From Gemmobacter lutimaris (GTDB lineage: Bacteria > Pseudomonadota > Alphaproteobacteria > Rhodobacterales > Rhodobacteraceae), in NCBI RefSeq assembly GCF_003570715.1, contig NZ_QXXQ01000001.1, forward strand, positions 124,001 to 188,000: 64,000 bases of DNA, read 5' to 3'. Each line of letters begins with the position of its first letter. The stretch's first letter is position 1. Below the pieces are notes generated by a model. That model saw only the letters and a list, made by a program, of their open reading frames with translations. It was not told where the DNA came from and did no database searches. Position numbers and translations under genes: made by a program. Positions 1 to 64,000 of this stretch are shown piece after piece.

Positions 1-409
1 GCACCATGCGATAGGCCGTATCGACGGCGGCCGAGCCTGAGGTGGTGAAATGCACCCGGTTCAGATCGCCCGGCGCAAGGCTGGCAAGCTTCGCCGCCAG
101 CAGCGCCGCCGGTTCATTGGTGGTATCGACAAACGTGTTGGAAAAGGCGAGCCGCGTCACCTGATCGGCGATCGCCTCGGCCATCTCGCGTCGGCCAAGA
201 CCGATATTGGTGCACCACATGCCGCCGATCGCGTCGAAATAGCGCCGCCCCCCGGCATCCCACAGCCAACAGCCCTCGCCCCGCGACATCACCAGCGCGC
301 CCTTCTCCTCGAACGGGCCAAAGTTGGTCCAGGGGTGCAGGTGATGGGCCTTGTCCATCGCCTGCACATCCTGCGGGCTGGGGGTATTGCGGGGGAAATC
401 GGCGGTCAT
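1..409 (-). CDS. Class III aminotransferase (N-terminal part, cut by window edge)
   Basis: This is the first ~136 residues of a PLP-dependent class III (omega-type) aminotransferase; the gene continues past base 1. The translation contains HPWTNFGPFEEKG near residue 25, the WLWDAGGRRYFDAIGG segment typical of the family entry strand, and FTTSGSAAVDTAYRM near the end, which corresponds to the cofactor-phosphate region (usually SGSEAN-D). The ATG at 409 has a GGAG ribosome site about 6 bases upstream. The catalytic lysine lies outside the window, so the substrate (beta-alanine, GABA, taurine or similar) cannot be assigned. A 14-base palindrome sits about 40 bases upstream. Confidence 0.85.
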   Translation of the reverse strand, partial: MTADFPRNTPSPQDVQAMDKAHHLHPWTNFGPFEEKGALVMSRGEGCWLWDAGGRRYFDAIGGMWCTNIGLGRREMAEAIADQVTRLAFSNTFVDTTNEPAALLAAKLASLAPGDLNRVHFTTSGSAAVDTAYRMV

Positions 410-449
410 CACTCGCTCCGTTGCGGTTGTCGTCGGAACCCAGTGTAGC

Positions 450-463
450 ATTTTGATCAAAAT
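450..463. promoter_or_regulatory. Palindrome ATTTTGATCAAAAT upstream of the aminotransferase
   Basis: This perfect 14-base palindrome lies 41 bases before the aminotransferase start at 409, in an A/T-rich patch within otherwise GC-rich DNA. Its position suits an operator or a promoter element. I do not recognise the regulator. It is not a spaced FNR site, because the two TTGAT half-sites overlap. Confidence 0.35.
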
Positions 464-569
464 TCGACCAGCCAGAGCCGCCTACCAAAGGCTGCGGTCA
501 CATAGATATGGTGGTCTAAAGGTTGATCCACCGCGATATGGCGAAGCAGCCCGCCTGAGAGTGATTCGG

Positions 570-1412
570 CTAACCCCGCCGGTCTGCCAGACGGCGCTCC
601 GCCATCAGCGCCGACACCTCCGCATCCGGCATCGCGGACGCGGCATAATCAAAGCGGCCCTCCGTCAGGATCTGTCTGGCGGCGGCCTGAACCGCGCCAA
701 AGCCCGCGCGGAACAGCGACCCGCCCAGACTGATGCGCTTCACCCCGCTCTCGGCCAGTTCCGCCACAGTGAAACGCGCGCCGGTCAGGCCCATCACCAC
801 ATTGACGGGCCGGTCAACTGACGCACAGACCCTGCGTATGGAGGCCAGATCGCGCTGGCCGGGCGCGAACAGCACATCGGCGCCCGCATCGGCAAAGGCT
901 TGCAGCCGCGCGATGGTATCATCCAGATCTGGGCGTCCCCACAGAAAGTTCTCTGCCCGCGCGGTCAACAGAAAGGGCTGCCCCCGCACCGCCTCGGCCG
1001 CGGCGCGCACACGTTCCACCGCGTGTTCAAACGGAAAGATCGGGTCTGCACTGTCGCCGGTCGCATCTTCGATGGAACCGCCCGCCAGCCCCGCCGCAAG
1101 CGCCAGCCGCAGCGTTTCGGCGCAGTCCTCCGGCGCCGGCCCAAAGCCATCCTCCAGATCGGCACTGACCGGCAGGTCGGTCGCCGCCGCGATTTCGGCC
1201 GCATTCTGCAAAACACCCCTGCGGCTGAGCGCCCCGGCGGAATCGCGCAGGCCATGGGCATAGGCGTAACCCGCGCTGGTGGTTGCCAGTGCCGCAAAGC
1301 CCGCAGCTGTCAGCAGACGGGCCGAGCCCGCATCCCAGGCATTTGCGACCACAAAAGCACCGGGCGCCTCATGCAGCGCCCGGAACCGTTCAAACTTTGC
1401 CAGTTGATCCAC
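570..1412 (-). CDS. Isocitrate lyase/PEP mutase family protein
   Basis: The 280-residue protein belongs to the isocitrate lyase/phosphoenolpyruvate mutase superfamily (TIM barrel, Mg-dependent C-C or C-P chemistry on 2-oxo acids). Visible family features are VANAWDAGSARLL (17-34 region), ALATTSAGYAYA (42-53) and the metal-site strand SADLEDGFG (~82-90). The KKCGH loop of true isocitrate lyases is absent, so it is more likely an oxaloacetate-decarboxylase or carboxyphosphonoenolpyruvate-mutase-like enzyme. The start codon is GTG at 1412, behind an AGGGAG ribosome site; a nearby ATG at 1419 is out of frame. It is followed 53 bases later by an M20 hydrolase on the same side of the map. Confidence 0.85.
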   Translation of the reverse strand: MDQLAKFERFRALHEAPGAFVVANAWDAGSARLLTAAGFAALATTSAGYAYAHGLRDSAGALSRRGVLQNAAEIAAATDLPVSADLEDGFGPAPEDCAETLRLALAAGLAGGSIEDATGDSADPIFPFEHAVERVRAAAEAVRGQPFLLTARAENFLWGRPDLDDTIARLQAFADAGADVLFAPGQRDLASIRRVCASVDRPVNVVMGLTGARFTVAELAESGVKRISLGGSLFRAGFGAVQAAARQILTEGRFDYAASAMPDAEVSALMAERRLADRRG

Positions 1413-1465
1413 GAGACATCTCCCTTTTCAGGAAGTCTGGCTCAACGAGAACAAAATGGAAACTT

Positions 1466-2629
1466 CTATTTCGCAGGCAGCGCGGTTTCCACCAGGCGGG
1501 CAAAGAAGCTGGCCCCGACCGGCGCCGCCTCGTCGTTGAAATCAAAGGCCGGATGATGCAGCCCCGCGCCCGGCCCGGTCCCCAGGAACAGATAGGCCCC
1601 CGGCCGCGCCTCCAGCATATAGCTGAAATCCTCGGACCCCATCTCGCGCCCGGCCTCGGCATTCACCAGCGAAGGGCCGACGACCTCGCGCGCGACCGAG
1701 GCCGCGAAATCGGCCTGATCGGCATGGTTGATCGTGGGCGGATAGCCCCAGTCATAATCAATCCGCGCGGTGACGTTGAAGGCCGCTGCCTGCCCTTCGA
1801 TAATCTCGTAGATCCGCTTCTTCAGCAGCGCCCGCACCTCGGGCTTGAAGCAGCGAATGGTGGCGGCGAACATCGCCTCTTCCGGCACGATGTTGCTGGC
1901 CGTCCCGGCATGGATCATGGTGACAGACAGCACCGCCTCATCCATCGCAAAGATGTTGCGCGACAGGATGGTCTGCAACCCCTGCACCATCGAGACCACA
2001 GCCGGAATCGGGTCAATGCATTCATGCGGGGTCGCCGCATGGCCGCCGCGCCCGGTGACATGGACGACAGCAGTATCGACCGAGGCCATCAGCGCGCCGC
2101 GCGTGGTCTGGAACTGGCCGAAGGGCAGGCCCGGCGCGTTATGGATGCCATAGACCTCGGCGATGTCGAAAGTGTCCATCACCCCTTCCTGCACCATGAC
2201 ATTGCCACCGCCGCCATCCTCCTCGGCCGGCTGGAACAACAACGCCACCCGCCCAGAAAACCGCCGCGTCTCGCACAGGTATTTTGCCGCGCCCAGCAGC
2301 ATGGTCACATGGCCATCATGGCCGCAGGCATGCATCTTGCCCGGCACTTTCGAGGCATATTCCGCCCCGGTCGCCTCGTCGATGGGCAGCGCATCCATAT
2401 CGGCGCGCAGCCCGATGGTCCGCCCTGCCCCCTGGCCGTTGATGATGGCCACGACACCGGAGGTCGCAATCCCTTCGTGAATTTCATCCACCCCCATCTC
2501 GCGCAGGCGTTCCACGATGAAGGCCGCGGTTTCATGACACTGGAATTCCAGTTCAGGATACTGATGGAGATGCCTCCGCCACCCCTTCATCTCGTCTGCG
2601 AAATCGGCAATGCGGTTCAGGACTGGCAT
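1466..2629 (-). CDS. M20 family amidohydrolase (hippurate hydrolase-like)
   Basis: This is a 387-residue metal-dependent aminoacylase/carboxypeptidase of the M20D type, which cleaves N-acyl or amide bonds of amino-acid conjugates. Diagnostic motifs are HLHQYPELEFQCHETA near the N-terminus, ACGHDGHVTML (metal-binding His/Asp pair), QPAEEDGGGG (catalytic and metal Glu pair), the lid-domain segment GRGGHAATPHECIDP, and GSEDFSYM near the C-terminus. The ATG at 2629 is preferred over 2647 because GGGAG lies 8 bases in front of it. It is divergent from mazG with a 65-base gap. The substrate cannot be read from sequence. Confidence 0.9.
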   Translation of the reverse strand: MPVLNRIADFADEMKGWRRHLHQYPELEFQCHETAAFIVERLREMGVDEIHEGIATSGVVAIINGQGAGRTIGLRADMDALPIDEATGAEYASKVPGKMHACGHDGHVTMLLGAAKYLCETRRFSGRVALLFQPAEEDGGGGNVMVQEGVMDTFDIAEVYGIHNAPGLPFGQFQTTRGALMASVDTAVVHVTGRGGHAATPHECIDPIPAVVSMVQGLQTILSRNIFAMDEAVLSVTMIHAGTASNIVPEEAMFAATIRCFKPEVRALLKKRIYEIIEGQAAAFNVTARIDYDWGYPPTINHADQADFAASVAREVVGPSLVNAEAGREMGSEDFSYMLEARPGAYLFLGTGPGAGLHHPAFDFNDEAAPVGASFFARLVETALPAK

Positions 2630-2694
2630 GAGGTGGACTCCCGGCACGTTTCAGGTCTAAGCCCGGAGGGAAGCCGAAAACCGGAGCCTCCGCA

Positions 2695-3552
2695 ATGCCC
2701 AAGCGCCCCCTGCCCCGACCGGAAAGCGACGCCCTCGTGCATGACGCTACGGCAGGTATGCCCCGCCTGCTGGAGATCATGGCCCGCCTGCGTGCGCCTG
2801 ACGGCTGCCCCTGGGACCGCGAGCAAGACTTCGCCACCATCGCCCCCTATACGCTGGAAGAGGCGCATGAGGTCGCTGATGCCATCGCGCGCGAAGCGTG
2901 GGACGAGCTGCGCCTTGAACTGGGCGATCTGCTGTTCCAGTCGGTCTATCACGCGCAACTGGCGGAAGACGCGGGGCTTTTCGCCTTCGAGGATGTAGTT
3001 TCGGCGATTTCCGACAAGATGGTTGCCCGGCATCCCCATGTCTTTGGCGACGAAAGCAACGCGAAAAGCGCCGAACAGCAGACGGCGGATTGGGAACGGG
3101 TCAAGGCCGCCGAACGCGGCCCGGCCCGCACGCTGGACGGTGTTGCCATGGCACTTCCGGCGCTGACGCGGGCGGTGAAGCTGCAAAAACGCGCGGCGCG
3201 GGTGGGGTTTGACTGGCCCTCGACCGCCGAAGTCGTGGACAAGATCGTCGAGGAGGCGCAGGAACTGACCGAGGCCCGCGACCGGCTGACCGAGGCCGAG
3301 GTCTTCGAGGAATTCGGCGATCTGATGTTCGTCGTCGCCAATCTGGCACGACACCTCAAGATCGACCCCGAGGCCGCATTGCGCGCCGCCAATGCAAAAT
3401 TCACCCGCCGTTTCGGCCGGATCGAGGATTGGCTGTCCGAAGCAGGCCGCAGCCCCGCCGACAGCGACCTCGCGGAAATGGACGCGCTGTGGAACCGCGC
3501 CAAGGCCGAGGAAAAGGCGCGAGGCACGGGCCAGGCGCCAAATTCGTTGTGA
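2695..3552 (+). CDS. mazG: Nucleoside triphosphate pyrophosphohydrolase MazG
   Basis: The 285-residue MazG hydrolyses (d)NTPs to NMP and pyrophosphate and acts as a housecleaning enzyme that can also lower ppGpp. The family signature is clear: LRAPDGCPWDREQDF and IAPYTLEEAHEVADAI (metal-binding EExxE helix), then LRLELGDLLFQSVYHA, with a second MazG repeat at VDKIVEEAQELTEA and EEFGDLMFVVANLARH. A stretch of ~20 residues precedes the usual E. coli start, so initiation at internal Met22 is possible. The ATG at 2695 has GGAG 8 bases upstream. The stop codon lies inside the first hairpin of a palindromic repeat (3541-3585). Confidence 0.95.
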   Translation: MPKRPLPRPESDALVHDATAGMPRLLEIMARLRAPDGCPWDREQDFATIAPYTLEEAHEVADAIAREAWDELRLELGDLLFQSVYHAQLAEDAGLFAFEDVVSAISDKMVARHPHVFGDESNAKSAEQQTADWERVKAAERGPARTLDGVAMALPALTRAVKLQKRAARVGFDWPSTAEVVDKIVEEAQELTEARDRLTEAEVFEEFGDLMFVVANLARHLKIDPEAALRAANAKFTRRFGRIEDWLSEAGRSPADSDLAEMDALWNRAKAEEKARGTGQAPNSL

Positions 3553-3585
3553 ACGAATTGCAAATTTCTTTTGGAAGAAATTTGC
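3541..3585. repeat. Two-hairpin palindromic intergenic repeat, copy 1
   Basis: Two adjacent inverted repeats. The first has arms AATTCGTT (3541-3548) and AACGAATT (3552-3559) and spans the mazG stop codon. The second has arms GCAAATTTCTT (3560-3570) and AAGAAATTTGC (3575-3585) around TTGG. The second arm pair recurs exactly at 25632-25657. The stem could act in transcription termination or mRNA 3' protection after mazG, but there is no clear U-run. Confidence 0.7.
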
Positions 3586-3615
3586 CCGCCCAATTCTGAC
3601 TCGTTCAGTCAGGCA

Positions 3616-3644
3616 TTGACCCGAGTGAAAGACTCGGGTTATCA
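3616..3644 (+). promoter_or_regulatory. Sigma70-like promoter with embedded palindrome, upstream of the iron-type binding protein
   Basis: TTGACC (3616-3621) and TTATCA (3639-3644) are separated by 17 bases, an ideal spacing. A perfect 8-base inverted repeat, ACCCGAGT (3619-3626) and ACTCGGGT (3632-3639), fills the spacer and touches both boxes, so a repressor bound here would block RNA polymerase. The identity of the regulator is unknown; an iron-responsive one would suit the gene at 3678. Confidence 0.5.
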
Positions 3645-3677
3645 CAGCGCCAGAATTTTTGACAAAAGAGGTCAACA

Positions 3678-4679
3678 ATGAAGCGCGCCCTGCTGGCTCT
3701 CGCCCTCAGCTCGACCGCCCTGCCCGCCCTTGCGGAAGAGGTGAACATCTATTCCCACCGTCAGCCCGAGCTGATCCAGCCGCTGCTGGATGCCTTCACC
3801 GCAGAGACCGGCATCGAAGCCAATGTGGCCTTCGTGGACAAGGGCATGGTGGAGCGTCTGGTGGCCGAAGGCGACCGCTCGCCCGCCGATCTGGTGCTGA
3901 CAGTGGACATCGCCCGACTGAGCCAGGTGGTCGAGGCCGGTGTGACCCAGCCTGTTGCATCCGACGTGCTGAACGCCAATATCCCGGCCGAATTCCGCGA
4001 CAAGGACAATCACTGGTTCGGCCTGACCAGCCGCGCCCGCATCGTCTATGCCTCGAAAGAGCGGGTGAAGGACGGCGAAGTCACCACCTACGAGGATCTG
4101 GCCGATCCGAAGTGGAAAGGCCGCATCTGCTCGCGCTCGGGGACGAATGATTACAATATCGCGCTGCTTTCGGCTTATATCGCCCATCACGGCAGCGAAG
4201 CCGCGACCCAATGGGCCGAAGGGCTGAAGGCCAATCTGGCGCGCAAGCCAACCGGCAATGACCGCGATCAGGTCAAGGGCATCTGGGCGGGCGAATGCGA
4301 CATTTCGATCGGCAATACCTATTACATGGGGCAGATGCTGGCCGACCCGGAGCAGCAGGAATGGGCCAATTCCGTCCGCATCGTCTTCCCCGTGTTTGAA
4401 GGCGGCGCCACGCATATGAACATCTCGGGCGTTGCCATGACCAAGGCCGCCCCGAACCATGATGCGGCACTGAAGCTGATGGAATGGCTGTCGTCGGACG
4501 AGGCGCAGCGCATCTATGCCGAAACCAACAACGAATTCCCGGTAAAGCCGGGGGTGCCCGCATCGGAACTTGTGGCAAGCTGGGGCACCTTCACCCCCGA
4601 TGGCCTGTCGCTGACCGACATCGCCGGGCACCGCGCCGAGGCGCTGAAGATCATGGAACAGGTCGATTTCGACGGCTGA
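3678..4679 (+). CDS. Fe(3+)-type ABC transporter substrate-binding protein
   Basis: This 333-residue periplasmic binding protein resembles FbpA/AfuA/FutA, which capture ferric iron for an ABC importer. A Sec signal peptide ends at ALPALA-EE (residue ~19). The mature protein starts VNIYSHRQPELIQPLLDAF, with FVDKGMVERLVAEG, the hinge region ICSRSGTNDYNIALLSAYI and the conserved NTYYMGQM. Tyr residues in this last segment are iron ligands in the family. No permease or ATPase gene follows: the gene stands alone, is bounded by a good promoter and a terminator, and its partners must be elsewhere. The start has AGAGG 6 bases upstream. Confidence 0.88.
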   Translation: MKRALLALALSSTALPALAEEVNIYSHRQPELIQPLLDAFTAETGIEANVAFVDKGMVERLVAEGDRSPADLVLTVDIARLSQVVEAGVTQPVASDVLNANIPAEFRDKDNHWFGLTSRARIVYASKERVKDGEVTTYEDLADPKWKGRICSRSGTNDYNIALLSAYIAHHGSEAATQWAEGLKANLARKPTGNDRDQVKGIWAGECDISIGNTYYMGQMLADPEQQEWANSVRIVFPVFEGGATHMNISGVAMTKAAPNHDAALKLMEWLSSDEAQRIYAETNNEFPVKPGVPASELVASWGTFTPDGLSLTDIAGHRAEALKIMEQVDFDG

Positions 4680-4705
4680 CCACCCCTTCACCATATCTCT
4701 TTGGG

Positions 4706-4736
4706 AACGGGCGCTCTTCGGGCGCCCGTTTTTTAT
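4706..4736 (+). terminator. Rho-independent terminator after the iron-type binding protein
   Basis: The perfect 9-base stem AACGGGCGC / GCGCCCGTT (4706-4714 with 4722-4730) is followed directly by a run of T. It lies 27 bases after the stop codon. Confidence 0.9.
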
Positions 4737-4880
4737 CATCTGGTCAAACACACATTTCCGACATACAACCGTCGAGAATTTGCGTTCAAGTCGTCGATAC
4801 CAGAGCTAGGTTCGAGGGCGATGCCAGAACGTGGACGATGCCCACGCGCCGTGTTCCGGCAAGGCAGACAGGAGAGGCAG

Positions 4881-5828
4881 ATGGCACAGACCCCGCGCAA
4901 GATCATCATCGACACCGATCCGGGGCAAGACGATGCCGTGGCGATCCTTCTGGCGCTGGCCAGCCCGGCGGAAGTGGAGGTTCTGGGCATCTGCGCCGTG
5001 GCAGGCAATGTGCCGCTGGCGCTGACCGCCCGCAATGCGCGCATCGTCTGTGAACTTGCGGGCCAGCCCGGCGTGAAAGTCTTTGCCGGGTGTGACCGGC
5101 CGCTCAGCCGCAAATTGGTGACGGCCGAATATGTGCATGGCGCGACCGGGCTGGACGGGCCGCAACTGCCCGATCCCGTGATGCCCCTGCAGGACGAACA
5201 TGCCGTCGATTTCATCATCGAGACCCTGCGGAGCGAACCCGCAGGCACGGTCACGCTTTGCCCGCTTGGCCCACTGACCAATATCGCCACCGCCCTGCAA
5301 CGCGCGCCCGACATCGCGCCGCGCATTCAGGAAATCGTGCTGATGGGCGGCGCCTATTTCGAGGTGGGCAATGTCACCCCGGCGGCCGAGTTCAATATCT
5401 ATGTCGATCCGCAGGCCGCCGACATCGTGTTCCGCTCTGGCGTGCCGCTGACCGTCATGCCGCTCGATGTCACCCACAAGGCGCTGACCACCCGCCCCCG
5501 GATCGAGGCGTTCCGCAGCATGGGCACCGAACCGGGTCGCATGGTTGCCGAATGGACCGATTTCTTCGAACGCTTCGATGTGCAGAAATACGGCAGCGAA
5601 GGCGCCCCGCTGCACGACCCCTGCGTCATCGCCTGGCTGATCCGGCCCGAACTGTTCACCGGGCGGCACATCAATGTCGAGATCGAAACGCAGTCTGAAC
5701 TGACGCTGGGCATGACGGTCGCCGACTGGTGGGGCGTAACTGACCGCAAGCCCAATGCGCTGTTCATCGGCGATCTGGATGCCGATGGCTTCTACGCGCT
5801 GCTGACCGAGCGTATCGCGCGGCTTTAA
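4881..5828 (+). CDS. Inosine/uridine-preferring nucleoside hydrolase
   Basis: The 315-residue member of the IU-nucleoside hydrolase family splits the N-glycosidic bond of ribonucleosides for salvage. The calcium-binding N-terminal cluster IIIDTDPGQDDAVAILLAL is intact (the family has DxDxxxDD). It also has CPLGPLTNIATAL, the EIVLMGGAYFEVGN strand with EFNIYVDPQAADIVF, and GAPLHDPCVIAWL carrying the catalytic His and last metal Asp. The ATG at 4881 follows GGAGAGGC; longer in-frame starts have no ribosome site. The stop overlaps that of the convergent histidine kinase by three bases. Confidence 0.93.
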   Translation: MAQTPRKIIIDTDPGQDDAVAILLALASPAEVEVLGICAVAGNVPLALTARNARIVCELAGQPGVKVFAGCDRPLSRKLVTAEYVHGATGLDGPQLPDPVMPLQDEHAVDFIIETLRSEPAGTVTLCPLGPLTNIATALQRAPDIAPRIQEIVLMGGAYFEVGNVTPAAEFNIYVDPQAADIVFRSGVPLTVMPLDVTHKALTTRPRIEAFRSMGTEPGRMVAEWTDFFERFDVQKYGSEGAPLHDPCVIAWLIRPELFTGRHINVEIETQSELTLGMTVADWWGVTDRKPNALFIGDLDADGFYALLTERIARL

Positions 5829-6883
5829 CCCAGTGGCAGAACCACGGTGAAGGTGCTGCCCTGCCCCTTTTCACTTTCGATCCTGAGCCGTCCGCGATGA
5901 CGGTTGATGATATGTTTGACGATGGCCAACCCCAGCCCGGTGCCGCCCTTCTCGCGCGAGCGGTGGGTATCGACCCGGTAGAAGCGTTCGGTCAGGCGCG
6001 GCAGGTGCTGCGCCTCGATCCCTTCACCCCGGTCGCGCACCGCCACGGAAACTGCACCGGAAGGCGCACCGGGAAACGGTGCCTCGCGGCCGATGGATAC
6101 GGTGACCAGCTTGCCGGGCGTGCCATATTTCACCGCATTTTCAACGAGGTTGTGAAACACTTGGGTCAACTGGTCGGCATCGGCCCGCAGCTTCACCGGC
6201 ACCTCGCCGCCCGTCAGTTCCAGCGCCACCCCCGCCTGTTCCGCCATCGGGCGCAGCGTGGTCAGCACGCTAGCCAACAGGCCCGACAGATCGACCAATC
6301 CCTCGGGGCGCATGCGTTCCTGCGATTCCACCCGGCTGAGCGACAGAAGATCGCGCACCAGCCGCCGCATGCGTTCCGCCTCGCGCGCCATGATGCCCAG
6401 AAACCGCTCGCGGGCGACTTCGTCATTCTTGGCCGGGCCCTGCAAGGTTTCGATGAATCCCAGAAGCGCGGTCAGCGGGGTGCGCAATTCATGGCTGACA
6501 TTGGCCACGAAATCACGGCGCAACTGGCTGATCAGCTCTTGCTCGGTCACGTCGAAGAAGCTGCACAAGGCCCCGCCGCCGGGTGTCGGCCCGACTGTCA
6601 CGTCATAGACCACCTCATGCGCACCGGGGCTGAGATTGCAGCGCAGGTTCTGCTTTTCGCCACCCTGCATGACCGTTTCGATGGCGGCCACCAATGCGGG
6701 CTGGCGCAGGCTCAGGCCAAAATGGCGCCCGACAGCCTGCGGCCCCAGCAAGGCAAGCGCCCGTGCATTGGCCACGCCGATCCGCATGTCAGGGCCGACA
6801 TGCAGCATCGGCAGCGGCACCGCCTGCATGAACGCCTCGCGTTCCGCCACGATCCGCGCCATTTCTCCGTTCATGTCCTGCAT
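5825..6883 (-). CDS. PhoR-like sensor histidine kinase (apparently soluble)
   Basis: This ~352-residue kinase has an N-terminal PAS-like sensor (VPLPMLHVGPDMRIGVANARALALLG), a HisKA domain with FVANVSHELRTPLTALLGF (phospho-acceptor His about residue 131) and a HATPase domain (N box HNLVENAVKYG, G1 VRDRGEGI, G2 GGTGLGLAIVKHI). This is the usual PhoR arrangement, but no membrane segment is seen in front of the PAS region. Start choice is uncertain: ATG 6883 or 6874; the longest open frame to 6982 has poor family fit and would overlap the divergent gene at 6955. No response regulator is adjacent. Confidence 0.85.
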   Translation of the reverse strand: MQDMNGEMARIVAEREAFMQAVPLPMLHVGPDMRIGVANARALALLGPQAVGRHFGLSLRQPALVAAIETVMQGGEKQNLRCNLSPGAHEVVYDVTVGPTPGGGALCSFFDVTEQELISQLRRDFVANVSHELRTPLTALLGFIETLQGPAKNDEVARERFLGIMAREAERMRRLVRDLLSLSRVESQERMRPEGLVDLSGLLASVLTTLRPMAEQAGVALELTGGEVPVKLRADADQLTQVFHNLVENAVKYGTPGKLVTVSIGREAPFPGAPSGAVSVAVRDRGEGIEAQHLPRLTERFYRVDTHRSREKGGTGLGLAIVKHIINRHRGRLRIESEKGQGSTFTVVLPLG

Positions 6884-6954
6884 CCGCCCCGGCCGCTTCG
6901 GTCGCAGCAGGCTTATCGCCCTCCGGCCCATGCCGCAACAGAAAGACCAGAAAG

Positions 6955-7320
6955 ATGACCGAACAGCCCCCCGACATTCCACAGAACGTGCTGGTCATCG
7001 ACTGCCCGGAGGCGATTGCCATTGCCGAATCCCTTGATCCGCCGCCGATGATCCTGTCGATCACCTTCCGGCAGCTCAGCAAGCCGCTGCTGGCCCTGTC
7101 CGCACCGGATTGCATCGCGCTGCCGCTGTTCTGTGCCGGCTTCGATGCCGTGCAGGCGATCGAACTGTTGACCGCACTGGGATATTCCGGCCGGATCTGC
7201 GCTTTTGCCCCCGATCTGCCCCAGCCCGATCTTGTTGCCGCCGAACTGACCGCGCTGGCCGGAGGCCATCCGGTCAGCGTGATCACCCCCGGAAGCAGCA
7301 GACATCAAAGGTCGCGCTGA
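6955..7320 (+). CDS. Small protein of unknown function, receiver-like fold possible
   Basis: The 121-residue product is not a recognised family. Codon third positions are strongly GC-rich, as in neighbouring genes, which supports real coding. The pattern of hydrophobic strands (VLVIDC, MILSITF, CIALPLFCAGFDAVQAIELL, SGRICAFAPDL, PVSVITPG) resembles the beta-alpha alternation of a receiver domain, but the acidic phosphorylation pocket is missing. It is divergent from the kinase at 5825-6883 and overlaps the 3' end of iolB by 16 bases. The ribosome site is weak (AGAAAG). Confidence 0.6.
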   Translation: MTEQPPDIPQNVLVIDCPEAIAIAESLDPPPMILSITFRQLSKPLLALSAPDCIALPLFCAGFDAVQAIELLTALGYSGRICAFAPDLPQPDLVAAELTALAGGHPVSVITPGSSRHQRSR

Positions 7321-8111
7321 TAGATCCAGTCGTGGTCCGGGTCATTCTGGAACCGCCATTTGCGCAAGGGGCCCGCCATGACGTTCAGGTAATACATCTC
7401 ATAGCCATAGGGCGCGCCGCAGGGGTGATGACCACGGGGCACCAGCGTCACATCGTGGTTCTTCACCGCCATGGTCTCGTCCAGACTGCCATCCTCGGTA
7501 TAGACCCGCTGGACGCCGAATCCCTGCGCCGGGTTCAGACGCATGTAATAGGTTTCTTCCAGATAGGTCATCCGGGGGTAATCATCCTCGTCATGGCGGT
7601 GGCTGGGATAGCTGGACCAGTTGCCCGCAGGGGTGAAAACCTCGGTCACCAGCAGGCTGTCAGCCACATCGTGCATTTCCATGGCGATATTGTTCACGAA
7701 GCGCGAATTGGTGCCCTTACCGCGCCGGGTCAGTTCGATTCCCTCGGGGCCAAGGCGTCGCGCCGGATGGTTTCCCTGTCCCGGAGCGGAACAGACCGCC
7801 AGCGTGCAGGCCGTAACCGCCTCCGCCGCCCAGTCACTTCCGTTCGGCACATAAAGACAATGCGGAGCGGTTTTTTCAAAGACATCCATCCGCGCGCCCA
7901 TCACGCCCCAGTCCTGCCCGGCCGCCATTACCTGCGCCTTGCCCTCGACCAGCACGAGGATCACCTCGCGTCCCCCCGTCGCCTCGGCCACGCGATCACC
8001 CGGCTCCAGCCGGTAAAGGCCAAAGCCGACATAGCCCCAGCCCGCGCTGTCAGGGGTCACGTCATGCACCTTGCCCCGTGTTCCCTGCGGCCGCACCAGA
8101 AGATCGCCCAT
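7305..8111 (-). CDS. iolB: 5-deoxy-glucuronate isomerase
   Basis: The 268-residue IolB isomerises 5-deoxy-D-glucuronate to 2-deoxy-5-keto-D-gluconate in myo-inositol breakdown. Family features are GWGYVGFGLYRLEPGD near the N-terminus, the cupin metal segment SSYPSHRHDEDDYPRMTYLEETYYMRLNP split around residues 180-210 (conserved His and Glu), and HHPCGAPYGYEMYYLNVMAGP near the end. I chose ATG 8111 (AAGGGG 6 bases upstream) because the longer frame begins inside an intergenic repeat. It is the last gene of the iolC-D-E-B operon. Confidence 0.93.
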   Translation of the reverse strand: MGDLLVRPQGTRGKVHDVTPDSAGWGYVGFGLYRLEPGDRVAEATGGREVILVLVEGKAQVMAAGQDWGVMGARMDVFEKTAPHCLYVPNGSDWAAEAVTACTLAVCSAPGQGNHPARRLGPEGIELTRRGKGTNSRFVNNIAMEMHDVADSLLVTEVFTPAGNWSSYPSHRHDEDDYPRMTYLEETYYMRLNPAQGFGVQRVYTEDGSLDETMAVKNHDVTLVPRGHHPCGAPYGYEMYYLNVMAGPLRKWRFQNDPDHDWIYQRDL

Positions 8112-8118
8112 CCTTCGC

Positions 8119-8173
8119 CCCTTCATCTGTTCCAAAATATCCTCGGGGGTGCGGGGGGCAAACAGCCCCCCGC
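8119..8173 (-). repeat. GAGGATATTT-type intergenic repeat, copy A
   Basis: Read on the minus strand, this iolE-iolB spacer holds a GC-rich hairpin (GGGGGGC / GCCCCCC) followed by CCCCCGAGGATATTTTGG and a purine-rich tail. Related elements occur at 39230-39300 and 59572-59625. It occupies most of the gap and forms the 5' leader of iolB in the operon transcript. Confidence 0.6.
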
Positions 8174-8184
8174 CTTCGCCGCCG

Positions 8185-9081
8185 TCACATCAGCCCGGTC
8201 GCCCGCGCCAGCCGTTTCAGCGTCGCCAGACCCAGCGTCTGATACATCAGCGGGTTGCAGCGCCGCGGGTCCTGCTCGGCTTCGATCACGATCCAGCCGT
8301 CATATCCTGCGGCTTTCAGAATCCGCATCAGCGGCGCGAAGTCCACCCCGCCTTCCTGATCCCCCGGCACGGTGAAAGCCCCGGCCCGCACCGCCTGCAA
8401 GAAGCTCATCCCCTCCGCCTGCGCCCGATGCACCACATCGGGGCGGATGTTCTTGGCGTGGAAATGCCGGACCCGGCCGATATGTCGGCAGAGCAGCGCC
8501 TCGGGATCGCCGCCGCCAAAGGCGCAGTGCCCCGCATCGAACAGAAGCTGCACATGCGGCCCGGTCGCAGCCATCAGCGCGTCTATGTCTTCGGGGGTTT
8601 CGATGATGGTGCCCATGTGGTGGTGATAGACCAGCGTCACCCCTTCGCTGGCCAGATAGGCCGCGAAAGCCTCAAGCTTCTGACCGAAGTCGCGCATCTG
8701 CCCCTCGGTCAGGACGGGCCGGTGCTGCATCGGCCGGTCCGGCTCGCAATGGATCGCATGCGTCGTTTCACAGACGATGCAGACCTTGCAGCCATTATGC
8801 TTGAGCTTTGCCAGATGGCCCTGCACCGCCGCGATTTCCTCGTCCACAGGGCGCCGCAGCAGTTCCGAGGAATACCAGCCCGAGACGAAACGCAGTCCGT
8901 AGCCCGCCAGCAGCGCACGCAGGGCCTCGGGGTCGTCGGGCCAGCGATGGCCGTTCTCGATCCCGTCAAAGCCGATCTGGCGTCCGGCCTCGTCAAGGAT
9001 CAGGGCCGTTGGAATATGCGCGCCGATGCTGGGATCGTAGTCATTGGCCCAGGCGATCGGATTGGTGCCAAAGCGGATCAT
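8185..9081 (-). CDS. iolE: myo-Inosose-2 dehydratase
   Basis: The 298-residue IolE removes water from scyllo-inosose to give the diketo intermediate, the second step of inositol breakdown. It is an AP-endonuclease-2-like TIM barrel: TNPIAWAND at the N-terminus, GFDGIENGHRWP, LVYHHHMGTIIETPEDID, LLFDAGHCAFGGGDP (metal ligands Asp and His), VRHFHAKNIRPDV and IVIEAEQDP. Length and motifs fit the family. It lies 10 bases downstream of iolD and is cotranscribed. Confidence 0.93.
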   Translation of the reverse strand: MIRFGTNPIAWANDYDPSIGAHIPTALILDEAGRQIGFDGIENGHRWPDDPEALRALLAGYGLRFVSGWYSSELLRRPVDEEIAAVQGHLAKLKHNGCKVCIVCETTHAIHCEPDRPMQHRPVLTEGQMRDFGQKLEAFAAYLASEGVTLVYHHHMGTIIETPEDIDALMAATGPHVQLLFDAGHCAFGGGDPEALLCRHIGRVRHFHAKNIRPDVVHRAQAEGMSFLQAVRAGAFTVPGDQEGGVDFAPLMRILKAAGYDGWIVIEAEQDPRRCNPLMYQTLGLATLKRLARATGLM

Positions 9082-9091
9082 GACCGCGCCC

Positions 9092-10966
9092 TCAGTTCGT
9101 CAGCCGCGCAAGGGCTGTGTTTGCGATATAGCGTGCATAGGCTGCGGGCAGGTTGTCATGGTCGCCCACTTCCGGCACCGCCACCTCCCAGAAATGCCCG
9201 TGTTCGCCCGCGCTGGTTTCCATCCCGGTGCCGGGAAAATCCTGTGCCGTCGTGTCGATCACGATGACGGTGGGCCTGTCCCTACCACGCGCCGCAACGA
9301 CCTGTGCCCGCAGCTCCGCCATGTCGCGCGCCTTGACCGCATGCGCCCCCATGCTCGCCGCATGGGCCACATAGTCGATCTGCGGCTGATCCTCGATGGT
9401 GCAGTCCGCATACATGTTGTTGAACGGCGCCCCGCCACAACCCAGCGTTTGCAGGCGGTTGATGCAGCCGTAGCCCCGGTTGTCGGTCAGCACCACGGTA
9501 AAGGGGATGCGCCGCATCACCGCTGTCGCAAGTTCCGCATTGGCCATCATATAGCTGCCATCGCCCACGAAGCAGATCACCTCACGCTCGGGCTGTGCGA
9601 GTTTCAGCCCCATGGCCCCCGCCACCTCATAGCCCATGCAGCTATAGCCGTATTCCATGTGATAGCCACCCTGCGACGGCTGCCACAGCAGTTTCAGCGC
9701 GCCGGGCATGGTGCCCGCCGCGCAAAGCGCAACGGTCGCGGCGGTGCTGACGTCCTGAACCGCGCCGATCACCTGTGCATCGTTCGGCATCTGGCCTGCC
9801 GTGACCGGGGCCTTGCAATGGGCATCGACAGCGCGCAACCAGTCGGCCCGCGCCGCCGTATCGGCCGTGGCCTGATAATCACCCAGCCGCGCCGTCAGCG
9901 CCTCCAGCGCCACTTTCGCATCGGCAACCAGACTGGCCGCCCCATGTTTGGCCGCGTCATAGCCATGCACATTGATTGAAACCAGCCGCGCGTCGGGCGC
10001 AAAAAGCGTGCGTGAGCCAGTGGTGAAATCCTGCAACCGCGTGCCGATGCCAATGACCAGATCCGCCGCCCGCAATGCGGCATTTGCGGCGGCCGAGCCA
10101 TCGACACCCGCGGCGCCAAAATTCATCGGATGTGCCTGTGCCAGGGCCGATTTGCCCGCCTGAGTCTCGGTCACCGCGATGCCATGCCGCATAGCAAAAT
10201 TGCCAAGTGCCGCCTCGGCGCCGGAATAGATCACCCCGCCGCCGCAGATGATTGCCGGGCGTCTGGCTGCAAGGATCATCCCGGCCACGTCCGCCAGTTC
10301 CCGCGCATCGGGGGCAGGACGCCGGATGAGCCAGACCTTTGGCGTGAAGAAAGCTTCAGGCCAGTCGAAAGCCTCGGCCTGAACATCCTGACAGAAGGAC
10401 AGGCATACCGGGCCGCAATCAGCGGGATCGGTCATCACCCGCAAGGCGCGGGGCAGCGCGGTCAGCAGATGTTCCGGGCGCAGGATCCGGTCGAAATAGC
10501 GCACCACCGGGCGGAAGCAATCATTCGCGCTGACCGTGCCGTCATCGAAATCCTCGACCTGCTGCAAGACCGGATCGGGGCGGCGGTTTGCAAAGACATC
10601 CCCCGCCACAAACAGAACCGGCAGCCGGTTCACATGCGCCAGCGCCGCTGCCGTCACCATATTCGTGGCCCCCGGCCCGATGGACGAGGTGACGGCCATT
10701 GCCTGACGCCGCGCCCGCCCCTTGGCAAAGGCGATGGCGGCATGCGCCATGGTCTGCTCGTTCTGGCCGCGCCATGTCGGGAAAGGGGTATTGCCGCAAA
10801 GATCGCCCTGCGCGCCTTGCTGCAAAGCCTCGCCCAGACCCGCGACATTGCCATGACCGAAGATGGCCCACATCCCCTCGATGAACCGCGTGCCCTCGGG
10901 CGTCATCTGCACACCCAGCCATTTCACCATGGCCTGCGCGGCGGTCAGACGGAGTGTCCTGCTCAT
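9092..10966 (-). CDS. iolD: 3D-(3,5/4)-trihydroxycyclohexane-1,2-dione hydrolase
   Basis: The 624-residue ThDP-dependent IolD opens the diketocyclohexane ring to 5-deoxy-glucuronate. The N-terminal domain has VKWLGVQMTPEGTRFIEGMW and GHGNVAGLGEAL; the cofactor-binding C-terminal domain carries GDGSYMMANAELATAV followed by VVLTDNRGYGC, the GDG-N motif of ThDP enzymes. The ATG at 10966 has GGGAG upstream and overlaps the iolC stop in an ATGA. A longer open frame runs upstream through iolC in another frame and is not real coding. Confidence 0.93.
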   Translation of the reverse strand: MSRTLRLTAAQAMVKWLGVQMTPEGTRFIEGMWAIFGHGNVAGLGEALQQGAQGDLCGNTPFPTWRGQNEQTMAHAAIAFAKGRARRQAMAVTSSIGPGATNMVTAAALAHVNRLPVLFVAGDVFANRRPDPVLQQVEDFDDGTVSANDCFRPVVRYFDRILRPEHLLTALPRALRVMTDPADCGPVCLSFCQDVQAEAFDWPEAFFTPKVWLIRRPAPDARELADVAGMILAARRPAIICGGGVIYSGAEAALGNFAMRHGIAVTETQAGKSALAQAHPMNFGAAGVDGSAAANAALRAADLVIGIGTRLQDFTTGSRTLFAPDARLVSINVHGYDAAKHGAASLVADAKVALEALTARLGDYQATADTAARADWLRAVDAHCKAPVTAGQMPNDAQVIGAVQDVSTAATVALCAAGTMPGALKLLWQPSQGGYHMEYGYSCMGYEVAGAMGLKLAQPEREVICFVGDGSYMMANAELATAVMRRIPFTVVLTDNRGYGCINRLQTLGCGGAPFNNMYADCTIEDQPQIDYVAHAASMGAHAVKARDMAELRAQVVAARGRDRPTVIVIDTTAQDFPGTGMETSAGEHGHFWEVAVPEVGDHDNLPAAYARYIANTALARLTN

Positions 10967-12870
10967 GCCGCATCTCCCTTGCCCGCGCGAGCCGCATCCC
11001 AGACACGGCAAAGATCCTCGTATTTCGCCACCATCCCGGCAACAGCCTCTGCATCGCCGATCTCGGCTTTCAGCCATGCCCGCGCCACATCGGCAAAGAT
11101 CGTCCGGCCCACCGCGAAACCGCGCACCAGATCGTGCCGGGCGGCAAGGGCAAAGCTTTCGGCAAGCTGATCCGCCGGCGCATCCAGACCCAGAACGACA
11201 ATTCCGCGCACATGGGGGTCGTTCCCGGTGATCGCCGCACAGGCGTTTTCCCATGCGGCAGCGGTGGTGAAGGGTTCCAGCTTCCACCAGTCCGGGTAGA
11301 TCCCGATCTCATAAAACCGCCGGATCAAGGTGGCCGAGGTCATGTCATCCACCGGACCAACTTTGGAGGGAATGATTTCAAGCAACATTTCCAGCCGGTT
11401 GCGACGGCAGGCATGGAAAAGCCGCGTCACAGTCGCCTCCTGTTCGGCGCGTATGTCAGCCGGGTCGTCGGGGTGGCAGAAGCAAAGAACCTTCACCACC
11501 TGTTCCAGCGGCCATTCAGACAACCCGCCGTAATCCGGGCCGATCTCGGGCTCCAGCGTCAGGGGGCGCGAACCGGGCCATTCCACCGGCCGCCCCGTCC
11601 ACAGCCCCGACCCGGCGGCGGCATAAAGCGCCTGCCGACCGAGGCGCCCGTCGCAAAGGATGCCATAGCCCGGCCGCCCGGCCTGAACGGCTTTCGCAGC
11701 CTCCAGACACAGAAGCTTGAACGCGCCGATCTTTTCGGGCGTCGCGCCTTCCATCGCCTCCAGTTGCATACGGTGGTCGAAGGCAAAGACCCGCATGGTG
11801 GACCAGTCGCCGTGCCGGTTGGTCGCCCAATGCACCTGCTCCAGCGCCGCATCCTTGCGCAGCGCCTTTTCCCGCACCCCGCGTCTGAGGAAGTAATCCA
11901 GTTCGTCAAGGCTGGGATAAGCCGGGGTGCAGCCATGGCGGCTGACCGCGAAGGCCCCGCAGGCATTGGCATATTTCAGCGCCACCGGCCAGCTTTCGTC
12001 ATCCAGCCAACCTTTCAGCAAACCGGACATGAAACCGTCGCCGGCGCCCAGCACGTTGAACACTTCGATCGGAAAACCCGGTCCCGCCTCCCCCTCGTCC
12101 AGAGTGTCGGGAATGGCCCCGGTGAAAGCCACAGCCCCCGCCGCCCCGCGCTTGCAGACCAGCGTGGCGGCAGAAACCGCGCGCACCGCCCGCAGCGCGG
12201 CGACAGTATCGGTCGTGCCGCCCGCGATGTGAAACTCCTCCTCGGTGCCCACGATCAGGTCGAACAGATGCAGCGTAGACTGCAGTTTGGCGGTCACCGC
12301 CGCGCTGGCGATGAAGCGGTTTTCGCCATCGCCATGGCCCGAAAGCCCCCAGAGGTTCGGACGATAGTCGATGTCCAGTGCGGTCTGCGCACCACTTTTG
12401 CGCGCCAGATCCAGCGCCTTCAGCACGGCCGCCTCTGTCTGCGGATGGCTGAGATGCGTGCCGGTCGCCACGACAGAACGGGCTTCGGCGATAAGGGCCG
12501 GGTCGATGTCATCCTCGCACAGCGCCATATCGGCACAGTTCTCGCGGTAGAAAATCAGCGGAAACTGGCTGTCATCGCGGATGCCCAACAGGACCAGCGC
12601 GGTCAGCCGTTCGGGATCGGTTTTCACCCCGCGCACATCGACGCCCTCGCGCGCCAGCTCCTCGCGGATGAAGCGGCCCATGTGTTCATCACCGACACGG
12701 GTGATCAGCGCCGACTTCAGCCCCAGACGCGCCGTGCCTGCCGCCATGTTGCAGGGGCTGCCGCCGATATATTTCTGGAACGACCCCATGTCCTCCAGCC
12801 GTCCACCGACCTGCGCGCCGTAAAGATCGACCGACGACCGGCCGATGGTGATGACGTCAAGCGCCTTCAT
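10963..12870 (-). CDS. iolC: IolC: 5-dehydro-2-deoxygluconokinase fused to a DUF2090 aldolase-like domain
   Basis: This is a 635-residue fusion. Residues 1 to about 325 form a PfkB/ribokinase fold with GGSPCNMAAGTARLG and the catalytic NVLGAGDGFMSGLL; this part phosphorylates 2-deoxy-5-keto-gluconate. The remaining ~310 residues (from about MRVFAFDHRMQLEAM) match DUF2090, a class I aldolase-like TIM barrel thought to cleave the phosphorylated product, the step done by IolJ in Bacillus. The assignment of the second activity is inference. The start at 12870 follows GGGGAGGGG. First gene of the operon, behind the operator at 12917. Confidence 0.92.
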   Translation of the reverse strand: MKALDVITIGRSSVDLYGAQVGGRLEDMGSFQKYIGGSPCNMAAGTARLGLKSALITRVGDEHMGRFIREELAREGVDVRGVKTDPERLTALVLLGIRDDSQFPLIFYRENCADMALCEDDIDPALIAEARSVVATGTHLSHPQTEAAVLKALDLARKSGAQTALDIDYRPNLWGLSGHGDGENRFIASAAVTAKLQSTLHLFDLIVGTEEEFHIAGGTTDTVAALRAVRAVSAATLVCKRGAAGAVAFTGAIPDTLDEGEAGPGFPIEVFNVLGAGDGFMSGLLKGWLDDESWPVALKYANACGAFAVSRHGCTPAYPSLDELDYFLRRGVREKALRKDAALEQVHWATNRHGDWSTMRVFAFDHRMQLEAMEGATPEKIGAFKLLCLEAAKAVQAGRPGYGILCDGRLGRQALYAAAGSGLWTGRPVEWPGSRPLTLEPEIGPDYGGLSEWPLEQVVKVLCFCHPDDPADIRAEQEATVTRLFHACRRNRLEMLLEIIPSKVGPVDDMTSATLIRRFYEIGIYPDWWKLEPFTTAAAWENACAAITGNDPHVRGIVVLGLDAPADQLAESFALAARHDLVRGFAVGRTIFADVARAWLKAEIGDAEAVAGMVAKYEDLCRVWDAARAGKGDAA

Positions 12871-12916
12871 CCGCCCCTCCCCCATACCGCGCCGAAAAGG
12901 TGCGGCGCCCTCGATA

Positions 12917-12932
12917 TGGAATATTTATTCCA
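12917..12932. promoter_or_regulatory. IolR-type operator in front of iolC
   Basis: The inverted repeat TGGAATATTTATTCCA contains GGAA-N6-TTCC, the palindrome reported for the RpiR-type inositol repressor IolR of rhizobia. It sits 47 bases before iolC, in the 89-base gap between iolC and the 3' end of the regulator gene. A near-identical site is at 13830-13845. Confidence 0.75.
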
Positions 12933-12959
12933 TTTTCAGGATTGAAGGAAGCTTTATTT

Positions 12960-13790
12960 TTACACCCCGCTCCGGGCCGTTCCCACCGCCACCGCCAGAG
13001 AGAGAGCCAGCGCAAGCGTCGCCGACAGCGACCGGAACGCACCGAAATCCACCTCGGAAACCGCAAGGCAGACATCGGCACCTTCGGCCAGCGGACTCAC
13101 GGCTCCATCGGTAATTGCGACGACGGCCAGACCGCGCGCGCGCGCCTCTTCGGCCAACGCCAAAGTCTCGACGGAATAGGGTGCGAAGGATATTGCGATC
13201 AGCGCATCCCCCGGGCGCAGCGCAAAGCGATGATCCAACTTGCCCGCCCCGTCATGCAGCATGGCCGACACCGCCATTTTCTCAAACACATAGGCCAGAT
13301 AACTCGCAACCGGATAGGCACGGCGAAACCCGGCCAGATGCACCGTTCCGGCTGCGGACAGCACATCCACCGCCTGCGCCAGCGCCTGCTCATCCACAGA
13401 TTTTGCCAAGGATTCAAGGCTTTGCCGCCCAGAATCAATGAATTCCGCCAACAGGGCAGTCGGGCTGCCCGCCCCGCTGTCCCGCAGGGTTTTCAACCGG
13501 GTCGCATAATCCGGCCACCCCGGCGCATAGGCATCGCGAAACAGCCGCTGCATTTCGGAAAACCCCGAAAAGCCAAGGATCTGGCAAAAACGCATCAGGG
13601 CCGATGGCGGCACATCGGCGCCCGCTGCCAGTTCCGCCACCGTTGATACGGCGATGCGATCGACATTGGCTGCGATATGATCAGCACATTGGCGCAGCCG
13701 TTTGGGCAGCTCCGCGCTGATCATCGCCAGCCGCTCGCGGAACTCCTCGACACTGGCGGGCGCGGTTGAGGACGGCTCGGACATCGACAT
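12960..13790 (-). CDS. iolR: RpiR/MurR-family regulator of the inositol genes
   Basis: This 276-residue regulator has an N-terminal HTH_6 domain (about residues 14-90, with VSTVAELAAGADVPPSALMRFCQILGF split across the recognition region) and a SIS sugar-phosphate-binding domain (about 120-260, GTVHLAGFRRAYPVASYLAYV and DALIAISFAPYSVETLALAE). RpiR regulators of this kind repress iol genes until an inositol-derived phosphate accumulates. The same palindrome precedes this gene and the iol operon, which supports self-regulation and iol control. ATG 13790 has GGGAG 7 bases upstream. Confidence 0.85.
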   Translation of the reverse strand: MSMSEPSSTAPASVEEFRERLAMISAELPKRLRQCADHIAANVDRIAVSTVAELAAGADVPPSALMRFCQILGFSGFSEMQRLFRDAYAPGWPDYATRLKTLRDSGAGSPTALLAEFIDSGRQSLESLAKSVDEQALAQAVDVLSAAGTVHLAGFRRAYPVASYLAYVFEKMAVSAMLHDGAGKLDHRFALRPGDALIAISFAPYSVETLALAEEARARGLAVVAITDGAVSPLAEGADVCLAVSEVDFGAFRSLSATLALALSLAVAVGTARSGV

Positions 13791-13829
13791 GGCACACTCC
13801 CTGACGGACCCATATTCAGGTTAATGATA

Positions 13830-13845
13830 TGGAACATATATTCCA
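13830..13845. promoter_or_regulatory. IolR-type operator upstream of the regulator gene
   Basis: TGGAACATATATTCCA (GGAA-N6-TTCC) lies 40 bases upstream of the regulator start at 13790 and differs from the iolC operator at only three central or near-central positions. It suggests negative autoregulation. Confidence 0.7.
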
Positions 13846-13950
13846 AAATGATGCAAATAACACCCCTTCACATCGCCCCCTTATATCCTGGTGCAAATAT
13901 CCTTTGGTGTGAGGCTGCGGGCCGAGCGGGTGAAAAGCCCCTTGTGCAAA

Positions 13951-13985
13951 GAAAAACGGCGCGAGGGTTACTCCCTCGCGCCGTT
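13951..13985 (-). terminator. Rho-independent terminator after DAHP synthase
   Basis: The perfect 13-base stem (13955-13967 with 13973-13985) is followed on the minus strand by TTTTTC. It lies 26 bases after the stop of the DAHP synthase gene. Confidence 0.92.
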
Positions 13986-14010
13986 CGGTTTCATGCCCCG
14001 GCAAAGCCGC

Positions 14011-15381
14011 TTACATCGCCACCCGGCGCTGGTCGTCGCGGCGCGCTGTCAGTTCTTCGGACACAAGGAACGCCAGTTCCAGAGATTGCGAGGCATTCAG
14101 ACGCGGGTCGCAGGCGGTGTGGTAACGGTCGCTCAGGTTCTCGTCCGTCACGGCACGCAGGCCGCCGGTGCATTCGGTCACATCCTGGCCCGTCATTTCG
14201 AAATGCACGCCGCCGGGGATGGTGCCCTCGGCCTTGTGGATGGCGAAGAACTCGCGCACCTCGCGCAGCACCGAATCGAATGGCCGGGTCTTGTAGCCCG
14301 AGGCCGCCTTGATGGTGTTGCCGTGCATCGGGTCGCAGGACCAGACGACATTGGCGCCTTCTTCCTGAACGGCCTTGATCAGGCGCGGCAGATGCTCGCC
14401 CACCTTGCCGGCGCCGAAGCGCGCGATCAGGGTCAGGCGACCGGCCTCGTTGGCCGGGTTCAGCTTGGCCATCAGCACCTTCAGATCCTCGGCGGTGGTC
14501 GAGGGGCCGCATTTCAGCCCGATCGGGTTCAGCACGCCGCGGCAGAATTCGACATGCGCGCCATCGGGCTGGCGGGTGCGGTCGCCGATCCAGATCATAT
14601 GGCCGGACCCGGCCACGTTCTGCCCGGTGATCGAATCGACGCGGCAGAGCGCCTCTTCATATTCCAGCAGCAGCGCCTCGTGGCTGGTGTAGAAGTCTAC
14701 CCGGCTCAGCTCGTGCGCGGTGTCAGAGTTCACCCCGGCTGCATTCATGAAATCGAGCGCGTCGGAAATGCGGTTCGACAGTTCGCGGTAACGCTCCGCC
14801 TTGTCATGTTCGGCAAAGCCCAGCGTCCAGCTGTGAACGCGGTGGATGTCGGCGAAGCCGCCGGTCGAGAAGGCGCGCAGCAGGTTCAGGCTGGCCGCCG
14901 CCTGGGTATAGGCTTGCAGCATCCGCGACGGATCGGGCACACGGGCATCGGCGGTGAAGTCAAAGCCGTTGATAATGTCGCCGCGGTAGCTCGGCAGTTC
15001 CACCCCGCCCGCCACTTCGGTCGGCGCCGAACGCGGCTTGGCGAACTGGCCCGCCATGCGGCCAACCTTGATGACCGGCACCTTGGCGCCATAGGTCAGC
15101 ACCACGGCCATTTGCAGCATGACGCGGAACGTGTCGCGGATATTGTCGGCGCTGAATTCGGCGAAGCTTTCGGCGCAGTCACCGCCTTGCAGAAGGAAGG
15201 CCTTGCCTTCGGCGGCAAGGGCAAGCTGCTTGCGCAGACGACGGGCCTCGCCCGCAAAGACGAGGGGCGGATATTTCGCAAGCTGCGCCTCGACGGCGTT
15301 CAATGCGGCCTGATCCGGATAGTCCGGCATCTGGACCCGCGGCTTTGCGCGCCAATCCGATTTTTGCCAGCCCTTCGTCAT
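14011..15381 (-). CDS. Class II 3-deoxy-7-phosphoheptulonate (DAHP) synthase
   Basis: The 456-residue class II (plant-type) DAHP synthase condenses PEP and erythrose-4-phosphate in the first step of the shikimate pathway. Typical motifs are [73 protein letters not shown] and the C-terminal [18 protein letters not shown]. Length fits the short bacterial subclass, without the long regulatory insert of the Mycobacterium enzyme. Monocistronic, with its own strong terminator. Confidence 0.95.
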
Positions 15382-15524
15382 GGGGTGTCTCCGTGCGTTA
15401 GCGGTAATCCGACTGCCTATAAGGAGTCGCGTCGGAAATGCAAAGAGCCAAGGACGGATCGCCCCTTGAAGGGGGGCATGTTTCCTGCCTAGATGTGCCG
15501 AAATCGACGCAAACGGGTCGCATC

Positions 15525-16547
15525 ATGTCCAGCCTGCCGCGCAAAGCCACGACTGTCGCCAAAGACACGGCCCCGCGCCGCTTCATTTTTCTGTTGCTGG
15601 ACCGCTTTACCATGCTGTCCTTCGCTGGCGCCATCGAGCCGCTGCGCATCGCCAATCGCGTGGCGGGGCGGCAGGTTTACTCGTGGAAACTCGCCGGGGA
15701 AGGCGGTGTGGAGGCGACCTGTTCCAATGGCGCGTCCTTCAAGCTGGATATGGGTCTGGACGAGATCGACCGCGAGGATACCGTTCTGGTCTGCGGCGGC
15801 ATTGACGTCAGCCGCGCCACCACGCGCGGCGTCACCGGCTGGCTGCGGCGCGAGGCGCGGCGTGGCGTGGTGATGGGGGGGCTTTGCACCGGCGCCTATT
15901 CACTCGCCAAAGCAGGCTTGCTGGAAGGGCGGAAGGCCACGATCCACTGGGAAAACCAGGATGGATTCCTTGAGGAATTCGAAGAGGTCAAGCTGACGAA
16001 ATCGGTCTTCGTAATCGACGGCAACCGGCTGTCCACCGCGGGCGGCACCGCCTCCATCGACCTCATGCTGAAGCTGATCGCTGCCGACCATGGCGAAGAT
16101 CTGGCCAATACCGTGGCCGACCAGCTGATCTACAGCTCGATCCGCACCGATCAGGATACGCAGCGCCTGTCGATCCCGACCCGAATCGGCGTGCGGCATC
16201 CGAAGCTCAGTCAGGTCATCCAGAAGATGGAAAACAATATCGAAGACCCGATGAGCCCCGCCGATCTGGCCGAGGAGGTGGGCATGTCCACCCGGCAGCT
16301 GGAACGGTTGTTCCGCCGCTACCTCAACCGTAGCCCGAAGCGGTATTACATGGAGCTTCGGCTGCAAAAGGCGCGCAACCTGCTGATGCAGACCGATATG
16401 AGCGTGATTAACGTGGCGCTGGCCTGCGGCTTTGCCAGCCCGTCGCATTTCTCGAAATGCTATCGCAGCCACTACAACACCACCCCCTACCGCGAGCGCG
16501 GCACCCAGAGCGGCATGCCTGGTATCGGCACCCGGCTGTCGATCTGA
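15525..16547 (+). CDS. GlxA-family AraC-type transcriptional regulator
   Basis: This regulator of about 340 residues has a DJ-1/PfpI-like N-terminal domain (FIFLLLDRFTMLSFAGAIEPL and the nucleophile-elbow-like GGLCTGAYSLAKAGLLEG) and a C-terminal AraC double helix-turn-helix (PADLAEEVGMSTRQLERLFRRY and INVALACGFASPSHFSKCYR). GlxA regulators often control use of quaternary amines or amino acids, which would fit the ABC importer and dimethylglycine-type enzyme downstream, but a PQQ-enzyme gene lies between them. An in-frame ATG at 15438 with a distant AAGGAG is the alternative start (369 residues). Confidence 0.85.
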   Translation: MSSLPRKATTVAKDTAPRRFIFLLLDRFTMLSFAGAIEPLRIANRVAGRQVYSWKLAGEGGVEATCSNGASFKLDMGLDEIDREDTVLVCGGIDVSRATTRGVTGWLRREARRGVVMGGLCTGAYSLAKAGLLEGRKATIHWENQDGFLEEFEEVKLTKSVFVIDGNRLSTAGGTASIDLMLKLIAADHGEDLANTVADQLIYSSIRTDQDTQRLSIPTRIGVRHPKLSQVIQKMENNIEDPMSPADLAEEVGMSTRQLERLFRRYLNRSPKRYYMELRLQKARNLLMQTDMSVINVALACGFASPSHFSKCYRSHYNTTPYRERGTQSGMPGIGTRLSI

Positions 16548-16554
16548 CGTGTGA

Positions 16555-17646
16555 TCAGGGCGCCATCCGATACAGCGCCCCGTCATCAACCGACAGGAAC
16601 CAGATCGCGCCGTCCGGCCCCTCGGCCACATCGCGCACCCGGCCGGTTTCGTCGGCTGCGATCTGTTCCTCGGCATAGCCCGTCGCGGCGGGCGTATCTG
16701 GGTCAAGGCGGCTGAGGAAACCACTGTTCAGGCTGCCGGTGAACAGGTCGCCCGCCCAGTCAGGCACCAGCGCACCGGAATAGACCAGCAGGCCCGAAGG
16801 TGCGATGGACGGGTCCCAGTAATGCAGCGGCTGCTCCATCCCGTCTTTCGCGGCGCCTTCGCCGATCGGCAGGAAGTTGTAGTTCACCCCGTAGGTGATG
16901 ACCGGCCAGCCATAATTGCGGCCCTTGCGCACCTCGTTCACCTCGTCTCCGCCGCGTGCGCCATGCTCTACCGTCAGCAGGCGGCCATCAGGCGTCAGGG
17001 TGGCGCCTTGTGCATTGCGATGACCAAGGGAATAGACACCGGGTTTCCAGCCGGGGATTGAGGTCGCGGGGCTGCCGTCACGGTTCAGGTGGATGACCTT
17101 GCCCGCCACCAGCGCCGGATCTTGCGCGGCCATGCCCTTCGGTCCGGTGCCCCGGTCGCCGGTGGTCAGGAAGATCGTGCCATCCGCAGCCTCAACCAGA
17201 CGCGATCCGAAATGTCGCCCGCCGCGATGGCCCTCGCCGACGAACAGGGTCTCAAATCCGTCCAGCCGGGTTTCATCGGCCGAGAGCCGCCCGCGACCGA
17301 CTGCGGTAGCAGCACCACCGGGAACGGGTGCCGCGAAACTGAGCCAGATTTCGCGGCTTTGCGCGAAATCGCGCGGCACCATGACATCCAGCAGCCCGCC
17401 CTGCCCGTTTGCAAAGACCTTTGGCAGGCCGCCGAGGGCCTGCCGCACCGCTCCGCGCAGCAGGGACAGCCGACCGGCACGCTCGGTGACCAGCACCGCT
17501 CCGTCGGGCAGAAAGCCGATGGCCCAGGGTTCCTCGAATCCCGCCGCCACCTCCGAGATCCCCATGACACCTGCCGAAGTCTGCACTTCGCCCGCTTCCG
17601 CCGGTCCGGCCAGCCCGGCCACAACCGCCATCAGGATATGCCGCAT
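16555..17646 (-). CDS. PQQ-dependent sugar dehydrogenase (glucose/sorbosone dehydrogenase family)
   Basis: This 363-residue exported beta-propeller protein of the soluble aldose sugar dehydrogenase type (YliI/Asd-like) has a signal peptide (MRHILMAVVAGLAGPAEAG), then FEEPWAIGFLPDGAVLVTER, LLDVMVPRDFA, FLTTGDRG, GHRNAQGATLTPDG, VEHGARGGDEVNEV, KGRNYGWPVITYG and a final WFLSVDDGALYRM blade. The family oxidises aldoses in the periplasm with PQQ. ATG 17646 follows CAGGAGAGG; the longer open frame upstream lacks a signal peptide. It ends 8 bases from the convergent GlxA gene. Confidence 0.9.
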   Translation of the reverse strand: MRHILMAVVAGLAGPAEAGEVQTSAGVMGISEVAAGFEEPWAIGFLPDGAVLVTERAGRLSLLRGAVRQALGGLPKVFANGQGGLLDVMVPRDFAQSREIWLSFAAPVPGGAATAVGRGRLSADETRLDGFETLFVGEGHRGGRHFGSRLVEAADGTIFLTTGDRGTGPKGMAAQDPALVAGKVIHLNRDGSPATSIPGWKPGVYSLGHRNAQGATLTPDGRLLTVEHGARGGDEVNEVRKGRNYGWPVITYGVNYNFLPIGEGAAKDGMEQPLHYWDPSIAPSGLLVYSGALVPDWAGDLFTGSLNSGFLSRLDPDTPAATGYAEEQIAADETGRVRDVAEGPDGAIWFLSVDDGALYRMAP

Positions 17647-17885
17647 CGTCCTCTCCTGTCTGTTGCAGGCAAGGTAGGGCGCTGCGTGGCGATTTCCAGC
17701 AGATCGCCCGATCACTTCGGCGAAATGACGAAATCCCGATATTTGTGCTTGCGAGGTTGCGCCGGGGCGGCAATCTGACACCGGTTTGCGCGAAGGATCG
17801 GCAGACGCCCCGGAATTGGGCGCTTTCCTTTTGTCCGACCGCATTCTAGCCTTGGACACAGACAAGTCCGACATGGGAGTCAAAA

Positions 17886-19070
17886 ATGAAAAAACTGCTG
17901 CTTGCCACTGCGGCGACCGCCCTTTTCGCCGGGGCTGCCTCGGCCGAAGAAATCAAACTCGGCATCCTGCTGGGCTTCACCGGCCCACTGGAATCCACGG
18001 TGCCGAACATGGCCAATGGCGCCGAACTGGCGATGAAGGAAGTGTCCGAATCCGGCAAGCTTCTGGACGGTGCAACCGTTACTCCGGTGCGCGGCGATTC
18101 GACCTGCGTTGACGCGGCGGCGGCCCAGTCCTCGGCCGAGCGTCTGGTGACCTCGGACAAGGTTTCGGGCATCGTCGGCGGCGACTGCTCGGGCGTGACC
18201 GGCGCCGTTCTGCAAAACGTAGCCCGCCCCAACGGCATCGGCATGATCTCGCCTTCGGCGACCTCGCCCGCGCTTTCGGCAGCCGAGGATGACGGCCTGT
18301 TCTTCCGCACGGCACCTTCGGACGCCCGTCAGGGCGAGGTGATGGCCGACATCATCGCGGAACGCGGCGTGAAGGAAGCTGCCGTCACCTATACCAACAA
18401 TGATTACGGCAAGGGTGTTGCCGACAGCTTCCAGAAAGCCTTCGAGGCCAAGGGCGGCAAGGTTACCCTTTCGGCCGCGCATGAAGACGGCAAGGCCGAC
18501 TATTCGGCCGAGGTTGCGGCGCTGGCTGCGGCTGGCGGCGAAATTCTCGTCGTTGCGGGCTATGTGGATCAGGGTGGCAAGGGCATGATCCAGGCTTCGG
18601 TCGACAGCGGCGCCTTCTCGACCTTCTACCTGCCCGACGGCATGTATGGTGAAAGCCTGATCCAGGCCATTGGCGCCCCGCTGAACGGGTCGTATGGCGA
18701 CGTGCCCGGCACCGACAGCGAAGGTGCGGCCAAATATCACGAACTGGCCAAGGCGGCCGGCTTCGATGGTGGCGGCGCCTTCTCGCCGGAAAGCTATGAC
18801 GCGGCGGCGCTGATCATGCTGGCCATGCAGGCAGCCGGTTCGACCGACTCGAAAGAATGGTCACAGAAAGTCATGGATCTGGCCAACGCGCCGGGCGAGG
18901 TGATCCTGCCGGGCGAACTGGGCAAGGCGCTGGACCTGATCAAGGAAGGCAAAGACATCGACTATGTTGGCGCAACTGCTGTCGAACTGGTCGGTCCGGG
19001 TGAATCCGCGGGCAACTTCCGCGAATACACCGTCACCGACGGCGCCTTCCACACCGACAAGTTCCGCTGA
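17886..19070 (+). CDS. Branched-chain-amino-acid-type ABC transporter substrate-binding protein
   Basis: The 394-residue periplasmic binding protein has a signal peptide ending at AGAASA-EE (about residue 21). The mature N-terminus IKLGILLGFTGPLESTVPNMANGAELA, then SAERLVTSDKVSGIVGGDCSG and MISPSATSPAL, is typical of the LivK/amide-urea group (Peripla_BP_6). It is the first gene of a five-gene importer operon and is separated from the ATPases by a strong hairpin. The ligand is unknown; the flavoenzyme at 23161 hints at a methylated amine or an amino-acid derivative. Ribosome site GGGAG at 5 to 8 bases. Confidence 0.9.
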   Translation: MKKLLLATAATALFAGAASAEEIKLGILLGFTGPLESTVPNMANGAELAMKEVSESGKLLDGATVTPVRGDSTCVDAAAAQSSAERLVTSDKVSGIVGGDCSGVTGAVLQNVARPNGIGMISPSATSPALSAAEDDGLFFRTAPSDARQGEVMADIIAERGVKEAAVTYTNNDYGKGVADSFQKAFEAKGGKVTLSAAHEDGKADYSAEVAALAAAGGEILVVAGYVDQGGKGMIQASVDSGAFSTFYLPDGMYGESLIQAIGAPLNGSYGDVPGTDSEGAAKYHELAKAAGFDGGGAFSPESYDAAALIMLAMQAAGSTDSKEWSQKVMDLANAPGEVILPGELGKALDLIKEGKDIDYVGATAVELVGPGESAGNFREYTVTDGAFHTDKFR

Positions 19071-19095
19071 TCGCGGTCGGATGACAGCATAAGGC

Positions 19096-19120
19096 ACGGC
19101 CCGGGCGTCCCCCGGGCCGT
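19096..19120 (+). terminator. Hairpin between the binding-protein gene and ATPase genes
   Basis: The perfect 10-base stem ACGGCCCGGG / CCCGGGCCGT encloses a 5-base loop and has no following U-run. It lies 26 bases after the binding-protein stop. Such hairpins stabilise the upstream mRNA or cause partial termination, so the binding protein would be made in excess over the membrane parts. Confidence 0.7.
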
Positions 19121-19198
19121 TGCGCTAACACATGTGCCGCAGGGCTATCGGGGATCAACCCCGAAGCGCAATCCCGGCACCTTGGGGGAAGATAACGG

Positions 19199-19990
19199 AT
19201 GATCGTTGTCGAGAATCTGCACAAACACTTCGGCGGTTTTCACGCCGTTGACGGCGCCTCGCTGGAAATCCGAAAGGGTTCCATCACCGGGCTGATCGGG
19301 CCGAACGGCGCGGGCAAGACCACGCTGTTCAACGTCATCGCCGGAAGATACCAGCCGACCTCGGGCCGCGTCCTGATGGCAGGCGAAGACATCACCGGCC
19401 TGCCGCCGCACGAGCTGTTCGGCAAGGGCCTGCTGCGCACCTTCCAGATCGCGCATGAATTCGGCTCGATGACCGTGCGCGAGAACCTGATGATGGTGCC
19501 CGCGCTGCAATCGGGCGAGCGGCTGTGGAACGCATGGTTCCGCCGCGGCGCCGTGGCGGCCGAGGAGGCACGCATCCGCGACAAGGCCGACGAGGTGCTG
19601 GAGTTCCTGACCATCAGCCATCTGGCCGACCAGAAGGCCAGCCAGATCTCCGGCGGGCAGAAGAAGCTGCTGGAACTGGGCCGCACCATGATGGTGGATG
19701 CGAAGATCGTGTTCCTTGACGAGGTGGGCGCAGGCGTGAACCGCACACTGCTGAACACCATCGGCGACGCCATTGTGCGGCTCAATCAGGAACGCGGCTA
19801 CACCTTCTGCGTCATCGAACATGACATGGATTTCATTGCCCGCCTCTGCGACCCGGTCATCGTGATGGCCGAGGGCAAGGTGCTGGCACAAGGCACGGTT
19901 GACGAAGTGAAGAACGACGAACGGGTGATCGAGGCCTATCTGGGCACCGGCCTGAAAAACAAGGTGAAGGAGGAAGCCGCCCATGGCTGA
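19199..19990 (+). CDS. ABC transporter ATP-binding protein, LivG type
   Basis: This 263-residue ATPase of the branched-chain type has Walker A GPNGAGKTT (about 38-46), signature SGGQKKLLELGR, Walker B KIVFLDEVGAGVN and the H-switch CVIEHDMDFIARLCD. The residue after the catalytic Glu is Val rather than the usual Pro. The start follows GGGGGAA, and the 3' end overlaps the next ATPase by 8 bases, so the two are translationally coupled. Confidence 0.93.
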   Translation: MIVVENLHKHFGGFHAVDGASLEIRKGSITGLIGPNGAGKTTLFNVIAGRYQPTSGRVLMAGEDITGLPPHELFGKGLLRTFQIAHEFGSMTVRENLMMVPALQSGERLWNAWFRRGAVAAEEARIRDKADEVLEFLTISHLADQKASQISGGQKKLLELGRTMMVDAKIVFLDEVGAGVNRTLLNTIGDAIVRLNQERGYTFCVIEHDMDFIARLCDPVIVMAEGKVLAQGTVDEVKNDERVIEAYLGTGLKNKVKEEAAHG

Positions 19991-20693
19991 GCCTTTCCTG
20001 ATCGGCGACGGGATGACCGGCGGCTATGGCGCGGCCGACATTCTGCACAACTGCACCATTGCGGTGGAAAAGGGCCAGATCGCGGTGATCGTGGGTCCGA
20101 ACGGCGCAGGCAAGTCCACCGCCATGAAGGCGGTCTTCGGCATGCTGAAGCTGCGCGGAGGCCGTGTGGTGCTGGATGGCGAGGATATCACTACGCTCAC
20201 CCCGCAGGCGCGGGTCCACAAGGGCATGGGCTTCGTTCCGCAGACCCACAACATCTTCACCTCGATGACGGTGGAGGAAAATCTGGAAATGGGCGCCTTC
20301 ATCCGCGAGGACGATTTCGCCGATACCATGGCACAGGTCTATGACCTGTTCCCCATCCTGAAGGAAAAGCGCCATCAGGCGGCGGGCGAGCTTTCGGGCG
20401 GCCAGCGGCAGCAGGTGGCGGTTGGGCGGGCACTGATGACGCGGCCCAAGGTGCTGATGCTGGATGAACCCACGGCCGGCGTCTCGCCCATCGTGATGGA
20501 TGAACTGTTCGACCGGATCATCGAGATCGCCCGCACCGGCATTTCCATCCTGATGGTGGAACAGAACGCCCGGCAGGCGCTGGAGATCGCGGACAAGGGC
20601 TATGTCCTTGTGCAGGGCGCCAACCGCTTCACCGACACCGGCAAGGCCCTGATGGCCGACCCGGAGGTCCGCCGTTCCTTCCTCGGGGGCTGA
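19983..20693 (+). CDS. ABC transporter ATP-binding protein, LivF type
   Basis: The 236-residue second ATPase has Walker A GPNGAGKSTAMKAVFG, the Q-loop FVPQTHNIFTSMTVEENLEMG, signature LSGGQRQQVAVGRALM, Walker B LMLDEPTAGVSP and the H-loop ILMVEQNARQAL. It pairs with the LivG-type protein as a heterodimer. The next gene, a permease, starts 3 bases after its stop. Confidence 0.94.
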   Translation: MAEPFLIGDGMTGGYGAADILHNCTIAVEKGQIAVIVGPNGAGKSTAMKAVFGMLKLRGGRVVLDGEDITTLTPQARVHKGMGFVPQTHNIFTSMTVEENLEMGAFIREDDFADTMAQVYDLFPILKEKRHQAAGELSGGQRQQVAVGRALMTRPKVLMLDEPTAGVSPIVMDELFDRIIEIARTGISILMVEQNARQALEIADKGYVLVQGANRFTDTGKALMADPEVRRSFLGG

Positions 20694-20696
20694 GCC

Positions 20697-21707
20697 ATGG
20701 ATATTCTCAACGCCCTCGTGGCTTTCCTCAACTTCGTGTTCATTCCGGGTCTTGCCTATGGCAGCCAGCTTGCGCTGGGTGCACTTGGCGTGACGCTGAT
20801 CTACGGCATCCTGCGGTTTTCCAACTTCGCCCATGGCGACACCATGGCCTTCGGCACCATGGTCACCATCCTCGTGACCTGGTGGTTTCAATCCATCGGT
20901 ATCGGCTTTGGCCCGCTGCCCACCGCCCTGCTTGCCCTGCCCTTCGGCATCGCCGCGACAGCGGCGCTCCTGCTGCTGACAGATCGGGCTGTCTATCGCT
21001 TCTACCGCAAGCAGAAGGCGGCGCCGACCATTCTGGTGATCGTCTCGCTGGGCGTGATGTTCGTGATGAACGGCATCGTGCGCCTGATCATCGGGGTGGA
21101 AGACCAGAGCTTTGCCGATGGTGCGCGTTTCCTGATCACGGCGGGCGATTTCAAAACCATGACCGGATTGACCGAAGGTCTGGCCATCAAGACCACGCAG
21201 GCCGTGACCGTGGTGACCGCCGGGCTGACCGTGGCCTTCCTGTTCTGGTTCCTGCAAAAGACCCGCACCGGCAAATCCATGCGCGCCTTTTCCGATAACG
21301 AGGATCTGGCGCTGCTGTCGGGCATCAACCCCGACCGCGTGGTGCAGGTGACCTGGATTCTGGCCGCCGCCATGGCGACCATTGCAGGCGTGCTTTATGG
21401 CCTCGACAAGAGCTTCAAACCCTTCACTTATTTCCAGCTTCTGCTGCCGATCTTCGCCGCCGCCATCGTCGGCGGTCTGGGCAGCCCGCTGGGGGCCATT
21501 GCCGGAGGCTTCGTCATCGCCTTTTCCGAGGTGATGGTAACCTATGCCTGGAAAAAGGTAGCCACCTATCTTCTGCCTGACAGCATGGCGCCGGACGGCC
21601 TGCTGCAACTGATGTCCACCGATTACAAATTCGCGGTCAGCTTCTCGATCCTCATTCTGGTGCTGATCTTCATGCCCACGGGCCTGTTCAAGGGGAAATC
21701 GGTCTGA
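20697..21707 (+). CDS. ABC transporter permease, LivH type
   Basis: The 336-residue integral membrane protein has about eight hydrophobic segments. It contains the family elements GLAYGSQLALGALGVTLIYGILRFSNFAHGD near the N-terminus (read in two pieces) and the coupling segment SMRAFSDNEDLALLSGINPDRVVQVTW that contacts the ATPase. Its stop overlaps the next start by one base (TGATG). Confidence 0.93.
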   Translation: MDILNALVAFLNFVFIPGLAYGSQLALGALGVTLIYGILRFSNFAHGDTMAFGTMVTILVTWWFQSIGIGFGPLPTALLALPFGIAATAALLLLTDRAVYRFYRKQKAAPTILVIVSLGVMFVMNGIVRLIIGVEDQSFADGARFLITAGDFKTMTGLTEGLAIKTTQAVTVVTAGLTVAFLFWFLQKTRTGKSMRAFSDNEDLALLSGINPDRVVQVTWILAAAMATIAGVLYGLDKSFKPFTYFQLLLPIFAAAIVGGLGSPLGAIAGGFVIAFSEVMVTYAWKKVATYLLPDSMAPDGLLQLMSTDYKFAVSFSILILVLIFMPTGLFKGKSV

Positions 21708-23008
21708 TGTCGAAGAACCTCTATCTCTTTGCGGGCGTCGTCGCGCTGTATCTGTTCACCGGGTTGGTGCTGACCAGCTGGAACCAGACGCTGCTGATCC
21801 TGAACTTCGCGCTGGTTTCGTCGATCATGGCGCTGGGGGTGAACATCCAGTGGGGCTATGCGGGCCTGTTCAACACCGGCGTCATGGGCTTTGCCGCGCT
21901 GGGCGGTCTGGCGGTGGTTCTGGTAAACTCGCGCCCTGTGCCCGAGGCATGGTCGGCAGGCGGTTTCGGCATCCTTGCCGGGCTGGCGCTGGGGGCGATC
22001 ACCATTGCCGCCACCATCTTCCTGCGCCGCCGCATGCCAAAGGGCCGCGCCCGCAGCCTTGCCACGCTGGCGCTGCTGGTCGGCGGCTTCTTCCTGTTCC
22101 GCGCGGTCTTTGATCCTGCTGTTTCGGCGGTGGAAGCGATCAATCCGACGATCCAGGGCAATCTTGGTGGCCTTGGCCTGCCTGTCCTGCTGGCATGGCC
22201 TGCGGGCGGGCTGCTGGCGGCGCTGGCCGCCTGGGGCATCGGGAAGACGGCACTGGGCCTGCGGTCCGACTATCTGGCCATCGCCACGCTGGGTATCGCT
22301 GAAATCATCGTCGCGGTGATGAAGAACGAGGACTGGATGGCGCGCGGCGTCAAGATGATGGACCTGAAGGAACGTCCCTGGCCGGTGCCTTACGAGGTCA
22401 ACCTGCAACAGAATCCGCGCTTCCTTGAAATGGCGGCGAATTGGGGTTTCGACCCGGTTTCGGCCTCGTCGGTCGTGGTGAAGCTTTGCTATATGGTGAT
22501 GATCCTGATCGTTCTGGGCCTTTTGATCTGGCTGTCGGAACGCGCGCTCAACAGCCCATGGGGCCGGATGATGCGCGCCATCCGCGACAACGAAGACGCC
22601 GCCCGCGCCATGGGCAAGGATGTGACGAAGAAGCATCTGCACATCTTCATCCTCGGCAGCGCGGTCATCGGCATCGCGGGCGCCATGCTGACCTCGATGG
22701 ACGGCATCCTGAACCCCGGCACCTACCAGCCGCTGCGCTTCACCTTCCTGATCTGGGTGATGGTGATCGTGGGCGGTTCGGGCAACAACTGGGGGGCACT
22801 GCTGGGCGGCCTGCTGGTCGGCTGGCTCTGGCTGATCGTGGAAACACTTGGCCCGCTGGTCATGGGCGGCATCACCGCAGGAATGGCCCCCGGCCCGCTG
22901 AAATCGCATCTGGTGGACAGCGCACAACACATGCGGCTCTTGACCATGGGGGTGATCCTACTGCTGGTGCTGCGCTTCAGCCCGCGCGGCCTGATCCCCG
23001 AGAAGTGA
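21707..23008 (+). CDS. ABC transporter permease, LivM type
   Basis: The 433-residue membrane protein starts with hydrophobic helices (ALGVNIQWGYAGLFNTGVMGF) and ends in the LivM core with coupling segment RMMRAIRDNEDAARAMG and GGSGNNWGALLGGLLVGWLW. It is longer than typical LivM proteins because of an extra loop with RRRMPKGRARSLATLA around residues 105-120 and further helices. It completes the importer; a terminator follows. Confidence 0.92.
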   Translation: MSKNLYLFAGVVALYLFTGLVLTSWNQTLLILNFALVSSIMALGVNIQWGYAGLFNTGVMGFAALGGLAVVLVNSRPVPEAWSAGGFGILAGLALGAITIAATIFLRRRMPKGRARSLATLALLVGGFFLFRAVFDPAVSAVEAINPTIQGNLGGLGLPVLLAWPAGGLLAALAAWGIGKTALGLRSDYLAIATLGIAEIIVAVMKNEDWMARGVKMMDLKERPWPVPYEVNLQQNPRFLEMAANWGFDPVSASSVVVKLCYMVMILIVLGLLIWLSERALNSPWGRMMRAIRDNEDAARAMGKDVTKKHLHIFILGSAVIGIAGAMLTSMDGILNPGTYQPLRFTFLIWVMVIVGGSGNNWGALLGGLLVGWLWLIVETLGPLVMGGITAGMAPGPLKSHLVDSAQHMRLLTMGVILLLVLRFSPRGLIPEK

Positions 23009-23028
23009 GCCAAAGCAATACGAACCGG

Positions 23029-23060
23029 CAAGGGGCGCCCTCGGGCGCCCCTTTGCTTTT
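23029..23060 (+). terminator. Rho-independent terminator after the importer operon
   Basis: The stem CAAGGGGCGCC with GGCGCCCCTTTG is followed by CTTTTC. It lies 20 bases after the LivM-type stop codon and separates the importer from the flavoenzyme transcript. Confidence 0.85.
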
Positions 23061-23160
23061 CGAGAATCTCCAGATATTTGCGACATATTCACGTCGCAAA
23101 ACCGCATGCCCCTTTGCCCTGCCCCGGCCATTCTGGCGCAAACCCGCAGGGAGTCTCTCC

Positions 23161-25581
23161 ATGAAAACCCATACCCGCGTTCTGGTCATCGGCGGCGGCG
23201 TCGTCGGCTGTTCGGTCCTTTACCACCTCACCAAGCTTGGCTGGTCCGATGTCATGCTGGTCGAAAGATCGGAACTGACCTCGGGCTCCACATGGCACGC
23301 GGCCGGGGGCTTTCACACGCTGAACGGCGACACCAACATGGCGGCGCTGCAAGGCTATACCATTCGCCTCTATAAGGAACTGGAGCAGATCACCGGCATG
23401 TCCTGCGGCCTGCATCATGTCGGCGGCATCACGCTGGCCGACAATGCGGCGCGGTTCGAACAGTTGAAGGCCGAACGCGCCAAGCACCGTTACATGGGGC
23501 TGGATACCGAAATCCTCGGCCCGGCCGAGATCGAGAAATTCACCGACGGGATGGTGAACCTCGAAGGCATCATCGGCGCGCTCTACGATCCGCTGGATGG
23601 CCATCTTGACCCGTCGGGCACCACCCATGCCTATGCCAAGGCCGCGCGGATGGGCGGGGCCGAAATCGTTCTGCACAACCGCGTGCTGGAAACCAACCCG
23701 CGCCCCGATGGGTCATGGGAGGTCGTCACCGAAAAGGGCACGATCATCGCCGAACATGTGGTGAATGCCGGCGGTCTGTGGGCGCGCGAGATTGGCGCGA
23801 TGGCAGGCGTCTACCTGCCGCTCCTGCCGATGGCGCACCAATACCTTGTCACCGACGACATTCCCGAAATCATGGACATCCTGAAATCGGGCCGTGAATT
23901 CCCGCATGTGATGGACCCCGGCGGCGAAAGCTATCTGCGGCAGGAAGGCCGGGGCCTTTGCATCGGTTTCTATGAAAAACCGTGTGAGCCGTGGAGCGTG
24001 GACGGCACGCCGTGGAATTTCGGCCATGAACTCCTGAACGAGCAATGGGACAAGATCGAGGACAGCGTGGCCTTCGCCTATCGCCGCTTCCCGGTGCTGG
24101 AACGCTCGGGCGTGAAGCGGGTAATCCATGGCCCCTTCACCTTTGCCCCCGATGGCAACCCGCTGATCGGGCCGGTGCCGGGCTTGCGCAACTACTGGTC
24201 CGCCTGCGCGGTGATGGCAGGCTTCAGCCAGGGCGGTGGCATGGGCCTTGCGCTGGCGCAATGGATGATCGAAGGCGAGGTCGAACGCGACCCGCGCGGC
24301 TTTGACGTGGCCCGCTTCGGCAACTGGACCTCGCCGGGCTATACCGTGCCGAAGGTCATCGAAAACTATCAGATGCGTTTCAACGTGTCTTACCCGAACG
24401 AGGAACGTCCCGCCGCACGTCCTTTCCGCACCACGCCGATGTATGACATCTTCGACGGTATGAATGCGGTCTGGGGCCAGCAATACGGGCTGGAAGTGGT
24501 GAACTACCACGCCCTGCCGGGCGAACCTCGGCTGGAAACGCCGACCTTCAAACGCTCGAACGCCTGGGAGGCGACGCGTCAGGAGGTGCTGGCAGTGCGC
24601 GAGGGCGTCGGCATCAACGAGGTGCAGAATTTCGGAAAATATCTGGTGAAAGGCCCGAAGGCGCGCGCCTGGCTCGACCGGATCATGGCGGGCGCGATCC
24701 CGAAACCGGGACGGCTGTCGCTGACGCCGATGCTGGCGGAAAGCGGCAAGATCATCGGCGATTTCACCGTCTCCTGCCTGTCGGAAACCGAATTCCAACT
24801 GACCGCCAGCTATGGCGCGCAGGGCTGGCACGGCCGCTGGTTCGAACAGCATCTGGAAGAGGGCGTGACGGTCGAGAATATCTCGGACGCACGCTCGGGC
24901 TTCCAGATCGCCGGGCCGAAGGCACGCGAGTTGCTGGCCCGTGTCACCCGTGCCGATGTCAGCGCCGAGGCCTTCCGCTTCATGGATGTGAAGCGCATGA
25001 CCATCGGCATGGCCAATTGCATCGTGCAGCGCGTCAGCTACACCGCCGATCTGGGGTTCGAAATCTATACCGACCACATGTCGGTGCGGCACCTCTGGCA
25101 CACGCTCTGGTCGGCCGGGCAGGATCTGGGCCTGCGGCCCTTCGGCATGCGGGCGATGATGTCGCTGCGGCTGGACAAATGGTTCGGAAGCTGGGGGCGC
25201 GAGTTCAGCCCCGATTATACCCCCGCCGAAACCGGGCTTGACCGTTTCATGCGCTGGAACAAGGAGTTCATCGGCAAAGCCGCCGCGCTGGCCGAAAAGG
25301 AGGCCGGACCGAAGCGCCGTCTGGTCAGCTTCATCGTCGATGCAGCGGATGCCGATGTGGTGGCATGGGAGCCGATCTGGCTGGAAGGCGCAGTGGTGGG
25401 TTTCTGCACCTCGGGCGGGTTCAGCCACTGGACGGGCAAGTCGGTCGCTATGGGATTCCTCCCTGCCGAGAAGGTGCAGGACGGCCTCGCCTGCGAGATC
25501 GAGATCCTTGGCGAGCGCCGCCCCGCCACGGTGCATCTGGCGCCGCTGTGGGATGCAGACGGGGCGCGTATGCGCGGCTGA
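23161..25581 (+). CDS. Dimethylglycine dehydrogenase-like FAD/folate enzyme
   Basis: This 806-residue enzyme is a fusion of an FAD oxidoreductase and a GcvT aminomethyltransferase-like domain, as in dimethylglycine and sarcosine dehydrogenases. The N-terminal dinucleotide motif is VLVIGGGVVGCSVLYHL (7-23); TSGSTWHAAG carries the His that binds FAD covalently in the family; WSACAVMAGFSQGGGMG closes the FAD domain. From about residue 430, FKRSNAWEATRQEVLAVREGVGINE and GARAWLDRI-type segments mark the folate-binding half, ending with KSVAMGFLPAEK. It would demethylate an N-methyl amino acid, possibly one imported by the preceding ABC system. ATG 23161 follows GGGAG. Confidence 0.88.
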   Translation: MKTHTRVLVIGGGVVGCSVLYHLTKLGWSDVMLVERSELTSGSTWHAAGGFHTLNGDTNMAALQGYTIRLYKELEQITGMSCGLHHVGGITLADNAARFEQLKAERAKHRYMGLDTEILGPAEIEKFTDGMVNLEGIIGALYDPLDGHLDPSGTTHAYAKAARMGGAEIVLHNRVLETNPRPDGSWEVVTEKGTIIAEHVVNAGGLWAREIGAMAGVYLPLLPMAHQYLVTDDIPEIMDILKSGREFPHVMDPGGESYLRQEGRGLCIGFYEKPCEPWSVDGTPWNFGHELLNEQWDKIEDSVAFAYRRFPVLERSGVKRVIHGPFTFAPDGNPLIGPVPGLRNYWSACAVMAGFSQGGGMGLALAQWMIEGEVERDPRGFDVARFGNWTSPGYTVPKVIENYQMRFNVSYPNEERPAARPFRTTPMYDIFDGMNAVWGQQYGLEVVNYHALPGEPRLETPTFKRSNAWEATRQEVLAVREGVGINEVQNFGKYLVKGPKARAWLDRIMAGAIPKPGRLSLTPMLAESGKIIGDFTVSCLSETEFQLTASYGAQGWHGRWFEQHLEEGVTVENISDARSGFQIAGPKARELLARVTRADVSAEAFRFMDVKRMTIGMANCIVQRVSYTADLGFEIYTDHMSVRHLWHTLWSAGQDLGLRPFGMRAMMSLRLDKWFGSWGREFSPDYTPAETGLDRFMRWNKEFIGKAAALAEKEAGPKRRLVSFIVDAADADVVAWEPIWLEGAVVGFCTSGGFSHWTGKSVAMGFLPAEKVQDGLACEIEILGERRPATVHLAPLWDADGARMRG

Positions 25582-25609
25582 CCCACCACGCCGCGCTTGA
25601 CAGGCGCAC

Positions 25610-25676
25610 GCAAAATCCTTCGAAGGATTTTGCAAATTTCTTCCTCAAGAAATTTGCCCCCGGTCCCGACCGGGGG
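25610..25676. repeat. Palindromic intergenic repeat, copy 2 (three hairpins)
   Basis: A perfect 24-base palindrome (25610-25633, centre TTCGAA) is followed by the stem GCAAATTTCTT / AAGAAATTTGC (25632-25642 with 25647-25657), which is identical to the one after mazG at 3560-3585, and then by a CCCCCGGT / ACCGGGGG stem (25657-25676). It fills the gap between the flavoenzyme and the nucleotidyltransferase gene. Confidence 0.75.
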
Positions 25677-25698
25677 GGGTTCTGTCAAGGAGGGCTGA

Positions 25699-26277
25699 AT
25701 GGTGCTGACGACCGTGATCCTTGCTGCCGGGGCCTCCAGCCGGATGCGCGGCGACGACAAGCTGCTGGAAGTGGTAGAGGGTCAGCCCCTGCTGCGGCGG
25801 ATCGCGACCGCCGCACTGACTTGCGGTGGGCCGGTGCGCGTGGTGCTGCCGCCCGACCGGCCGGACCGCCACGGGGCGCTTGCCGGGCTGGACCTGCACC
25901 TTATCATCGCCAATGACGCCGCCCGCGGCATGTCGGCCTCGATCCGCGCAGGCATCACCGGGCTGGACGGGCCGGTGATGATCCTGCCCGCCGATATGCC
26001 AGAGCTGGCCGCCGGAGCGTTGACCGAGATGCAGGCTGCGCATCGGGCGGCCCCCGATGCGATCCTGCGCGGCGCGAGTGGTGACACCCCCGGCCATCCG
26101 GTGATCTTTCCGGTCGATCTTCTGCCGGATCTCGCCAGATTGACGGGTGACGAAGGTGCACGCGCGGTGATCGCCGCACATCGCGGGCGGCTGCGGCTGG
26201 TGCAGCTGCCCGGACGTGCCGCGCTGACCGATCTGGACACGCCCGAGGACTGGGCGCGCTGGCGGCAGGGGCGCTGA
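25699..26277 (+). CDS. MobA/MocA-like nucleotidyltransferase
   Basis: This 192-residue member of the NTP_transf_3 group begins with the nucleotide-binding TVILAAGASSRMRGDDKLLE and has PVMILPADMPEL (metal-binding Asp region) and GHPVIFPVDLLPDLARLTGDEGAR, as in MocA (CTP:molybdopterin cytidylyltransferase). It most likely matures the molybdenum cofactor for xanthine-dehydrogenase-like enzymes, but none is in the window, so the substrate stays open. A good AGGAGG ribosome site precedes the ATG. Confidence 0.85.
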   Translation: MVLTTVILAAGASSRMRGDDKLLEVVEGQPLLRRIATAALTCGGPVRVVLPPDRPDRHGALAGLDLHLIIANDAARGMSASIRAGITGLDGPVMILPADMPELAAGALTEMQAAHRAAPDAILRGASGDTPGHPVIFPVDLLPDLARLTGDEGARAVIAAHRGRLRLVQLPGRAALTDLDTPEDWARWRQGR

Positions 26278-26290
26278 CGCCCCTACCCGC

Positions 26291-29200
26291 TCAGGCCATC
26301 AACAGCACCCGCGCCTCATGCGCGCGCAGGCTGCGCCGCGCCGCAAGGAAGGGCCGGTAGCGGCCTGCTGCCAGTTCGGGGAACAGTGCCAGCAGTTCGT
26401 TGCGCTGTGCGTCGTCCATCCCGGCCAACGTCATGTCACCCGGCTGGAAGCTTTCGCTCCAGGCACCATCCGCGCGCACGATTTCATGCCGGTCGAACAT
26501 CAGGTGAATGTAGCTGACCCCTTCCGGCATCGCCCGTTCCACCCCCGGCAGTGCGGTCAGATGGGTTGCGGCCACCAGCACCTCATGCTCGCCGAACAGC
26601 ATTTCGGCGCGATAGCCCGTGAACAGCATGCGATGCTGCGGGCTGACCAGCATGTCGCGCTGCGGCAGGTCGGGCGCCAGCGCCCCTGTGGCGATGCGCA
26701 CCGGGGCGAAGTTGGGATGTGCCCGCAACTCTGCTGCGGACAAGTCGCGCCGCCCGATCCAGCGGATCGGCTGATAGCCGCTGTCACGGGTCAGCACCTG
26801 ATCGCCTTCCTCCAACTGTTCCACCGGCACCTCGCCGCGCGCCGTCACGATCAGGCTTCCCGGTGTGAAGCAGGGGATCACCTTTTCGATGTCGGTGAAG
26901 GTCATCGTGCCGATGACGGCGCCGGTATTGTCGAGGAACTGGACCGTGCCGTTTTCGGGATTGCCGCTATCATAGATGATATTGGTCAGATCCTTGCCCC
27001 AGGCACTGAGGTCAAGCGTATCGAAATCGTCCCCGCCGCTGCCGCCATCGACCACGGCGCCGACCCCCGCCCCCGATCCCAGCGTGATCGTATCGCGGTC
27101 GTCACCGCCCGCGACGGTATCGGCCCCGGCATCCATCTGGATGTCGTCGTTGCCTGCCCCGCCATCCAGCACATCGTTGCCGCTACCGCCGCTCAGGGTG
27201 TCGTCGTCATCGCCCCCGTAAAGCGCATCATTGCCGGTGCCGCCATCCAGCTGGTCGGCGCCCGCATCGCCATACAGCGTATCGTCGCCCTGATCGCCCG
27301 ACAGCGTGTCGTCGCCATCGTCACCAGACACGAGGTCATTGTCGATGCCACCGAACAACAGGTCATTGCCCGTGCCGCCTGCCAGAGTATCGGCGTCATC
27401 CTGACCATAGATCGTATCGTTGCCGCTGCCGCCTGACAGGCTGTCGGCATTGTTCAGCGGATCGGGGTCGATGTCGTCTGTCAGTTCATACTGGCTGGCG
27501 AGGGCGTAATCCGGGTTAGCGGGGCTCAACCCGCCATAGATCAGGTCATCGCCTTCATCGCCTGCGATGGTGTCGCCACCTTCGTTGCCCTCCAGCGTGT
27601 CATTGCCAAGACCGCCATAAACGATGTCGTCATCGAATCCGGCATCAACGCTGTCATTGCCGTCGCCACCGTAGACCGTGTCGTTGTCATCGCCGGTCAG
27701 GATCGTGTCATTGCCTGCCCCGCCCAGAACGCTGTCGCGGTCGTTGTTCGGATCGGTGTCCGCCGGATAGGATAGCAGCGGATTGGTTGGATGGATGAAG
27801 CCCGTGTCAGGGCTGCCGGTGCCGGGTGCGGTGCGGGTGTTGATGTAGTCGTCGCCATCGCCACCATCAACCGTATCGCTGCCGGAATGGCCGATCAGCG
27901 TATCGTTCCCGACCCCGCCAGACAGCACGTCATCGCCATCCTCGCCATTGAGCGAGTCATTGCCATCGCCCCCCGACAGGCTGTCATTACCGGTGCCGCC
28001 CATGAGCGTATCATCGCCCGCTTCGCCCAGCAGCGTATCGTCACCCCCGTCACCGCTGAGCGAGTCATTCCCGTCACCGCCATAGACGGTATCATTGTCA
28101 GCGCCGCCCGCGATGACGTCATTGCCGCCGAAGCCGGTGATGGAATCGTTGCCTGCTCCGCCATAGATCGTGTCATTCCCGGCATCCGGGCCGCCGTCGA
28201 TGCGGTCATCGCCGTCGCCGCCATGCACGAGGTCATTACCCTCGCCCGCCGAGATCGTGTCATTGCCCGCATCGCCGGAAAGGCTGTCGTCGCCCGTTCC
28301 ACCGAACAGGTAATCAGCGCCATCATCCCCTGACAGGCTGTCATCTCCGGCATCGCCGGTCAGCGTGTCCGCCCCGTCGCCGCCATAGACAACGTCATTG
28401 CCATCGCCCGCGCCCAGCATGTCGTTGCCGGTGCCGCCATAGACCAGATCGTCGCCGGTGCCAGAATAGACCGTGTCATTCCCCGCGCCGGTATCCACCG
28501 TGTCATTCCCGGCATCGTCATTCACCGGGTTGACCTGATCGTCACCATCGCCGCCGGTGATGACATCATTGCCATCGGCGCCGAACAGCGTGTCATTGCC
28601 GGTGCCGCCATCCAGCACGTCGTCGCCCGCGCCACCGTCGAGAAGGTCATTGCCCTCCTCGCCGTAAAGCGCGTCATTGTCGGCCCCACCGTTCAGCGTA
28701 TCATCGCCGAGACCGCCATAAATCGTATCCTCACCAACGTCGCCAAGCAGAGAATCCGATCCGTCCCCGCCCAGCAGCGCGTCATTGCCATCGCCACCAT
28801 AGACGGTATCGTTTCCGCCACCGCCTGACAGGCTGTCATTGCCCGCCTCACCGTAAACGAGGTCTGCGCCATCTCCCGCCAGAACGGTATCGTCGCCCGC
28901 CCCGGCCTGCACAACATCGTCGGCGTTGCCATACTGGTTGTCATTGGCGTCAATCATGTCGCCTTCGGGATCGCCGCTGTAGGTCGCGTCGATCAGATCG
29001 TTGCCGGTCGTGCCCTCCACGATAAAATCGGGCGGAAAGACCTGCGTGCCGTCCACGAAGACGTTTTCGATATTGTAGAACTGGAGCGTTTCGCCCGAGG
29101 TGTAATGCACCACACCGTTCTCGGGGTTCAGCAGATCCCAGACGATATGGTCGATGCCCGTGACATGCAGCGTGTCATTGTCGGTGCCGGTGGTGACTGC

Positions 29201-32200
29201 CTCGCCACCATCGACATAATCGCCCGCGCCGCCGTAGAAGCTATCGGCATCTTCCTCGCCCAGCATGGTGTCATTGCCGGTGCCACCATAAATGGTGTCG
29301 TTGCCATCCGAGCCTTGCAGCCGGTCGTCACCCTCGTCGCCATAGACGATGTCATTGCCGCCCGAGCCGGTGACGCTGTCGTTCCCTGCGCCACCATAGA
29401 CGGTATCGGTGCCATAGCCGCCATAGACCTCGTCATTGCCGTCGCCGCCAAAGACCGAATCATCATCGGCGCCGCCATAGACGGAATCGTTGCCAAGCCC
29501 GCCATAGACCACATCGTTCCCGGCGTCACCGCGCAGGAAATCGTCGCCATCGCCAGCATCGACATAATCATTGCCGGCATCGCCCTGCATGTAGTCGTTG
29601 CCAGCACCGCCTTCGAGGCTGTCATTGCCGCCGCCGCCATAGATGGCATCATTGTCGTCGCCACCATAAACGCTGTCCGCGCCTTCCCCGGCGAAGATCT
29701 GGTCATTGCCCGCGTCGCCGGTGAAATAGTCATTGCCGGAGCCGCCGGTGATGAAATCGTCCCCGGCGAAGCCAAGCACCGTGGTGCCGGCGGTCGTGGC
29801 CGAAGCATCGACATAATCATTGGCATTGGAAGCCCAAAGCACCTCGATTTCCGAATAGGTGCCGCTGGTTCCCGAGGGGAAGCCGAAATTGGCCGTCTCA
29901 TTCCCCGTATAGGTGACATTGGCCCCTTCGGTGCCAAGGTTTTGCAGCCAGACCACATCGCGGTCGCCCGGATCCTCGCCGCCCACAATGGTTTCGGTGC
30001 CCGCGTTGGAGTAGACTGTGAACGTATCCCAGCCGTCACCGCCATACATCGTATCGGCGCCGGTGCCATAGGCGCCGCCGGTGGCGAAACTGTCATTGCC
30101 AGCCCCGCCATAGCTCAGGTCATCGCCCGCCCCGCCGTTCAGGAAATCGTTGCCGGTTTCCCCGTAAAGCGTGTCGTTCCCGGCGCTGCCCTGCAATTCG
30201 TCATTGCCGGTGCCGCCGTAAACCGTGTCATTTCCTGCGCCTGCGACGATCAGATCATCGCCACCATAGCCATAGATGGTGTCGTTCACCCCGTCGGTGC
30301 CGTCGATCTGGTCACCGTTCAGGTCCGTATAGCCGACATTCATCACATCATTGCCAGCGGTGCCATCCACCGGCCCCGCGAAGACGATGCTTTCGATCTG
30401 GCTGAAGGTCAGCGTGCCGCCCGAAACCAGGTCAATGGTGCCTGCCTCGTTGTTGCCACCACCGTAAGTGATGACAGATCCGGCCTCGACCACCAGAACG
30501 TCATTGTCATTGCCGGTCTCGCCGCCGGTGATGGTATCGCCCGCGCCGCCCCAGATCGTGTCGGCATCGGCACCGCCCGACAGCGCGTCATTGCCCGCGC
30601 CGCCATAAATGACATCATTGCCCGCGCCGCCATCGACCGTATCATTGCCGGTGCCGCCATCCACCGTATCATTGCCGGTGCCCGCGACCAGCGAGTCATT
30701 GCCGTCGCCCCCGCTGACAGAGTCGTTGCCCGCCCCCGCATCAATCGTGTCATTGCCCGCCCCGGCGAGGATCGAATCATTCCCCGCCCCGGTCGCCACG
30801 CTGTCGTTGCCGACACCGCCATAAACCGTGTCGTTGCCGGAACCGAGCGTGAAGGTTTCGATCTCGCTGAAACTCGCCGTCCCCCCGCTGGAGGACAGCG
30901 TGCCCGCCTCGGCCCCCGAGAAAGTCAGCGTCACATTGGAGGTCAGGGCAGACCCGTCGATGCTGTCGCCCGCCGTCTCGGTGGTTTCGCCGCCGGTGAT
31001 CGTGTCATTGCCATAGCTGCCGGACAGGACGAACCTGTCATCCCCCGCGCCGCCGCTTTGCACATCGGCGCCGCCGCCGCCCGTGATTGTATCGTTGCCA
31101 GTGCCGCCATAAAGGCTCTCGGCGCCCGAACCGCCGGTGATGCTGTCATTCCCAGCACCGCCGTCGAGGATATGCGTGGTAGTGCTGGCGGCTGCGTTGA
31201 TCGTGTCATTGCTGCCGCTGCCATAAACATTCTCGATTTCCGAGAAACTCACCGTGCCGCCCGACAGGCTGACGGTCCCATTCTCGTTGCCCGAGAAGGT
31301 CACATTCACCCCGGTAGTGACCAGCGTAGCGTCCAGCGCATCGCCGGTCGTTTCGCCGGTCTCGCCACCGACAATGGTATCGGCGTCGCTGCCGCTGCCG
31401 ATGTTCAGATAGAAACGATCATCGCCAGCGCCACCGACAAGGCTGTCGTTACCCGTGCCACCGAACAACGTGTCGTTGCCAGCATCGCCGAAAACCGTGT
31501 CGTTGCCCGCATCGCCCTGAAGGTAATCATTGCCATCGTCGCCATGGATCAGGTCGTTGCCATTGCCGCCATAGACGCTGTCATTGCCTTCATCGCCGTA
31601 AAGCCGGTCATCGCCATCACCACCGGAGATGGAGTCATTCCCGGTGCCGCCATAGACGATGTCATTTCCCACGCCTGAGGTAACGGTATCGTTGCCCGCA
31701 CCAGCATAAACGAGGTCGGCGTTGCCGGTGGTGCCCTGCACACCCAGACCGTCATTGTTGTCGATCCGGTCGCCATCCGGGTCGCCGACATAGGCGCTGT
31801 TGATGTTGTCATTGCCCGAAGTGCCCGAGACGATCCCGTCTTTCGTAACCGCCGTCGAGGTGTGGATGGTGACGAAGCCGACATCGGTATTCCCCATCCC
31901 GTCGGACACGGTATAGGAAAATGGCTCGTCCCCGGTGGTGCCGTTCGAGAAGACGGTAACAGTGCCATCCGCGTTCAGCCGCACCTGCTGCCCCGACGGC
32001 AGCGTGATCGTCTGCCCCGCGACGACATTCTGGCCGTTCAGCTGCGTGATGCTCAGCGTCGAGCCGGAGGGATGCTCGTCATTGGCCAGAATGTCATAGG
32101 TGCGCGACGAATTGGTCAGCATATTGACCGTATCGTCATTGGCCAGCGTATAGGTCTGCACGCTGTCGCCCATGATGAGCAGATTGGAATCGTAGATCGC

Positions 32201-32875
32201 ATCGCCGCCATCGGCGACCCCGATCTTGATGGTGTTCACCTGCCCCGCATTCACCGGCGCCTTGATCGACAGCACATAGGTCAGGCCGTCCATCTCGGTG
32301 TTGTATTGGTCGGCGGTGTTGTCGCGGTAAAGGTTTTCATTGTTGCCCGCGTTGACCGTGTCGATGGCCACATTGCCCGAGGTCGAGACGCTGATGGGCG
32401 CAAAGACACCGTTCACCCAGACGCCAAAAGCATCGTTCACGCCGCCGCTGACATATTCCGGGTATTCTTCGGACGAGAACACGAACTGCATCGTGATCAT
32501 GTCGCCGTCGGGGATGAAACTGGCCTGAAGGATCGAGCCGTCGAAGGTGCTGACGCCAGAGACGGCATTCAACTGCGCGTCGCCATCAATCCCGCCGGTC
32601 ACATCGGTGCCGGTGTTGGTGTTGACGTTTGTGTTGGTGGTGCCCGAGCTGTTGGTGAAATCGGCCGCATTGCCGGTAGACAGGATCACCCCGGTATCGG
32701 TGGGCGATACCCCGGCGATGGTGGTCAGCGCGCCGGTATAAGTGGCCGAGGATCCAGCGGCACCGCTATAGGTGGCCGTGCCGCCGACAAGCTGGACGCC
32801 ATTGCCGAAAATGGCATTGAACATCTGCTCCGCCGTTGCGGCGGTATTGATCGAAAGTTCGTTTGCAATGGCCAT
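26291..32875 (-). CDS. Giant RTX protein with choice-of-anchor L domain and C-terminal Hint domain
   Basis: This 2194-residue predicted secreted protein has four parts: residues 1-240, a choice-of-anchor-L-like beta domain (SSEEYPEYVSGGVNDAFGVWVNG); 245-338, an Ig/cadherin-like domain; about 350-1990, RTX nonapeptides (GGxGNDxLx) that bind calcium; and 2002-2194, a Hint domain starting CFTPGSLIVTARGEVPVEQL, with block-B-like VSPQHRMLF. The only cysteine I see is Hint residue 1 (Cys2002), the nucleophile of Hedgehog/intein-type self-cleavage. There is no Sec signal, as expected for type I secretion, but no type I export genes are nearby. The composition is acidic and Asn/Asp/Gly-rich. The start has a modest GAGTG site. 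Confidence 0.92.
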   Translation of the reverse strand: MAIANELSINTAATAEQMFNAIFGNGVQLVGGTATYSGAAGSSATYTGALTTIAGVSPTDTGVILSTGNAADFTNSSGTTNTNVNTNTGTDVTGGIDGDAQLNAVSGVSTFDGSILQASFIPDGDMITMQFVFSSEEYPEYVSGGVNDAFGVWVNGVFAPISVSTSGNVAIDTVNAGNNENLYRDNTADQYNTEMDGLTYVLSIKAPVNAGQVNTIKIGVADGGDAIYDSNLLIMGDSVQTYTLANDDTVNMLTNSSRTYDILANDEHPSGSTLSITQLNGQNVVAGQTITLPSGQQVRLNADGTVTVFSNGTTGDEPFSYTVSDGMGNTDVGFVTIHTSTAVTKDGIVSGTSGNDNINSAYVGDPDGDRIDNNDGLGVQGTTGNADLVYAGAGNDTVTSGVGNDIVYGGTGNDSISGGDGDDRLYGDEGNDSVYGGNGNDLIHGDDGNDYLQGDAGNDTVFGDAGNDTLFGGTGNDSLVGGAGDDRFYLNIGSGSDADTIVGGETGETTGDALDATLVTTGVNVTFSGNENGTVSLSGGTVSFSEIENVYGSGSNDTINAAASTTTHILDGGAGNDSITGGSGAESLYGGTGNDTITGGGGADVQSGGAGDDRFVLSGSYGNDTITGGETTETAGDSIDGSALTSNVTLTFSGAEAGTLSSSGGTASFSEIETFTLGSGNDTVYGGVGNDSVATGAGNDSILAGAGNDTIDAGAGNDSVSGGDGNDSLVAGTGNDTVDGGTGNDTVDGGAGNDVIYGGAGNDALSGGADADTIWGGAGDTITGGETGNDNDVLVVEAGSVITYGGGNNEAGTIDLVSGGTLTFSQIESIVFAGPVDGTAGNDVMNVGYTDLNGDQIDGTDGVNDTIYGYGGDDLIVAGAGNDTVYGGTGNDELQGSAGNDTLYGETGNDFLNGGAGDDLSYGGAGNDSFATGGAYGTGADTMYGGDGWDTFTVYSNAGTETIVGGEDPGDRDVVWLQNLGTEGANVTYTGNETANFGFPSGTSGTYSEIEVLWASNANDYVDASATTAGTTVLGFAGDDFITGGSGNDYFTGDAGNDQIFAGEGADSVYGGDDNDAIYGGGGNDSLEGGAGNDYMQGDAGNDYVDAGDGDDFLRGDAGNDVVYGGLGNDSVYGGADDDSVFGGDGNDEVYGGYGTDTVYGGAGNDSVTGSGGNDIVYGDEGDDRLQGSDGNDTIYGGTGNDTMLGEEDADSFYGGAGDYVDGGEAVTTGTDNDTLHVTGIDHIVWDLLNPENGVVHYTSGETLQFYNIENVFVDGTQVFPPDFIVEGTTGNDLIDATYSGDPEGDMIDANDNQYGNADDVVQAGAGDDTVLAGDGADLVYGEAGNDSLSGGGGNDTVYGGDGNDALLGGDGSDSLLGDVGEDTIYGGLGDDTLNGGADNDALYGEEGNDLLDGGAGDDVLDGGTGNDTLFGADGNDVITGGDGDDQVNPVNDDAGNDTVDTGAGNDTVYSGTGDDLVYGGTGNDMLGAGDGNDVVYGGDGADTLTGDAGDDSLSGDDGADYLFGGTGDDSLSGDAGNDTISAGEGNDLVHGGDGDDRIDGGPDAGNDTIYGGAGNDSITGFGGNDVIAGGADNDTVYGGDGNDSLSGDGGDDTLLGEAGDDTLMGGTGNDSLSGGDGNDSLNGEDGDDVLSGGVGNDTLIGHSGSDTVDGGDGDDYINTRTAPGTGSPDTGFIHPTNPLLSYPADTDPNNDRDSVLGGAGNDTILTGDDNDTVYGGDGNDSVDAGFDDDIVYGGLGNDTLEGNEGGDTIAGDEGDDLIYGGLSPANPDYALASQYELTDDIDPDPLNNADSLSGGSGNDTIYGQDDADTLAGGTGNDLLFGGIDNDLVSGDDGDDTLSGDQGDDTLYGDAGADQLDGGTGNDALYGGDDDDTLSGGSGNDVLDGGAGNDDIQMDAGADTVAGGDDRDTITLGSGAGVGAVVDGGSGGDDFDTLDLSAWGKDLTNIIYDSGNPENGTVQFLDNTGAVIGTMTFTDIEKVIPCFTPGSLIVTARGEVPVEQLEEGDQVLTRDSGYQPIRWIGRRDLSAAELRAHPNFAPVRIATGALAPDLPQRDMLVSPQHRMLFTGYRAEMLFGEHEVLVAATHLTALPGVERAMPEGVSYIHLMFDRHEIVRADGAWSESFQPGDMTLAGMDDAQRNELLALFPELAAGRYRPFLAARRSLRAHEARVLLMA
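26906..31828 (-). repeat. RTX calcium-binding nonapeptide array in the 2194-residue protein
   Basis: The region encodes residues ~350-1990: dozens of GGxGxDxUx nonapeptides interrupted by beta-rich inserts of the form TGVNVTFSGNENGTVSLSGG. The coding bias makes the opposite strand nearly stop-free, which produces long spurious reading frames there. Confidence 0.9.
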
Positions 32876-33320
32876 GGCGTCACTCGTTCACAGCTTGAGG
32901 GGAGGAAGGCCGGAGGGCAAAGGTCGCAGAATGGCTGCCACCCCCGCGCCGCGCCGACAGGGGGCAACGCAAGACCAACAACCTTCCGGGGCACAGAAGA
33001 CCCATCATCCCGATCCACTTCACAAATCATGGCCTCGTCACCGCCCGGCAGGCGGAACACAGACCTCTACAGGATCGGGTTACGCGCCGATCATGGCTGA
33101 ATAGTGGTTCAGGATGGACACTTTATTGACGCGATCCCCGCGAAACGGGGCAAAATAATGACACTGTATTTAAAAATAAATTCAATCACTTGTGACCTGA
33201 CCTTCGTTTCTCCGCCGGAAACATGGCACAAGTGTTAACGTAGCCCGCGCCACTGTGCGAAATGCAGAAAAGGGGCCCAAAAGGCCCCTTTTCGCAACAA
33301 ACACCACTTGTAACGCTGAC
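32876..33320. other. 445-base gap between the two RTX genes
   Basis: No gene is visible. The part near 33130-33220 is A/T-rich (for example TATTTAAAAATAAATTC) and probably holds the promoter of the 2194-residue protein. A small CCCCG-CGAAA-CGGGG hairpin lies near 33143. The terminator of the second RTX gene is at 33268-33292. Confidence 0.6.
33268..33292 (-). terminator. Terminator after the 956-residue RTX-Hint gene
   Basis: The perfect 10-base stem AAAAGGGGCC / GGCCCCTTTT lies 29 bases after the stop codon at 33321. The U-run is part of the stem, giving TTTT at its 3' end when read on the minus strand. Confidence 0.8.
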
Positions 33321-36191
33321 TTATTTCACCAGAAGACGCGCCTCGTGCTTCTTCAGCGTGCGCCGGGCGGCGCCATATGCTTCGCGGCCGGTATCGGATT
33401 TCAGATCCGGAAAGATCTCGAAAATCTCGTTGCGCTGGGCATTGCCCATGCCGTTCAGCGTGTAGTCACCCGGCTGGAAGCTCTCGGTCCAGGCTCCGTT
33501 CGACAGCACGACTTCGTGGCGGTCGAACATGAAGTGGATATAGGTCGTGCCCATGCTGTCCACCTCGTGCACGCCGCGCCCGGCCACCAGATGCTTGGCC
33601 GCCACCAGAACCTCATGCTCGTCGAAGTAAAGCGCTGTGCGATCATTGGCCACCAGAACACGGTGGTTCGGGCTGACCATCATGTCACGCTCCGGCAGGC
33701 CGTTGCCAAGGCTGCCCTTGCGGATCAGGATCGGCTTCAGATGCGGGTTCAGCGACAGGTCGGTCCAGTTCAGCGCCTTCTGGCCCACCCAGCGGATCTG
33801 CTGAATGCCATTGTCGCGGGTGATCACCCGGTCGCCGGCCTTCAACTCTTCCACCGGCACCTCGCCGCGCGGCGTGGCGATCAGCGTGCCGGGGGTGAAG
33901 CAAGGGATGACATTCTCGATATTGGTGAAGGTCAGCGTGCCGGTGACATTACCGTCGCCATCGAGGAAATCGACCGTGCCGTTTTCCGGGTTGTCGGCGG
34001 CATAATGCACCACCAGCGGCCCGGCGCTGCTGAGGTCGAGCGTATCGTAGTCGTCGCCGCCCTCGTTTCCGTCGATCACATCACCGATGCCATCCTCGGC
34101 CGAACCGATGACAAAGGTATCGCGGTCGTCGCCACCGGACATTTCATCGGCACCATGGCTGGCCAGCAGGGTATCATTACCCTCGTCGCCGAAAACGGTG
34201 TCTTCGTCGATGCCACCGTCCAGAACGTCGTTCCCGACACCGCCATAGATGACATCATCGTCATCCATGCCGTAAATGGTGTCATTGCCCAGATCGCCAT
34301 AGATCGTATCCATGCCGTTGTCGGGGCGCAGATCCGTCGCGTCGGGAATGTTGATCTCATCCGGGAATCTCGGGTCCAGCCCGCCATAGGCAAGGTCATC
34401 GCCATTGCCGAGGTCGATCAGGTCCGATCCCTCGCCGCCGATCACGGTATCGTCGTCGCGGCCGCCATAGATGGTATCGGCGTCAATGCCACCGTCGATC
34501 AGATCGTTCTCGTCGCCGCCATAGATCAGGTCTGCGTCGTCGCCGGTGCGGATCGTGTCATCACCGTCGCCGCCATAGACGGTATCCAGATCATTAAAGG
34601 GATTGGCGTCATCCGGGTAGAGCCCCGGATACCCCATATCGGGCCGGGGGATGCCGGTGGCCGAAGTGTCGATCAGGTCATTGCCCTGACCGCCATTGAC
34701 GAAATCATTGCCGTTGCCGCCATAGACGCTGTCGTCGCCATCCCAGCCGATGACGGAATCGTCGCCCGGCCCGCCATAGACCACATCATTGCCGGTTCCG
34801 GCATAGACCGAGTCGTCACCGACGCCGGAATAGACGGTATCGTCGCCGTCGCCCGCGCGCACACGGTCGTCATTCGGGTCATCGCCCGGAATGATCGCGT
34901 CATTCGCGTCGATCCGGTCACCATCCGGGTCGCCGGTATAGGAGGTGTCGATCAGGTCATTGCCGGGGGTGCCATCAACCCAGCCGTCCCGCGGCGGTGC
35001 GGCCACGTTGACGGTCACCGTGGCGGTATCGGTCAGCCCGTCCGGATCGGTGATCGTATATTCAAAGCTCGCATCGCCCGAGAAACCGGCGTTCGGCGTA
35101 AAGGTGATGGTACCATCGCCGTTCACCGTCACGGTGCCATCCGGCGAGGTGCCAGCCGACACGACCGACAGGCTGTCGCCATCCACATCGGTATCATTGG
35201 CCAGAACCGCGATCACGACCGGCGTGCCCGCATCGGTGCTGGCGTTGTCGTTCACGGCGTCCGGCGCATCATTCACCGGATTGACCGTCACCGTGACGGT
35301 CGAGGTCGCGGTATTGCCGTCGGGATCGCGGATTTCATAGGTGATGGTGTCGGTGCCGTTGAAATCGGGATTGGGCACATAATGCAATGTGCCGTCGCCG
35401 TTTACCGAAACCGTGCCATTGGGGGCCGCGCCGCCCGTCACCGTCAGGGTCTGGCCCTGCGGATCGGTGTCATTGTCCAGAACCGGAATATCGACGGCAA
35501 CATCCTCGTCGGTTTCCGCCACATCGGGGTTTGCCACCGGGTCTTGCGAGCCGTTGTCCACCGTGTCGGAAATCGAGAAATACTCCACCGATCCGGCGAA
35601 ATGCTGGTCGATGTTGTTCAGCACATAGGGATCGGAATGGGCCTGGCCTGCACCGATCATCCAGGGCTGGTTGATGCCTTCACTGCTCTGGTCCATGGTC
35701 AGGCCGGCAGGCACATCATCCGTGAAGCTGGTGCCCTGGGTCAGGTTTTCCAGATCCAGACGGCCGCCGTTCGCCTCGTCCCAGGAATACGTCAGCTTGA
35801 TCTCGTCACCCGGCGACGAAAAGCCCGGCGTCGTGGTGAACACGGTCGAGCTGGTATCGGTCTCATGGGTGATGACCACGCTGCCATCGCCCAGAAGTTC
35901 GACCTTGTAGCCACCGGGGGTTTCGCCCGTGCTGTCACGCGACAGGATGGTCTGGGTATCCGCAACCAGATTTTCCGACGAGGTGAACTGTATCTCCAGT
36001 GTGCCGCGATCCATCTGGAACGTCGGATCGGCATAAATCTTCACCAGATCATTCTGGCCGTCCAGAACCGCCTGGGTTCCGTTCGAGGCGGCACCGTTCA
36101 GATAGATCCCGTCCTGCGCCCCGTTGCCGAGAGCCGAGTCGCGGGCGTGGCTGTCCGTATCCTCGAAATTGTAGAGCGCGAAAACCGGCAT
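33321..36191 (-). CDS. RTX protein with LamG-like, cadherin-like and Hint domains
   Basis: This 956-residue paralogue of the adjacent giant protein has a LamG-like jelly roll at residues 1-210 (MPVFALYNFEDTDSHARDSA), two cadherin/VCBS-like repeats at about 217-305 and 309-397 (each with LDNDTDPQG or LANDTDVDG and VNGDGT), RTX nonapeptides at about 408-700 and a Hint domain at 764-956 (CFTPGTLIATPRGEVPVEEL). Its two flanks, DYDTLDLSS and DNPENGTVDFLDGDG, match those of the giant protein. Cys764 is the only cysteine I see. Both Hint domains are exactly 193 residues and end KHEARLLVK or AHEARVLLMA. GAGGAA precedes the ATG. Confidence 0.92.
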   Translation of the reverse strand: MPVFALYNFEDTDSHARDSALGNGAQDGIYLNGAASNGTQAVLDGQNDLVKIYADPTFQMDRGTLEIQFTSSENLVADTQTILSRDSTGETPGGYKVELLGDGSVVITHETDTSSTVFTTTPGFSSPGDEIKLTYSWDEANGGRLDLENLTQGTSFTDDVPAGLTMDQSSEGINQPWMIGAGQAHSDPYVLNNIDQHFAGSVEYFSISDTVDNGSQDPVANPDVAETDEDVAVDIPVLDNDTDPQGQTLTVTGGAAPNGTVSVNGDGTLHYVPNPDFNGTDTITYEIRDPDGNTATSTVTVTVNPVNDAPDAVNDNASTDAGTPVVIAVLANDTDVDGDSLSVVSAGTSPDGTVTVNGDGTITFTPNAGFSGDASFEYTITDPDGLTDTATVTVNVAAPPRDGWVDGTPGNDLIDTSYTGDPDGDRIDANDAIIPGDDPNDDRVRAGDGDDTVYSGVGDDSVYAGTGNDVVYGGPGDDSVIGWDGDDSVYGGNGNDFVNGGQGNDLIDTSATGIPRPDMGYPGLYPDDANPFNDLDTVYGGDGDDTIRTGDDADLIYGGDENDLIDGGIDADTIYGGRDDDTVIGGEGSDLIDLGNGDDLAYGGLDPRFPDEINIPDATDLRPDNGMDTIYGDLGNDTIYGMDDDDVIYGGVGNDVLDGGIDEDTVFGDEGNDTLLASHGADEMSGGDDRDTFVIGSAEDGIGDVIDGNEGGDDYDTLDLSSAGPLVVHYAADNPENGTVDFLDGDGNVTGTLTFTNIENVIPCFTPGTLIATPRGEVPVEELKAGDRVITRDNGIQQIRWVGQKALNWTDLSLNPHLKPILIRKGSLGNGLPERDMMVSPNHRVLVANDRTALYFDEHEVLVAAKHLVAGRGVHEVDSMGTTYIHFMFDRHEVVLSNGAWTESFQPGDYTLNGMGNAQRNEIFEIFPDLKSDTGREAYGAARRTLKKHEARLLVK
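34092..34970 (-). repeat. RTX calcium-binding array in the 956-residue protein
   Basis: The region encodes about residues 408-700 with GGxGxDxUx-type nonapeptides, opened by the module GTPGNDLIDTSYTGDPDGD that also occurs in the larger paralogue. Confidence 0.85.
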
Positions 36192-37038
36192 GGTCTTTTC
36201 CTCGTTTCAGCGCGGTCCGAATGACCCCGCCGGATCCAATCCGCCCTTGCGGGCATGTGACCGGCACAACCCACGAGGGCGTGCCGCGAAGCCAACCGTG
36301 CAGAGCATGGAGAGAGAAAAGCGCCTGAAATCCGGCAAGACGATGCGGCACGCAAAACGCGTGTCACGACAATGTGTCAATGCGAAGCTTGGCAGCTCTT
36401 TTCACAACTCCTGCGTCAGATGACGCGCACCCTTTACGGCCGCCCCCACGGCCAAAGTCCTTCCCAGAAAGACACCCTATGGATACCGCTTGTTAGGCTT
36501 CCCGGAAAGTAAATTCTCCACATTTTCGCCGCTTAGCGCCGGATACTGACACATAGACGCCCGGAGCGTGCCCCATTTCAGCCACATTTGAAGTTCGATT
36601 GTGCACGATTCCGCAGCTTTCAAGATTTTGCAGAACACGTCAAAACCAGCATGTTTCTTGAAAGTTTCAGCACATGCCGGGGGAGGCGAGCCGGATCAAA
36701 GTGACAAGCTCTGGTGCGGAAATGGAAACAATGGCTTTTCTTCCCCCAACGCGAATAATGGCCAGACTTTTGCCATGGTGGTTAATTCTCCGTTCCCCCA
36801 GAAGAACCAATTCGGCATGCTGACCATGATAAAACCGCCTCAAGCGACGGTCATTTCGCCAGAAAACCGAATCACACGCAGAATCAGGGCAAAAAAAAGG
36901 CCGAACCGGGAAAGCCGCACACCCTGCGCGAGAATCGGCACAAACCGGCGATCAAAGCCGGTGCCGACAGGTAGCCCGCGCTGCACGGACAGAATACGCG
37001 ATATTGGTCAGGATCGGGACGGCGCGGCAGCGCCGGTC
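36192..37038. other. 847-base non-coding stretch between the RTX gene and tRNA-Leu
   Basis: I find no convincing gene. A frame from 36601 runs straight through the tRNA and has no coding bias. The DNA is less GC-rich than its surroundings. An inverted repeat GCGTCA-GA-TGACGC (36413-36426) lies about 225 bases upstream of the RTX start and could be an operator. The promoter of the RTX gene should be in the first ~250 bases. Confidence 0.55.
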
Positions 37039-37122
37039 TGGTGCGGGCGGTGGGACTCGAACCCACACACCTTGCGGTAAGGGTGTTTGAGACCCTCGCG
37101 TCTACCATTCCGCCACACCCGC
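37039..37122 (-). tRNA. tRNA-Leu (anticodon CAA)
   Basis: The transcript folds with acceptor stem GCGGGTG / CGCCCGC, anticodon stem AGGGT / ACCCT around the loop CTCAAAC (anticodon CAA), a long variable arm typical of Leu, the T arm GTGGG-TTCGAGT-CCCAC and an encoded CCA. It reads UUG codons. Confidence 0.95.
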
Positions 37123-37179
37123 ATCGACACCCGATCTATGGGGCGGCGGCGGGGCTGTCAAGCGCGGCTGCATGCGGCA

Positions 37180-38028
37180 TCAAAGCTGCCAGGCGGCGAA
37201 GGTGTCGCATTGCCCTATGTCGCCCGAGCGATAGCCGCGCAGGAACCAGCGCGAGCGCTGTTCCGAGGTGCCATGCGTAAAGGTATGCGGCATCGGACGG
37301 CGCCCGGCATTGCGTTGCAGCGTGTCGTCGCCGATCTGCTTGGCCGCATTCACCGCCTCCTCGACATCGCCTTCCTCCAACGAGCCGAACCGCTCTTGTG
37401 CCTCGCGCGCCCAGATGCCCGACAGGCAATCGGCCTGAAGCTCGATCCGCACCGAAATCGCGTTGCTTTCTGCCTCGCTGGATTGCGCCCGCACCTGATT
37501 GGCACGGTTCAGGATGCCGATTTCGTTCTGCACATGATGCGCCACCTCATGCGCCACCACATAGGCCGCAGCGAAATCGCCGCCCGCGCCCAGTTGCCGC
37601 GACATCGTGGTGAAGAAATCGGTGTCCAGATAGACCTTGCGGTCGGTCGGGCAGTAGAACGGGCCGGTCGCGCCGCTGGCGTCGCCGCAGGGCGAAGGCG
37701 TCACGCCCTTGAACAGCACCAGAACCGGCGGCCGGTAATTCTTGCCGACCTGTTCGGGAAAGACATGGCCCCAGACCTCTTCGGTATCGGCCAGCGTGAC
37801 CGAGACGAACTGGCCAGCCGCCTTGTCGGCGGGGCTAAGCTCGGCCTGCGTCGTCTGGCCCTGCGGCGCAGAGCCCGCCCCCTCCAGCAGCGGGGTCACG
37901 TCGATGCCGAAGAAATAGCCGATCAGCAGAACGGCAATCACGCCGACACCGCCCACTGCGCCGCCCGCGCTGCGGATGCCCCGCCGGTCCTCGATGTTGC
38001 GGCTGCCGCGACGGCCCTTCCATTCCAT
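37180..38028 (-). CDS. YpfJ-like neutral zinc metallopeptidase
   Basis: The 282-residue protein of the zinc_peptidase (YpfJ/KPN_02809) family begins MEWKGRRGSRNIEDRRG, followed by one transmembrane helix (VGVIAVLLIGYFFGI). The catalytic motif is AYVVAHEVAHHVQNEIG (HExxH), with LQADCLSGIWA downstream supplying a further ligand and the C-terminal GTSEQRSRWFLRGYRSGD. The start at 38028 follows GGGAG; the longer frame upstream has none. It is probably a membrane-anchored periplasmic protease. Confidence 0.92.
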   Translation of the reverse strand: MEWKGRRGSRNIEDRRGIRSAGGAVGGVGVIAVLLIGYFFGIDVTPLLEGAGSAPQGQTTQAELSPADKAAGQFVSVTLADTEEVWGHVFPEQVGKNYRPPVLVLFKGVTPSPCGDASGATGPFYCPTDRKVYLDTDFFTTMSRQLGAGGDFAAAYVVAHEVAHHVQNEIGILNRANQVRAQSSEAESNAISVRIELQADCLSGIWAREAQERFGSLEEGDVEEAVNAAKQIGDDTLQRNAGRRPMPHTFTHGTSEQRSRWFLRGYRSGDIGQCDTFAAWQL

Positions 38029-38162
38029 GCGAAACTCCCTGACCCGATACTGGCCTGCTACACTCAGGCGCAGATTACCCCGATGCGGCCGCATCGCAAG
38101 CGGCTTGACCTTGTCCCCCGGCCGTGATGAACCCCAACGGGCAACAGGCGGGGCGGGTTCCG

Positions 38163-38744
38163 ATGATCAGGCGGCTATATGACTGGACCATGGCGCTGGC
38201 CGGTCATCGCCACGCCCTGCTGGCGCTGGCGGCCGTGGCCTTCGTCGAAAGCTCGGTCTTTCCGATCCCGCCGGACATCCTGCTGATCCCGATGATCCTT
38301 GCCGCGCCGCAACGCGCCTTCCTTTATGCGCTGGTTGCCACCATCGCCTCGGTTCTGGGCGGCTTGGCGGGCTACGGGATCGGCTATTTCCTGTTCGACA
38401 CGGTGGGCGAGCCGGTGCTGGCCTTCTACGGCATGACCGCCGAGTTCGAGAAGTTCAGCGAAAGCTACAATGCCTGGGGCGCCTGGGCGGTGCTGATCGC
38501 GGGGATGACGCCTTTTCCATACAAGGTCATCACCATTCTGTCTGGCGCCACCCAACTGTCGCTGCCTGTCTTCATTGTGGCCAGCATCGTGGCAAGGGGT
38601 CTGCGCTTTGTCATCGTGGCGGCGCTGCTGTGGAAATTCGGCGCACCGATCCGTGATTTCATCGAACGGCGTCTGGGGCTTATGTTCGCCCTCGCGCTCG
38701 TGCTGCTGATCGGCGGTTTCATCGCCGTGAAATACCTCGCCTGA
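38163..38744 (+). CDS. YqaA/DedA-like membrane protein (SNARE-associated family)
   Basis: This integral membrane protein of about 193 residues, with 4 to 5 helices, has the family signature FVESSVFPIPPDILLIPMIL and later GMTPFPYKVITILSGA, where the buried charged and Pro residues resemble the DedA re-entrant loops. DedA-like proteins act in lipid flipping and envelope homeostasis. I prefer the ATG at 38163 (MIRRLYDW) over 38124 by similarity to family starts; neither has a strong ribosome site. dsbB follows after 17 bases. Confidence 0.85.
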   Translation: MIRRLYDWTMALAGHRHALLALAAVAFVESSVFPIPPDILLIPMILAAPQRAFLYALVATIASVLGGLAGYGIGYFLFDTVGEPVLAFYGMTAEFEKFSESYNAWGAWAVLIAGMTPFPYKVITILSGATQLSLPVFIVASIVARGLRFVIVAALLWKFGAPIRDFIERRLGLMFALALVLLIGGFIAVKYLA

Positions 38745-38761
38745 CCCCGGAAGGAGACGCC

Positions 38762-39226
38762 ATGACCTATTCCCGCTTTCTGGTGCTGATCGCCGCCGGA
38801 GGCTCGGCCGCGCTCTTGCTCGGGGCTCTGGCGTTCCAGTTCATCGGTGGCATGGCCCCCTGCCCGCTATGCCTGTGGCAACGCTGGCCGCATGTGGCAG
38901 CGGTTCTGATCGGGTTGCTTGCCCTGGCGTTCGGCGCGCGGGTTCTGGGCTGGCTGGGGGCGCTGGCCGCGCTGACCTCGGCCGGGATCGGCGTGTTTCA
39001 TGTGGGCGTGGAGCAGAAATGGTGGGACGGGCTGGCAAGCTGTTCCTCCGGCTCGATCACCGGCCTCAGTGGTGCCGATCTGCTGAACACCGACATCGCA
39101 GTCGGCGCGGTGGTGCGTTGCGACGAAATCGCGTGGAGCCTGTTCGGTATTTCCATGGCGGGCTGGAACGTGATCATCTCGGTGATGCTGGCGCTGATCT
39201 GGGTCGCGGCGGCGCGGCGGCGCTGA
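38762..39226 (+). CDS. dsbB: Disulfide bond formation protein DsbB
   Basis: The 154-residue membrane protein has four hydrophobic helices. The quinone-linked pair is APCPLCLWQRWPH (CPLC, about 34-37). The periplasmic loop holds the second pair, ASCSSG and VRCDEI, that reoxidises DsbA. Size and layout match the alphaproteobacterial DsbB group. GGAGACGCC precedes the start. Confidence 0.9.
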   Translation: MTYSRFLVLIAAGGSAALLLGALAFQFIGGMAPCPLCLWQRWPHVAAVLIGLLALAFGARVLGWLGALAALTSAGIGVFHVGVEQKWWDGLASCSSGSITGLSGADLLNTDIAVGAVVRCDEIAWSLFGISMAGWNVIISVMLALIWVAAARRR

Positions 39227-39229
39227 CGG

Positions 39230-39300
39230 ATCAGGGGGCTGTCTGCCCCCTCGCCCCTGCGGGGCTCACCCCCGAGGATATTTCTGCCAAGATAAAAGCA
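39230..39300 (+). repeat. GAGGATATTT-type intergenic repeat, copy B
   Basis: This gap between the convergent dsbB and dGTPase genes has a GGGGGCTGTCTGCCCCC hairpin and a CCCCTGCGGGG stem, followed by CCCCCGAGGATATTTCTG and GCCAAGATAAAA. The layout is the same as at 8119-8173 (minus strand), and it may double as a bidirectional terminator. Confidence 0.6.
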
Positions 39301-39302
39301 GG

Positions 39303-40475
39303 TCAGCCGAACAGGCGGCCGTGTTCCTGAATGGCAAAACGGTCGGTCATGCCGGCAACGTAATCGGCGACGATGCGGGCCAGTTGCTTGTCATCGGTCG
39401 CGGCCTCGATGTCACTCAGCCATTCCTCGGGCAGCAGCTCGGGGCGGCGCAGGAACAGCGGGAACAGATCGTCCAGCATCGCCGTCACCTCGGTCCGCAT
39501 CTTCACAACCGACGGGGCGCGATACATGCGGTGGAACAGGAAGCTGCGCACGGCCTTCAATTCCTGATACAGCGGTTTCGAAAAGCGGATGATGGTGGTG
39601 CCCATATGGCGAATATCGTCCACCGACTTCGGCTGCGCGGCTTCCAGCCGGTTCTGCGCGACATGGATCACATCTTCGACCATGCGGCCGAAGACACGGC
39701 GCAGCGCCTCGTGCCGGCGGCGCATCTTTTCAAGGCCGGGGTAAAGGCGGTCCACCTCCTCGAAGGCGGGGGCGGTTACGGGAAGCTCCATCAGGTCTTC
39801 CTCGGTGAACAGACCCGAGCGCAGCCCGTCATGCAGGTCGTGGTGGCTATAGGCCACGTCATCGGCGATGGCCGCCACCTGCGCCTCGGCGCTGGCATGG
39901 GTATCCAGTTCCAGATCCCAGTCGGCATTGACCTCGGCCAGCGCATAGGGCAGCGGGCCTTCATGCTTTTTGTCGGCAAACGGGCCAGTTACCGGGCCGT
40001 TGTGCTTGGCGATGCCTTCAAGGCTTTCCCAGGTCAGGTTCAGCCCGTCGAAACCGGCGTAATGCCGTTCAAGCTTCGTCACGATGCGCAGGGCCTGGGC
40101 GTTGTGGTCAAAACCGCCATAAGGCTCCATCAGCCGCGCCAGCGCATCTTCGCCGGTATGGCCGAAGGGGGTATGGCCAAGGTCATGCGCCAGCGCCACG
40201 CATTCCGCCAGATCGGTGTTCAGCCCCAGCACACCCGAAATCGTGCGCGCGACCTGCGCCACCTCGATCGAATGGGTAAGGCGCGTGCGGTAGTAATCGC
40301 CCTCGTGTTCGATGAACACCTGGGTCTTGTGCTTCAGCCGACGGAAGGCCGAGGAATGGATGATCCGGTCGCGGTCGCGCTGGAAGGGCGAGCGGAAGGT
40401 GGACATGCCCTCGTCATGGCGCCGCCCGCGCGAGGCTTCGGGCAGGCAGGCGTAGGGGGCGAGGATCTGGGTCAT
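39303..40475 (-). CDS. Deoxyguanosinetriphosphate triphosphohydrolase-like protein (HD superfamily)
   Basis: The 390-residue HD phosphohydrolase of the short dGTPase type converts dNTPs to deoxynucleoside plus triphosphate. Motifs are RSPFQRDRDRIIHSSAFRRL, LTHSIEVAQVARTI (first His), CVALAHDLGHTPFGHTGEDAL (HD pair) and ADDVAYSHHDLHDGLRSG (last Asp). It lies head to head with the Fe-S carrier gene at 40559. Confidence 0.92.
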   Translation of the reverse strand: MTQILAPYACLPEASRGRRHDEGMSTFRSPFQRDRDRIIHSSAFRRLKHKTQVFIEHEGDYYRTRLTHSIEVAQVARTISGVLGLNTDLAECVALAHDLGHTPFGHTGEDALARLMEPYGGFDHNAQALRIVTKLERHYAGFDGLNLTWESLEGIAKHNGPVTGPFADKKHEGPLPYALAEVNADWDLELDTHASAEAQVAAIADDVAYSHHDLHDGLRSGLFTEEDLMELPVTAPAFEEVDRLYPGLEKMRRRHEALRRVFGRMVEDVIHVAQNRLEAAQPKSVDDIRHMGTTIIRFSKPLYQELKAVRSFLFHRMYRAPSVVKMRTEVTAMLDDLFPLFLRRPELLPEEWLSDIEAATDDKQLARIVADYVAGMTDRFAIQEHGRLFG

Positions 40476-40558
40476 GGTCGCGGGTCTTTGGCTGCGGGTC
40501 TTTGGGCGGCAAGCGGGCTTGTCCGCTTCATGTGCTGCCCCTATATGATGAAAGCCCC

Positions 40559-40930
40559 ATGAAGGATATGGAAATTCCGCAGATGGACCTTCAGCTTCCC
40601 GCAGATGCGGCCCTGCCGCGTGTCACCGACCGGGCCTTTGCCCGTCTGGCCGAGATCGCCGAGATGACTGGCGAGCGCAAGGCACTGCGCGTCGCGGTCG
40701 AGGGCGGTGGCTGTTCGGGATTTCAATATGACATCCGGCTGGACGATGCGGCGGGGGACGATCTTGTGCTGGAAAAGGACGGCCAGCAGGTGCTGGTCGA
40801 TCCGGTCTCGCTGCCCTTCCTGCAAAACGCGGTGGTGGATTTCACCGAAGAGCTGATCGGCGCGCGCTTCGTGATCGAAAATCCGAATGCCTCGTCCAGT
40901 TGCGGCTGCGGCACGTCCTTTTCGATCTGA
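40559..40930 (+). CDS. A-type iron-sulfur carrier protein (IscA/ErpA family)
   Basis: The 123-residue HesB/IscA-like protein delivers Fe-S clusters to apo-proteins. The three conserved cysteines are present: GGGCSGFQYDI and the C-terminal SSCGCGTSF, with VLVDPVSLPFLQ and VDFTEELIGARFVIENPNA between them. It is most like ErpA-type carriers, but IscA cannot be excluded. There are several in-frame starts; 40559 was chosen because the longer frame (40502) lies in the dGTPase promoter region. Confidence 0.9.
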   Translation: MKDMEIPQMDLQLPADAALPRVTDRAFARLAEIAEMTGERKALRVAVEGGGCSGFQYDIRLDDAAGDDLVLEKDGQQVLVDPVSLPFLQNAVVDFTEELIGARFVIENPNASSSCGCGTSFSI

Positions 40931-40935
40931 CCGGA

Positions 40936-41832
40936 TCAGCGCGCCGGTGCGACGCGCTGGCTGTGGATCAGCCACAGACCGGACGCCACGACCAGCGCCG
41001 AACCGACCCAGAGATGCGCGCCGGTCACCTCGCCGAACAGGTGTTCCCCAAGCAGTACCATCCAGAGGAACTGGATATTTGCGATCTGCATCACGACGTA
41101 GGCGGGCAGCATGCGCAGGATCACGACCATCAGCCAGCGCGTGCCGATGATGAACAGCGTATAGGCCAGCAGCAGCGCCAGATCCGACAGGACCATGGGT
41201 TGCCAGACGAAGGGCGCCAGCAGCGCCCCGAGGATCAGGCAGGCGAGTTGCGCATAAAAGACCTGCGCCATGGAATGTGTGTGGCTTTTGCAGATCCGAC
41301 GCGACAGCACGATGGAAGCAGAGCCGGAGAGGCTGGCTGCGAGGCCAATCCAGTGGCCCGTGGTAATGCCGCTGATGCCTTCGGGAAACAGGAACAGCAT
41401 GCCTGCAAGGCCCAGCCCCAGCGCATACCAGATCGTCGGTGCCAGCCTTTCGCGCAGCACAAGGCCGGACAGAACTGCGCCGAAGATCGGCATGATTGCG
41501 ATGAAGACAAAGATTTCCGCGAAAGGCAGAAAGCGAAGGGCATAGAAGAAGCCCGTCGTGCTGATCGCCCCCAGCGCCGAGCGCAACGCCACCAGACGCG
41601 GGCTGCCGGTGTGCAGGACGCGGTCCCCCTGCCCGGCTGCGACCGCCCCCAGACCCAGCAGAACCGCAATCAGCCCGGACAGCAGCATCAATTGCGGCGC
41701 GGCATAGGACGTGATCAGGTCCTTGGCGATCGCATCGGCGCTGACCGAAATCAGGGTGTTCACAACGACAAGTCCCGCACCGATCAGCGCGGTTTTCTGC
41801 AAGACGGGACGAAGACCAACCTCTGCCGTCAT
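40936..41832 (-). CDS. EamA/DMT-superfamily transporter
   Basis: This 298-residue protein has about ten hydrophobic helices in two EamA repeats; the first ends near GISGITTGHWIGLAASLSGS, and conserved features are ALGAISTTGFFYALRFLPFAE and QIANIQFLWMVLLGEHLFGE. DMT transporters usually export metabolites or amino acids. Its start overlaps the stop of the 363-residue unknown gene by one base (TGATG), so the two are translationally coupled. Together with the repeat peptide gene they look like one unit, in which this protein could export a small product. Confidence 0.88.
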   Translation of the reverse strand: MTAEVGLRPVLQKTALIGAGLVVVNTLISVSADAIAKDLITSYAAPQLMLLSGLIAVLLGLGAVAAGQGDRVLHTGSPRLVALRSALGAISTTGFFYALRFLPFAEIFVFIAIMPIFGAVLSGLVLRERLAPTIWYALGLGLAGMLFLFPEGISGITTGHWIGLAASLSGSASIVLSRRICKSHTHSMAQVFYAQLACLILGALLAPFVWQPMVLSDLALLLAYTLFIIGTRWLMVVILRMLPAYVVMQIANIQFLWMVLLGEHLFGEVTGAHLWVGSALVVASGLWLIHSQRVAPAR

Positions 41833-42923
41833 CAGGCCCCCTTCCTGACCGGGCCAGAAATGGCAACCGGCCGGGCGAAAATGGCGAAGAAGGTGGCAAA
41901 GTGGGGGCTTTCCGTCATACCGCGGTCAGCAACCTCCAGGGCTTCCGGGGACAATCGTGCAGCACAGGCCCGCCGCATCGCCCCGTAATCCGGCTCACGC
42001 CGCGCGCCCTGTGCCATCAAGGCCTGCGACCATTCACGCAAGGGGCTGATCAGGGGACGGAAAATGCTAAATCGCATGGGGCCAGCCAGATAATCATCGC
42101 CAAAGGCGGTTTCCCCAATACTCCCCATCAACCAGTGATTGACAAGAAAATTATGGTAGGCATCGGAAGAATCTTCGCAGGGGCCCGGCGCGATGCGGAA
42201 CGACGTTGCCTCGCCCCGCAGGAAGCCCAGCCAGAGTGGCGGAAGGGCCTGCCCCGTATAGTGCAGTGCGATGCAGACCTCACCCAGAAGATCGCCGTTC
42301 TGTTCGAGCCAGGCCAGATTGCCCAGCATGTGCAGCGACTGAAGCGCCGGTTCCGGCAGGCTCAGCGGGCGGCGGCCATATTCTGACAGATAGAAGATCG
42401 CATGCAGAAGGTCATAGGCTGCGCGCGGATTGGGCAGGGCAAAGGTTTCGGGCCGCGCCATGAAGCGATGGAGCCGCGCATCAAGGCCCGGCAGATCGAC
42501 AGTCTGACCGGCACGCGCCAGCAAAAACCGGCTTTCGGCGCGCTGAAGGTCGTTCACCTCCATCTCGATCCAGCCCTCTGCTGCGATGCGCGCGGCAAGA
42601 CGCGCGGCCGTATCACCCGGCTGTCCCAGATCCTCCAGCCAGACGGCAAGACCCAGCAGCATGCGATAGTATTGCGGATGGAAGGCAAGCTGATCCTCCA
42701 GCCCGGCATGGAACGCCCCGTAGGCGGCCAGCGCAGCCTCTGGCGGGCGTTGGCCAAGCGCGCTCAGGATCATCAGCAGTTCCGCGTTTTCCTTCAGCCA
42801 CCAGGCATCGCCCTGGCGCCTGCGACCATTGGCGAAGGTGGACAGAAGGGAAGTGAGCCCGCCATTTGCGCCCAAGGCAGGACGGGCCGCGCGACGCGCG
42901 GCAAGGCTTACGATGTTCGACAT
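41832..42923 (-). CDS. Unknown 363-residue helical protein of the LMPCSN peptide locus
   Basis: I do not recognise a named family with certainty. The protein is soluble and helix-rich, with segments WIEMEVNDLQRAESRFLLARAG (about 118-140, in two helices), YDLLHAIFYLSEYGRRPL (about 165-182), NGDLLGEVCIALHYTGQAL and YHNFLVNHWLMGSIGE. The HxIFYxSxxGRR and DLLxExxxAL patterns resemble actinobacterial terpenoid-cyclase-like (alpha/alpha-barrel) proteins of unknown function; this likeness is from memory. It lies 77 bases downstream of the repeat peptide gene, with a good GGAGAGGG site, and is coupled to the transporter. It may be the peptide-handling enzyme. Confidence 0.8.
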   Translation of the reverse strand: MSNIVSLAARRAARPALGANGGLTSLLSTFANGRRRQGDAWWLKENAELLMILSALGQRPPEAALAAYGAFHAGLEDQLAFHPQYYRMLLGLAVWLEDLGQPGDTAARLAARIAAEGWIEMEVNDLQRAESRFLLARAGQTVDLPGLDARLHRFMARPETFALPNPRAAYDLLHAIFYLSEYGRRPLSLPEPALQSLHMLGNLAWLEQNGDLLGEVCIALHYTGQALPPLWLGFLRGEATSFRIAPGPCEDSSDAYHNFLVNHWLMGSIGETAFGDDYLAGPMRFSIFRPLISPLREWSQALMAQGARREPDYGAMRRACAARLSPEALEVADRGMTESPHFATFFAIFARPVAISGPVRKGA

Positions 42924-42956
42924 TCGCCCTCTCCGGCAGGGTGCCCGGCAGGAAAG

Positions 42957-42992
42957 CCCCCCTTCGGCGCCGGGCGAGGCGAGGAAGGGGGG
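42957..42992 (-). terminator. Hairpin between the repeat peptide gene and downstream genes
   Basis: The perfect 9-base stem (42957-42965 with 42984-42992, arms CCCCCCTTC / GAAGGGGGG) has a GC-rich loop that can fold further and is followed on the minus strand by CTTTCC. It lies 8 bases after the peptide stop. It probably acts as a partial terminator or stabiliser that raises peptide output relative to the two following genes. Confidence 0.7.
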
Positions 42993-43000
42993 CCGTCAGC

Positions 43001-43297
43001 TCAGTTCGAGCAGGGCATCAGTGCGACGCCCGCACCGGCCACCATGGTATCGCCCTCGATGTTCGAGCAGGGCATCAGGTCCGCGGCCTTGCCGGTCTCG
43101 ACATTCGAGCAGGGCATCAGATCAACGCCGAAGCCGGTTTCGATGTTCGAGCAGGGCATCAGCGCGATGCCACCACCCATCAGCATCTCGGTGCCTTCGA
43201 TGTTCGAGCAGGGCATCAGATCGGCGCCAAGGCCCATCGACATGTCGGCAACAGTCGCGGCTTCGGTGACTTCGGCGAATTTACGCAGTGCGCTCAT
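43001..43297 (-). CDS. Repeat peptide with five LMPCSN motifs (candidate multicore precursor)
   Basis: The 98-residue peptide starts MSALRKFAEVTEAATVADMS, a leader-like 26 residues, then carries LMPCSN at 27-32, 46-51, 60-65, 74-79 and 93-98, the last ending at the stop codon. The steps are 19, 14, 14 and 19 residues. Short linkers read IETGFGVD and VETGKAAD; long linkers IEGTEMLMGGGIA and IEGDTMVAGAGVA. All five Cys are in the motif. The ATG at 43297 has GGGGG 6 bases upstream; a longer frame to 43375 lacks a site. It looks like a multicore RiPP precursor or a Cys-repeat metal-binding or signalling peptide. Function unknown. Confidence 0.85.
   Translation of the reverse strand: MSALRKFAEVTEAATVADMSMGLGADLMPCSNIEGTEMLMGGGIALMPCSNIETGFGVDLMPCSNVETGKAADLMPCSNIEGDTMVAGAGVALMPCSN
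43004..43219 (-). repeat. Five near-identical 18-base units encoding LMPCSN
   Basis: Copies lie at 43202-43219, 43145-43162, 43103-43120, 43061-43078 and 43004-43021. Four are identical, with AAC for Asn; the copy at 43103 uses AAT. Near-perfect DNA identity within the motif, but not in the linkers, points to recent duplication or strong constraint on the motif. Confidence 0.9.
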
Positions 43298-43648
43298 GTT
43301 AAACCCCCGTGGTTTGAGCAGTGTTTGCCACCCGAGCGTTGCATCTAGTGATTGATTTTTCAAAGAAAATTGCATTCACAAGTTGTGTTCAACCTTATCC
43401 ACAGACCGGCTTCGAAACAAGTGCCGGATTGCGTTAACCAATCGGGCGAAACTGTGACTTATCCACCTTCGCCTCAAGCGTGAACAATCCACAGACGGGC
43501 CCGCAAGACTCGATTCGCAAATATTAACAAAGCCTTAATATCACAAGCTTTCCCAACCTGCCCCGGTCGGCCCGTGCTGCGGGGTTGCGGTCAGCCGCGC
43601 CGCAGGCGATAGAGGTCTGGCCCGATGTCCGACAGCCGCGGAGGCCCG
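43298..43648. promoter_or_regulatory. Divergent promoter region with DnaA-box-like and CtrA-box-like sites
   Basis: The 351 bases between the repeat peptide gene and xth are unusually A/T-rich. TTATCCACA at 43395-43403 is a perfect DnaA box; TTATCCACC (43459-43467) and CAATCCACA (43485-43493) are weaker matches in the same direction. TTAA-N7-TTAA at 43524-43538 matches the CtrA consensus of alphaproteobacteria. CACAA-G-TTGTG (43378-43388) is a small palindrome. These suggest cell-cycle or CtrA control of one or both genes. I see no gene here. Confidence 0.5.
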
Positions 43649-44458
43649 ATGAAACTCGCCACTTTCAACATCAACGGCATCAAGGCCCGGATCGAGGCCC
43701 TGCCCCGCTGGCTGGAAAGCGCCCGTCCCGACGTGGTCGCGCTGCAAGAGATCAAGTCCGTGGACGAGGCTTTCCCGCGCGATGTGTTCGAGGATATGGG
43801 CTACCGCGTCGAAACCCATGGCCAGAAAAGCTTCAATGGTGTCGCCCTCCTGTCGCGCCTTCCGCTGGAGGATGTGACACGCGGCCTGCCCGGTGACGAC
43901 AGCGACGAACAGGCCCGCTGGATCGAGGCGACCGTGATCGGCGAGAAACGCGCCGTGCGGCTGTGCGGGCTTTACCTGCCGAATGGCAACCCGGTCAGCT
44001 TCGATCCTGAAGGTGCGCCAGAAGCAACCGGCAAATACGGCTACAAGCTGGCATGGATGGAGCGGATGCGCGCGCGCGCCGCCGAACTTCTGGCAACGGA
44101 AGACCCCGTGGTGCTGGCGGGCGATTACAACATCATCCCACAGCCGGAAGACGCCGCCCGCCCCGAGACATGGGTGAAGGACGCGCTGTTCCTGCCCGAA
44201 AGCCGCGCGGCCTTCCGGCGGATCGTGAACCTCGGCTTCACCGAGGCTTTCCGCGCAAGGGTGACCGGGCCCGGTCATTACAGTTTCTGGGATTATCAGG
44301 CGGGGGCCTGGGAACGGAACAACGGTATCCGCATTGATCACCTGCTGCTGTCACCGCAAGCCGCCGATCTCTTGCGCGATGTGCAGATCGACCGGGCGGT
44401 GCGCGGGGGCGAGAAACCTTCGGATCACGTCCCGGTCTGGATCGACCTCGACGCCTGA
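43649..44458 (+). CDS. xth: Exodeoxyribonuclease III
   Basis: The 269-residue AP endonuclease/3'-5' exonuclease of base-excision repair begins MKLATFNINGIKARIEAL and has VALQEIKSVDEAF (metal Glu), GLYLPNGNPV, LAGDYNIIPQPEDA (Asp and Asn of the active site), NNGIRIDHLLLSP and SDHVPVWIDL (catalytic Asp-His). ATG 43649 has GGAGG 5 bases upstream; the 43625 start has none. Confidence 0.95.
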   Translation: MKLATFNINGIKARIEALPRWLESARPDVVALQEIKSVDEAFPRDVFEDMGYRVETHGQKSFNGVALLSRLPLEDVTRGLPGDDSDEQARWIEATVIGEKRAVRLCGLYLPNGNPVSFDPEGAPEATGKYGYKLAWMERMRARAAELLATEDPVVLAGDYNIIPQPEDAARPETWVKDALFLPESRAAFRRIVNLGFTEAFRARVTGPGHYSFWDYQAGAWERNNGIRIDHLLLSPQAADLLRDVQIDRAVRGGEKPSDHVPVWIDLDA

Positions 44459-44478
44459 TCCTTGCGACAGGAGCCGCG

Positions 44479-46269
44479 ATGACCACTGACCAAGGGCTGA
44501 GCCTCGCCCTGATCTGCGCGACGGTCCTGCTGTTCCTCAGCGGGCGGCTGCGCCACGACATCGTGGCGCTTTCCGCGCTGATCGCCGCCGTCGCACTGGG
44601 GCTGGTTCCGGCGGCCGAGGCTTTCGATGGCTTCGCGCAACCGGCCGTCATCACCGTCGCCTGCGTGCTGGTGCTGAGCCGCGCGCTACAGATTTCCGGC
44701 GCAGTTGACTGGCTTGCGCGCAATGCCCTGCCCGCTTCGGGCGGGCCGGTGCGCACGCTGCTGACGCTTTGCGGGCTGGGCGCCTTCCTGTCTGCCTTCA
44801 TGAACAATGTTGGCGCGCTGGCGCTGCTGATGCCGGTCGCACTTCAGATTGCGCCACGCGCCGGGCTGAGCGCCGGTCAGGCACTGATGCCCCTGGCTTT
44901 TGGCACCGTGCTGGGGGGCACCGTCACGCTGATCGGCACACCGCCCAACCTGATCGTCGCGGGGTTCCGCGCCCGCACGGGCGATGCGCCTTTCGCGATG
45001 TTCGATTTCACCCCCGTAGGCTTGGCCGTCACGCTGGCAGGCATTGCCTTCATCACGTTGATCGGCTGGCGGCTGGTGCCGAAACGTCAGGGCAGCGCGG
45101 GGGAGGATTTCGATACCGGCGCCTATATGGCCGAACTGGCCGTTCCTGCCGAAGCCTCGGCCATTGGCATGACGCTGGCCGAGATCGAGGCGAAGCTTGC
45201 CGAGGCGGGCGGTCAGATCGTCGCGCTGGAACGGCGCGGCACATGGCTGACAGCCCCCCGTGCCAGCCGCAAGGTGATCGAGGGCGACCTGCTGGTGATG
45301 GAGGCCGATCTTGCCACGCTGATCGAGGCGGCACAGCCGCTGGGCCTGAAACTGGCGGAGCGCGACCCGGAACAGGAAACCCGCCGCAATGACGAGGTGC
45401 TGCTGCGCGAATATGTGGTGCGGCCCGACAGCGCACTGGCGGGGTCAACCCCGGCCGATCTGGGCCTGCGCTCGCGCTATGGCATCAACCTGCTTGCCGT
45501 CGCCCGCAGCGGCAAGCGCGCCGCGACCCGGCTGCGCGAATGGCGCATCCGCGCCGGGGACGTTCTGCTGCTGCAAGGGTCGGTCGAGGCCCTGTCAGGC
45601 TTCACCGCCCATGCGGGCTTCATTCCGCTGGCCGAACGCGACCTGCATCTGCCGCGTCCGCGCCAGGCCTTGCTGGCCTCGGGTATCATGGCCGCGGCAG
45701 TGGCGGCGGCGGCGCTGGGTCTGGCCCCCCCGGCCATCGCCTTCACCTGCGGTATGCTGGCGGTGATGATCACCCGGCTGGTGCCGCTGTCAGACATCTA
45801 TGACAGCATCGACTGGTCAGTGATCGTTCTGCTGGCGGCCATGATGCCGGTGGCGGATGCGATGGATCGTTCAGGCACCGCGCAACTGATGGCGGAAACC
45901 CTGATGACCTATGTCGCGCAGGGGAATGCGGTGCTGGCACTGGGGCTGATCCTCGTCGTCACCATGACCCTGTCGGATGTGATGAACAATGCCGCAACGG
46001 CGGCGGTAATGTGTCCCATCGCACTGGGCGCGGCCGGGACGCTGGGGGTGAACCCGGATGCCTTCCTGATGGCGGTGGCCGTCGGGGCCTCCTGTTCCTT
46101 CCTGACCCCGATCGGGCACCAGAACAACACGCTGATCCTTGGCCCCGGTGGCTTCCGCTTTGGCGATTACTGGCGTCTGGGCCTGCCGCTGGAGGCGGTT
46201 GTGACCGCCGTGGCAATTCCGATGATCCTCTGGGCCTTCCCGCTTCAGGCGGTTGCGTCGAACCCGTGA
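44479..46269 (+). CDS. SLC13/DASS-type anion transporter with central RCK_C domains
   Basis: This 596-residue membrane protein has two halves of hydrophobic helices flanking two TrkA-C (RCK_C) regulatory domains at about residues 205-290 and 300-385 (for example GQIVALERRGTWLT and INLLAVARSGKRAATRLREW). The paired SNN-like substrate motifs read FMNNVGALALLMP and VMNNAATAAVMCP. Members carry dicarboxylates or sulfate with sodium. The last 25 bases overlap the convergent monooxygenase gene. It starts 20 bases after xth. Confidence 0.9.
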   Translation: MTTDQGLSLALICATVLLFLSGRLRHDIVALSALIAAVALGLVPAAEAFDGFAQPAVITVACVLVLSRALQISGAVDWLARNALPASGGPVRTLLTLCGLGAFLSAFMNNVGALALLMPVALQIAPRAGLSAGQALMPLAFGTVLGGTVTLIGTPPNLIVAGFRARTGDAPFAMFDFTPVGLAVTLAGIAFITLIGWRLVPKRQGSAGEDFDTGAYMAELAVPAEASAIGMTLAEIEAKLAEAGGQIVALERRGTWLTAPRASRKVIEGDLLVMEADLATLIEAAQPLGLKLAERDPEQETRRNDEVLLREYVVRPDSALAGSTPADLGLRSRYGINLLAVARSGKRAATRLREWRIRAGDVLLLQGSVEALSGFTAHAGFIPLAERDLHLPRPRQALLASGIMAAAVAAAALGLAPPAIAFTCGMLAVMITRLVPLSDIYDSIDWSVIVLLAAMMPVADAMDRSGTAQLMAETLMTYVAQGNAVLALGLILVVTMTLSDVMNNAATAAVMCPIALGAAGTLGVNPDAFLMAVAVGASCSFLTPIGHQNNTLILGPGGFRFGDYWRLGLPLEAVVTAVAIPMILWAFPLQAVASNP

Positions 46270-47429
46270 ACCCAGTCATAGCGGGCCAGACCCGCACCGG
46301 GCGCCACCTTGCCACCGATCCGCAGGCCAAGATGCGCCACCTCGCGCGTGATCCCCCGCAAGTGATAGGCGCGGGCATTGCTGTTGGCGGCCGCCACGAT
46401 CTTCGCGCAACGTGGCGCGCGGGCGCGGGTATAGGCCGTCAGCGCCGCCTCGCCCGGCCCGTGCCGGGCCAGCAGATCAGCCAGCACCCAGGCATCCTCC
46501 AGCGCCATATTGGCCCCTTGCGCCAGAAATGGCAGTGTCGGATGCGCGGCATCGCCCAGAATGGCGGTAAATCCGCCGGGCAGCACGCGGCCCCAATGCT
46601 CGGCCACCGGGTGCCGGAACAGGCCCCAGAGCCACAGATCCTCCACCTGTTCAAGCCAACCGCGCACACGCGGTCCAAAGTCCTCAAAGGCCAGCCGCAG
46701 CGCCAGCGGGTCGTCGCGCAGGTTCCAGCCCTCATCGACCCAGCGGTTGCGTTCCTCCACCGCCACGATATTGCGCATTTGCCCCCCGCGCAGCGGATAG
46801 CTGACCACATGGCGGCCCGCCCCCATATGCACCTCAGCCACCGGCGCAATATCGGCAGTTTCGGGAATCACCGCACGCCATGCCACCTGACGGGTGAAGA
46901 ACGGCGCCACCGCCCCGTTCAGCGCCGCGCGCAACCGCGAATGCAGCCCGTCCGCCCCGATCAGGATGGCGGGCCGCAACTCGGCCCCCTGCGCCGTCAC
47001 AAGGCGCGGCGCATCGCCTGACAGGTCCACCGTCTCGATCTTCTGCAACAGACGGATCTGCACCCCGGCGGCGCGCGCCGCCTCGGCCAGAAGACCGATC
47101 AGATCGGCGCGGTGCATCAGATGCCATGACAGGCCCGGCCGCAGCTTCGCCAGATCCATCCGCAGCACGGTGCCCCCGGCATAGCCGTCACGCAGTTCCA
47201 CCGCCTGTGCCTGCGGCCCGGCAACGGCCAGCGCCTCGGCCAGACCCAGCGCCCGCAGCACAGCGGCCCCGTTCGGGGTAATCTGCAACCCCGCGCCCAC
47301 CTCGCGGATCGCCTCGGCCTGTTCCAGCACGGTGACCGCGGCCCCGCGCCGTGCCAGCGCAACCGCCAGCGCCAGCCCCGCGACACCCGCGCCCAGAACC
47401 GTGATCTCGGTGCCGTTCAGCCGTCCCAT
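46245..47429 (-). CDS. FAD-dependent aromatic monooxygenase (salicylate/3-hydroxybenzoate hydroxylase-like)
   Basis: This class A flavin monooxygenase of about 394 residues has the Rossmann motif ITVLGAGVAGLALAVALARRG, then IREVGAGLQITPNGAAVL, the DG-type motif LIGADGLHSRLR and the FAD-ribityl motif ILGDAAHPTLPFLAQGANMALEDA. These enzymes hydroxylate phenolic acids with NAD(P)H and oxygen; the substrate is not evident, and no ring-cleavage genes are nearby. The start at 47429 (MGRLNGTE) was preferred over 47444 because GGGGG lies just upstream. Confidence 0.87.
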   Translation of the reverse strand: MGRLNGTEITVLGAGVAGLALAVALARRGAAVTVLEQAEAIREVGAGLQITPNGAAVLRALGLAEALAVAGPQAQAVELRDGYAGGTVLRMDLAKLRPGLSWHLMHRADLIGLLAEAARAAGVQIRLLQKIETVDLSGDAPRLVTAQGAELRPAILIGADGLHSRLRAALNGAVAPFFTRQVAWRAVIPETADIAPVAEVHMGAGRHVVSYPLRGGQMRNIVAVEERNRWVDEGWNLRDDPLALRLAFEDFGPRVRGWLEQVEDLWLWGLFRHPVAEHWGRVLPGGFTAILGDAAHPTLPFLAQGANMALEDAWVLADLLARHGPGEAALTAYTRARAPRCAKIVAAANSNARAYHLRGITREVAHLGLRIGGKVAPGAGLARYDWVHGFDATA

Positions 47430-47446
47430 CCATCCCCCGAACATGC

Positions 47447-47470
47447 AAAAGCCGGGCGCAGCAGCCCGGC
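47447..47470 (-). terminator. Rho-independent terminator after dksA
   Basis: The stem GCCGGGC / GCCCGGC with a 6-base loop is followed by TTTTGC on the minus strand, 49 bases after the dksA stop. Confidence 0.85.
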
Positions 47471-47518
47471 CTCACAGTGACCTTCCGTCACCGCCGCCGC
47501 AAGCGGCAGCATGTGCGT

Positions 47519-47941
47519 TCAGTCGTCGCGGTGCACCTTTTCACGGCGCTCGTGCTTTTCCTGAGCTTCCAGCGTCATGGTGGCGATCGGACGCGCATCC
47601 AGCCGTTTCAGGCTGATCGGCTCGCCCGTCATCTCGCAATAGCCGTATTCGCCATTGTCGATCCGGCGCAGCGCGGCGTCGATCTTGGAAATCAGCTTGC
47701 GCTGCCGGTCACGGGTCCGAAGTTCCAGCGCACGGTCGGTTTCCTCGCTGGCGCGGTCGGCCAGATCGGGCACATTGCGCGCGCTTTCCGTCAGGTTGTC
47801 CAGCGTCTCGGCACTCTGGTCCAGAAGCTCCTGTTTCCACACCAGCAGCTTGCGGCGGAAATATTCCAACTGCCGTTCATTCATGAACGGCTCGTCCTCC
47901 GCGGGGCGGTAATCGTCGGGGAGAAACATCTCTGCCTTCAT
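47519..47941 (-). CDS. dksA: RNA polymerase-binding transcription factor DksA (single-cysteine type)
   Basis: The 140-residue DksA, which works with ppGpp at RNA polymerase, has a coiled coil spanning about residues 25-105 (FRRKLLVWKQELLDQSAE and ALELRTRDRQRKLISKIDAAL) with the acidic tip around LADRASEETDRA. The zinc-finger region reads YGYCEMTGEPISLKRL, with only one Cys instead of four, as described for Rhodobacter sphaeroides DksA. ATG 47941 follows GGAG; the long upstream frame is not coding. Terminator at 47447-47470. Confidence 0.93.
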   Translation of the reverse strand: MKAEMFLPDDYRPAEDEPFMNERQLEYFRRKLLVWKQELLDQSAETLDNLTESARNVPDLADRASEETDRALELRTRDRQRKLISKIDAALRRIDNGEYGYCEMTGEPISLKRLDARPIATMTLEAQEKHERREKVHRDD

Positions 47942-48283
47942 CGCAGCACTCCACTTGGGCGATCTGCGCCGGATTCGGCCGACCAAGGCCGGGAGGCGCG
48001 TCGTGTGCGCCCTCGTAACGGAAGCGTCAGGGATTGTCACTAGCCGTTGCGCCGATTTGCTGACCTGTGCTGCACCCTTGTTAACGATTATGCCCACGTC
48101 TGGGGCAGCCCCGGCCGGAACCTGGCCCCTGCCCCGCCAGAAACACAAGAAATATGCAAGGAAGCGGCAAGATCTTCTGTCTGTTGTATCCCTCTGTGCT
48201 AAGCATCGGGCGTAGCGTATCGGGCAAGCCCGCAAGCATTTTCTCCGGGCCTTGCGAAACATCCTTCCCGCACTGGATCAGAC
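47942..48283. other. 342-base gap upstream of dksA
   Basis: This divergent intergenic region should hold the dksA promoter and that of the secreted-protein gene at 48284. I find no gene, clear operator or terminator in it. Confidence 0.5.
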
Positions 48284-48805
48284 ATGACGACCAAACCGTT
48301 TTTCGCGCTCGCCGCCCTCGCCTTGCTGTCTGCACCCGCCCTTGCCGAAACTCCTGATTATTCCGCCGCAGGCGGCAAGGTCTACGCCTCGGTCCGGGGC
48401 TGGACTGTGGTGCAAAGCGACCGCTACGGATGTTCGGCCTATCCCGAGGCCATGCCCATCGTGTTCAACACCCCGCCCGCAGGCGGCTGGCAACTGATCT
48501 TCCCCTACAGCGCCTCGGGTGGCGAGGGCACGTTCGCGGGCTCCATCGACATCGACAAATCCAGCTTCACCGAAGATTACTACGGCGACGGCGCGTGGAT
48601 GTATGCGTCCTTCCCGCTGAACATGCGCAAGGCAGTGGCCGCCGGGAACCGCATCTATGCCAATATCGGCCCGGCGGTCTGGGATGTCGATCTGGACGGG
48701 GCCACCGCTGCCATGCTGAAGGTCGAGGAATGCTGGCAGAACCTGACCGGCTGGTCCGCCGCCACCTCCGGCCGCGCCGGAACCTTCGCCCTGTCAGGCG
48801 ACTGA
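48284..48805 (+). CDS. Secreted protein of unknown function (173 residues)
   Basis: A clear Sec signal peptide (MTTKPFFALAALALLSAPALA, cleaved near residue 21) precedes a beta-rich ~150-residue domain with two Cys (YGCSAYPEAMP and VEECWQNL) that could form a disulfide. Segments GWQLIFPYSASGGEGTFAG and AGNRIYANIGPAVWDVDLDG suggest a small sandwich fold. No family recognised. It lies 79 bases before the MoxR gene on the same strand and may be part of that cluster. Confidence 0.8.
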   Translation: MTTKPFFALAALALLSAPALAETPDYSAAGGKVYASVRGWTVVQSDRYGCSAYPEAMPIVFNTPPAGGWQLIFPYSASGGEGTFAGSIDIDKSSFTEDYYGDGAWMYASFPLNMRKAVAAGNRIYANIGPAVWDVDLDGATAAMLKVEECWQNLTGWSAATSGRAGTFALSGD

Positions 48806-48884
48806 TCTGCCGCCCCTGCCCTTGCCCTTGCCGGTCCGACGGCTTACCCCTCGGTCCGGTATCCGCTTTACGAAGGACAGTCCC

Positions 48885-49724
48885 ATGCGTTTCGACGGCA
48901 CCGCCGATTATGTCGCGCCCCCCGATCTGGTCGTCGCGGTCAATGCGGCGGTGGCGCTGCAACGCCCGCTGCTTGTGAAGGGCGAACCCGGCACCGGCAA
49001 GACCGAACTGGCGCGGCAGGTGGCCACTGCGCTGGGCCTGCCCTTCATGGAATGGAACATCAAATCCACCACCAAGGCGCAGCAGGGGCTTTACGAATAC
49101 GATGCCGTCTCGCGCCTGCGCGACAGCCAGTTGGGCGACGCGCGCGTCCATGACGTGAAGAACTACATCCGCAAGGGCAAGCTCTGGCAGGCGTTCGAGG
49201 CCGAGGGTCGCGTGGTGCTGCTGATCGACGAGATCGACAAGGCCGACATCGAATTTCCGAATGACCTGCTGCAAGAGCTCGACCGGATGGAGTTCCACGT
49301 CTACGAGACCGGAGAGACGATCCGCGCGCAGCATCGTCCGGTGGTCATCATCACCTCGAACAATGAAAAGGAACTGCCCGACGCCTTTCTGCGCCGCTGT
49401 TTCTTCCACTACATCCGCTTCCCCGAAATCGACACGCTGCGCGCCATCGTCAACGTGCATTTCCCCGGCATCAAGGAAGCGCTGCTGACCACGGCCTTGA
49501 CGCAGTTTTACGAAATCCGCGAAACGCCGGGGCTGAAGAAGAAACCTTCCACCTCGGAAGTGCTGGACTGGCTGAAGCTCCTGCTGGCCGAGGATCTGGC
49601 CCCCGAGGATCTGAAGCGTGACGGCCGCAGCCTGCTGCCACGCCTGCATGGCGCGCTTCTGAAGAACGAGCAGGATGTGCACCTGTTCGAGCGACTCGCC
49701 TTTATGGCGAGGGGGCGGGGCTGA
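48885..49724 (+). CDS. MoxR-type AAA+ ATPase
   Basis: This ATPase of about 280 residues has Walker A LLVKGEPGTGKTELARQVA, Walker B VVLLIDEIDKADIEFPNDLLQEL (read in two pieces), sensor 1 PVVIITSNNEKELPDAFLRRC and a C-terminal lid. MoxR proteins work with VWA-domain partners as chaperones in metal-enzyme maturation or envelope stress; a VWA gene is at 52169. ATG 48885 (MRFDGTADYV) is preferred; the upstream start at 48822 adds 21 residues with no family likeness. Confidence 0.92.
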   Translation: MRFDGTADYVAPPDLVVAVNAAVALQRPLLVKGEPGTGKTELARQVATALGLPFMEWNIKSTTKAQQGLYEYDAVSRLRDSQLGDARVHDVKNYIRKGKLWQAFEAEGRVVLLIDEIDKADIEFPNDLLQELDRMEFHVYETGETIRAQHRPVVIITSNNEKELPDAFLRRCFFHYIRFPEIDTLRAIVNVHFPGIKEALLTTALTQFYEIRETPGLKKKPSTSEVLDWLKLLLAEDLAPEDLKRDGRSLLPRLHGALLKNEQDVHLFERLAFMARGRG

Positions 49725-50541
49725 TCCCTGCCGCAAATGCGAGGCATGTGGATACTGTCAACAATGCCTCGCAAGCCTTTGGCACCAAGTCAGAATCAGC
49801 GCCACAGAATCGCCGCCTATGCCTTGGTTTCGCCACAATTGAGCCCAATTGACCTCACATCTGCCGCAATTTCAGAAATAATTCGAAATATTCCGTGATA
49901 ATGCTATCGCAAATCTGGACTGCCGATTGTTTCCAACCGCGATGGATTGTGGCGCGCCCTATGGCACCTCTGCCGCCGCATTTCCCGAGATTGACATAAA
50001 TCGGCCGCGGTGCAGACACTCTGATCACGTTCTCTGACTGCAATGAAGAACGTGACAACCACAAGCACAGGTCGAGCGGAGAGATGACCCCTGCAAAGTG
50101 CAGCTCGCTGCGCCAGTCTATGGCGTATGCGCAAAACCCCGGTTCCGCTGCTGCGGCGGCACCGGGCGGCTGTGCCAAGACAGCGTCATTCCCTTCGCCG
50201 GGCACCTGTGACCGCCCGCCTCTGGCCCTGCCGGTCAGGACGCGGGTTTCGTTCCGGTCGGGGGACCGGGGCGATGCCGGACGGTCGGGCAGGAAGGCGG
50301 CGGGGGCCGCCATCCTGAACGGCAAGACGGCAAAGGGGGCCAGTGCCCTGCGATCCATCCTGTTTCGGGGGAGACAGGACGCAGGCACAGGCTTCCGGGG
50401 GACGGGTCTGGCGGGCGATGCGGGGGCATCGTCGTTAGGTCAGGCACGGCCCTGCACAACCGGGGCCATGATCCGGCGCATCTGTCTGCTCCGCCGGATC
50501 GCGGTCTCATACAACCACCGCATTCACGGGGCTGCCAACCC
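49725..50541. other. 817-base gap between the MoxR and DUF2927 genes
   Basis: This long stretch splits an otherwise tight cluster. It holds an inverted repeat TGCGAGGCAT / ATGCCTCGCA (49738-49773, 16-base loop) just after moxR and an A/T-rich patch at 49850-49990. Open frames on either strand (49855-50388 minus, 50084-50578 plus) lack family likeness and normal codon bias. A degraded gene or a non-coding RNA is possible. Confidence 0.4.
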
Positions 50542-51936
50542 ATGCGTTTCTCCGCCGTTATCGCGCTTGCCGCACTGACTGCCTGTGCCCAGACACCCGA
50601 CTCCGGCCAGCGCGCCGAGGTGTCGATGAACCGTCTGGTCGATCAGACGGGCACCGCCTCCGCAAGCGCGGTGAACCTGTTCTCGGGCCAGCCCTCGCTG
50701 CGCGTCGGCCGATCGAATGCGGAACTCGCGCAGGATTTCCTCGATCTTGAATTCCGCATGGAAAGCGGACGCGCCCTGCCCGTTCTGACCCGGTTCGAGG
50801 GCGGACCGATCACCGTGTCGCTATCGGGCCAGGTGCCTGCCTCGGCCGAGGCTGACCTTGCACGCCTGATCGGCCGTTTCCGCAACGAAGCCGGGCTGGA
50901 TGTGCGCCGCGCCTCGGGCCCGGCCAATATCAACGTGATTTTCGTGCCGCGCCGCACAATCAGTGCGACCTACAGCAACGTCGCCTGTTTCGTGGCGCCC
51001 CGCGTCGCCTCGTGGGAGGAATACAAGGCCGCACGCGGCACCGGCACGCTGGACTGGACCACGTTGCGCCAGCGCGAACGGCTGGCCATCTTCGCCCCCG
51101 CAGATTCCACCCCTCAGGAGGTGCGCGATTGTCTGCACGAGGAAATCGCGCAGGCGATGGGCCCGCTGAATGACCTGTATCAACTGCCCGACAGCGTGTT
51201 CAACGACGACAATTTCCACACCGTGCTGACCGGCTTCGACATGCTGATGCTGCGCGTTCACTATTCGCCCGAGCTGCGCAGCGGCATGACGCGCGATCAG
51301 GTGGCGGCGGTGCTGCCCGGCATTCTGGCGCGGCTGAACCCGACCGGCGCCACAGGCCGCACCCATCAGGGCGGCCAGACGCCCCACGCCTGGATCCGCG
51401 CGATGGAGGCCGCGCTGGGGCCGCGCGGCAGCGCCGCCAGCCGCAAGGCCGCCGCGCAACAGGCGCTGGCCATCGCCCATGCGCAGGGCTGGCAGGCCAG
51501 CCGGCTGGCGTTTTCCTGGTTCGCCGTGGGGCGGCTGAATGTCAGCGACGATCCGGTTGCCGCCGCCAATGCCTTCGCCAATGCCGAACGCATCTATCGC
51601 CGCCTGCCCGGCGCCCAGATTCAGGCCGCGCATGTGGATATGCAGCTTGCCGCGCTGGCGCTGAGCCAAGCCCGCCCCGATCAGGCCGTGGCCTTTGCGG
51701 ACCGCGCGATGCCTGTCGCGCGTCAGGCCCAGAATGCCTCGCTGCTGGCGACGCTCATGCTGGTGAAGGCGCAGGCGCTTGAGGCGCAGGGCAATGTCGC
51801 CGCAGCGCGGGCGCTTCGGCTCGACAGTCAGGGCTGGTCGCGCTATGGCTTCGGCTCGGATGCGGCGACGAAGGCCCGGATGCGTGACATCGCATCGCTG
51901 GTGCCCTCGAAACTGCGCCAGTTGTTCAAGGGGTAA
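50542..51936 (+). CDS. DUF2927 lipoprotein
   Basis: The 464-residue protein has a lipoprotein signal (AVIALAALTACAQ, lipobox LTAC, Cys about residue 15). The DUF2927 region spans about residues 60-250 and contains LARLIGRFRNEAGLDVRR, VACFVAP, CLHEEIAQAMGPLNDLYQLPDSVFNDD and an acid/His-rich core reminiscent of zinc peptidases. The C-terminal half is helical and TPR-like (ALSQARPDQAVAFADRAMPVARQA). Function unknown. It lies between the MoxR and VWA genes. Confidence 0.85.
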   Translation: MRFSAVIALAALTACAQTPDSGQRAEVSMNRLVDQTGTASASAVNLFSGQPSLRVGRSNAELAQDFLDLEFRMESGRALPVLTRFEGGPITVSLSGQVPASAEADLARLIGRFRNEAGLDVRRASGPANINVIFVPRRTISATYSNVACFVAPRVASWEEYKAARGTGTLDWTTLRQRERLAIFAPADSTPQEVRDCLHEEIAQAMGPLNDLYQLPDSVFNDDNFHTVLTGFDMLMLRVHYSPELRSGMTRDQVAAVLPGILARLNPTGATGRTHQGGQTPHAWIRAMEAALGPRGSAASRKAAAQQALAIAHAQGWQASRLAFSWFAVGRLNVSDDPVAAANAFANAERIYRRLPGAQIQAAHVDMQLAALALSQARPDQAVAFADRAMPVARQAQNASLLATLMLVKAQALEAQGNVAAARALRLDSQGWSRYGFGSDAATKARMRDIASLVPSKLRQLFKG

Positions 51937-51999
51937 GGGGCCTGCCCCCTGCCCGTCCGGCGCGGCCCCGCCGCCCGGCAGCAGGAGAGAGGCTGAGCC

Positions 52000-52164
52000 A
52001 TGATCGTCATCACCGCCGCGATTTTCGGGGCGCTTCTGGGGGCCGGACGTGCCCGCGCCCATGGCGGGCGGCTGGCCGACATGCTGCAATGGGGCGGCAG
52101 CTTTGCCATCCTGTTTGCGCTGATTGGCATGATCGTCACCATCGTCATCGAAAGGTCGATCTGA
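52000..52164 (+). CDS. Small membrane protein (54 residues)
   Basis: This short gene lies in the gap between the DUF2927 and VWA genes. It encodes MIVITAAIFGALLGAGRARA, then HGGRLADMLQWGG and a second hydrophobic helix FAILFALIGMIVTIVI ending ERSI. Two membrane helices are linked by a basic loop. The AGGAGAG ribosome site and the 4-base gap to the VWA gene support translation. No family recognised. Confidence 0.75.
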   Translation: MIVITAAIFGALLGAGRARAHGGRLADMLQWGGSFAILFALIGMIVTIVIERSI

Positions 52165-52168
52165 GCCG

Positions 52169-53350
52169 ATGTTCCTGCCCTTCTTCGAAACCCTTCGCCG
52201 CACCGGCGTTCCGGTCTCGCTGCGCGAGTATCTGGGGTTTCTGGAAGGCATGGCTGCCGGGCTGGCCACCTATGATGCCGAGGCGTTCTATTACCTCGCC
52301 CGCACCGCCATGGTGAAGGACGAACGTCATCTGGATCGTTTCGACCGCGCCTTTGCCGAAAGTTTCAAAGGGCTGGACGCCATCACAGCCGATCAGGTGC
52401 TGGAGGCGATCGACCTGCCGCGTGACTGGCTGGCGAAGCTGGCCGAGAAGCACCTGACGGCCGAGGAAAAGGCCCAGATCGAAGCCTTGGGTGGCTTCGA
52501 CAAGCTGATGGAAACGCTGAAGAAGCGGCTGGAGGAACAGAAGGGCCGTCATCAGGGTGGCAACAAATGGGTTGGCACCGCCGGCACCTCGCCTTTCGGG
52601 GCCTATGGCTACAACCCCGAAGGCGTGCGCATCGGGCAGGATCAAAGCCGCCACCAGCGCGCGGTGAAGGTCTGGGACAAGCGCGAGTTCCGCAATCTGG
52701 ACGACAAGGTGGAACTGGGCACCCGCAACATCAAGGTCGCGCTGCGCCGTCTGCGCCGCTGGGCGCGCGACGGTGCGGCGGATGAACTGGATCTGGACGG
52801 CACCATTCGCGCCACCGCCGATCACGGCTATCTGGACGTGCAGACCCGGCCCGAACGGCGCAATGCGGTGAAGGTGCTGCTGTTTCTGGATGTCGGCGGC
52901 AGCATGGACCCCTATATCCGCGTGCTGGACGAATTGTTCAGCGCCGCCAAGGCAGAATTCAAGCATCTGCGACATTTCTACTTCCACAACTGCCTGTATG
53001 AGGGCGTGTGGACCGATAACATCCGCCGCTGGAACGAACAGACCCCGACATGGGAGGTGCTGCGCACCTATGGCGCCGATTACAAGGCGATCTTCGTGGG
53101 CGATGCCTCGATGTCGCCTTACGAGATCCTGCATCCCGGCGGCGCCAATGAACACTGGAATCCCGAGGCGGGTCAGGTCTGGCTGGAACGCGCCTGCGCG
53201 CAATGGCCGAACCATCTGTGGATCAACCCGGTCCGCGAGGAACACTGGGGCTATACCCAATCCATCCGGCTTATTCAGGGCATCTTCGCCAATCGCATGG
53301 TGCCGATGACGCTGGAGGGCATCTCGCGCGGGATCAAGGAACTGCGATGA
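52169..53350 (+). CDS. VWA-domain protein, CoxE-like
   Basis: The 393-residue protein has an N-terminal helical part with LMETLKKRLEEQKGRHQGGNKWVGTAGTSPFGAYGYNPEG (three pieces) and a C-terminal von Willebrand A domain starting VKVLLFLDVGGSMDPYIRVL. The MIDAS motif is DxGGS rather than DxSxS, as in CoxE-related proteins. It is the expected partner of the MoxR ATPase at 48885. The stop overlaps the next start as ATGA. Confidence 0.92.
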   Translation: MFLPFFETLRRTGVPVSLREYLGFLEGMAAGLATYDAEAFYYLARTAMVKDERHLDRFDRAFAESFKGLDAITADQVLEAIDLPRDWLAKLAEKHLTAEEKAQIEALGGFDKLMETLKKRLEEQKGRHQGGNKWVGTAGTSPFGAYGYNPEGVRIGQDQSRHQRAVKVWDKREFRNLDDKVELGTRNIKVALRRLRRWARDGAADELDLDGTIRATADHGYLDVQTRPERRNAVKVLLFLDVGGSMDPYIRVLDELFSAAKAEFKHLRHFYFHNCLYEGVWTDNIRRWNEQTPTWEVLRTYGADYKAIFVGDASMSPYEILHPGGANEHWNPEAGQVWLERACAQWPNHLWINPVREEHWGYTQSIRLIQGIFANRMVPMTLEGISRGIKELR

Positions 53351-53688
53351 TCCTTCTTGCCCGCCGCCACCCGAAGCTGTTCGCGGCCTTCGTGCTGGCG
53401 CTGGTGCTGGCGCTGTTCTTCTCCGGGCGGATCGTGGTGCGGGCGGTCTACTGGTCACAGCACCGGGAAGAAGCCGTGGCAGCGTGGATGACGGTGGGCT
53501 ACGTCGCGCGCAGCTGGCGGCTTGACCCGCGCGCCATTGATGCCGAGGCGGGGTTGCCGCCGCCGCAGGGGCATCCGCTGACGCTGGAACAGATCGCGGC
53601 GGACCGTGGCGTGCCGGTGGCAGAGGTCATCGCCGAGGTCGAGGCCGCCATTGCGACCCTTCGTGCCACGGCGCCGCAAAAGCCATGA
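53347..53688 (+). CDS. Single-helix membrane protein of unknown function (113 residues)
   Basis: An N-terminal transmembrane helix (LFAAFVLALVLALFFSGRIVV) is followed by a ~85-residue soluble domain with WMTVGYVARSWRLDPRAIDA and LTLEQIAADRGVPVAEVIAEV, the latter like a short helix-turn-helix. It is coupled by ATGA overlaps to the VWA gene before it and the DedA gene after it, so it belongs to the same operon. Confidence 0.8.
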   Translation: MILLARRHPKLFAAFVLALVLALFFSGRIVVRAVYWSQHREEAVAAWMTVGYVARSWRLDPRAIDAEAGLPPPQGHPLTLEQIAADRGVPVAEVIAEVEAAIATLRATAPQKP

Positions 53689-54299
53689 CCGACTGGCTGC
53701 TGGCACTTGTGCCCACATGGGGGCTCTGGCTGATCGGGCTTTGCACCTATGCCTCCTGCCTTGCCCTGCCCATTCCGGCCTCGGTGGTGATGCTGGCCGC
53801 CGGCGGGTTTGCTGCTTCAGGTGATCTGGTGCTGTGGCAGGTGATCGGCGCGGCGCTGGCCGGGGCCACGGCGGGTGACCAGACCGGCTATCTGGCAGGC
53901 CGCACCGGCGGGGTCGCGCTGGTGGAAAGGCTGGGCCACGACGGAACCCGTGCCGCCATCCTGACCCGCGCCCGTGTGCTGATGCAGCGGCGTGGCGGTA
54001 TCGCGGTCTTTCTGTCGCGCTGGCTGTTTTCGCCGCTGGGGCCCTATGTCAACGTGATCGCGGGCGCCATGCGGCAGGGTTGGGCCGCCTTCACCCTGTG
54101 GGGTGTGGCGGGCGAGGCCGTCTGGTGCGGGCTTTACGTCCTGATGGGCCGCGCCTTCGCGGGCAACCTTGCGGCAGCCTCCGATCTGCTGGGGTCTGTG
54201 CTGGGTCTGGTCGCCAGCGGTGCGGCGGTGCTGGGACTGGGCTGGTGGCTGCTGATGCTGGCCCGGCGAGAGCGGGATTTGCCCCGCGCTCCTGACTGA
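53685..54299 (+). CDS. DedA-family membrane protein
   Basis: This 204-residue protein has about five helices and typical DedA elements: YASCLALPIPASVVMLAAGGF, GATAGDQTGYLAGRTGG and FLSRWLFSPLGPYVNVIAGAM, with the conserved Arg and Pro residues of the re-entrant loops. The family is linked to phospholipid scrambling and envelope homeostasis. Translationally coupled to the preceding gene; an M48 protease follows 14 bases later. Confidence 0.9.
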   Translation: MTDWLLALVPTWGLWLIGLCTYASCLALPIPASVVMLAAGGFAASGDLVLWQVIGAALAGATAGDQTGYLAGRTGGVALVERLGHDGTRAAILTRARVLMQRRGGIAVFLSRWLFSPLGPYVNVIAGAMRQGWAAFTLWGVAGEAVWCGLYVLMGRAFAGNLAAASDLLGSVLGLVASGAAVLGLGWWLLMLARRERDLPRAPD

Positions 54300-54313
54300 C
54301 CCATATCATCCCC

Positions 54314-55003
54314 ATGTTGAAACTCGCCCCCGTTCTTCTGGCCCTTGCCTATGCGCTGCTGATGTATCGCTTTTCGGTCTGGCGCAGCGCGAAAGAGCTT
54401 GATGCCCGCTCGCATCCGCTGCGCGATGCCGGGCTGGAGCCGTTGATGCAGCGCATGGCCAAGGCGCTGGACCTGCCGCGCATCGCCGTGCATGTCTATG
54501 ATGTTGCGCCGGTCAACGGCCTCGCGGCGGCAGACGGGCGTATCTTCCTCACCTCGGGGTTCATGCAGAAATACCGCGCGGGTTCGGTGACGGCAGAGGA
54601 ACTCGCCAGCGTCATCGCGCATGAACTGGGCCATGTCGCGCTGGGCCATACCCGCCGACGGATGATCGACTTCACCGGCGCCAATGCGGTTTTCGTGATG
54701 CTGACCGCGCTGCTGTCTCGCTTCATCCCGGTCATCGGCATCTGGATTGCCAACCTGATTTCAACCGCCCTGATGGCCCGACTGTCACGGCGCGACGAGT
54801 TCGAGGCCGACGCCTATGCCTCTGCCCTGCTGGTCAAGGCCGGGATCGGCACCGCGCCGCAGAAATCTCTGTTCCGCAAACTCGCGGGCCTGACCGGGGA
54901 CCGCCACAACGCCCTGCCCGCATGGCTGCTCAGCCATCCGGCCACCGAGGAACGCATCCATGCGATCGAAACCAACGAGGCGCGCTGGAAGGTAAACGGC
55001 TAG
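54314..55003 (+). CDS. M48-family metallopeptidase
   Basis: The 229-residue membrane-associated zinc protease has an N-terminal helix (LAPVLLALAYALLMYRF), the catalytic SVIAHELGHVALGHTRRR (HExxH), two hydrophobic segments, and DEFEADAYASALLVKAG with the third zinc ligand Glu. It is shorter than HtpX, resembling compact M48 proteins. It overlaps the convergent PIN gene by 4 bases and probably ends the MoxR-VWA-DedA operon. Confidence 0.9.
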   Translation: MLKLAPVLLALAYALLMYRFSVWRSAKELDARSHPLRDAGLEPLMQRMAKALDLPRIAVHVYDVAPVNGLAAADGRIFLTSGFMQKYRAGSVTAEELASVIAHELGHVALGHTRRRMIDFTGANAVFVMLTALLSRFIPVIGIWIANLISTALMARLSRRDEFEADAYASALLVKAGIGTAPQKSLFRKLAGLTGDRHNALPAWLLSHPATEERIHAIETNEARWKVNG

Positions 55004-55551
55004 ACGCCCTCGGCACCGAAAGCCTTGGCGAAGCGGTTCAGCTTCACCCGTTTCAGCAGCGCCTTCAGCGACACTGGCTGACCGGCGCGGCGTTCGGCCT
55101 CGGCATGAATTTTGGCGATGACCGCGCCCACCTCGGCCGGGCTGCGCGACCAGAGTTCCCAGACGAATCCGTCAGGGTCGCGGCGTTCGATCCCCTCGGC
55201 CGCCAGAACGTGACGCGGGAAATCGCTGGCGTTGAAGGTGAGGATGGCGTCGGCGCCAGAGGAAATCGCCACCGCCAGCACATGCAGGTCGTTTTCATCG
55301 GGCAGCACCAGCCGCGCCTCGATATTGGGCTGGGCACGCTGCATGGCGCGGGGGAAGGCCGTGCGCATCAGCAGCCCCTCGGCGCGCGCCTCGGCCTGCG
55401 CATCGGCGCCAAGACGGATCACCGCCCGCGCCCATTCTTCAAGGATGCGTTCGGACCAGACGGGTTCGTAAAGCCCGCGCGCCGCCATTCCCAGCAGGAT
55501 GTCGCGCAACACGCTGGGAAACAGCACGCAGGCGTCCAGAACGACCCGCAT
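55000..55551 (-). CDS. PIN-domain protein
   Basis: The 183-residue protein begins MRVVLDACVLFPSVLRDILL, with the first acidic residue of the PIN nuclease site, and has LPDENDLHVLAVAISSGADAILTFNASDFP, with the later acidic cluster. PIN domains are RNases, often toxins of VapBC pairs, but no antitoxin gene is adjacent. Instead the start overlaps the stop of the methyltransferase gene by one base. A stand-alone RNA-processing role is possible. Confidence 0.85.
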   Translation of the reverse strand: MRVVLDACVLFPSVLRDILLGMAARGLYEPVWSERILEEWARAVIRLGADAQAEARAEGLLMRTAFPRAMQRAQPNIEARLVLPDENDLHVLAVAISSGADAILTFNASDFPRHVLAAEGIERRDPDGFVWELWSRSPAEVGAVIAKIHAEAERRAGQPVSLKALLKRVKLNRFAKAFGAEGV

Positions 55552-56744
55552 CAATCCAGCCGGAAGAACACGGCCTTCAGATAGCCGCTTTCGGCAAGCT
55601 GCGGCAGCAGCGGGTGGTCCGGCCCGGCAAAGCCGGTATGGATCACCTGCGCCCGCCGCCCGCCGCGCCCGATGCCGCGCGCGCTGGCATTGCGGAAGGC
55701 GGTCAGATCGGCGGCATGGGAACAGGAACACAGCACCAGATAGCCCCCCGGCGCCACCAGCGGCGCGGCCAGACGCGCGATGCGTTCATAGGCGCGCAGG
55801 CCCGCCTCCAGCGCGGGCTTGGCGGGTGCAAAGGCGGGCGGGTCGCAGATCACCAGATCGAATTGCGCGCCCTCACGGCCAAGCGTTTCCAGAACGTCGA
55901 AGGCATCGCCCTGCCGGGTGCTGAAGCGGTCGGCGACGCCCGTCGCCTTTGCACCCTCTGCGGCCAGCGCCAGCGCGGGCGCACTGGCATCCACCGCCAG
56001 CGCGCTTTCGGCGCCGCCCGCCAGTGCCGCCAGCGCGAAGCCCCCGACATGGGTGAACACATCCAGAACTCGCGCGCCCTTGGCCAGACGCGCGGCAAAG
56101 GCATGGTTCGGCCGCTGGTCGAAGAACAGGCCGGTCTTCTGCCCGCCCAGCACATCGGCCATATAGGTGGCACCGTTCATCCGCACCGGCACCGGCGCAT
56201 CGATCCCGCCTGAAAGCACCGCCGTCTCCTCGGCCAGCCCCTCCAGCCCGCGGGCGCGGCCGGTGCCGTTCTTGATGATCGTTCCCACCCCGGTCACGGC
56301 GCGCAACGCGGCGGCCAGCACGTCCAGATGCGCCTCCGCCCAGGCGGCATTGGGCTGGATCACCGCCACATCGCCGAAACGGTCGATCACCACACCGGGC
56401 AGCCCGTCGGCCTCGGCATGGACCAGCCGGTAGAAAGGCGCGTCGAACAGCCGTTCGCGCATGTCAAGCGCGCAGCGCAGACGGGTGGCAAACCAGGCCT
56501 CGTCGATCACCGCCTCGGGGTCGCGGTCCAGCATCCGGGCGATGATCTTCGATTTCACATTGACAGTGACCAGCCCCAGCGCCCGCCGCTCACCATCTTC
56601 CAGCACCGCCAAAGTGCCGGGCTCCAGCGCTTGGGTGCGCCGGTCGGTCACCAGTTCGTCGGCATAGACCCAAGGAAAGCCATGGCGGATCGCCCGCGCC
56701 TCGGCCTTGGGTTTCAGTCTTACGGTGCGGCGGGTCTCGGTCAT
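55551..56744 (-). CDS. RlmI-like class I rRNA methyltransferase (PUA plus SAM domains)
   Basis: This protein of about 397 residues has an N-terminal PUA domain (KAEARAIRHGFPWVYADEL, LAVLEDGERRALGLVTVN) and a SAM-dependent methyltransferase (VLDVFTHVGGFALAALAGGA, FDLVICDPPAFAPAKP with the DPPAF motif, LVLCSCSHA). Homologues make 5-methylcytosine in 23S rRNA. The start at 56744 (MTETRRT) was chosen because the upstream extension is inside a terminator region. Coupled to the PIN gene downstream. Confidence 0.9.
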   Translation of the reverse strand: MTETRRTVRLKPKAEARAIRHGFPWVYADELVTDRRTQALEPGTLAVLEDGERRALGLVTVNVKSKIIARMLDRDPEAVIDEAWFATRLRCALDMRERLFDAPFYRLVHAEADGLPGVVIDRFGDVAVIQPNAAWAEAHLDVLAAALRAVTGVGTIIKNGTGRARGLEGLAEETAVLSGGIDAPVPVRMNGATYMADVLGGQKTGLFFDQRPNHAFAARLAKGARVLDVFTHVGGFALAALAGGAESALAVDASAPALALAAEGAKATGVADRFSTRQGDAFDVLETLGREGAQFDLVICDPPAFAPAKPALEAGLRAYERIARLAAPLVAPGGYLVLCSCSHAADLTAFRNASARGIGRGGRRAQVIHTGFAGPDHPLLPQLAESGYLKAVFFRLD

Positions 56745-56757
56745 CGGCTCACATGCG

Positions 56758-56779
56758 AAAAAGGGGGGCAATGCCCCCC
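56758..56779 (-). terminator. Rho-independent terminator after the lipoprotein gene
   Basis: The 7-base all-GC stem GGGGGGC / GCCCCCC with loop AAT is followed by TTTTT on the minus strand, between the lipoprotein gene (56816) and the methyltransferase start. Confidence 0.85.
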
Positions 56780-56815
56780 CTCTAGCCTGTCGTGGCCCAT
56801 AACGAAAGCCCGGCG

Positions 56816-57484
56816 TCAGTAAAGGGCGCCCACCGTCCCGGTTGCCAGCGCCCCGTTACGCGAGGTCGGCGTGGTGCTTTCCGGCATCGGAAGCGAAAGT
56901 TCCTGACGGATGACTTCGGCCAGATGCTCGACGATGACCACCTTCATGGTGCGCCCCATGGCCTCTTCGCCGATGGCGCGTGTTCCCCCCGACCCTTTGA
57001 CATCGGCCCAGATCTTGCGCGGCTTCTCGATCACCGCGCCGGTCGCCGCATCCCGCACCGACAGGATGAAATGCACCGAATGCACCCCGCCCACGGTATA
57101 GCGGGTCTTTTCGGTCAGCGAATGGAAGCGCGTCAGCTCCACATCCAGCATCACCTTCGGGCCGTTGTTCATTGCGGCCGTGCCTCTGGCAAAGCCTTCC
57201 TCGAGGATGGCCTGAACCTGATTATAGCGATCGCCCAGCGGGTCGCCACGCCACACGATGTCCGCAATCGGGTAGAACATGTTGGCTTCCGACACTGCAA
57301 GGTCGCGCGGCACCGATACCCGGATGCCCTGCACGTCATATTTCGGCACCATCACCACCGGGTTCTTCGAGGCCACCGTCACGGCCCCCGGCGCTGACCC
57401 ATTGCGCGAGACCATCCCCCCGCCGCAGGCCGACAGCCCGAAAACAAGCCCCAAGGCCATCACGATCCGAATCGCAGATTTCAT
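56816..57484 (-). CDS. Lipoprotein of unknown function (222 residues)
   Basis: A lipoprotein signal MKSAIRIVMALGLVFGLSAC (Cys at residue 20) is followed by a domain with VPKYDVQGIRVSVPRDLAVSE, YNQVQAILEEGFARG, VMLDVELTRFHSLTEKTRYTVGG and VEHLAEVIRQELSLP. The layout resembles envelope lipoproteins of the DUF4136/YajG kind, but I cannot name the family. ATG 57484 is preceded by GGAGG. Divergent from edd; terminator at 56758-56779. Confidence 0.8.
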   Translation of the reverse strand: MKSAIRIVMALGLVFGLSACGGGMVSRNGSAPGAVTVASKNPVVMVPKYDVQGIRVSVPRDLAVSEANMFYPIADIVWRGDPLGDRYNQVQAILEEGFARGTAAMNNGPKVMLDVELTRFHSLTEKTRYTVGGVHSVHFILSVRDAATGAVIEKPRKIWADVKGSGGTRAIGEEAMGRTMKVVIVEHLAEVIRQELSLPMPESTTPTSRNGALATGTVGALY

Positions 57485-57697
57485 TTCCAACCTCCGGCTT
57501 CTCCGGTTGCGCGTTCCTGATCCTTTTCGCGCCGGATCGCGGCGGAAATGCGTTGAACTCGGCGCATTGTTGCGGAAACGTCATGGAATTACTGTGCCAA
57601 GACACCGATACGGGCGATTGACGCGGGGGCAGTGACAGTCCAGACTTTTGGCCCATCCCTGTGTATCGCCCGTCTGTGGGTCTTTCGGGGATCATGG

Positions 57698-57713
57698 GTT
57701 GTTAGCGCTAACA
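57698..57713. promoter_or_regulatory. LacI-type operator upstream of edd
   Basis: TTGTTAGCGCTAACAA is a perfect 16-base palindrome with the central CG typical of LacI-family operators. It lies 41 bases before the edd start. A sugar-responsive repressor of the Entner-Doudoroff genes is likely; none is encoded in the window. Confidence 0.75.
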
Positions 57714-57754
57714 AAATCTGCTACATCACCGGCACCGCAAGAACGGAGCCCGCC

Positions 57755-59560
57755 ATGACGCTGAACGCCACCATCGCCCGCGTGACCGACCGGATCCGCG
57801 CCCGGTCCGAGGGGCCGCGCGGCGACTACCTTGACCGCATGCGCGCCGCTGCCAGCGCTGGCCCCGCCCGCGCGCATCTGACCTGCGGCAATCAGGCCCA
57901 TGCCTATGCGGCGATGGAAACCGACAAGGCGACACTGGCCGCCGGTCGCCAGCCCAATCTGGGCATCGTCACCGCCTATAATGACATGCTTTCTGCCCAT
58001 CAGCCCTACGAGGATTTCCCGAAGCTGATCCGCGAGGAAGCCCGCCGCAACGGCGCCACCGCGCAGGTCGCGGGCGGTGTGCCCGCCATGTGCGACGGCG
58101 TGACCCAGGGCCAGCCGGGCATGGAGTTGTCACTGTTTTCCCGCGACGTGATCGCACTGGCCTCGGGTGTGGCGCTTAGCCACAACACCTTTGATGCGGC
58201 GCTGTTTCTGGGCGTCTGCGACAAGATCGTGCCGGGCCTCATCATCGGCGCCGCCACCTTCTCGCATATCCCCGCGGTCTTTGTGCCCGCCGGCCCGATG
58301 ACCAGCGGCCTGCCGAATGACGAAAAGGCCAAGGTGCGCCAGCAATTTGCCACCGGCGAAGTGGGGCGCGACAAGCTGATGGAGGCCGAGATGGCCTCCT
58401 ATCACGGGCCTGGCACCTGCACCTTCTACGGCACCGCCAATACCAACCAGATGCTGATGGAGTTCATGGGCCTTCACCTGCCCGGCAGTTCCTTTGTCAA
58501 CCCCGGCACGCCGCTGCGCGCGGCCCTCACCCGCGCCGCCGTGGCGCGTGCGACGCAGATCACCGCGCAGGGCAACGACTACCGCCCGGTCGGCGAGATC
58601 CTCGACGAACGCGCCTTCGTCAACGGGCTGGTCGGGCTGATGGCGACCGGCGGCTCGACCAATCTCGTGCTGCACCTGCCCGCCATGGCCCGCGCCGCCG
58701 GCATCCACCTCGATCTGGAAGATTTCGACGACATCTCCAACGTGGTGCCGCTGATGGCCAAGGTCTATCCGAACGGCCTTGCCGATGTGAACCATTTCCA
58801 CGCCGCCGGGGGCCTTGGCTACATGATCGGCCAATTGCTCGACGCGGGGCTGCTGCACCCGGATGCCCGCACCATCATGGGCGACGGGATGCAGCCATAC
58901 CGGACCGAGCCGCGCCTTGCGGGCGAAACCCTTGAATGGGTGCCTGCCGCCGCTGAGACGCTGAACGACCGCATCCTGCGCCCCGCAACGGCCCCCTTCG
59001 CCGCCACCGGCGGGCTGAAGCAACTCAGCGGCAATCTCGGTCGCGGGGTCATCAAGGTCTCGGCCGTCGCGCCCGAGCGCCATGTGATCGAGGCCCCCGC
59101 CCGCATCTTCCACGATCAGGAGGCGGTGAAGGCCGCCTTCAAGGCGGGCGAGTTCATCTCGGACACCGTCGTCGTCGTCCGCTTTCAGGGCCCGCGCGCC
59201 AACGGCATGCCGGAACTGCATTCGCTGACCCCCACGCTTTCGGTGCTTCAGGAACGCGGACTGAAAGTGGCGCTGGTCACCGATGGCCGGATGTCCGGCG
59301 CCTCGGGCAAGGTGCCCGCCGCCATCCATGTCAGCCCCGAAGCCGCCACCGGCGGCCCGCTGGCAAAGCTGCGTGATGGCGACATCGTGCGGCTGGACGC
59401 CACCGCCGGCACGCTGACCGTTCTGGCCGAGGATTTCGACAGCCGCACGCCGGTCACCGCCGACCTTTCCGCCAACAGCCACGGCATCGGCCGCGATCTG
59501 TTCGAGGCGTTCCGCCGCAATGTCGGCAACGCCACCGAAGGCGCCGCCGTCGTCGTCTGA
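57755..59560 (+). CDS. edd: 6-Phosphogluconate dehydratase
   Basis: The 601-residue Fe-S dehydratase of the IlvD/Edd family converts 6-phosphogluconate to KDPG in the Entner-Doudoroff pathway. It has [40 protein letters not shown] (first cluster Cys), [13 protein letters not shown] (second Cys), [17 protein letters not shown] (third Cys) and [19 protein letters not shown]. The length matches E. coli Edd. ATG 57755 follows CGGAG; a longer open frame crosses the operator. eda follows after 107 bases. Confidence 0.95.
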
Positions 59561-59571
59561 TCCTGCCCCGG

Positions 59572-59625
59572 CGGGGCATGGGCGCAAGATACCCCTTTAT
59601 CTTGGCCCAAATATCCCCGCCGGAG
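59572..59625 (-). repeat. GAGGATATTT-type intergenic repeat, copy C
   Basis: Read on the minus strand: CCGGCGGGGATATTTGGGCC, then AAGATAAAGG and further on a CCCCGCCGGGG stem. The core matches copy B (GGATATTT followed by GCCAAGATAAA). It lies between edd and eda, in the orientation opposite to the genes. Confidence 0.55.
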
Positions 59626-59667
59626 GCATCCGCCCCATCCACCTGCCCCAACGCCCGGAACATCGCC

Positions 59668-60309
59668 ATGACCCCCGCCGAAGCCTCTGCCCGCGCCGCC
59701 GAAATCTGCCGCCTTGCCCCGGTCATCCCGGTTCTGGTGATCGAGGAGGTCGCCCATGCCGCCCCGCTCGCTCGCGCGCTGGTCAAGGGCGGGCTGCCGG
59801 TGCTGGAGGTGACGCTGCGCACCCCGGCGGCGCTGGAGGTCATCCGCGCCATGGCGGAGGTCGAGGGCGGCGTGGTGGGGGCGGGCACCCTGCTGACGCC
59901 CGCCGATGTGAAAGCGGCCAAGGTCGCCGGCGCGACCTTCGGCGTCTCGCCCGGCGCCACTGACCGGCTGCTTGACGCCTGCGAGGACCACGACCTGCCG
60001 CTGCTCGCCGGGGCCGCCACCTGTTCCGAGGTCATGGCGCTGATGGAGCGCGGCTATACGGTGCAGAAATTCTTCCCGGCCGAGGCAAATGGCGGCGCTG
60101 CCGCGCTTGCCGCCATCGGTGCCCCGCTGCCGCAGGTAAGCTTCTGCCCGACCGGCGGCATCACGCTGGCCAAAGCTGCAGATTACCTGAAGCTGAAGAC
60201 CGTGCTTTGCGTCGGCGGTAGTTGGGTTGCGCCCAAGGCAATGATGCAGGCGGGCGACTGGGCCGGGATCGAGGCGCTGGCCGCCGAGGCCGCCGCCCTG
60301 CCGCGCTGA
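59668..60309 (+). CDS. eda: KDPG aldolase (2-keto-3-deoxy-6-phosphogluconate aldolase)
   Basis: The 213-residue class I aldolase splits KDPG into pyruvate and glyceraldehyde-3-phosphate. It has [37 protein letters not shown] (active-site Glu-Arg region), [13 protein letters not shown], the Schiff-base lysine in [14 protein letters not shown] and [17 protein letters not shown]. It forms a unit with edd; the start has only a weak CGGAA site. Confidence 0.95.
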
Positions 60310-60312
60310 GGC

Positions 60313-60543
60313 TTACTTCAGCGCCATCCGCAGCAGTTTCGCGCCCAGCAGGATGAAGGGCGCGGCATGCAGCAGCAGGTCGAAGATGTCGATCGGCTTC
60401 AGCAGCGTGCCCGAGGCCAGCATCTTCAGCTTTTCCCAAAGATGCGGCTCGGGCACGAAAGGCGCGAGCCCCAGCGTCAGCGCGGCGAGGATCAGCAGGT
60501 TCAACGGCATCTGGTCGAGAAGGTTCAGCATCTTCGGCCTCAT
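60313..60543 (-). CDS. Small membrane protein (76 residues)
   Basis: The product MRPKMLNLLDQMPLNLLILA continues with hydrophobic LTLGLAPFVPEP, an amphipathic HLWEKLKMLASGTL and a second hydrophobic helix IDIFDLLLHAAPFILLGAKLL. Two membrane segments are predicted. The GGGGGTGA ribosome site suits ATG 60543, with 60531 as the alternative. Function unknown; convergent with eda, 3 bases apart. Confidence 0.7.
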   Translation of the reverse strand: MRPKMLNLLDQMPLNLLILAALTLGLAPFVPEPHLWEKLKMLASGTLLKPIDIFDLLLHAAPFILLGAKLLRMALK

Positions 60544-60594
60544 TCATATTCACCCCCATGAATACGAAAACCGGCAGCGATGCAAGCCACAACG

Positions 60595-60627
60595 AAAAAC
60601 CCGCCGGGCAGATGCCTCAGGCGGGTT
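60595..60627 (-). terminator. Terminator after the tRNA-Asp genes
   Basis: The stem AACCCGCC (60598-60605) / GGCGGGTT (60620-60627) is followed on the minus strand by TTTTTCG, 15 bases beyond the 3' end of the second transcribed tRNA. Confidence 0.85.
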
Positions 60628-60641
60628 GCTTTCGTGTGAAG

Positions 60642-60718
60642 TGGCGCGGTTGACGGGGCTCGAACCCGCGACCCCCGGCGTGACAGGCCGGTACTCTAAC
60701 CGACTGAGCTACAACCGC
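60642..60718 (-). tRNA. tRNA-Asp (GTC), copy 2 in transcription order
   Basis: The 77-base gene has acceptor stem GCGGTTG / CAACCGC, anticodon stem CCGGC / GCCGG around CTGTCAC (anticodon GTC), a T arm with GGTTCGAGCC and an encoded CCA. Its sequence is identical to the copy at 60750-60826. Confidence 0.96.
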
Positions 60719-60749
60719 GCGATCACACATCCGGGGCGCTGGCGGGCGG

Positions 60750-60826
60750 TGGCGCGGTTGACGGGGCTCGAACCCGCGACCCCCGGCGTGACAGGCCGGT
60801 ACTCTAACCGACTGAGCTACAACCGC
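60750..60826 (-). tRNA. tRNA-Asp (GTC), copy 1 in transcription order
   Basis: This 77-base gene is identical to the downstream copy and separated from it by 31 bases, so the two are surely cotranscribed. The anticodon loop is CTGTCAC, and CCA is encoded. Confidence 0.96.
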
Positions 60827-60938
60827 ATTGCCGCCCGGGCCAGCGCCCGGATGTGGGGGTGTATTACGGGGCCACGCCGCCGCCGTCAAGCGCCCCAGAT
60901 GCGATTTTTTCACATTCTCGCATCTTCCTGAAATCCGG

Positions 60939-61877
60939 TCACTTTTCCGGTGCCGGGATGAACTCGGCATCGTCGCCCGGCGGCAGGCGGAAGCGGCCAT
61001 GCGCCCAGTCCCCCGCGCGCCAGGCCTCTTTCGCGGCCTCGATCCGTTCCTTGCTTGAGGCCACGAAATTCCACCAGATATGGCGCGATCCTTCCATGGT
61101 GGCGCCCCCCAGAACGATCAGCCGCGCACCGGAATCCCCGGCCTTCACGGCGATCCGGTCACCGGGGCGGAAGACCAGCATGCGCCCCGCCTCGAAGCTT
61201 TGCCCGGCCACCGTCACCTCCCCCGTCAGCACATAGACGCCACGATCCTCGTGATCGTCAGGCAGCGGCAGTATGGCGCCCGGCGCCAGCGTCGCATCGG
61301 CATAAAGCGTCTCGGATGCCAGCGGCACCGGCGCCCGTTCACCCCAGCCATGGCCGAGGATCAGCCGCAGATGCTTGCCCTCGCCCTCCAGCTCCGGCAG
61401 GTCACCCTTGGGCGTGTGATGGAAGGCAGCGGGATCGTCCTCATGCGCGACCGGCAGCGCCATCCAGCTTTGCAGCCCCAGCATGGCATGCGGCTTCTCG
61501 CGCAACTCGCCATCGGTGCGTTCGGAATGGGTGATCCCGATACCGGCGGTCATCAGGTTCACCGCGCCCGGTTCGATCCAGCGGTCGGTGCCAAGGCTGT
61601 CACGGTGATGCAGCTTGCCCTTCAGCAGATAGGTCACCGTCGCCAGCCCGATATGCGGATGCGGGCGCACGTCGATGCCCTGCCCGGTCAGAAACTCGGC
61701 CGGGCCCATCTGGTCGAAGAAGATGAAGGGGCCAACCATCTGGCGCTGTACGGCCGGAAGGGCGCGGCGCACTTCGAAACCGCCAAGGTCACGGGCGCGG
61801 GCAACGACAACGGTTTCAATGGCATCGACGGCATCGCCAACGGGGATGTCGGGGTCCAGTGCGGGGTTCCAGCTCAT
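60939..61877 (-). CDS. Pirin family protein
   Basis: The 312-residue bicupin has the pirin N-terminal metal motif DVRPHPHIGLATVTYLLKG, GKLHHRDSLG and GIGITHSERT (His and Glu ligands), and a C-terminal cupin with GVYVLTGEVTVAGQSFEAGRMLVF (two pieces) and LIVLGGATMEGSRHIWWNFV. Bacterial pirins can act as quercetinases or bind metabolic enzymes. ATG 61877 is preceded by AGGAGG; the longer frame is not coding. Confidence 0.92.
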   Translation of the reverse strand: MSWNPALDPDIPVGDAVDAIETVVVARARDLGGFEVRRALPAVQRQMVGPFIFFDQMGPAEFLTGQGIDVRPHPHIGLATVTYLLKGKLHHRDSLGTDRWIEPGAVNLMTAGIGITHSERTDGELREKPHAMLGLQSWMALPVAHEDDPAAFHHTPKGDLPELEGEGKHLRLILGHGWGERAPVPLASETLYADATLAPGAILPLPDDHEDRGVYVLTGEVTVAGQSFEAGRMLVFRPGDRIAVKAGDSGARLIVLGGATMEGSRHIWWNFVASSKERIEAAKEAWRAGDWAHGRFRLPPGDDAEFIPAPEK

Positions 61878-62008
61878 CTTGTCCTCCTGTGTGTTGAAGG
61901 AAAGATAGGCCAGATTTCGTGACCGTGCATCTGCCGGGATCGCCGAAGTCCTGTGCAAGGCTGCCCATGGGCTTGACCCCGGCCTGCGATTGGTCGAGAT
62001 CACCCGCC

Positions 62009-62209
62009 ATGAAGGCAGAACTTTCCGAAGACGGGCAAAGCTTCACACTGACGCGCGGCGCGTGGTCGAACAGCTATCCGCTGGCCGATCTGCCAAAATG
62101 GATGGCCTTCTATCGCAAGCAACCGCTGGACTTTCCGAAATCGGGCGATTCCTATGCCGCCTCGATTGCCGCGCTGGAGGCATTGGCCGCCCGGCTGGAC
62201 CAAGGCTGA
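62009..62209 (+). CDS. Small conserved-looking protein (66 residues)
   Basis: The product begins MKAELSEDGQSFTLTRGAWS and continues with YPLADLPKWMAFYRKQPLDFP and AASIAALEALAARLD. The strand-strand-helix-helix pattern and normal codon bias support a real gene. The ribosome site is weak. No family name is certain. It is followed by the DUF4405 gene. Confidence 0.6.
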   Translation: MKAELSEDGQSFTLTRGAWSNSYPLADLPKWMAFYRKQPLDFPKSGDSYAASIAALEALAARLDQG

Positions 62210-62276
62210 TCCGCGACGGAAACCCGGCGGCGCGGCGTATCAGGGGAACTGACCCTGATGCACCGGAAGCCTCCTC

Positions 62277-62780
62277 ATGAAATCCATGTTTCTTCGCTAT
62301 GCGACCCCGTTCACCACCGGGCTGTTCCTCGTCTCGCTCGTCTCGGGGGTGGCCTTGTTCTTTCATATCGGCCCGATGGCCTTTCACGGCATGCATGAAT
62401 GGCTCAGCATGGTGCTGATCCTGCCCTTCGTGCTGCATGTCTGGCGGAACTGGCGGCCGATGACAGCCTATTTCCGCCATGTTCCGATGATGGTGGCGCT
62501 GGCGGCATCGGTTCTGGCGGGGGCGGTGTTCTTCCTGCCGTCTGGCGGCACCGGCCAGGGCGGGCGTCCGCCGCAATTCGCAGTGGCGAACCGCCTTCTG
62601 GCGGCCACCCCCGCCCAAGTCGCCCCCGCGCTGGGCCTGAGCGAAACCGCGCTGCGTGAAAGCCTGACGTCGGCGGGCTTTGCGGTGCCGACCGGGGCTG
62701 AAAGCCTGCACGATCTGGCCACCGCCGCCGGACAGCAGGACAGCGCCATTCTGGCGGTTCTGGCCAGCACGGCGAACTGA
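62277..62780 (+). CDS. DUF4405 membrane protein
   Basis: The 167-residue protein has three hydrophobic helices in its first 85 residues: TTGLFLVSLVSGVALFFHIG, HEWLSMVLILPFVLHVWRNW and MMVALAASVLAGAVFFLP. His residues in FHIGPMAFHGMHEW and LHVWRNW are placed as haem ligands in the DUF4405/cytochrome b-like group. The C-terminal ~80 residues are soluble. Preceded by a gap with AGGGG-like sites; probable electron-transfer or sensing role. Confidence 0.8.
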   Translation: MKSMFLRYATPFTTGLFLVSLVSGVALFFHIGPMAFHGMHEWLSMVLILPFVLHVWRNWRPMTAYFRHVPMMVALAASVLAGAVFFLPSGGTGQGGRPPQFAVANRLLAATPAQVAPALGLSETALRESLTSAGFAVPTGAESLHDLATAAGQQDSAILAVLASTAN

Positions 62781-62810
62781 CCGCGCGCCGGGCCTTTCCG
62801 GGTCGGGCAT

Positions 62811-62827
62811 CTTAGGAAAATCCTAAG
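62811..62827. promoter_or_regulatory. Palindrome upstream of the HpaB-type gene
   Basis: CTTAGGA-AAA-TCCTAAG is a 7-base perfect inverted repeat with a 3-base centre, 78 bases before the start at 62906. Its size and position suit an operator for a dimeric regulator. I do not recognise the family. Confidence 0.5.
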
Positions 62828-62905
62828 CCAAGCTGAAAAACAGTTTGCTTTCGCCTGACCCGGCTCTGCGGCACTCTGGTTGCAATTCCAGAGGAACCCG
62901 CAGCC

Positions 62906-64000
62906 ATGATCCGCACCGGCACAGAATACCGCGAGTCGATCCGTGACGGGCGTGAGGTTTACGTGAATGGCGAACGCGTGGCAGATGTCGGCAGCCACCC
63001 CGCCTTTCGCCCGCTGGTCGAGATGCGGGCCCGGATGCACGATATGGCGCATGACCCGGCCAGCCGCAAGGTGATGACCGTTACCCGCAACGGCGAGACG
63101 CAGGCCCTGTTGAACGCCCTGCCCTTCACACAGGCCGATTGGTGGGCCAAGCGCCGCGCCACCGATGCCGTGCTGGACATGGCAGGCGGCATCGTCACGC
63201 GGATCGGGGATGAAACCGTGGGCGAGATGTGGTCGCTGCACGATTGCGCAGACGCGCTGGCGGAACTGGACCCGCAATTCGCCCCGAACATCCGCAGGCA
63301 TGTCGAACGGGTTCTGACCTGCGACCTGTTCCACGTCTCTGGCAATGCCGGGCCTACCCCGGACGGATCGGACATGGCGCTGCATGTGGTGCGCGAAACC
63401 GATGCCGGCGTGGTGGTGCGCGGTGCCAAGTATGAAACCGCCGCAGCCTATGCCAATCAGGCTTTCATCAAGCCGACCTTGAGCGGCTGGGGTGAGGCGG
63501 CACAATCCGACAGCGCCATCGGCTTCATCTGCGACATGGCTGCCCCCGGTCTGAAATTCCTGTGCCGCGACAGCTTTGCCCGCCCCGCAAGCGCCGAGGA
63601 TTTCCCGCTATCCAGCCGGTGTGACGAGGTGGATACGCTTCTGATCTTCGATGATGTGCTGGTGCCCTGGGAAAATGTGATTTTCCACCGCCAGGCCCGC
63701 GCGGCCATGCAGGTCCGCGCGACACTGCACCGCTATTCCGCCTTCGCCTTCATGCAGCGCAGCCTGCGCATGGCCGACATGCTGATCGGCGTGGCCCTTC
63801 TGGCTGTGCGGCAGCGCGGGTTCGACCGTCAGCAGACCGTGCAGGAGAAGTTGACGCGGCTCGCGCTTTACCGCGAATCCATCCACGCCCATCTGACCGC
63901 AGCCATTGCCCTTGCCGAACGCTCGCCCGCCGGGCTGATGATGCCGAACCAGAGCCTGCTTTACGCAGGCCGGATGCATGCCACCGGGCAATTGCCCGCG
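62906..64000 (+). CDS. 4-Hydroxyphenylacetate 3-hydroxylase (HpaB)-family protein, 3' end cut off
   Basis: The 365 residues visible run to the window edge. The N-terminus MIRTGTEYRESIRDGREVYV, then VNGERVADVGSHPAFRPLVE, is the entry to the HpaB/PvcC/HpaH fold. Further on, HVSGNAGPTPDGSDMALHVV, RETDAGVVVRGAKYETAAAY and DDVLVPWENVIFH match the FADH2-dependent hydroxylase group, which also includes 4-hydroxybutyryl-CoA dehydratase. Substrate undetermined. A GAGGAA site precedes the ATG. Confidence 0.88.
   Translation, partial: MIRTGTEYRESIRDGREVYVNGERVADVGSHPAFRPLVEMRARMHDMAHDPASRKVMTVTRNGETQALLNALPFTQADWWAKRRATDAVLDMAGGIVTRIGDETVGEMWSLHDCADALAELDPQFAPNIRRHVERVLTCDLFHVSGNAGPTPDGSDMALHVVRETDAGVVVRGAKYETAAAYANQAFIKPTLSGWGEAAQSDSAIGFICDMAAPGLKFLCRDSFARPASAEDFPLSSRCDEVDTLLIFDDVLVPWENVIFHRQARAAMQVRATLHRYSAFAFMQRSLRMADMLIGVALLAVRQRGFDRQQTVQEKLTRLALYRESIHAHLTAAIALAERSPAGLMMPNQSLLYAGRMHATGQLPA

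Follow-up and report, generated by a model that had tools for sequence, protein, structure and literature searches.

A repeat-peptide gene and its DUF6902 partner as a putative multicore RiPP-like cassette in Rhodobacteraceae

What does a short unannotated gene encode when it spells the same hexapeptide five times, and what might act on its product? The window, by which we mean the whole 64,000-nt stretch of Gemmobacter lutimaris DNA analyzed here, carries such a gene on its minus strand. Translation of the open reading frame (ORF) at 43001-43297 yields 98 aa that begin MSALRKFAEVTEAATVADMSMGLGADLMPCSNIEG and end LMPCSN*, and it bears out the layout given in the initial annotation: after 26 residues come five LMPCSN motifs, starting at residues 27, 46, 60, 74 and 93 (steps of 19-14-14-19), the last of which runs into the stop, and each Cys lies inside a motif, one per motif. 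We refer to the repeated motif as a core by inference only, no modified product having been shown.

43001..43297, minus strand: repeat-peptide gene, 98 aa, putative multicore precursor (translation; homologue in 11/11 species of the genus)
43220..43297, minus strand: leader-like residues 1-26 (leader role inferred)
43202..43219, minus strand: core 1 LMPCSN, residues 27-32 (translation)
43145..43162, minus strand: core 2 LMPCSN, residues 46-51 (translation)
43103..43120, minus strand: core 3 LMPCSN, residues 60-65 (translation)
43061..43078, minus strand: core 4 LMPCSN, residues 74-79 (translation)
43004..43021, minus strand: core 5 LMPCSN, residues 93-98, abutting the stop codon (translation; like ending in 11/11 congeners)
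42955..42994, minus strand: stem-loop between the peptide gene and the DUF6902 gene (predicted; weak evidence)

The repeat peptide and its homologues

In 5000 residue shuffles of the window peptide, no hexapeptide occurred more than twice (0/5000). The 184 window ORFs of 60-250 aa served as the control, and among them a five-fold hexapeptide was found in this peptide alone; the runner-up, with a hexapeptide present three times, is the antisense shadow of the same gene. Together, the shuffles and the ORF control indicate that the repetition of LMPCSN is not due to chance. A ribosome-binding-like GGGGG stretch lies 5′ of the ATG. The predicted stem-loop is no more stable than shuffled sequence (z -0.7), and the z score below -2 in 32% of loci for a stem-loop after the peptide gene came from cruder shuffles, so we retain it as a weak feature only. 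Pfam and NCBIfam offered no credible family for the repeat peptides, the weak matches being low-complexity noise.

Every species sampled in the genus (11 of them) carries a homologue with 4-7 motif copies, in which the frame is kept and the gene ends exactly at the motif. Between the window species and its nearest relative (G000 and G001), differences at codon positions 1/2/3 number 7/3/24, which, with the frame kept in 11 species, suggests that the ORF is under selection as a protein. The motif itself changes between congeners: it reads LMPTSN in all 4 copies of G002, LMPASN in all 7 copies of G005, and LMLCSN or MMLCSN in a third species, and one relative has a lone LMPASN among LMPCSN copies. 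The motif Cys is thus dispensable, and motif changes are coherent within a protein. The checks proposed in the initial annotation support its multicore inference, in that homologues exist, repeat number varies between species and the motif stays fixed within each protein. The order of linkers noted earlier, long-short-short-long, is present, but its symmetry is incidental, as four-copy relatives have long-short-long and the window species has one extra 14-residue unit.

Across Rhodobacteraceae, the motif is 5-6 residues long, kept within each protein and different between genera. The cores include FTSWS, FCSWS, FISWS, FVSWS, FTNWC, FTSGS, FSSGS, FASGS, FPSGS, FTSGL, FTCGL, FTSSL, FTTSM, FSTSM, FTSCA, FTTSC, FITSC, MMCCS, MMSCS and ALSPSC. 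No residue type is common to all motifs, and most motifs outside the genus lack Cys. Proteins of the wider family carry from 2 to about 20 copies, most share the M[ST]A..K start of the window peptide, many end at the motif, and a G-[DEG] pair stands 5-6 residues ahead of the core. When proteins were aligned on their cores, the first residue beyond the selected 4-mer was 0.97 identical within proteins and most flanking positions 0.26-0.56, with consensus identity between proteins of about 0.1-0.5. In a metagenome-assembled Pseudooceanicola genome (L143), the cores stand nearly back to back (FTSGSTALFTSGSTAL...) in an ORF whose end lies about 67 nt ahead of position 3035, suggesting that a long spacer is not strictly required.

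The initial annotation also pointed to near-perfect conservation of the 18-base coding unit against drifting linkers. Within the window this is correct, the sole change among the five copies being a synonymous AAC to AAT, but it does not extend to the wider family, where residues identical between copies use the same codon in a fraction of 0.61 in cores vs 0.60 in linkers. As codon agreement is alike in both, we attribute core uniformity to amino-acid-level selection on the peptide; homogenization at the DNA level as the cause of motif identity is unsupported (61% vs 60%).

A near-constant partner and its cassette

Directly downstream of the peptide gene lie two further genes on the same strand.

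41832..42923, minus strand: DUF6902 gene, 363 aa, probable core-modifying enzyme (PF21843, E 1.1e-103; DUF6895, E 2.9e-21)
40936..41832, minus strand: EamA transporter gene, candidate exporter (PF00892); its start overlaps the DUF6902 stop

A search of genome contigs with a single repeat peptide gave no match, as one short repeat peptide is too divergent for this, and relatives' loci were located by a DUF6902 alignment search of the contigs. DUF6902 was found in 83 of the 296 sampled genera of Rhodobacteraceae; none was found on the plasmids searched. A repeat-peptide gene lies directly upstream of it in 70/72 one-per-genus loci and 80/80 named loci, two sets that overlap in genomes and are not additive. 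The script itself counted 67 and 79; L071, L072, L095 and L181, where the peptide gene starts at or beyond the contig end, were added by eye. Among full DUF6902 loci, just L099 and L116 have no repeat peptide upstream; L116 is a highly divergent member (24% identity) that may act on another substrate.

Among loci read at sufficient length, EamA directly follows DUF6902 on its 3′ side in 52/71 one-per-genus loci, 66/77 named loci and 7/7 loci of the own genus; about a quarter of DUF6902 loci lack it. The best matches to the window EamA in DUF6902-free genomes are only about 20-31% identical, vs a median of 42.6% for EamA proteins beside DUF6902 in other genera. This comparison of identities is suggestive of a dedicated EamA that is absent from DUF6902-free genomes, but does not prove the absence. 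The trio of peptide, DUF6902 and EamA is also found in one genus of another proteobacterial class, at a different chromosomal site next to what we take to be acyl-CoA-dehydrogenase-like and ribulose-phosphate-epimerase-like genes. There the cores read FGCYT/LGCYT/YGCYT in G663 and FGCYA/YGCYN/FGCYK in G965, with DUF6902 and EamA next in both; in G895 the contig ends just ahead of DUF6902, leaving only DUF6902 and an EamA-like ORF in view. Recurrence of the trio at an independent site in another class argues that the three genes work together. The inference of a multicore precursor, which the homologues, their varying copy number and the identity of the motif within each protein already supported, is further strengthened by this near-constant DUF6902 partner and frequent transporter partner.

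The ExoIII gene xthA, which is divergent, adjoins the cassette in 128 Rhodobacteraceae loci, and a convergent gene for Fe-S assembly stands beside the cassette in the window. Conservation in the neighbourhood extends to xthA, EamA and housekeeping genes. By Pfam, no leader peptidase (B) or lasso cyclase (C) gene was found among the window neighbours, and next to the pair of peptide and DUF6902 we recognized no gene for a cyanobactin protease, ATP-grasp, LanM or radical SAM protein. PADLOC returned no match. Elsewhere in the window, several tandem arrays of 27-nt units lie in 27241-36191, where the minus strand at 33321-36191 also encodes a large protein bearing Hint, cadherin-like and RTX calcium-binding repeats; we regard the proteins of this region as ordinary RTX-type surface or secreted proteins.

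The region upstream of the peptide gene contains a further conserved element.

43395..43403, plus strand: DnaA-box 9-mer TTATCCACA, exact at no other window position, within the upstream region that xthA shares
43459-43467: one-mismatch copy of TTATCCACA, upstream of the peptide gene

The 9-mer is the perfect E. coli DnaA box and has been used for finding origins in Rhodobacteraceae (PMC6699656). In 149 upstream regions, each of 500 nt, it was counted 129 times, vs an expectation of 0.67 drawn from the same loci; 35/65 one-per-genus loci have one or more exact boxes, and 26 loci (among L046-L205) have two boxes exactly 76 nt apart. None of the 22 readable xthA upstream regions of DUF6902-free genomes contains it, indicating that the boxes come with the cassette. 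No DnaA binding has been shown, and the site remains putative, identified by its letters alone.

Family relations and predicted fold of DUF6902

Membership of the DUF6895 Pfam family requires a score above the gathering cut-off of 23.8 bits, which the window DUF6902 protein meets at 76.5 bits, as do two other DUF6902 relatives at 92 and 74.2 bits, all with partial coverage of the profile. DUF6902 is rich in invariant polar residues. In an alignment with DUF6895 members from other phyla and classes, eight residues are invariant (W42, Y170, H174, F177, G183, D211, E215 and H257) and two almost invariant (Y178 and Y256), at 16-21% identity between the families. On these profile scores and alignments, DUF6902 is homologous to DUF6895, as a distant relative. 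According to the title of a paper cited in PMC13352647, DUF6895 proteins are lasso-peptide epimerases (Shi et al. 2026, doi 10.1021/acscatal.5c08590), a function with which the invariant His and acidic residues that DUF6902 shares with DUF6895 are compatible. A small peptide gene also stands ahead of DUF6895 genes on Kitasatospora, Streptomyces and Pseudalkalibacillus plasmids and in two proteobacteria; in a fourth plasmid case, from S. fungicidicus, a small ORF is two genes away. We note in addition an alphaproteobacterial DUF6895 gene (L214, 7900-10576) that follows two paralogous short peptides (...GPDLGGSAGSLVGPWFVL...), with a papain-like C39/C70 protease gene further upstream; this is likely another RiPP-like locus.

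An AlphaFold model of the window DUF6902 (47 sequences; pLDDT 91) is all-helical except for two short strands. Foldseek returned nothing for it at E <= 0.001, and a search of the PDB by sequence gave no match. The VIA-align list is consistent, with alpha/alpha toroids ranked all through it (Z 9-11.6): class II terpene cyclases such as squalene-hopene cyclase, the beta subunit of farnesyltransferase and C3d-type domains, with an rmsd of about 4 over 206-244 residues. Helical folds easily reach high scores, and so we consider the model only suggestive of an alpha/alpha toroid. Given that only a toroid resemblance is at hand, we do not claim membership of the LanC or prenyltransferase families.

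Interpretation and comparison with known systems

A multicore RiPP implies a ribosomal precursor with a leader and repeated cores, and the peptide fits this description if its leader-like start is indeed a leader. We therefore favor, with reasonable though not full confidence, a multicore RiPP-like precursor whose cores DUF6902 modifies, a protease releases and EamA exports; neither a product nor any modification or cleavage has been seen. The architecture and its conservation, the gene pairing, the homology and a fold prediction are what the data show; core modification, its chemistry, release and export are inferred. In the proposed scheme, the precursor would consist of a short leader-like start followed by repeated units, each combining a spacer with a core of 5-6 residues (LMPCSN in the window); the core sequence may change freely between lineages while staying uniform within one precursor. 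DUF6902, as a predicted toroidal enzyme homologous to DUF6895, would act on each core, an unidentified protease would free the cores and the EamA transporter would carry the small product out. The most likely reaction would be epimerization of a core residue by His/acid chemistry, perhaps to D-residues; this specific activity is inferred, and we put it at somewhat short of an even chance. Several points weigh against the scheme as a whole: neither a protease nor a classical RiPP enzyme is encoded alongside, the relation to DUF6895 is distant (74-92 bits, partial model), about one locus in four lacks EamA, and L099 has DUF6902 without a visible precursor.

Other readings overlap with this scheme or compete with it. 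DUF6902 could carry out another chemistry on the same cores, such as cyclization or a transfer reaction, as toroid folds host varied reactions (farnesyltransferase beta and terpene cyclases among them) and DUF6902 is only 16-21% identical to DUF6895. We think this a lesser possibility, because the absence of a core residue type common to all motifs fits a backbone-centred reaction and because epimerization is the only function reported for the wider DUF6895 family, as far as the title cited in PMC13352647 tells. The peptide might instead be an intracellular scaffold or regulator, its repeats serving as docking sites for DUF6902, with motif and binder co-evolving. The repeats do co-occur with DUF6902, no secretion signal or protease was noticed and the upstream DnaA boxes hint at a cellular role, but a docking motif would sit poorly with extreme divergence between genera and uniformity inside each protein, with the many relatives that end at the motif, with a transporter in the cassette and with homology to a family whose epimerase function we know by title, making this reading improbable.

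A Cys-repeat metal-binding protein with one ligand per motif, an alternative raised in the initial annotation, would account for five evenly spread Cys in the window peptide, yet Thr replaces it in every copy of G002 and Ala in every copy of G005, and most motifs of other genera have no Cys, so it is hardly tenable. A lanthipeptide or other Cys-dependent RiPP was rejected on the same evidence, and a lasso peptide for want of adjacent B and C genes by Pfam among the window neighbours. At the speculative end of the preferred multicore reading, DUF6902 would epimerize the cores into tiny D-amino-acid peptides, exported by a transporter of the drug/metabolite type, that act as lineage-specific signals or anti-competitor agents, a use that the rapid turnover of cores between lineages would reflect; expression would be tied to DnaA, the replication initiator, via the paired boxes, and the whole would constitute a new RiPP class. 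Taken as a whole, this is doubtful.

The locus seems to represent a class of short ribosomal natural products not described so far. No open-licence paper that we found names DUF6902 or the core motifs; a description elsewhere is possible. Besides another proteobacterial class, the pair spans 83/296 sampled genera of the Rhodobacteraceae, a marine family of high abundance to which Ruegeria, Phaeobacter, Roseovarius and Shimia belong. If the multicore reading is right, it would represent a minimal RiPP pathway of a precursor, one enzyme and, in most cases, an exporter, and nature would supply dozens of core variants on which substrate scope, enzyme chemistry and biological role are directly testable, and it would give DUF6902 a function. 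The link to DnaA boxes raises the separate question of whether peptide production is coupled to the cell cycle.

Among known systems, the DUF6895 family, lasso-peptide epimerases by the title available to us, is closest: DUF6902 passes its cut-off, shares the invariant W, Y, H, F, G, D, E and H and likewise has a small peptide gene directly upstream, but here no lasso enzymes are adjacent, the enzyme would act on a repeat peptide that holds many short cores, and DUF6902 has its own Pfam family. MslH is a lasso-peptide epimerase with two His/Asp pairs and a metal-dependent calcineurin-like fold (PMC10406935). By analogy, the two invariant His and two invariant acidic residues of DUF6902 could play a similar part in epimerizing a ribosomal peptide, in an all-helical rather than a calcineurin-like framework. 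Class II terpene cyclases and farnesyltransferase beta resemble the predicted alpha/alpha toroid of DUF6902, but at about 10% identity and with no evidence of a common reaction. Cyanobactins and some graspetides are made from multicore RiPP precursors in which a leader, repeated cores and spacers are encoded beside an enzyme gene. The window peptide shares this layout in one ribosomal precursor, whereas its minimal set comprises only the peptide, DUF6902 and, usually, EamA.
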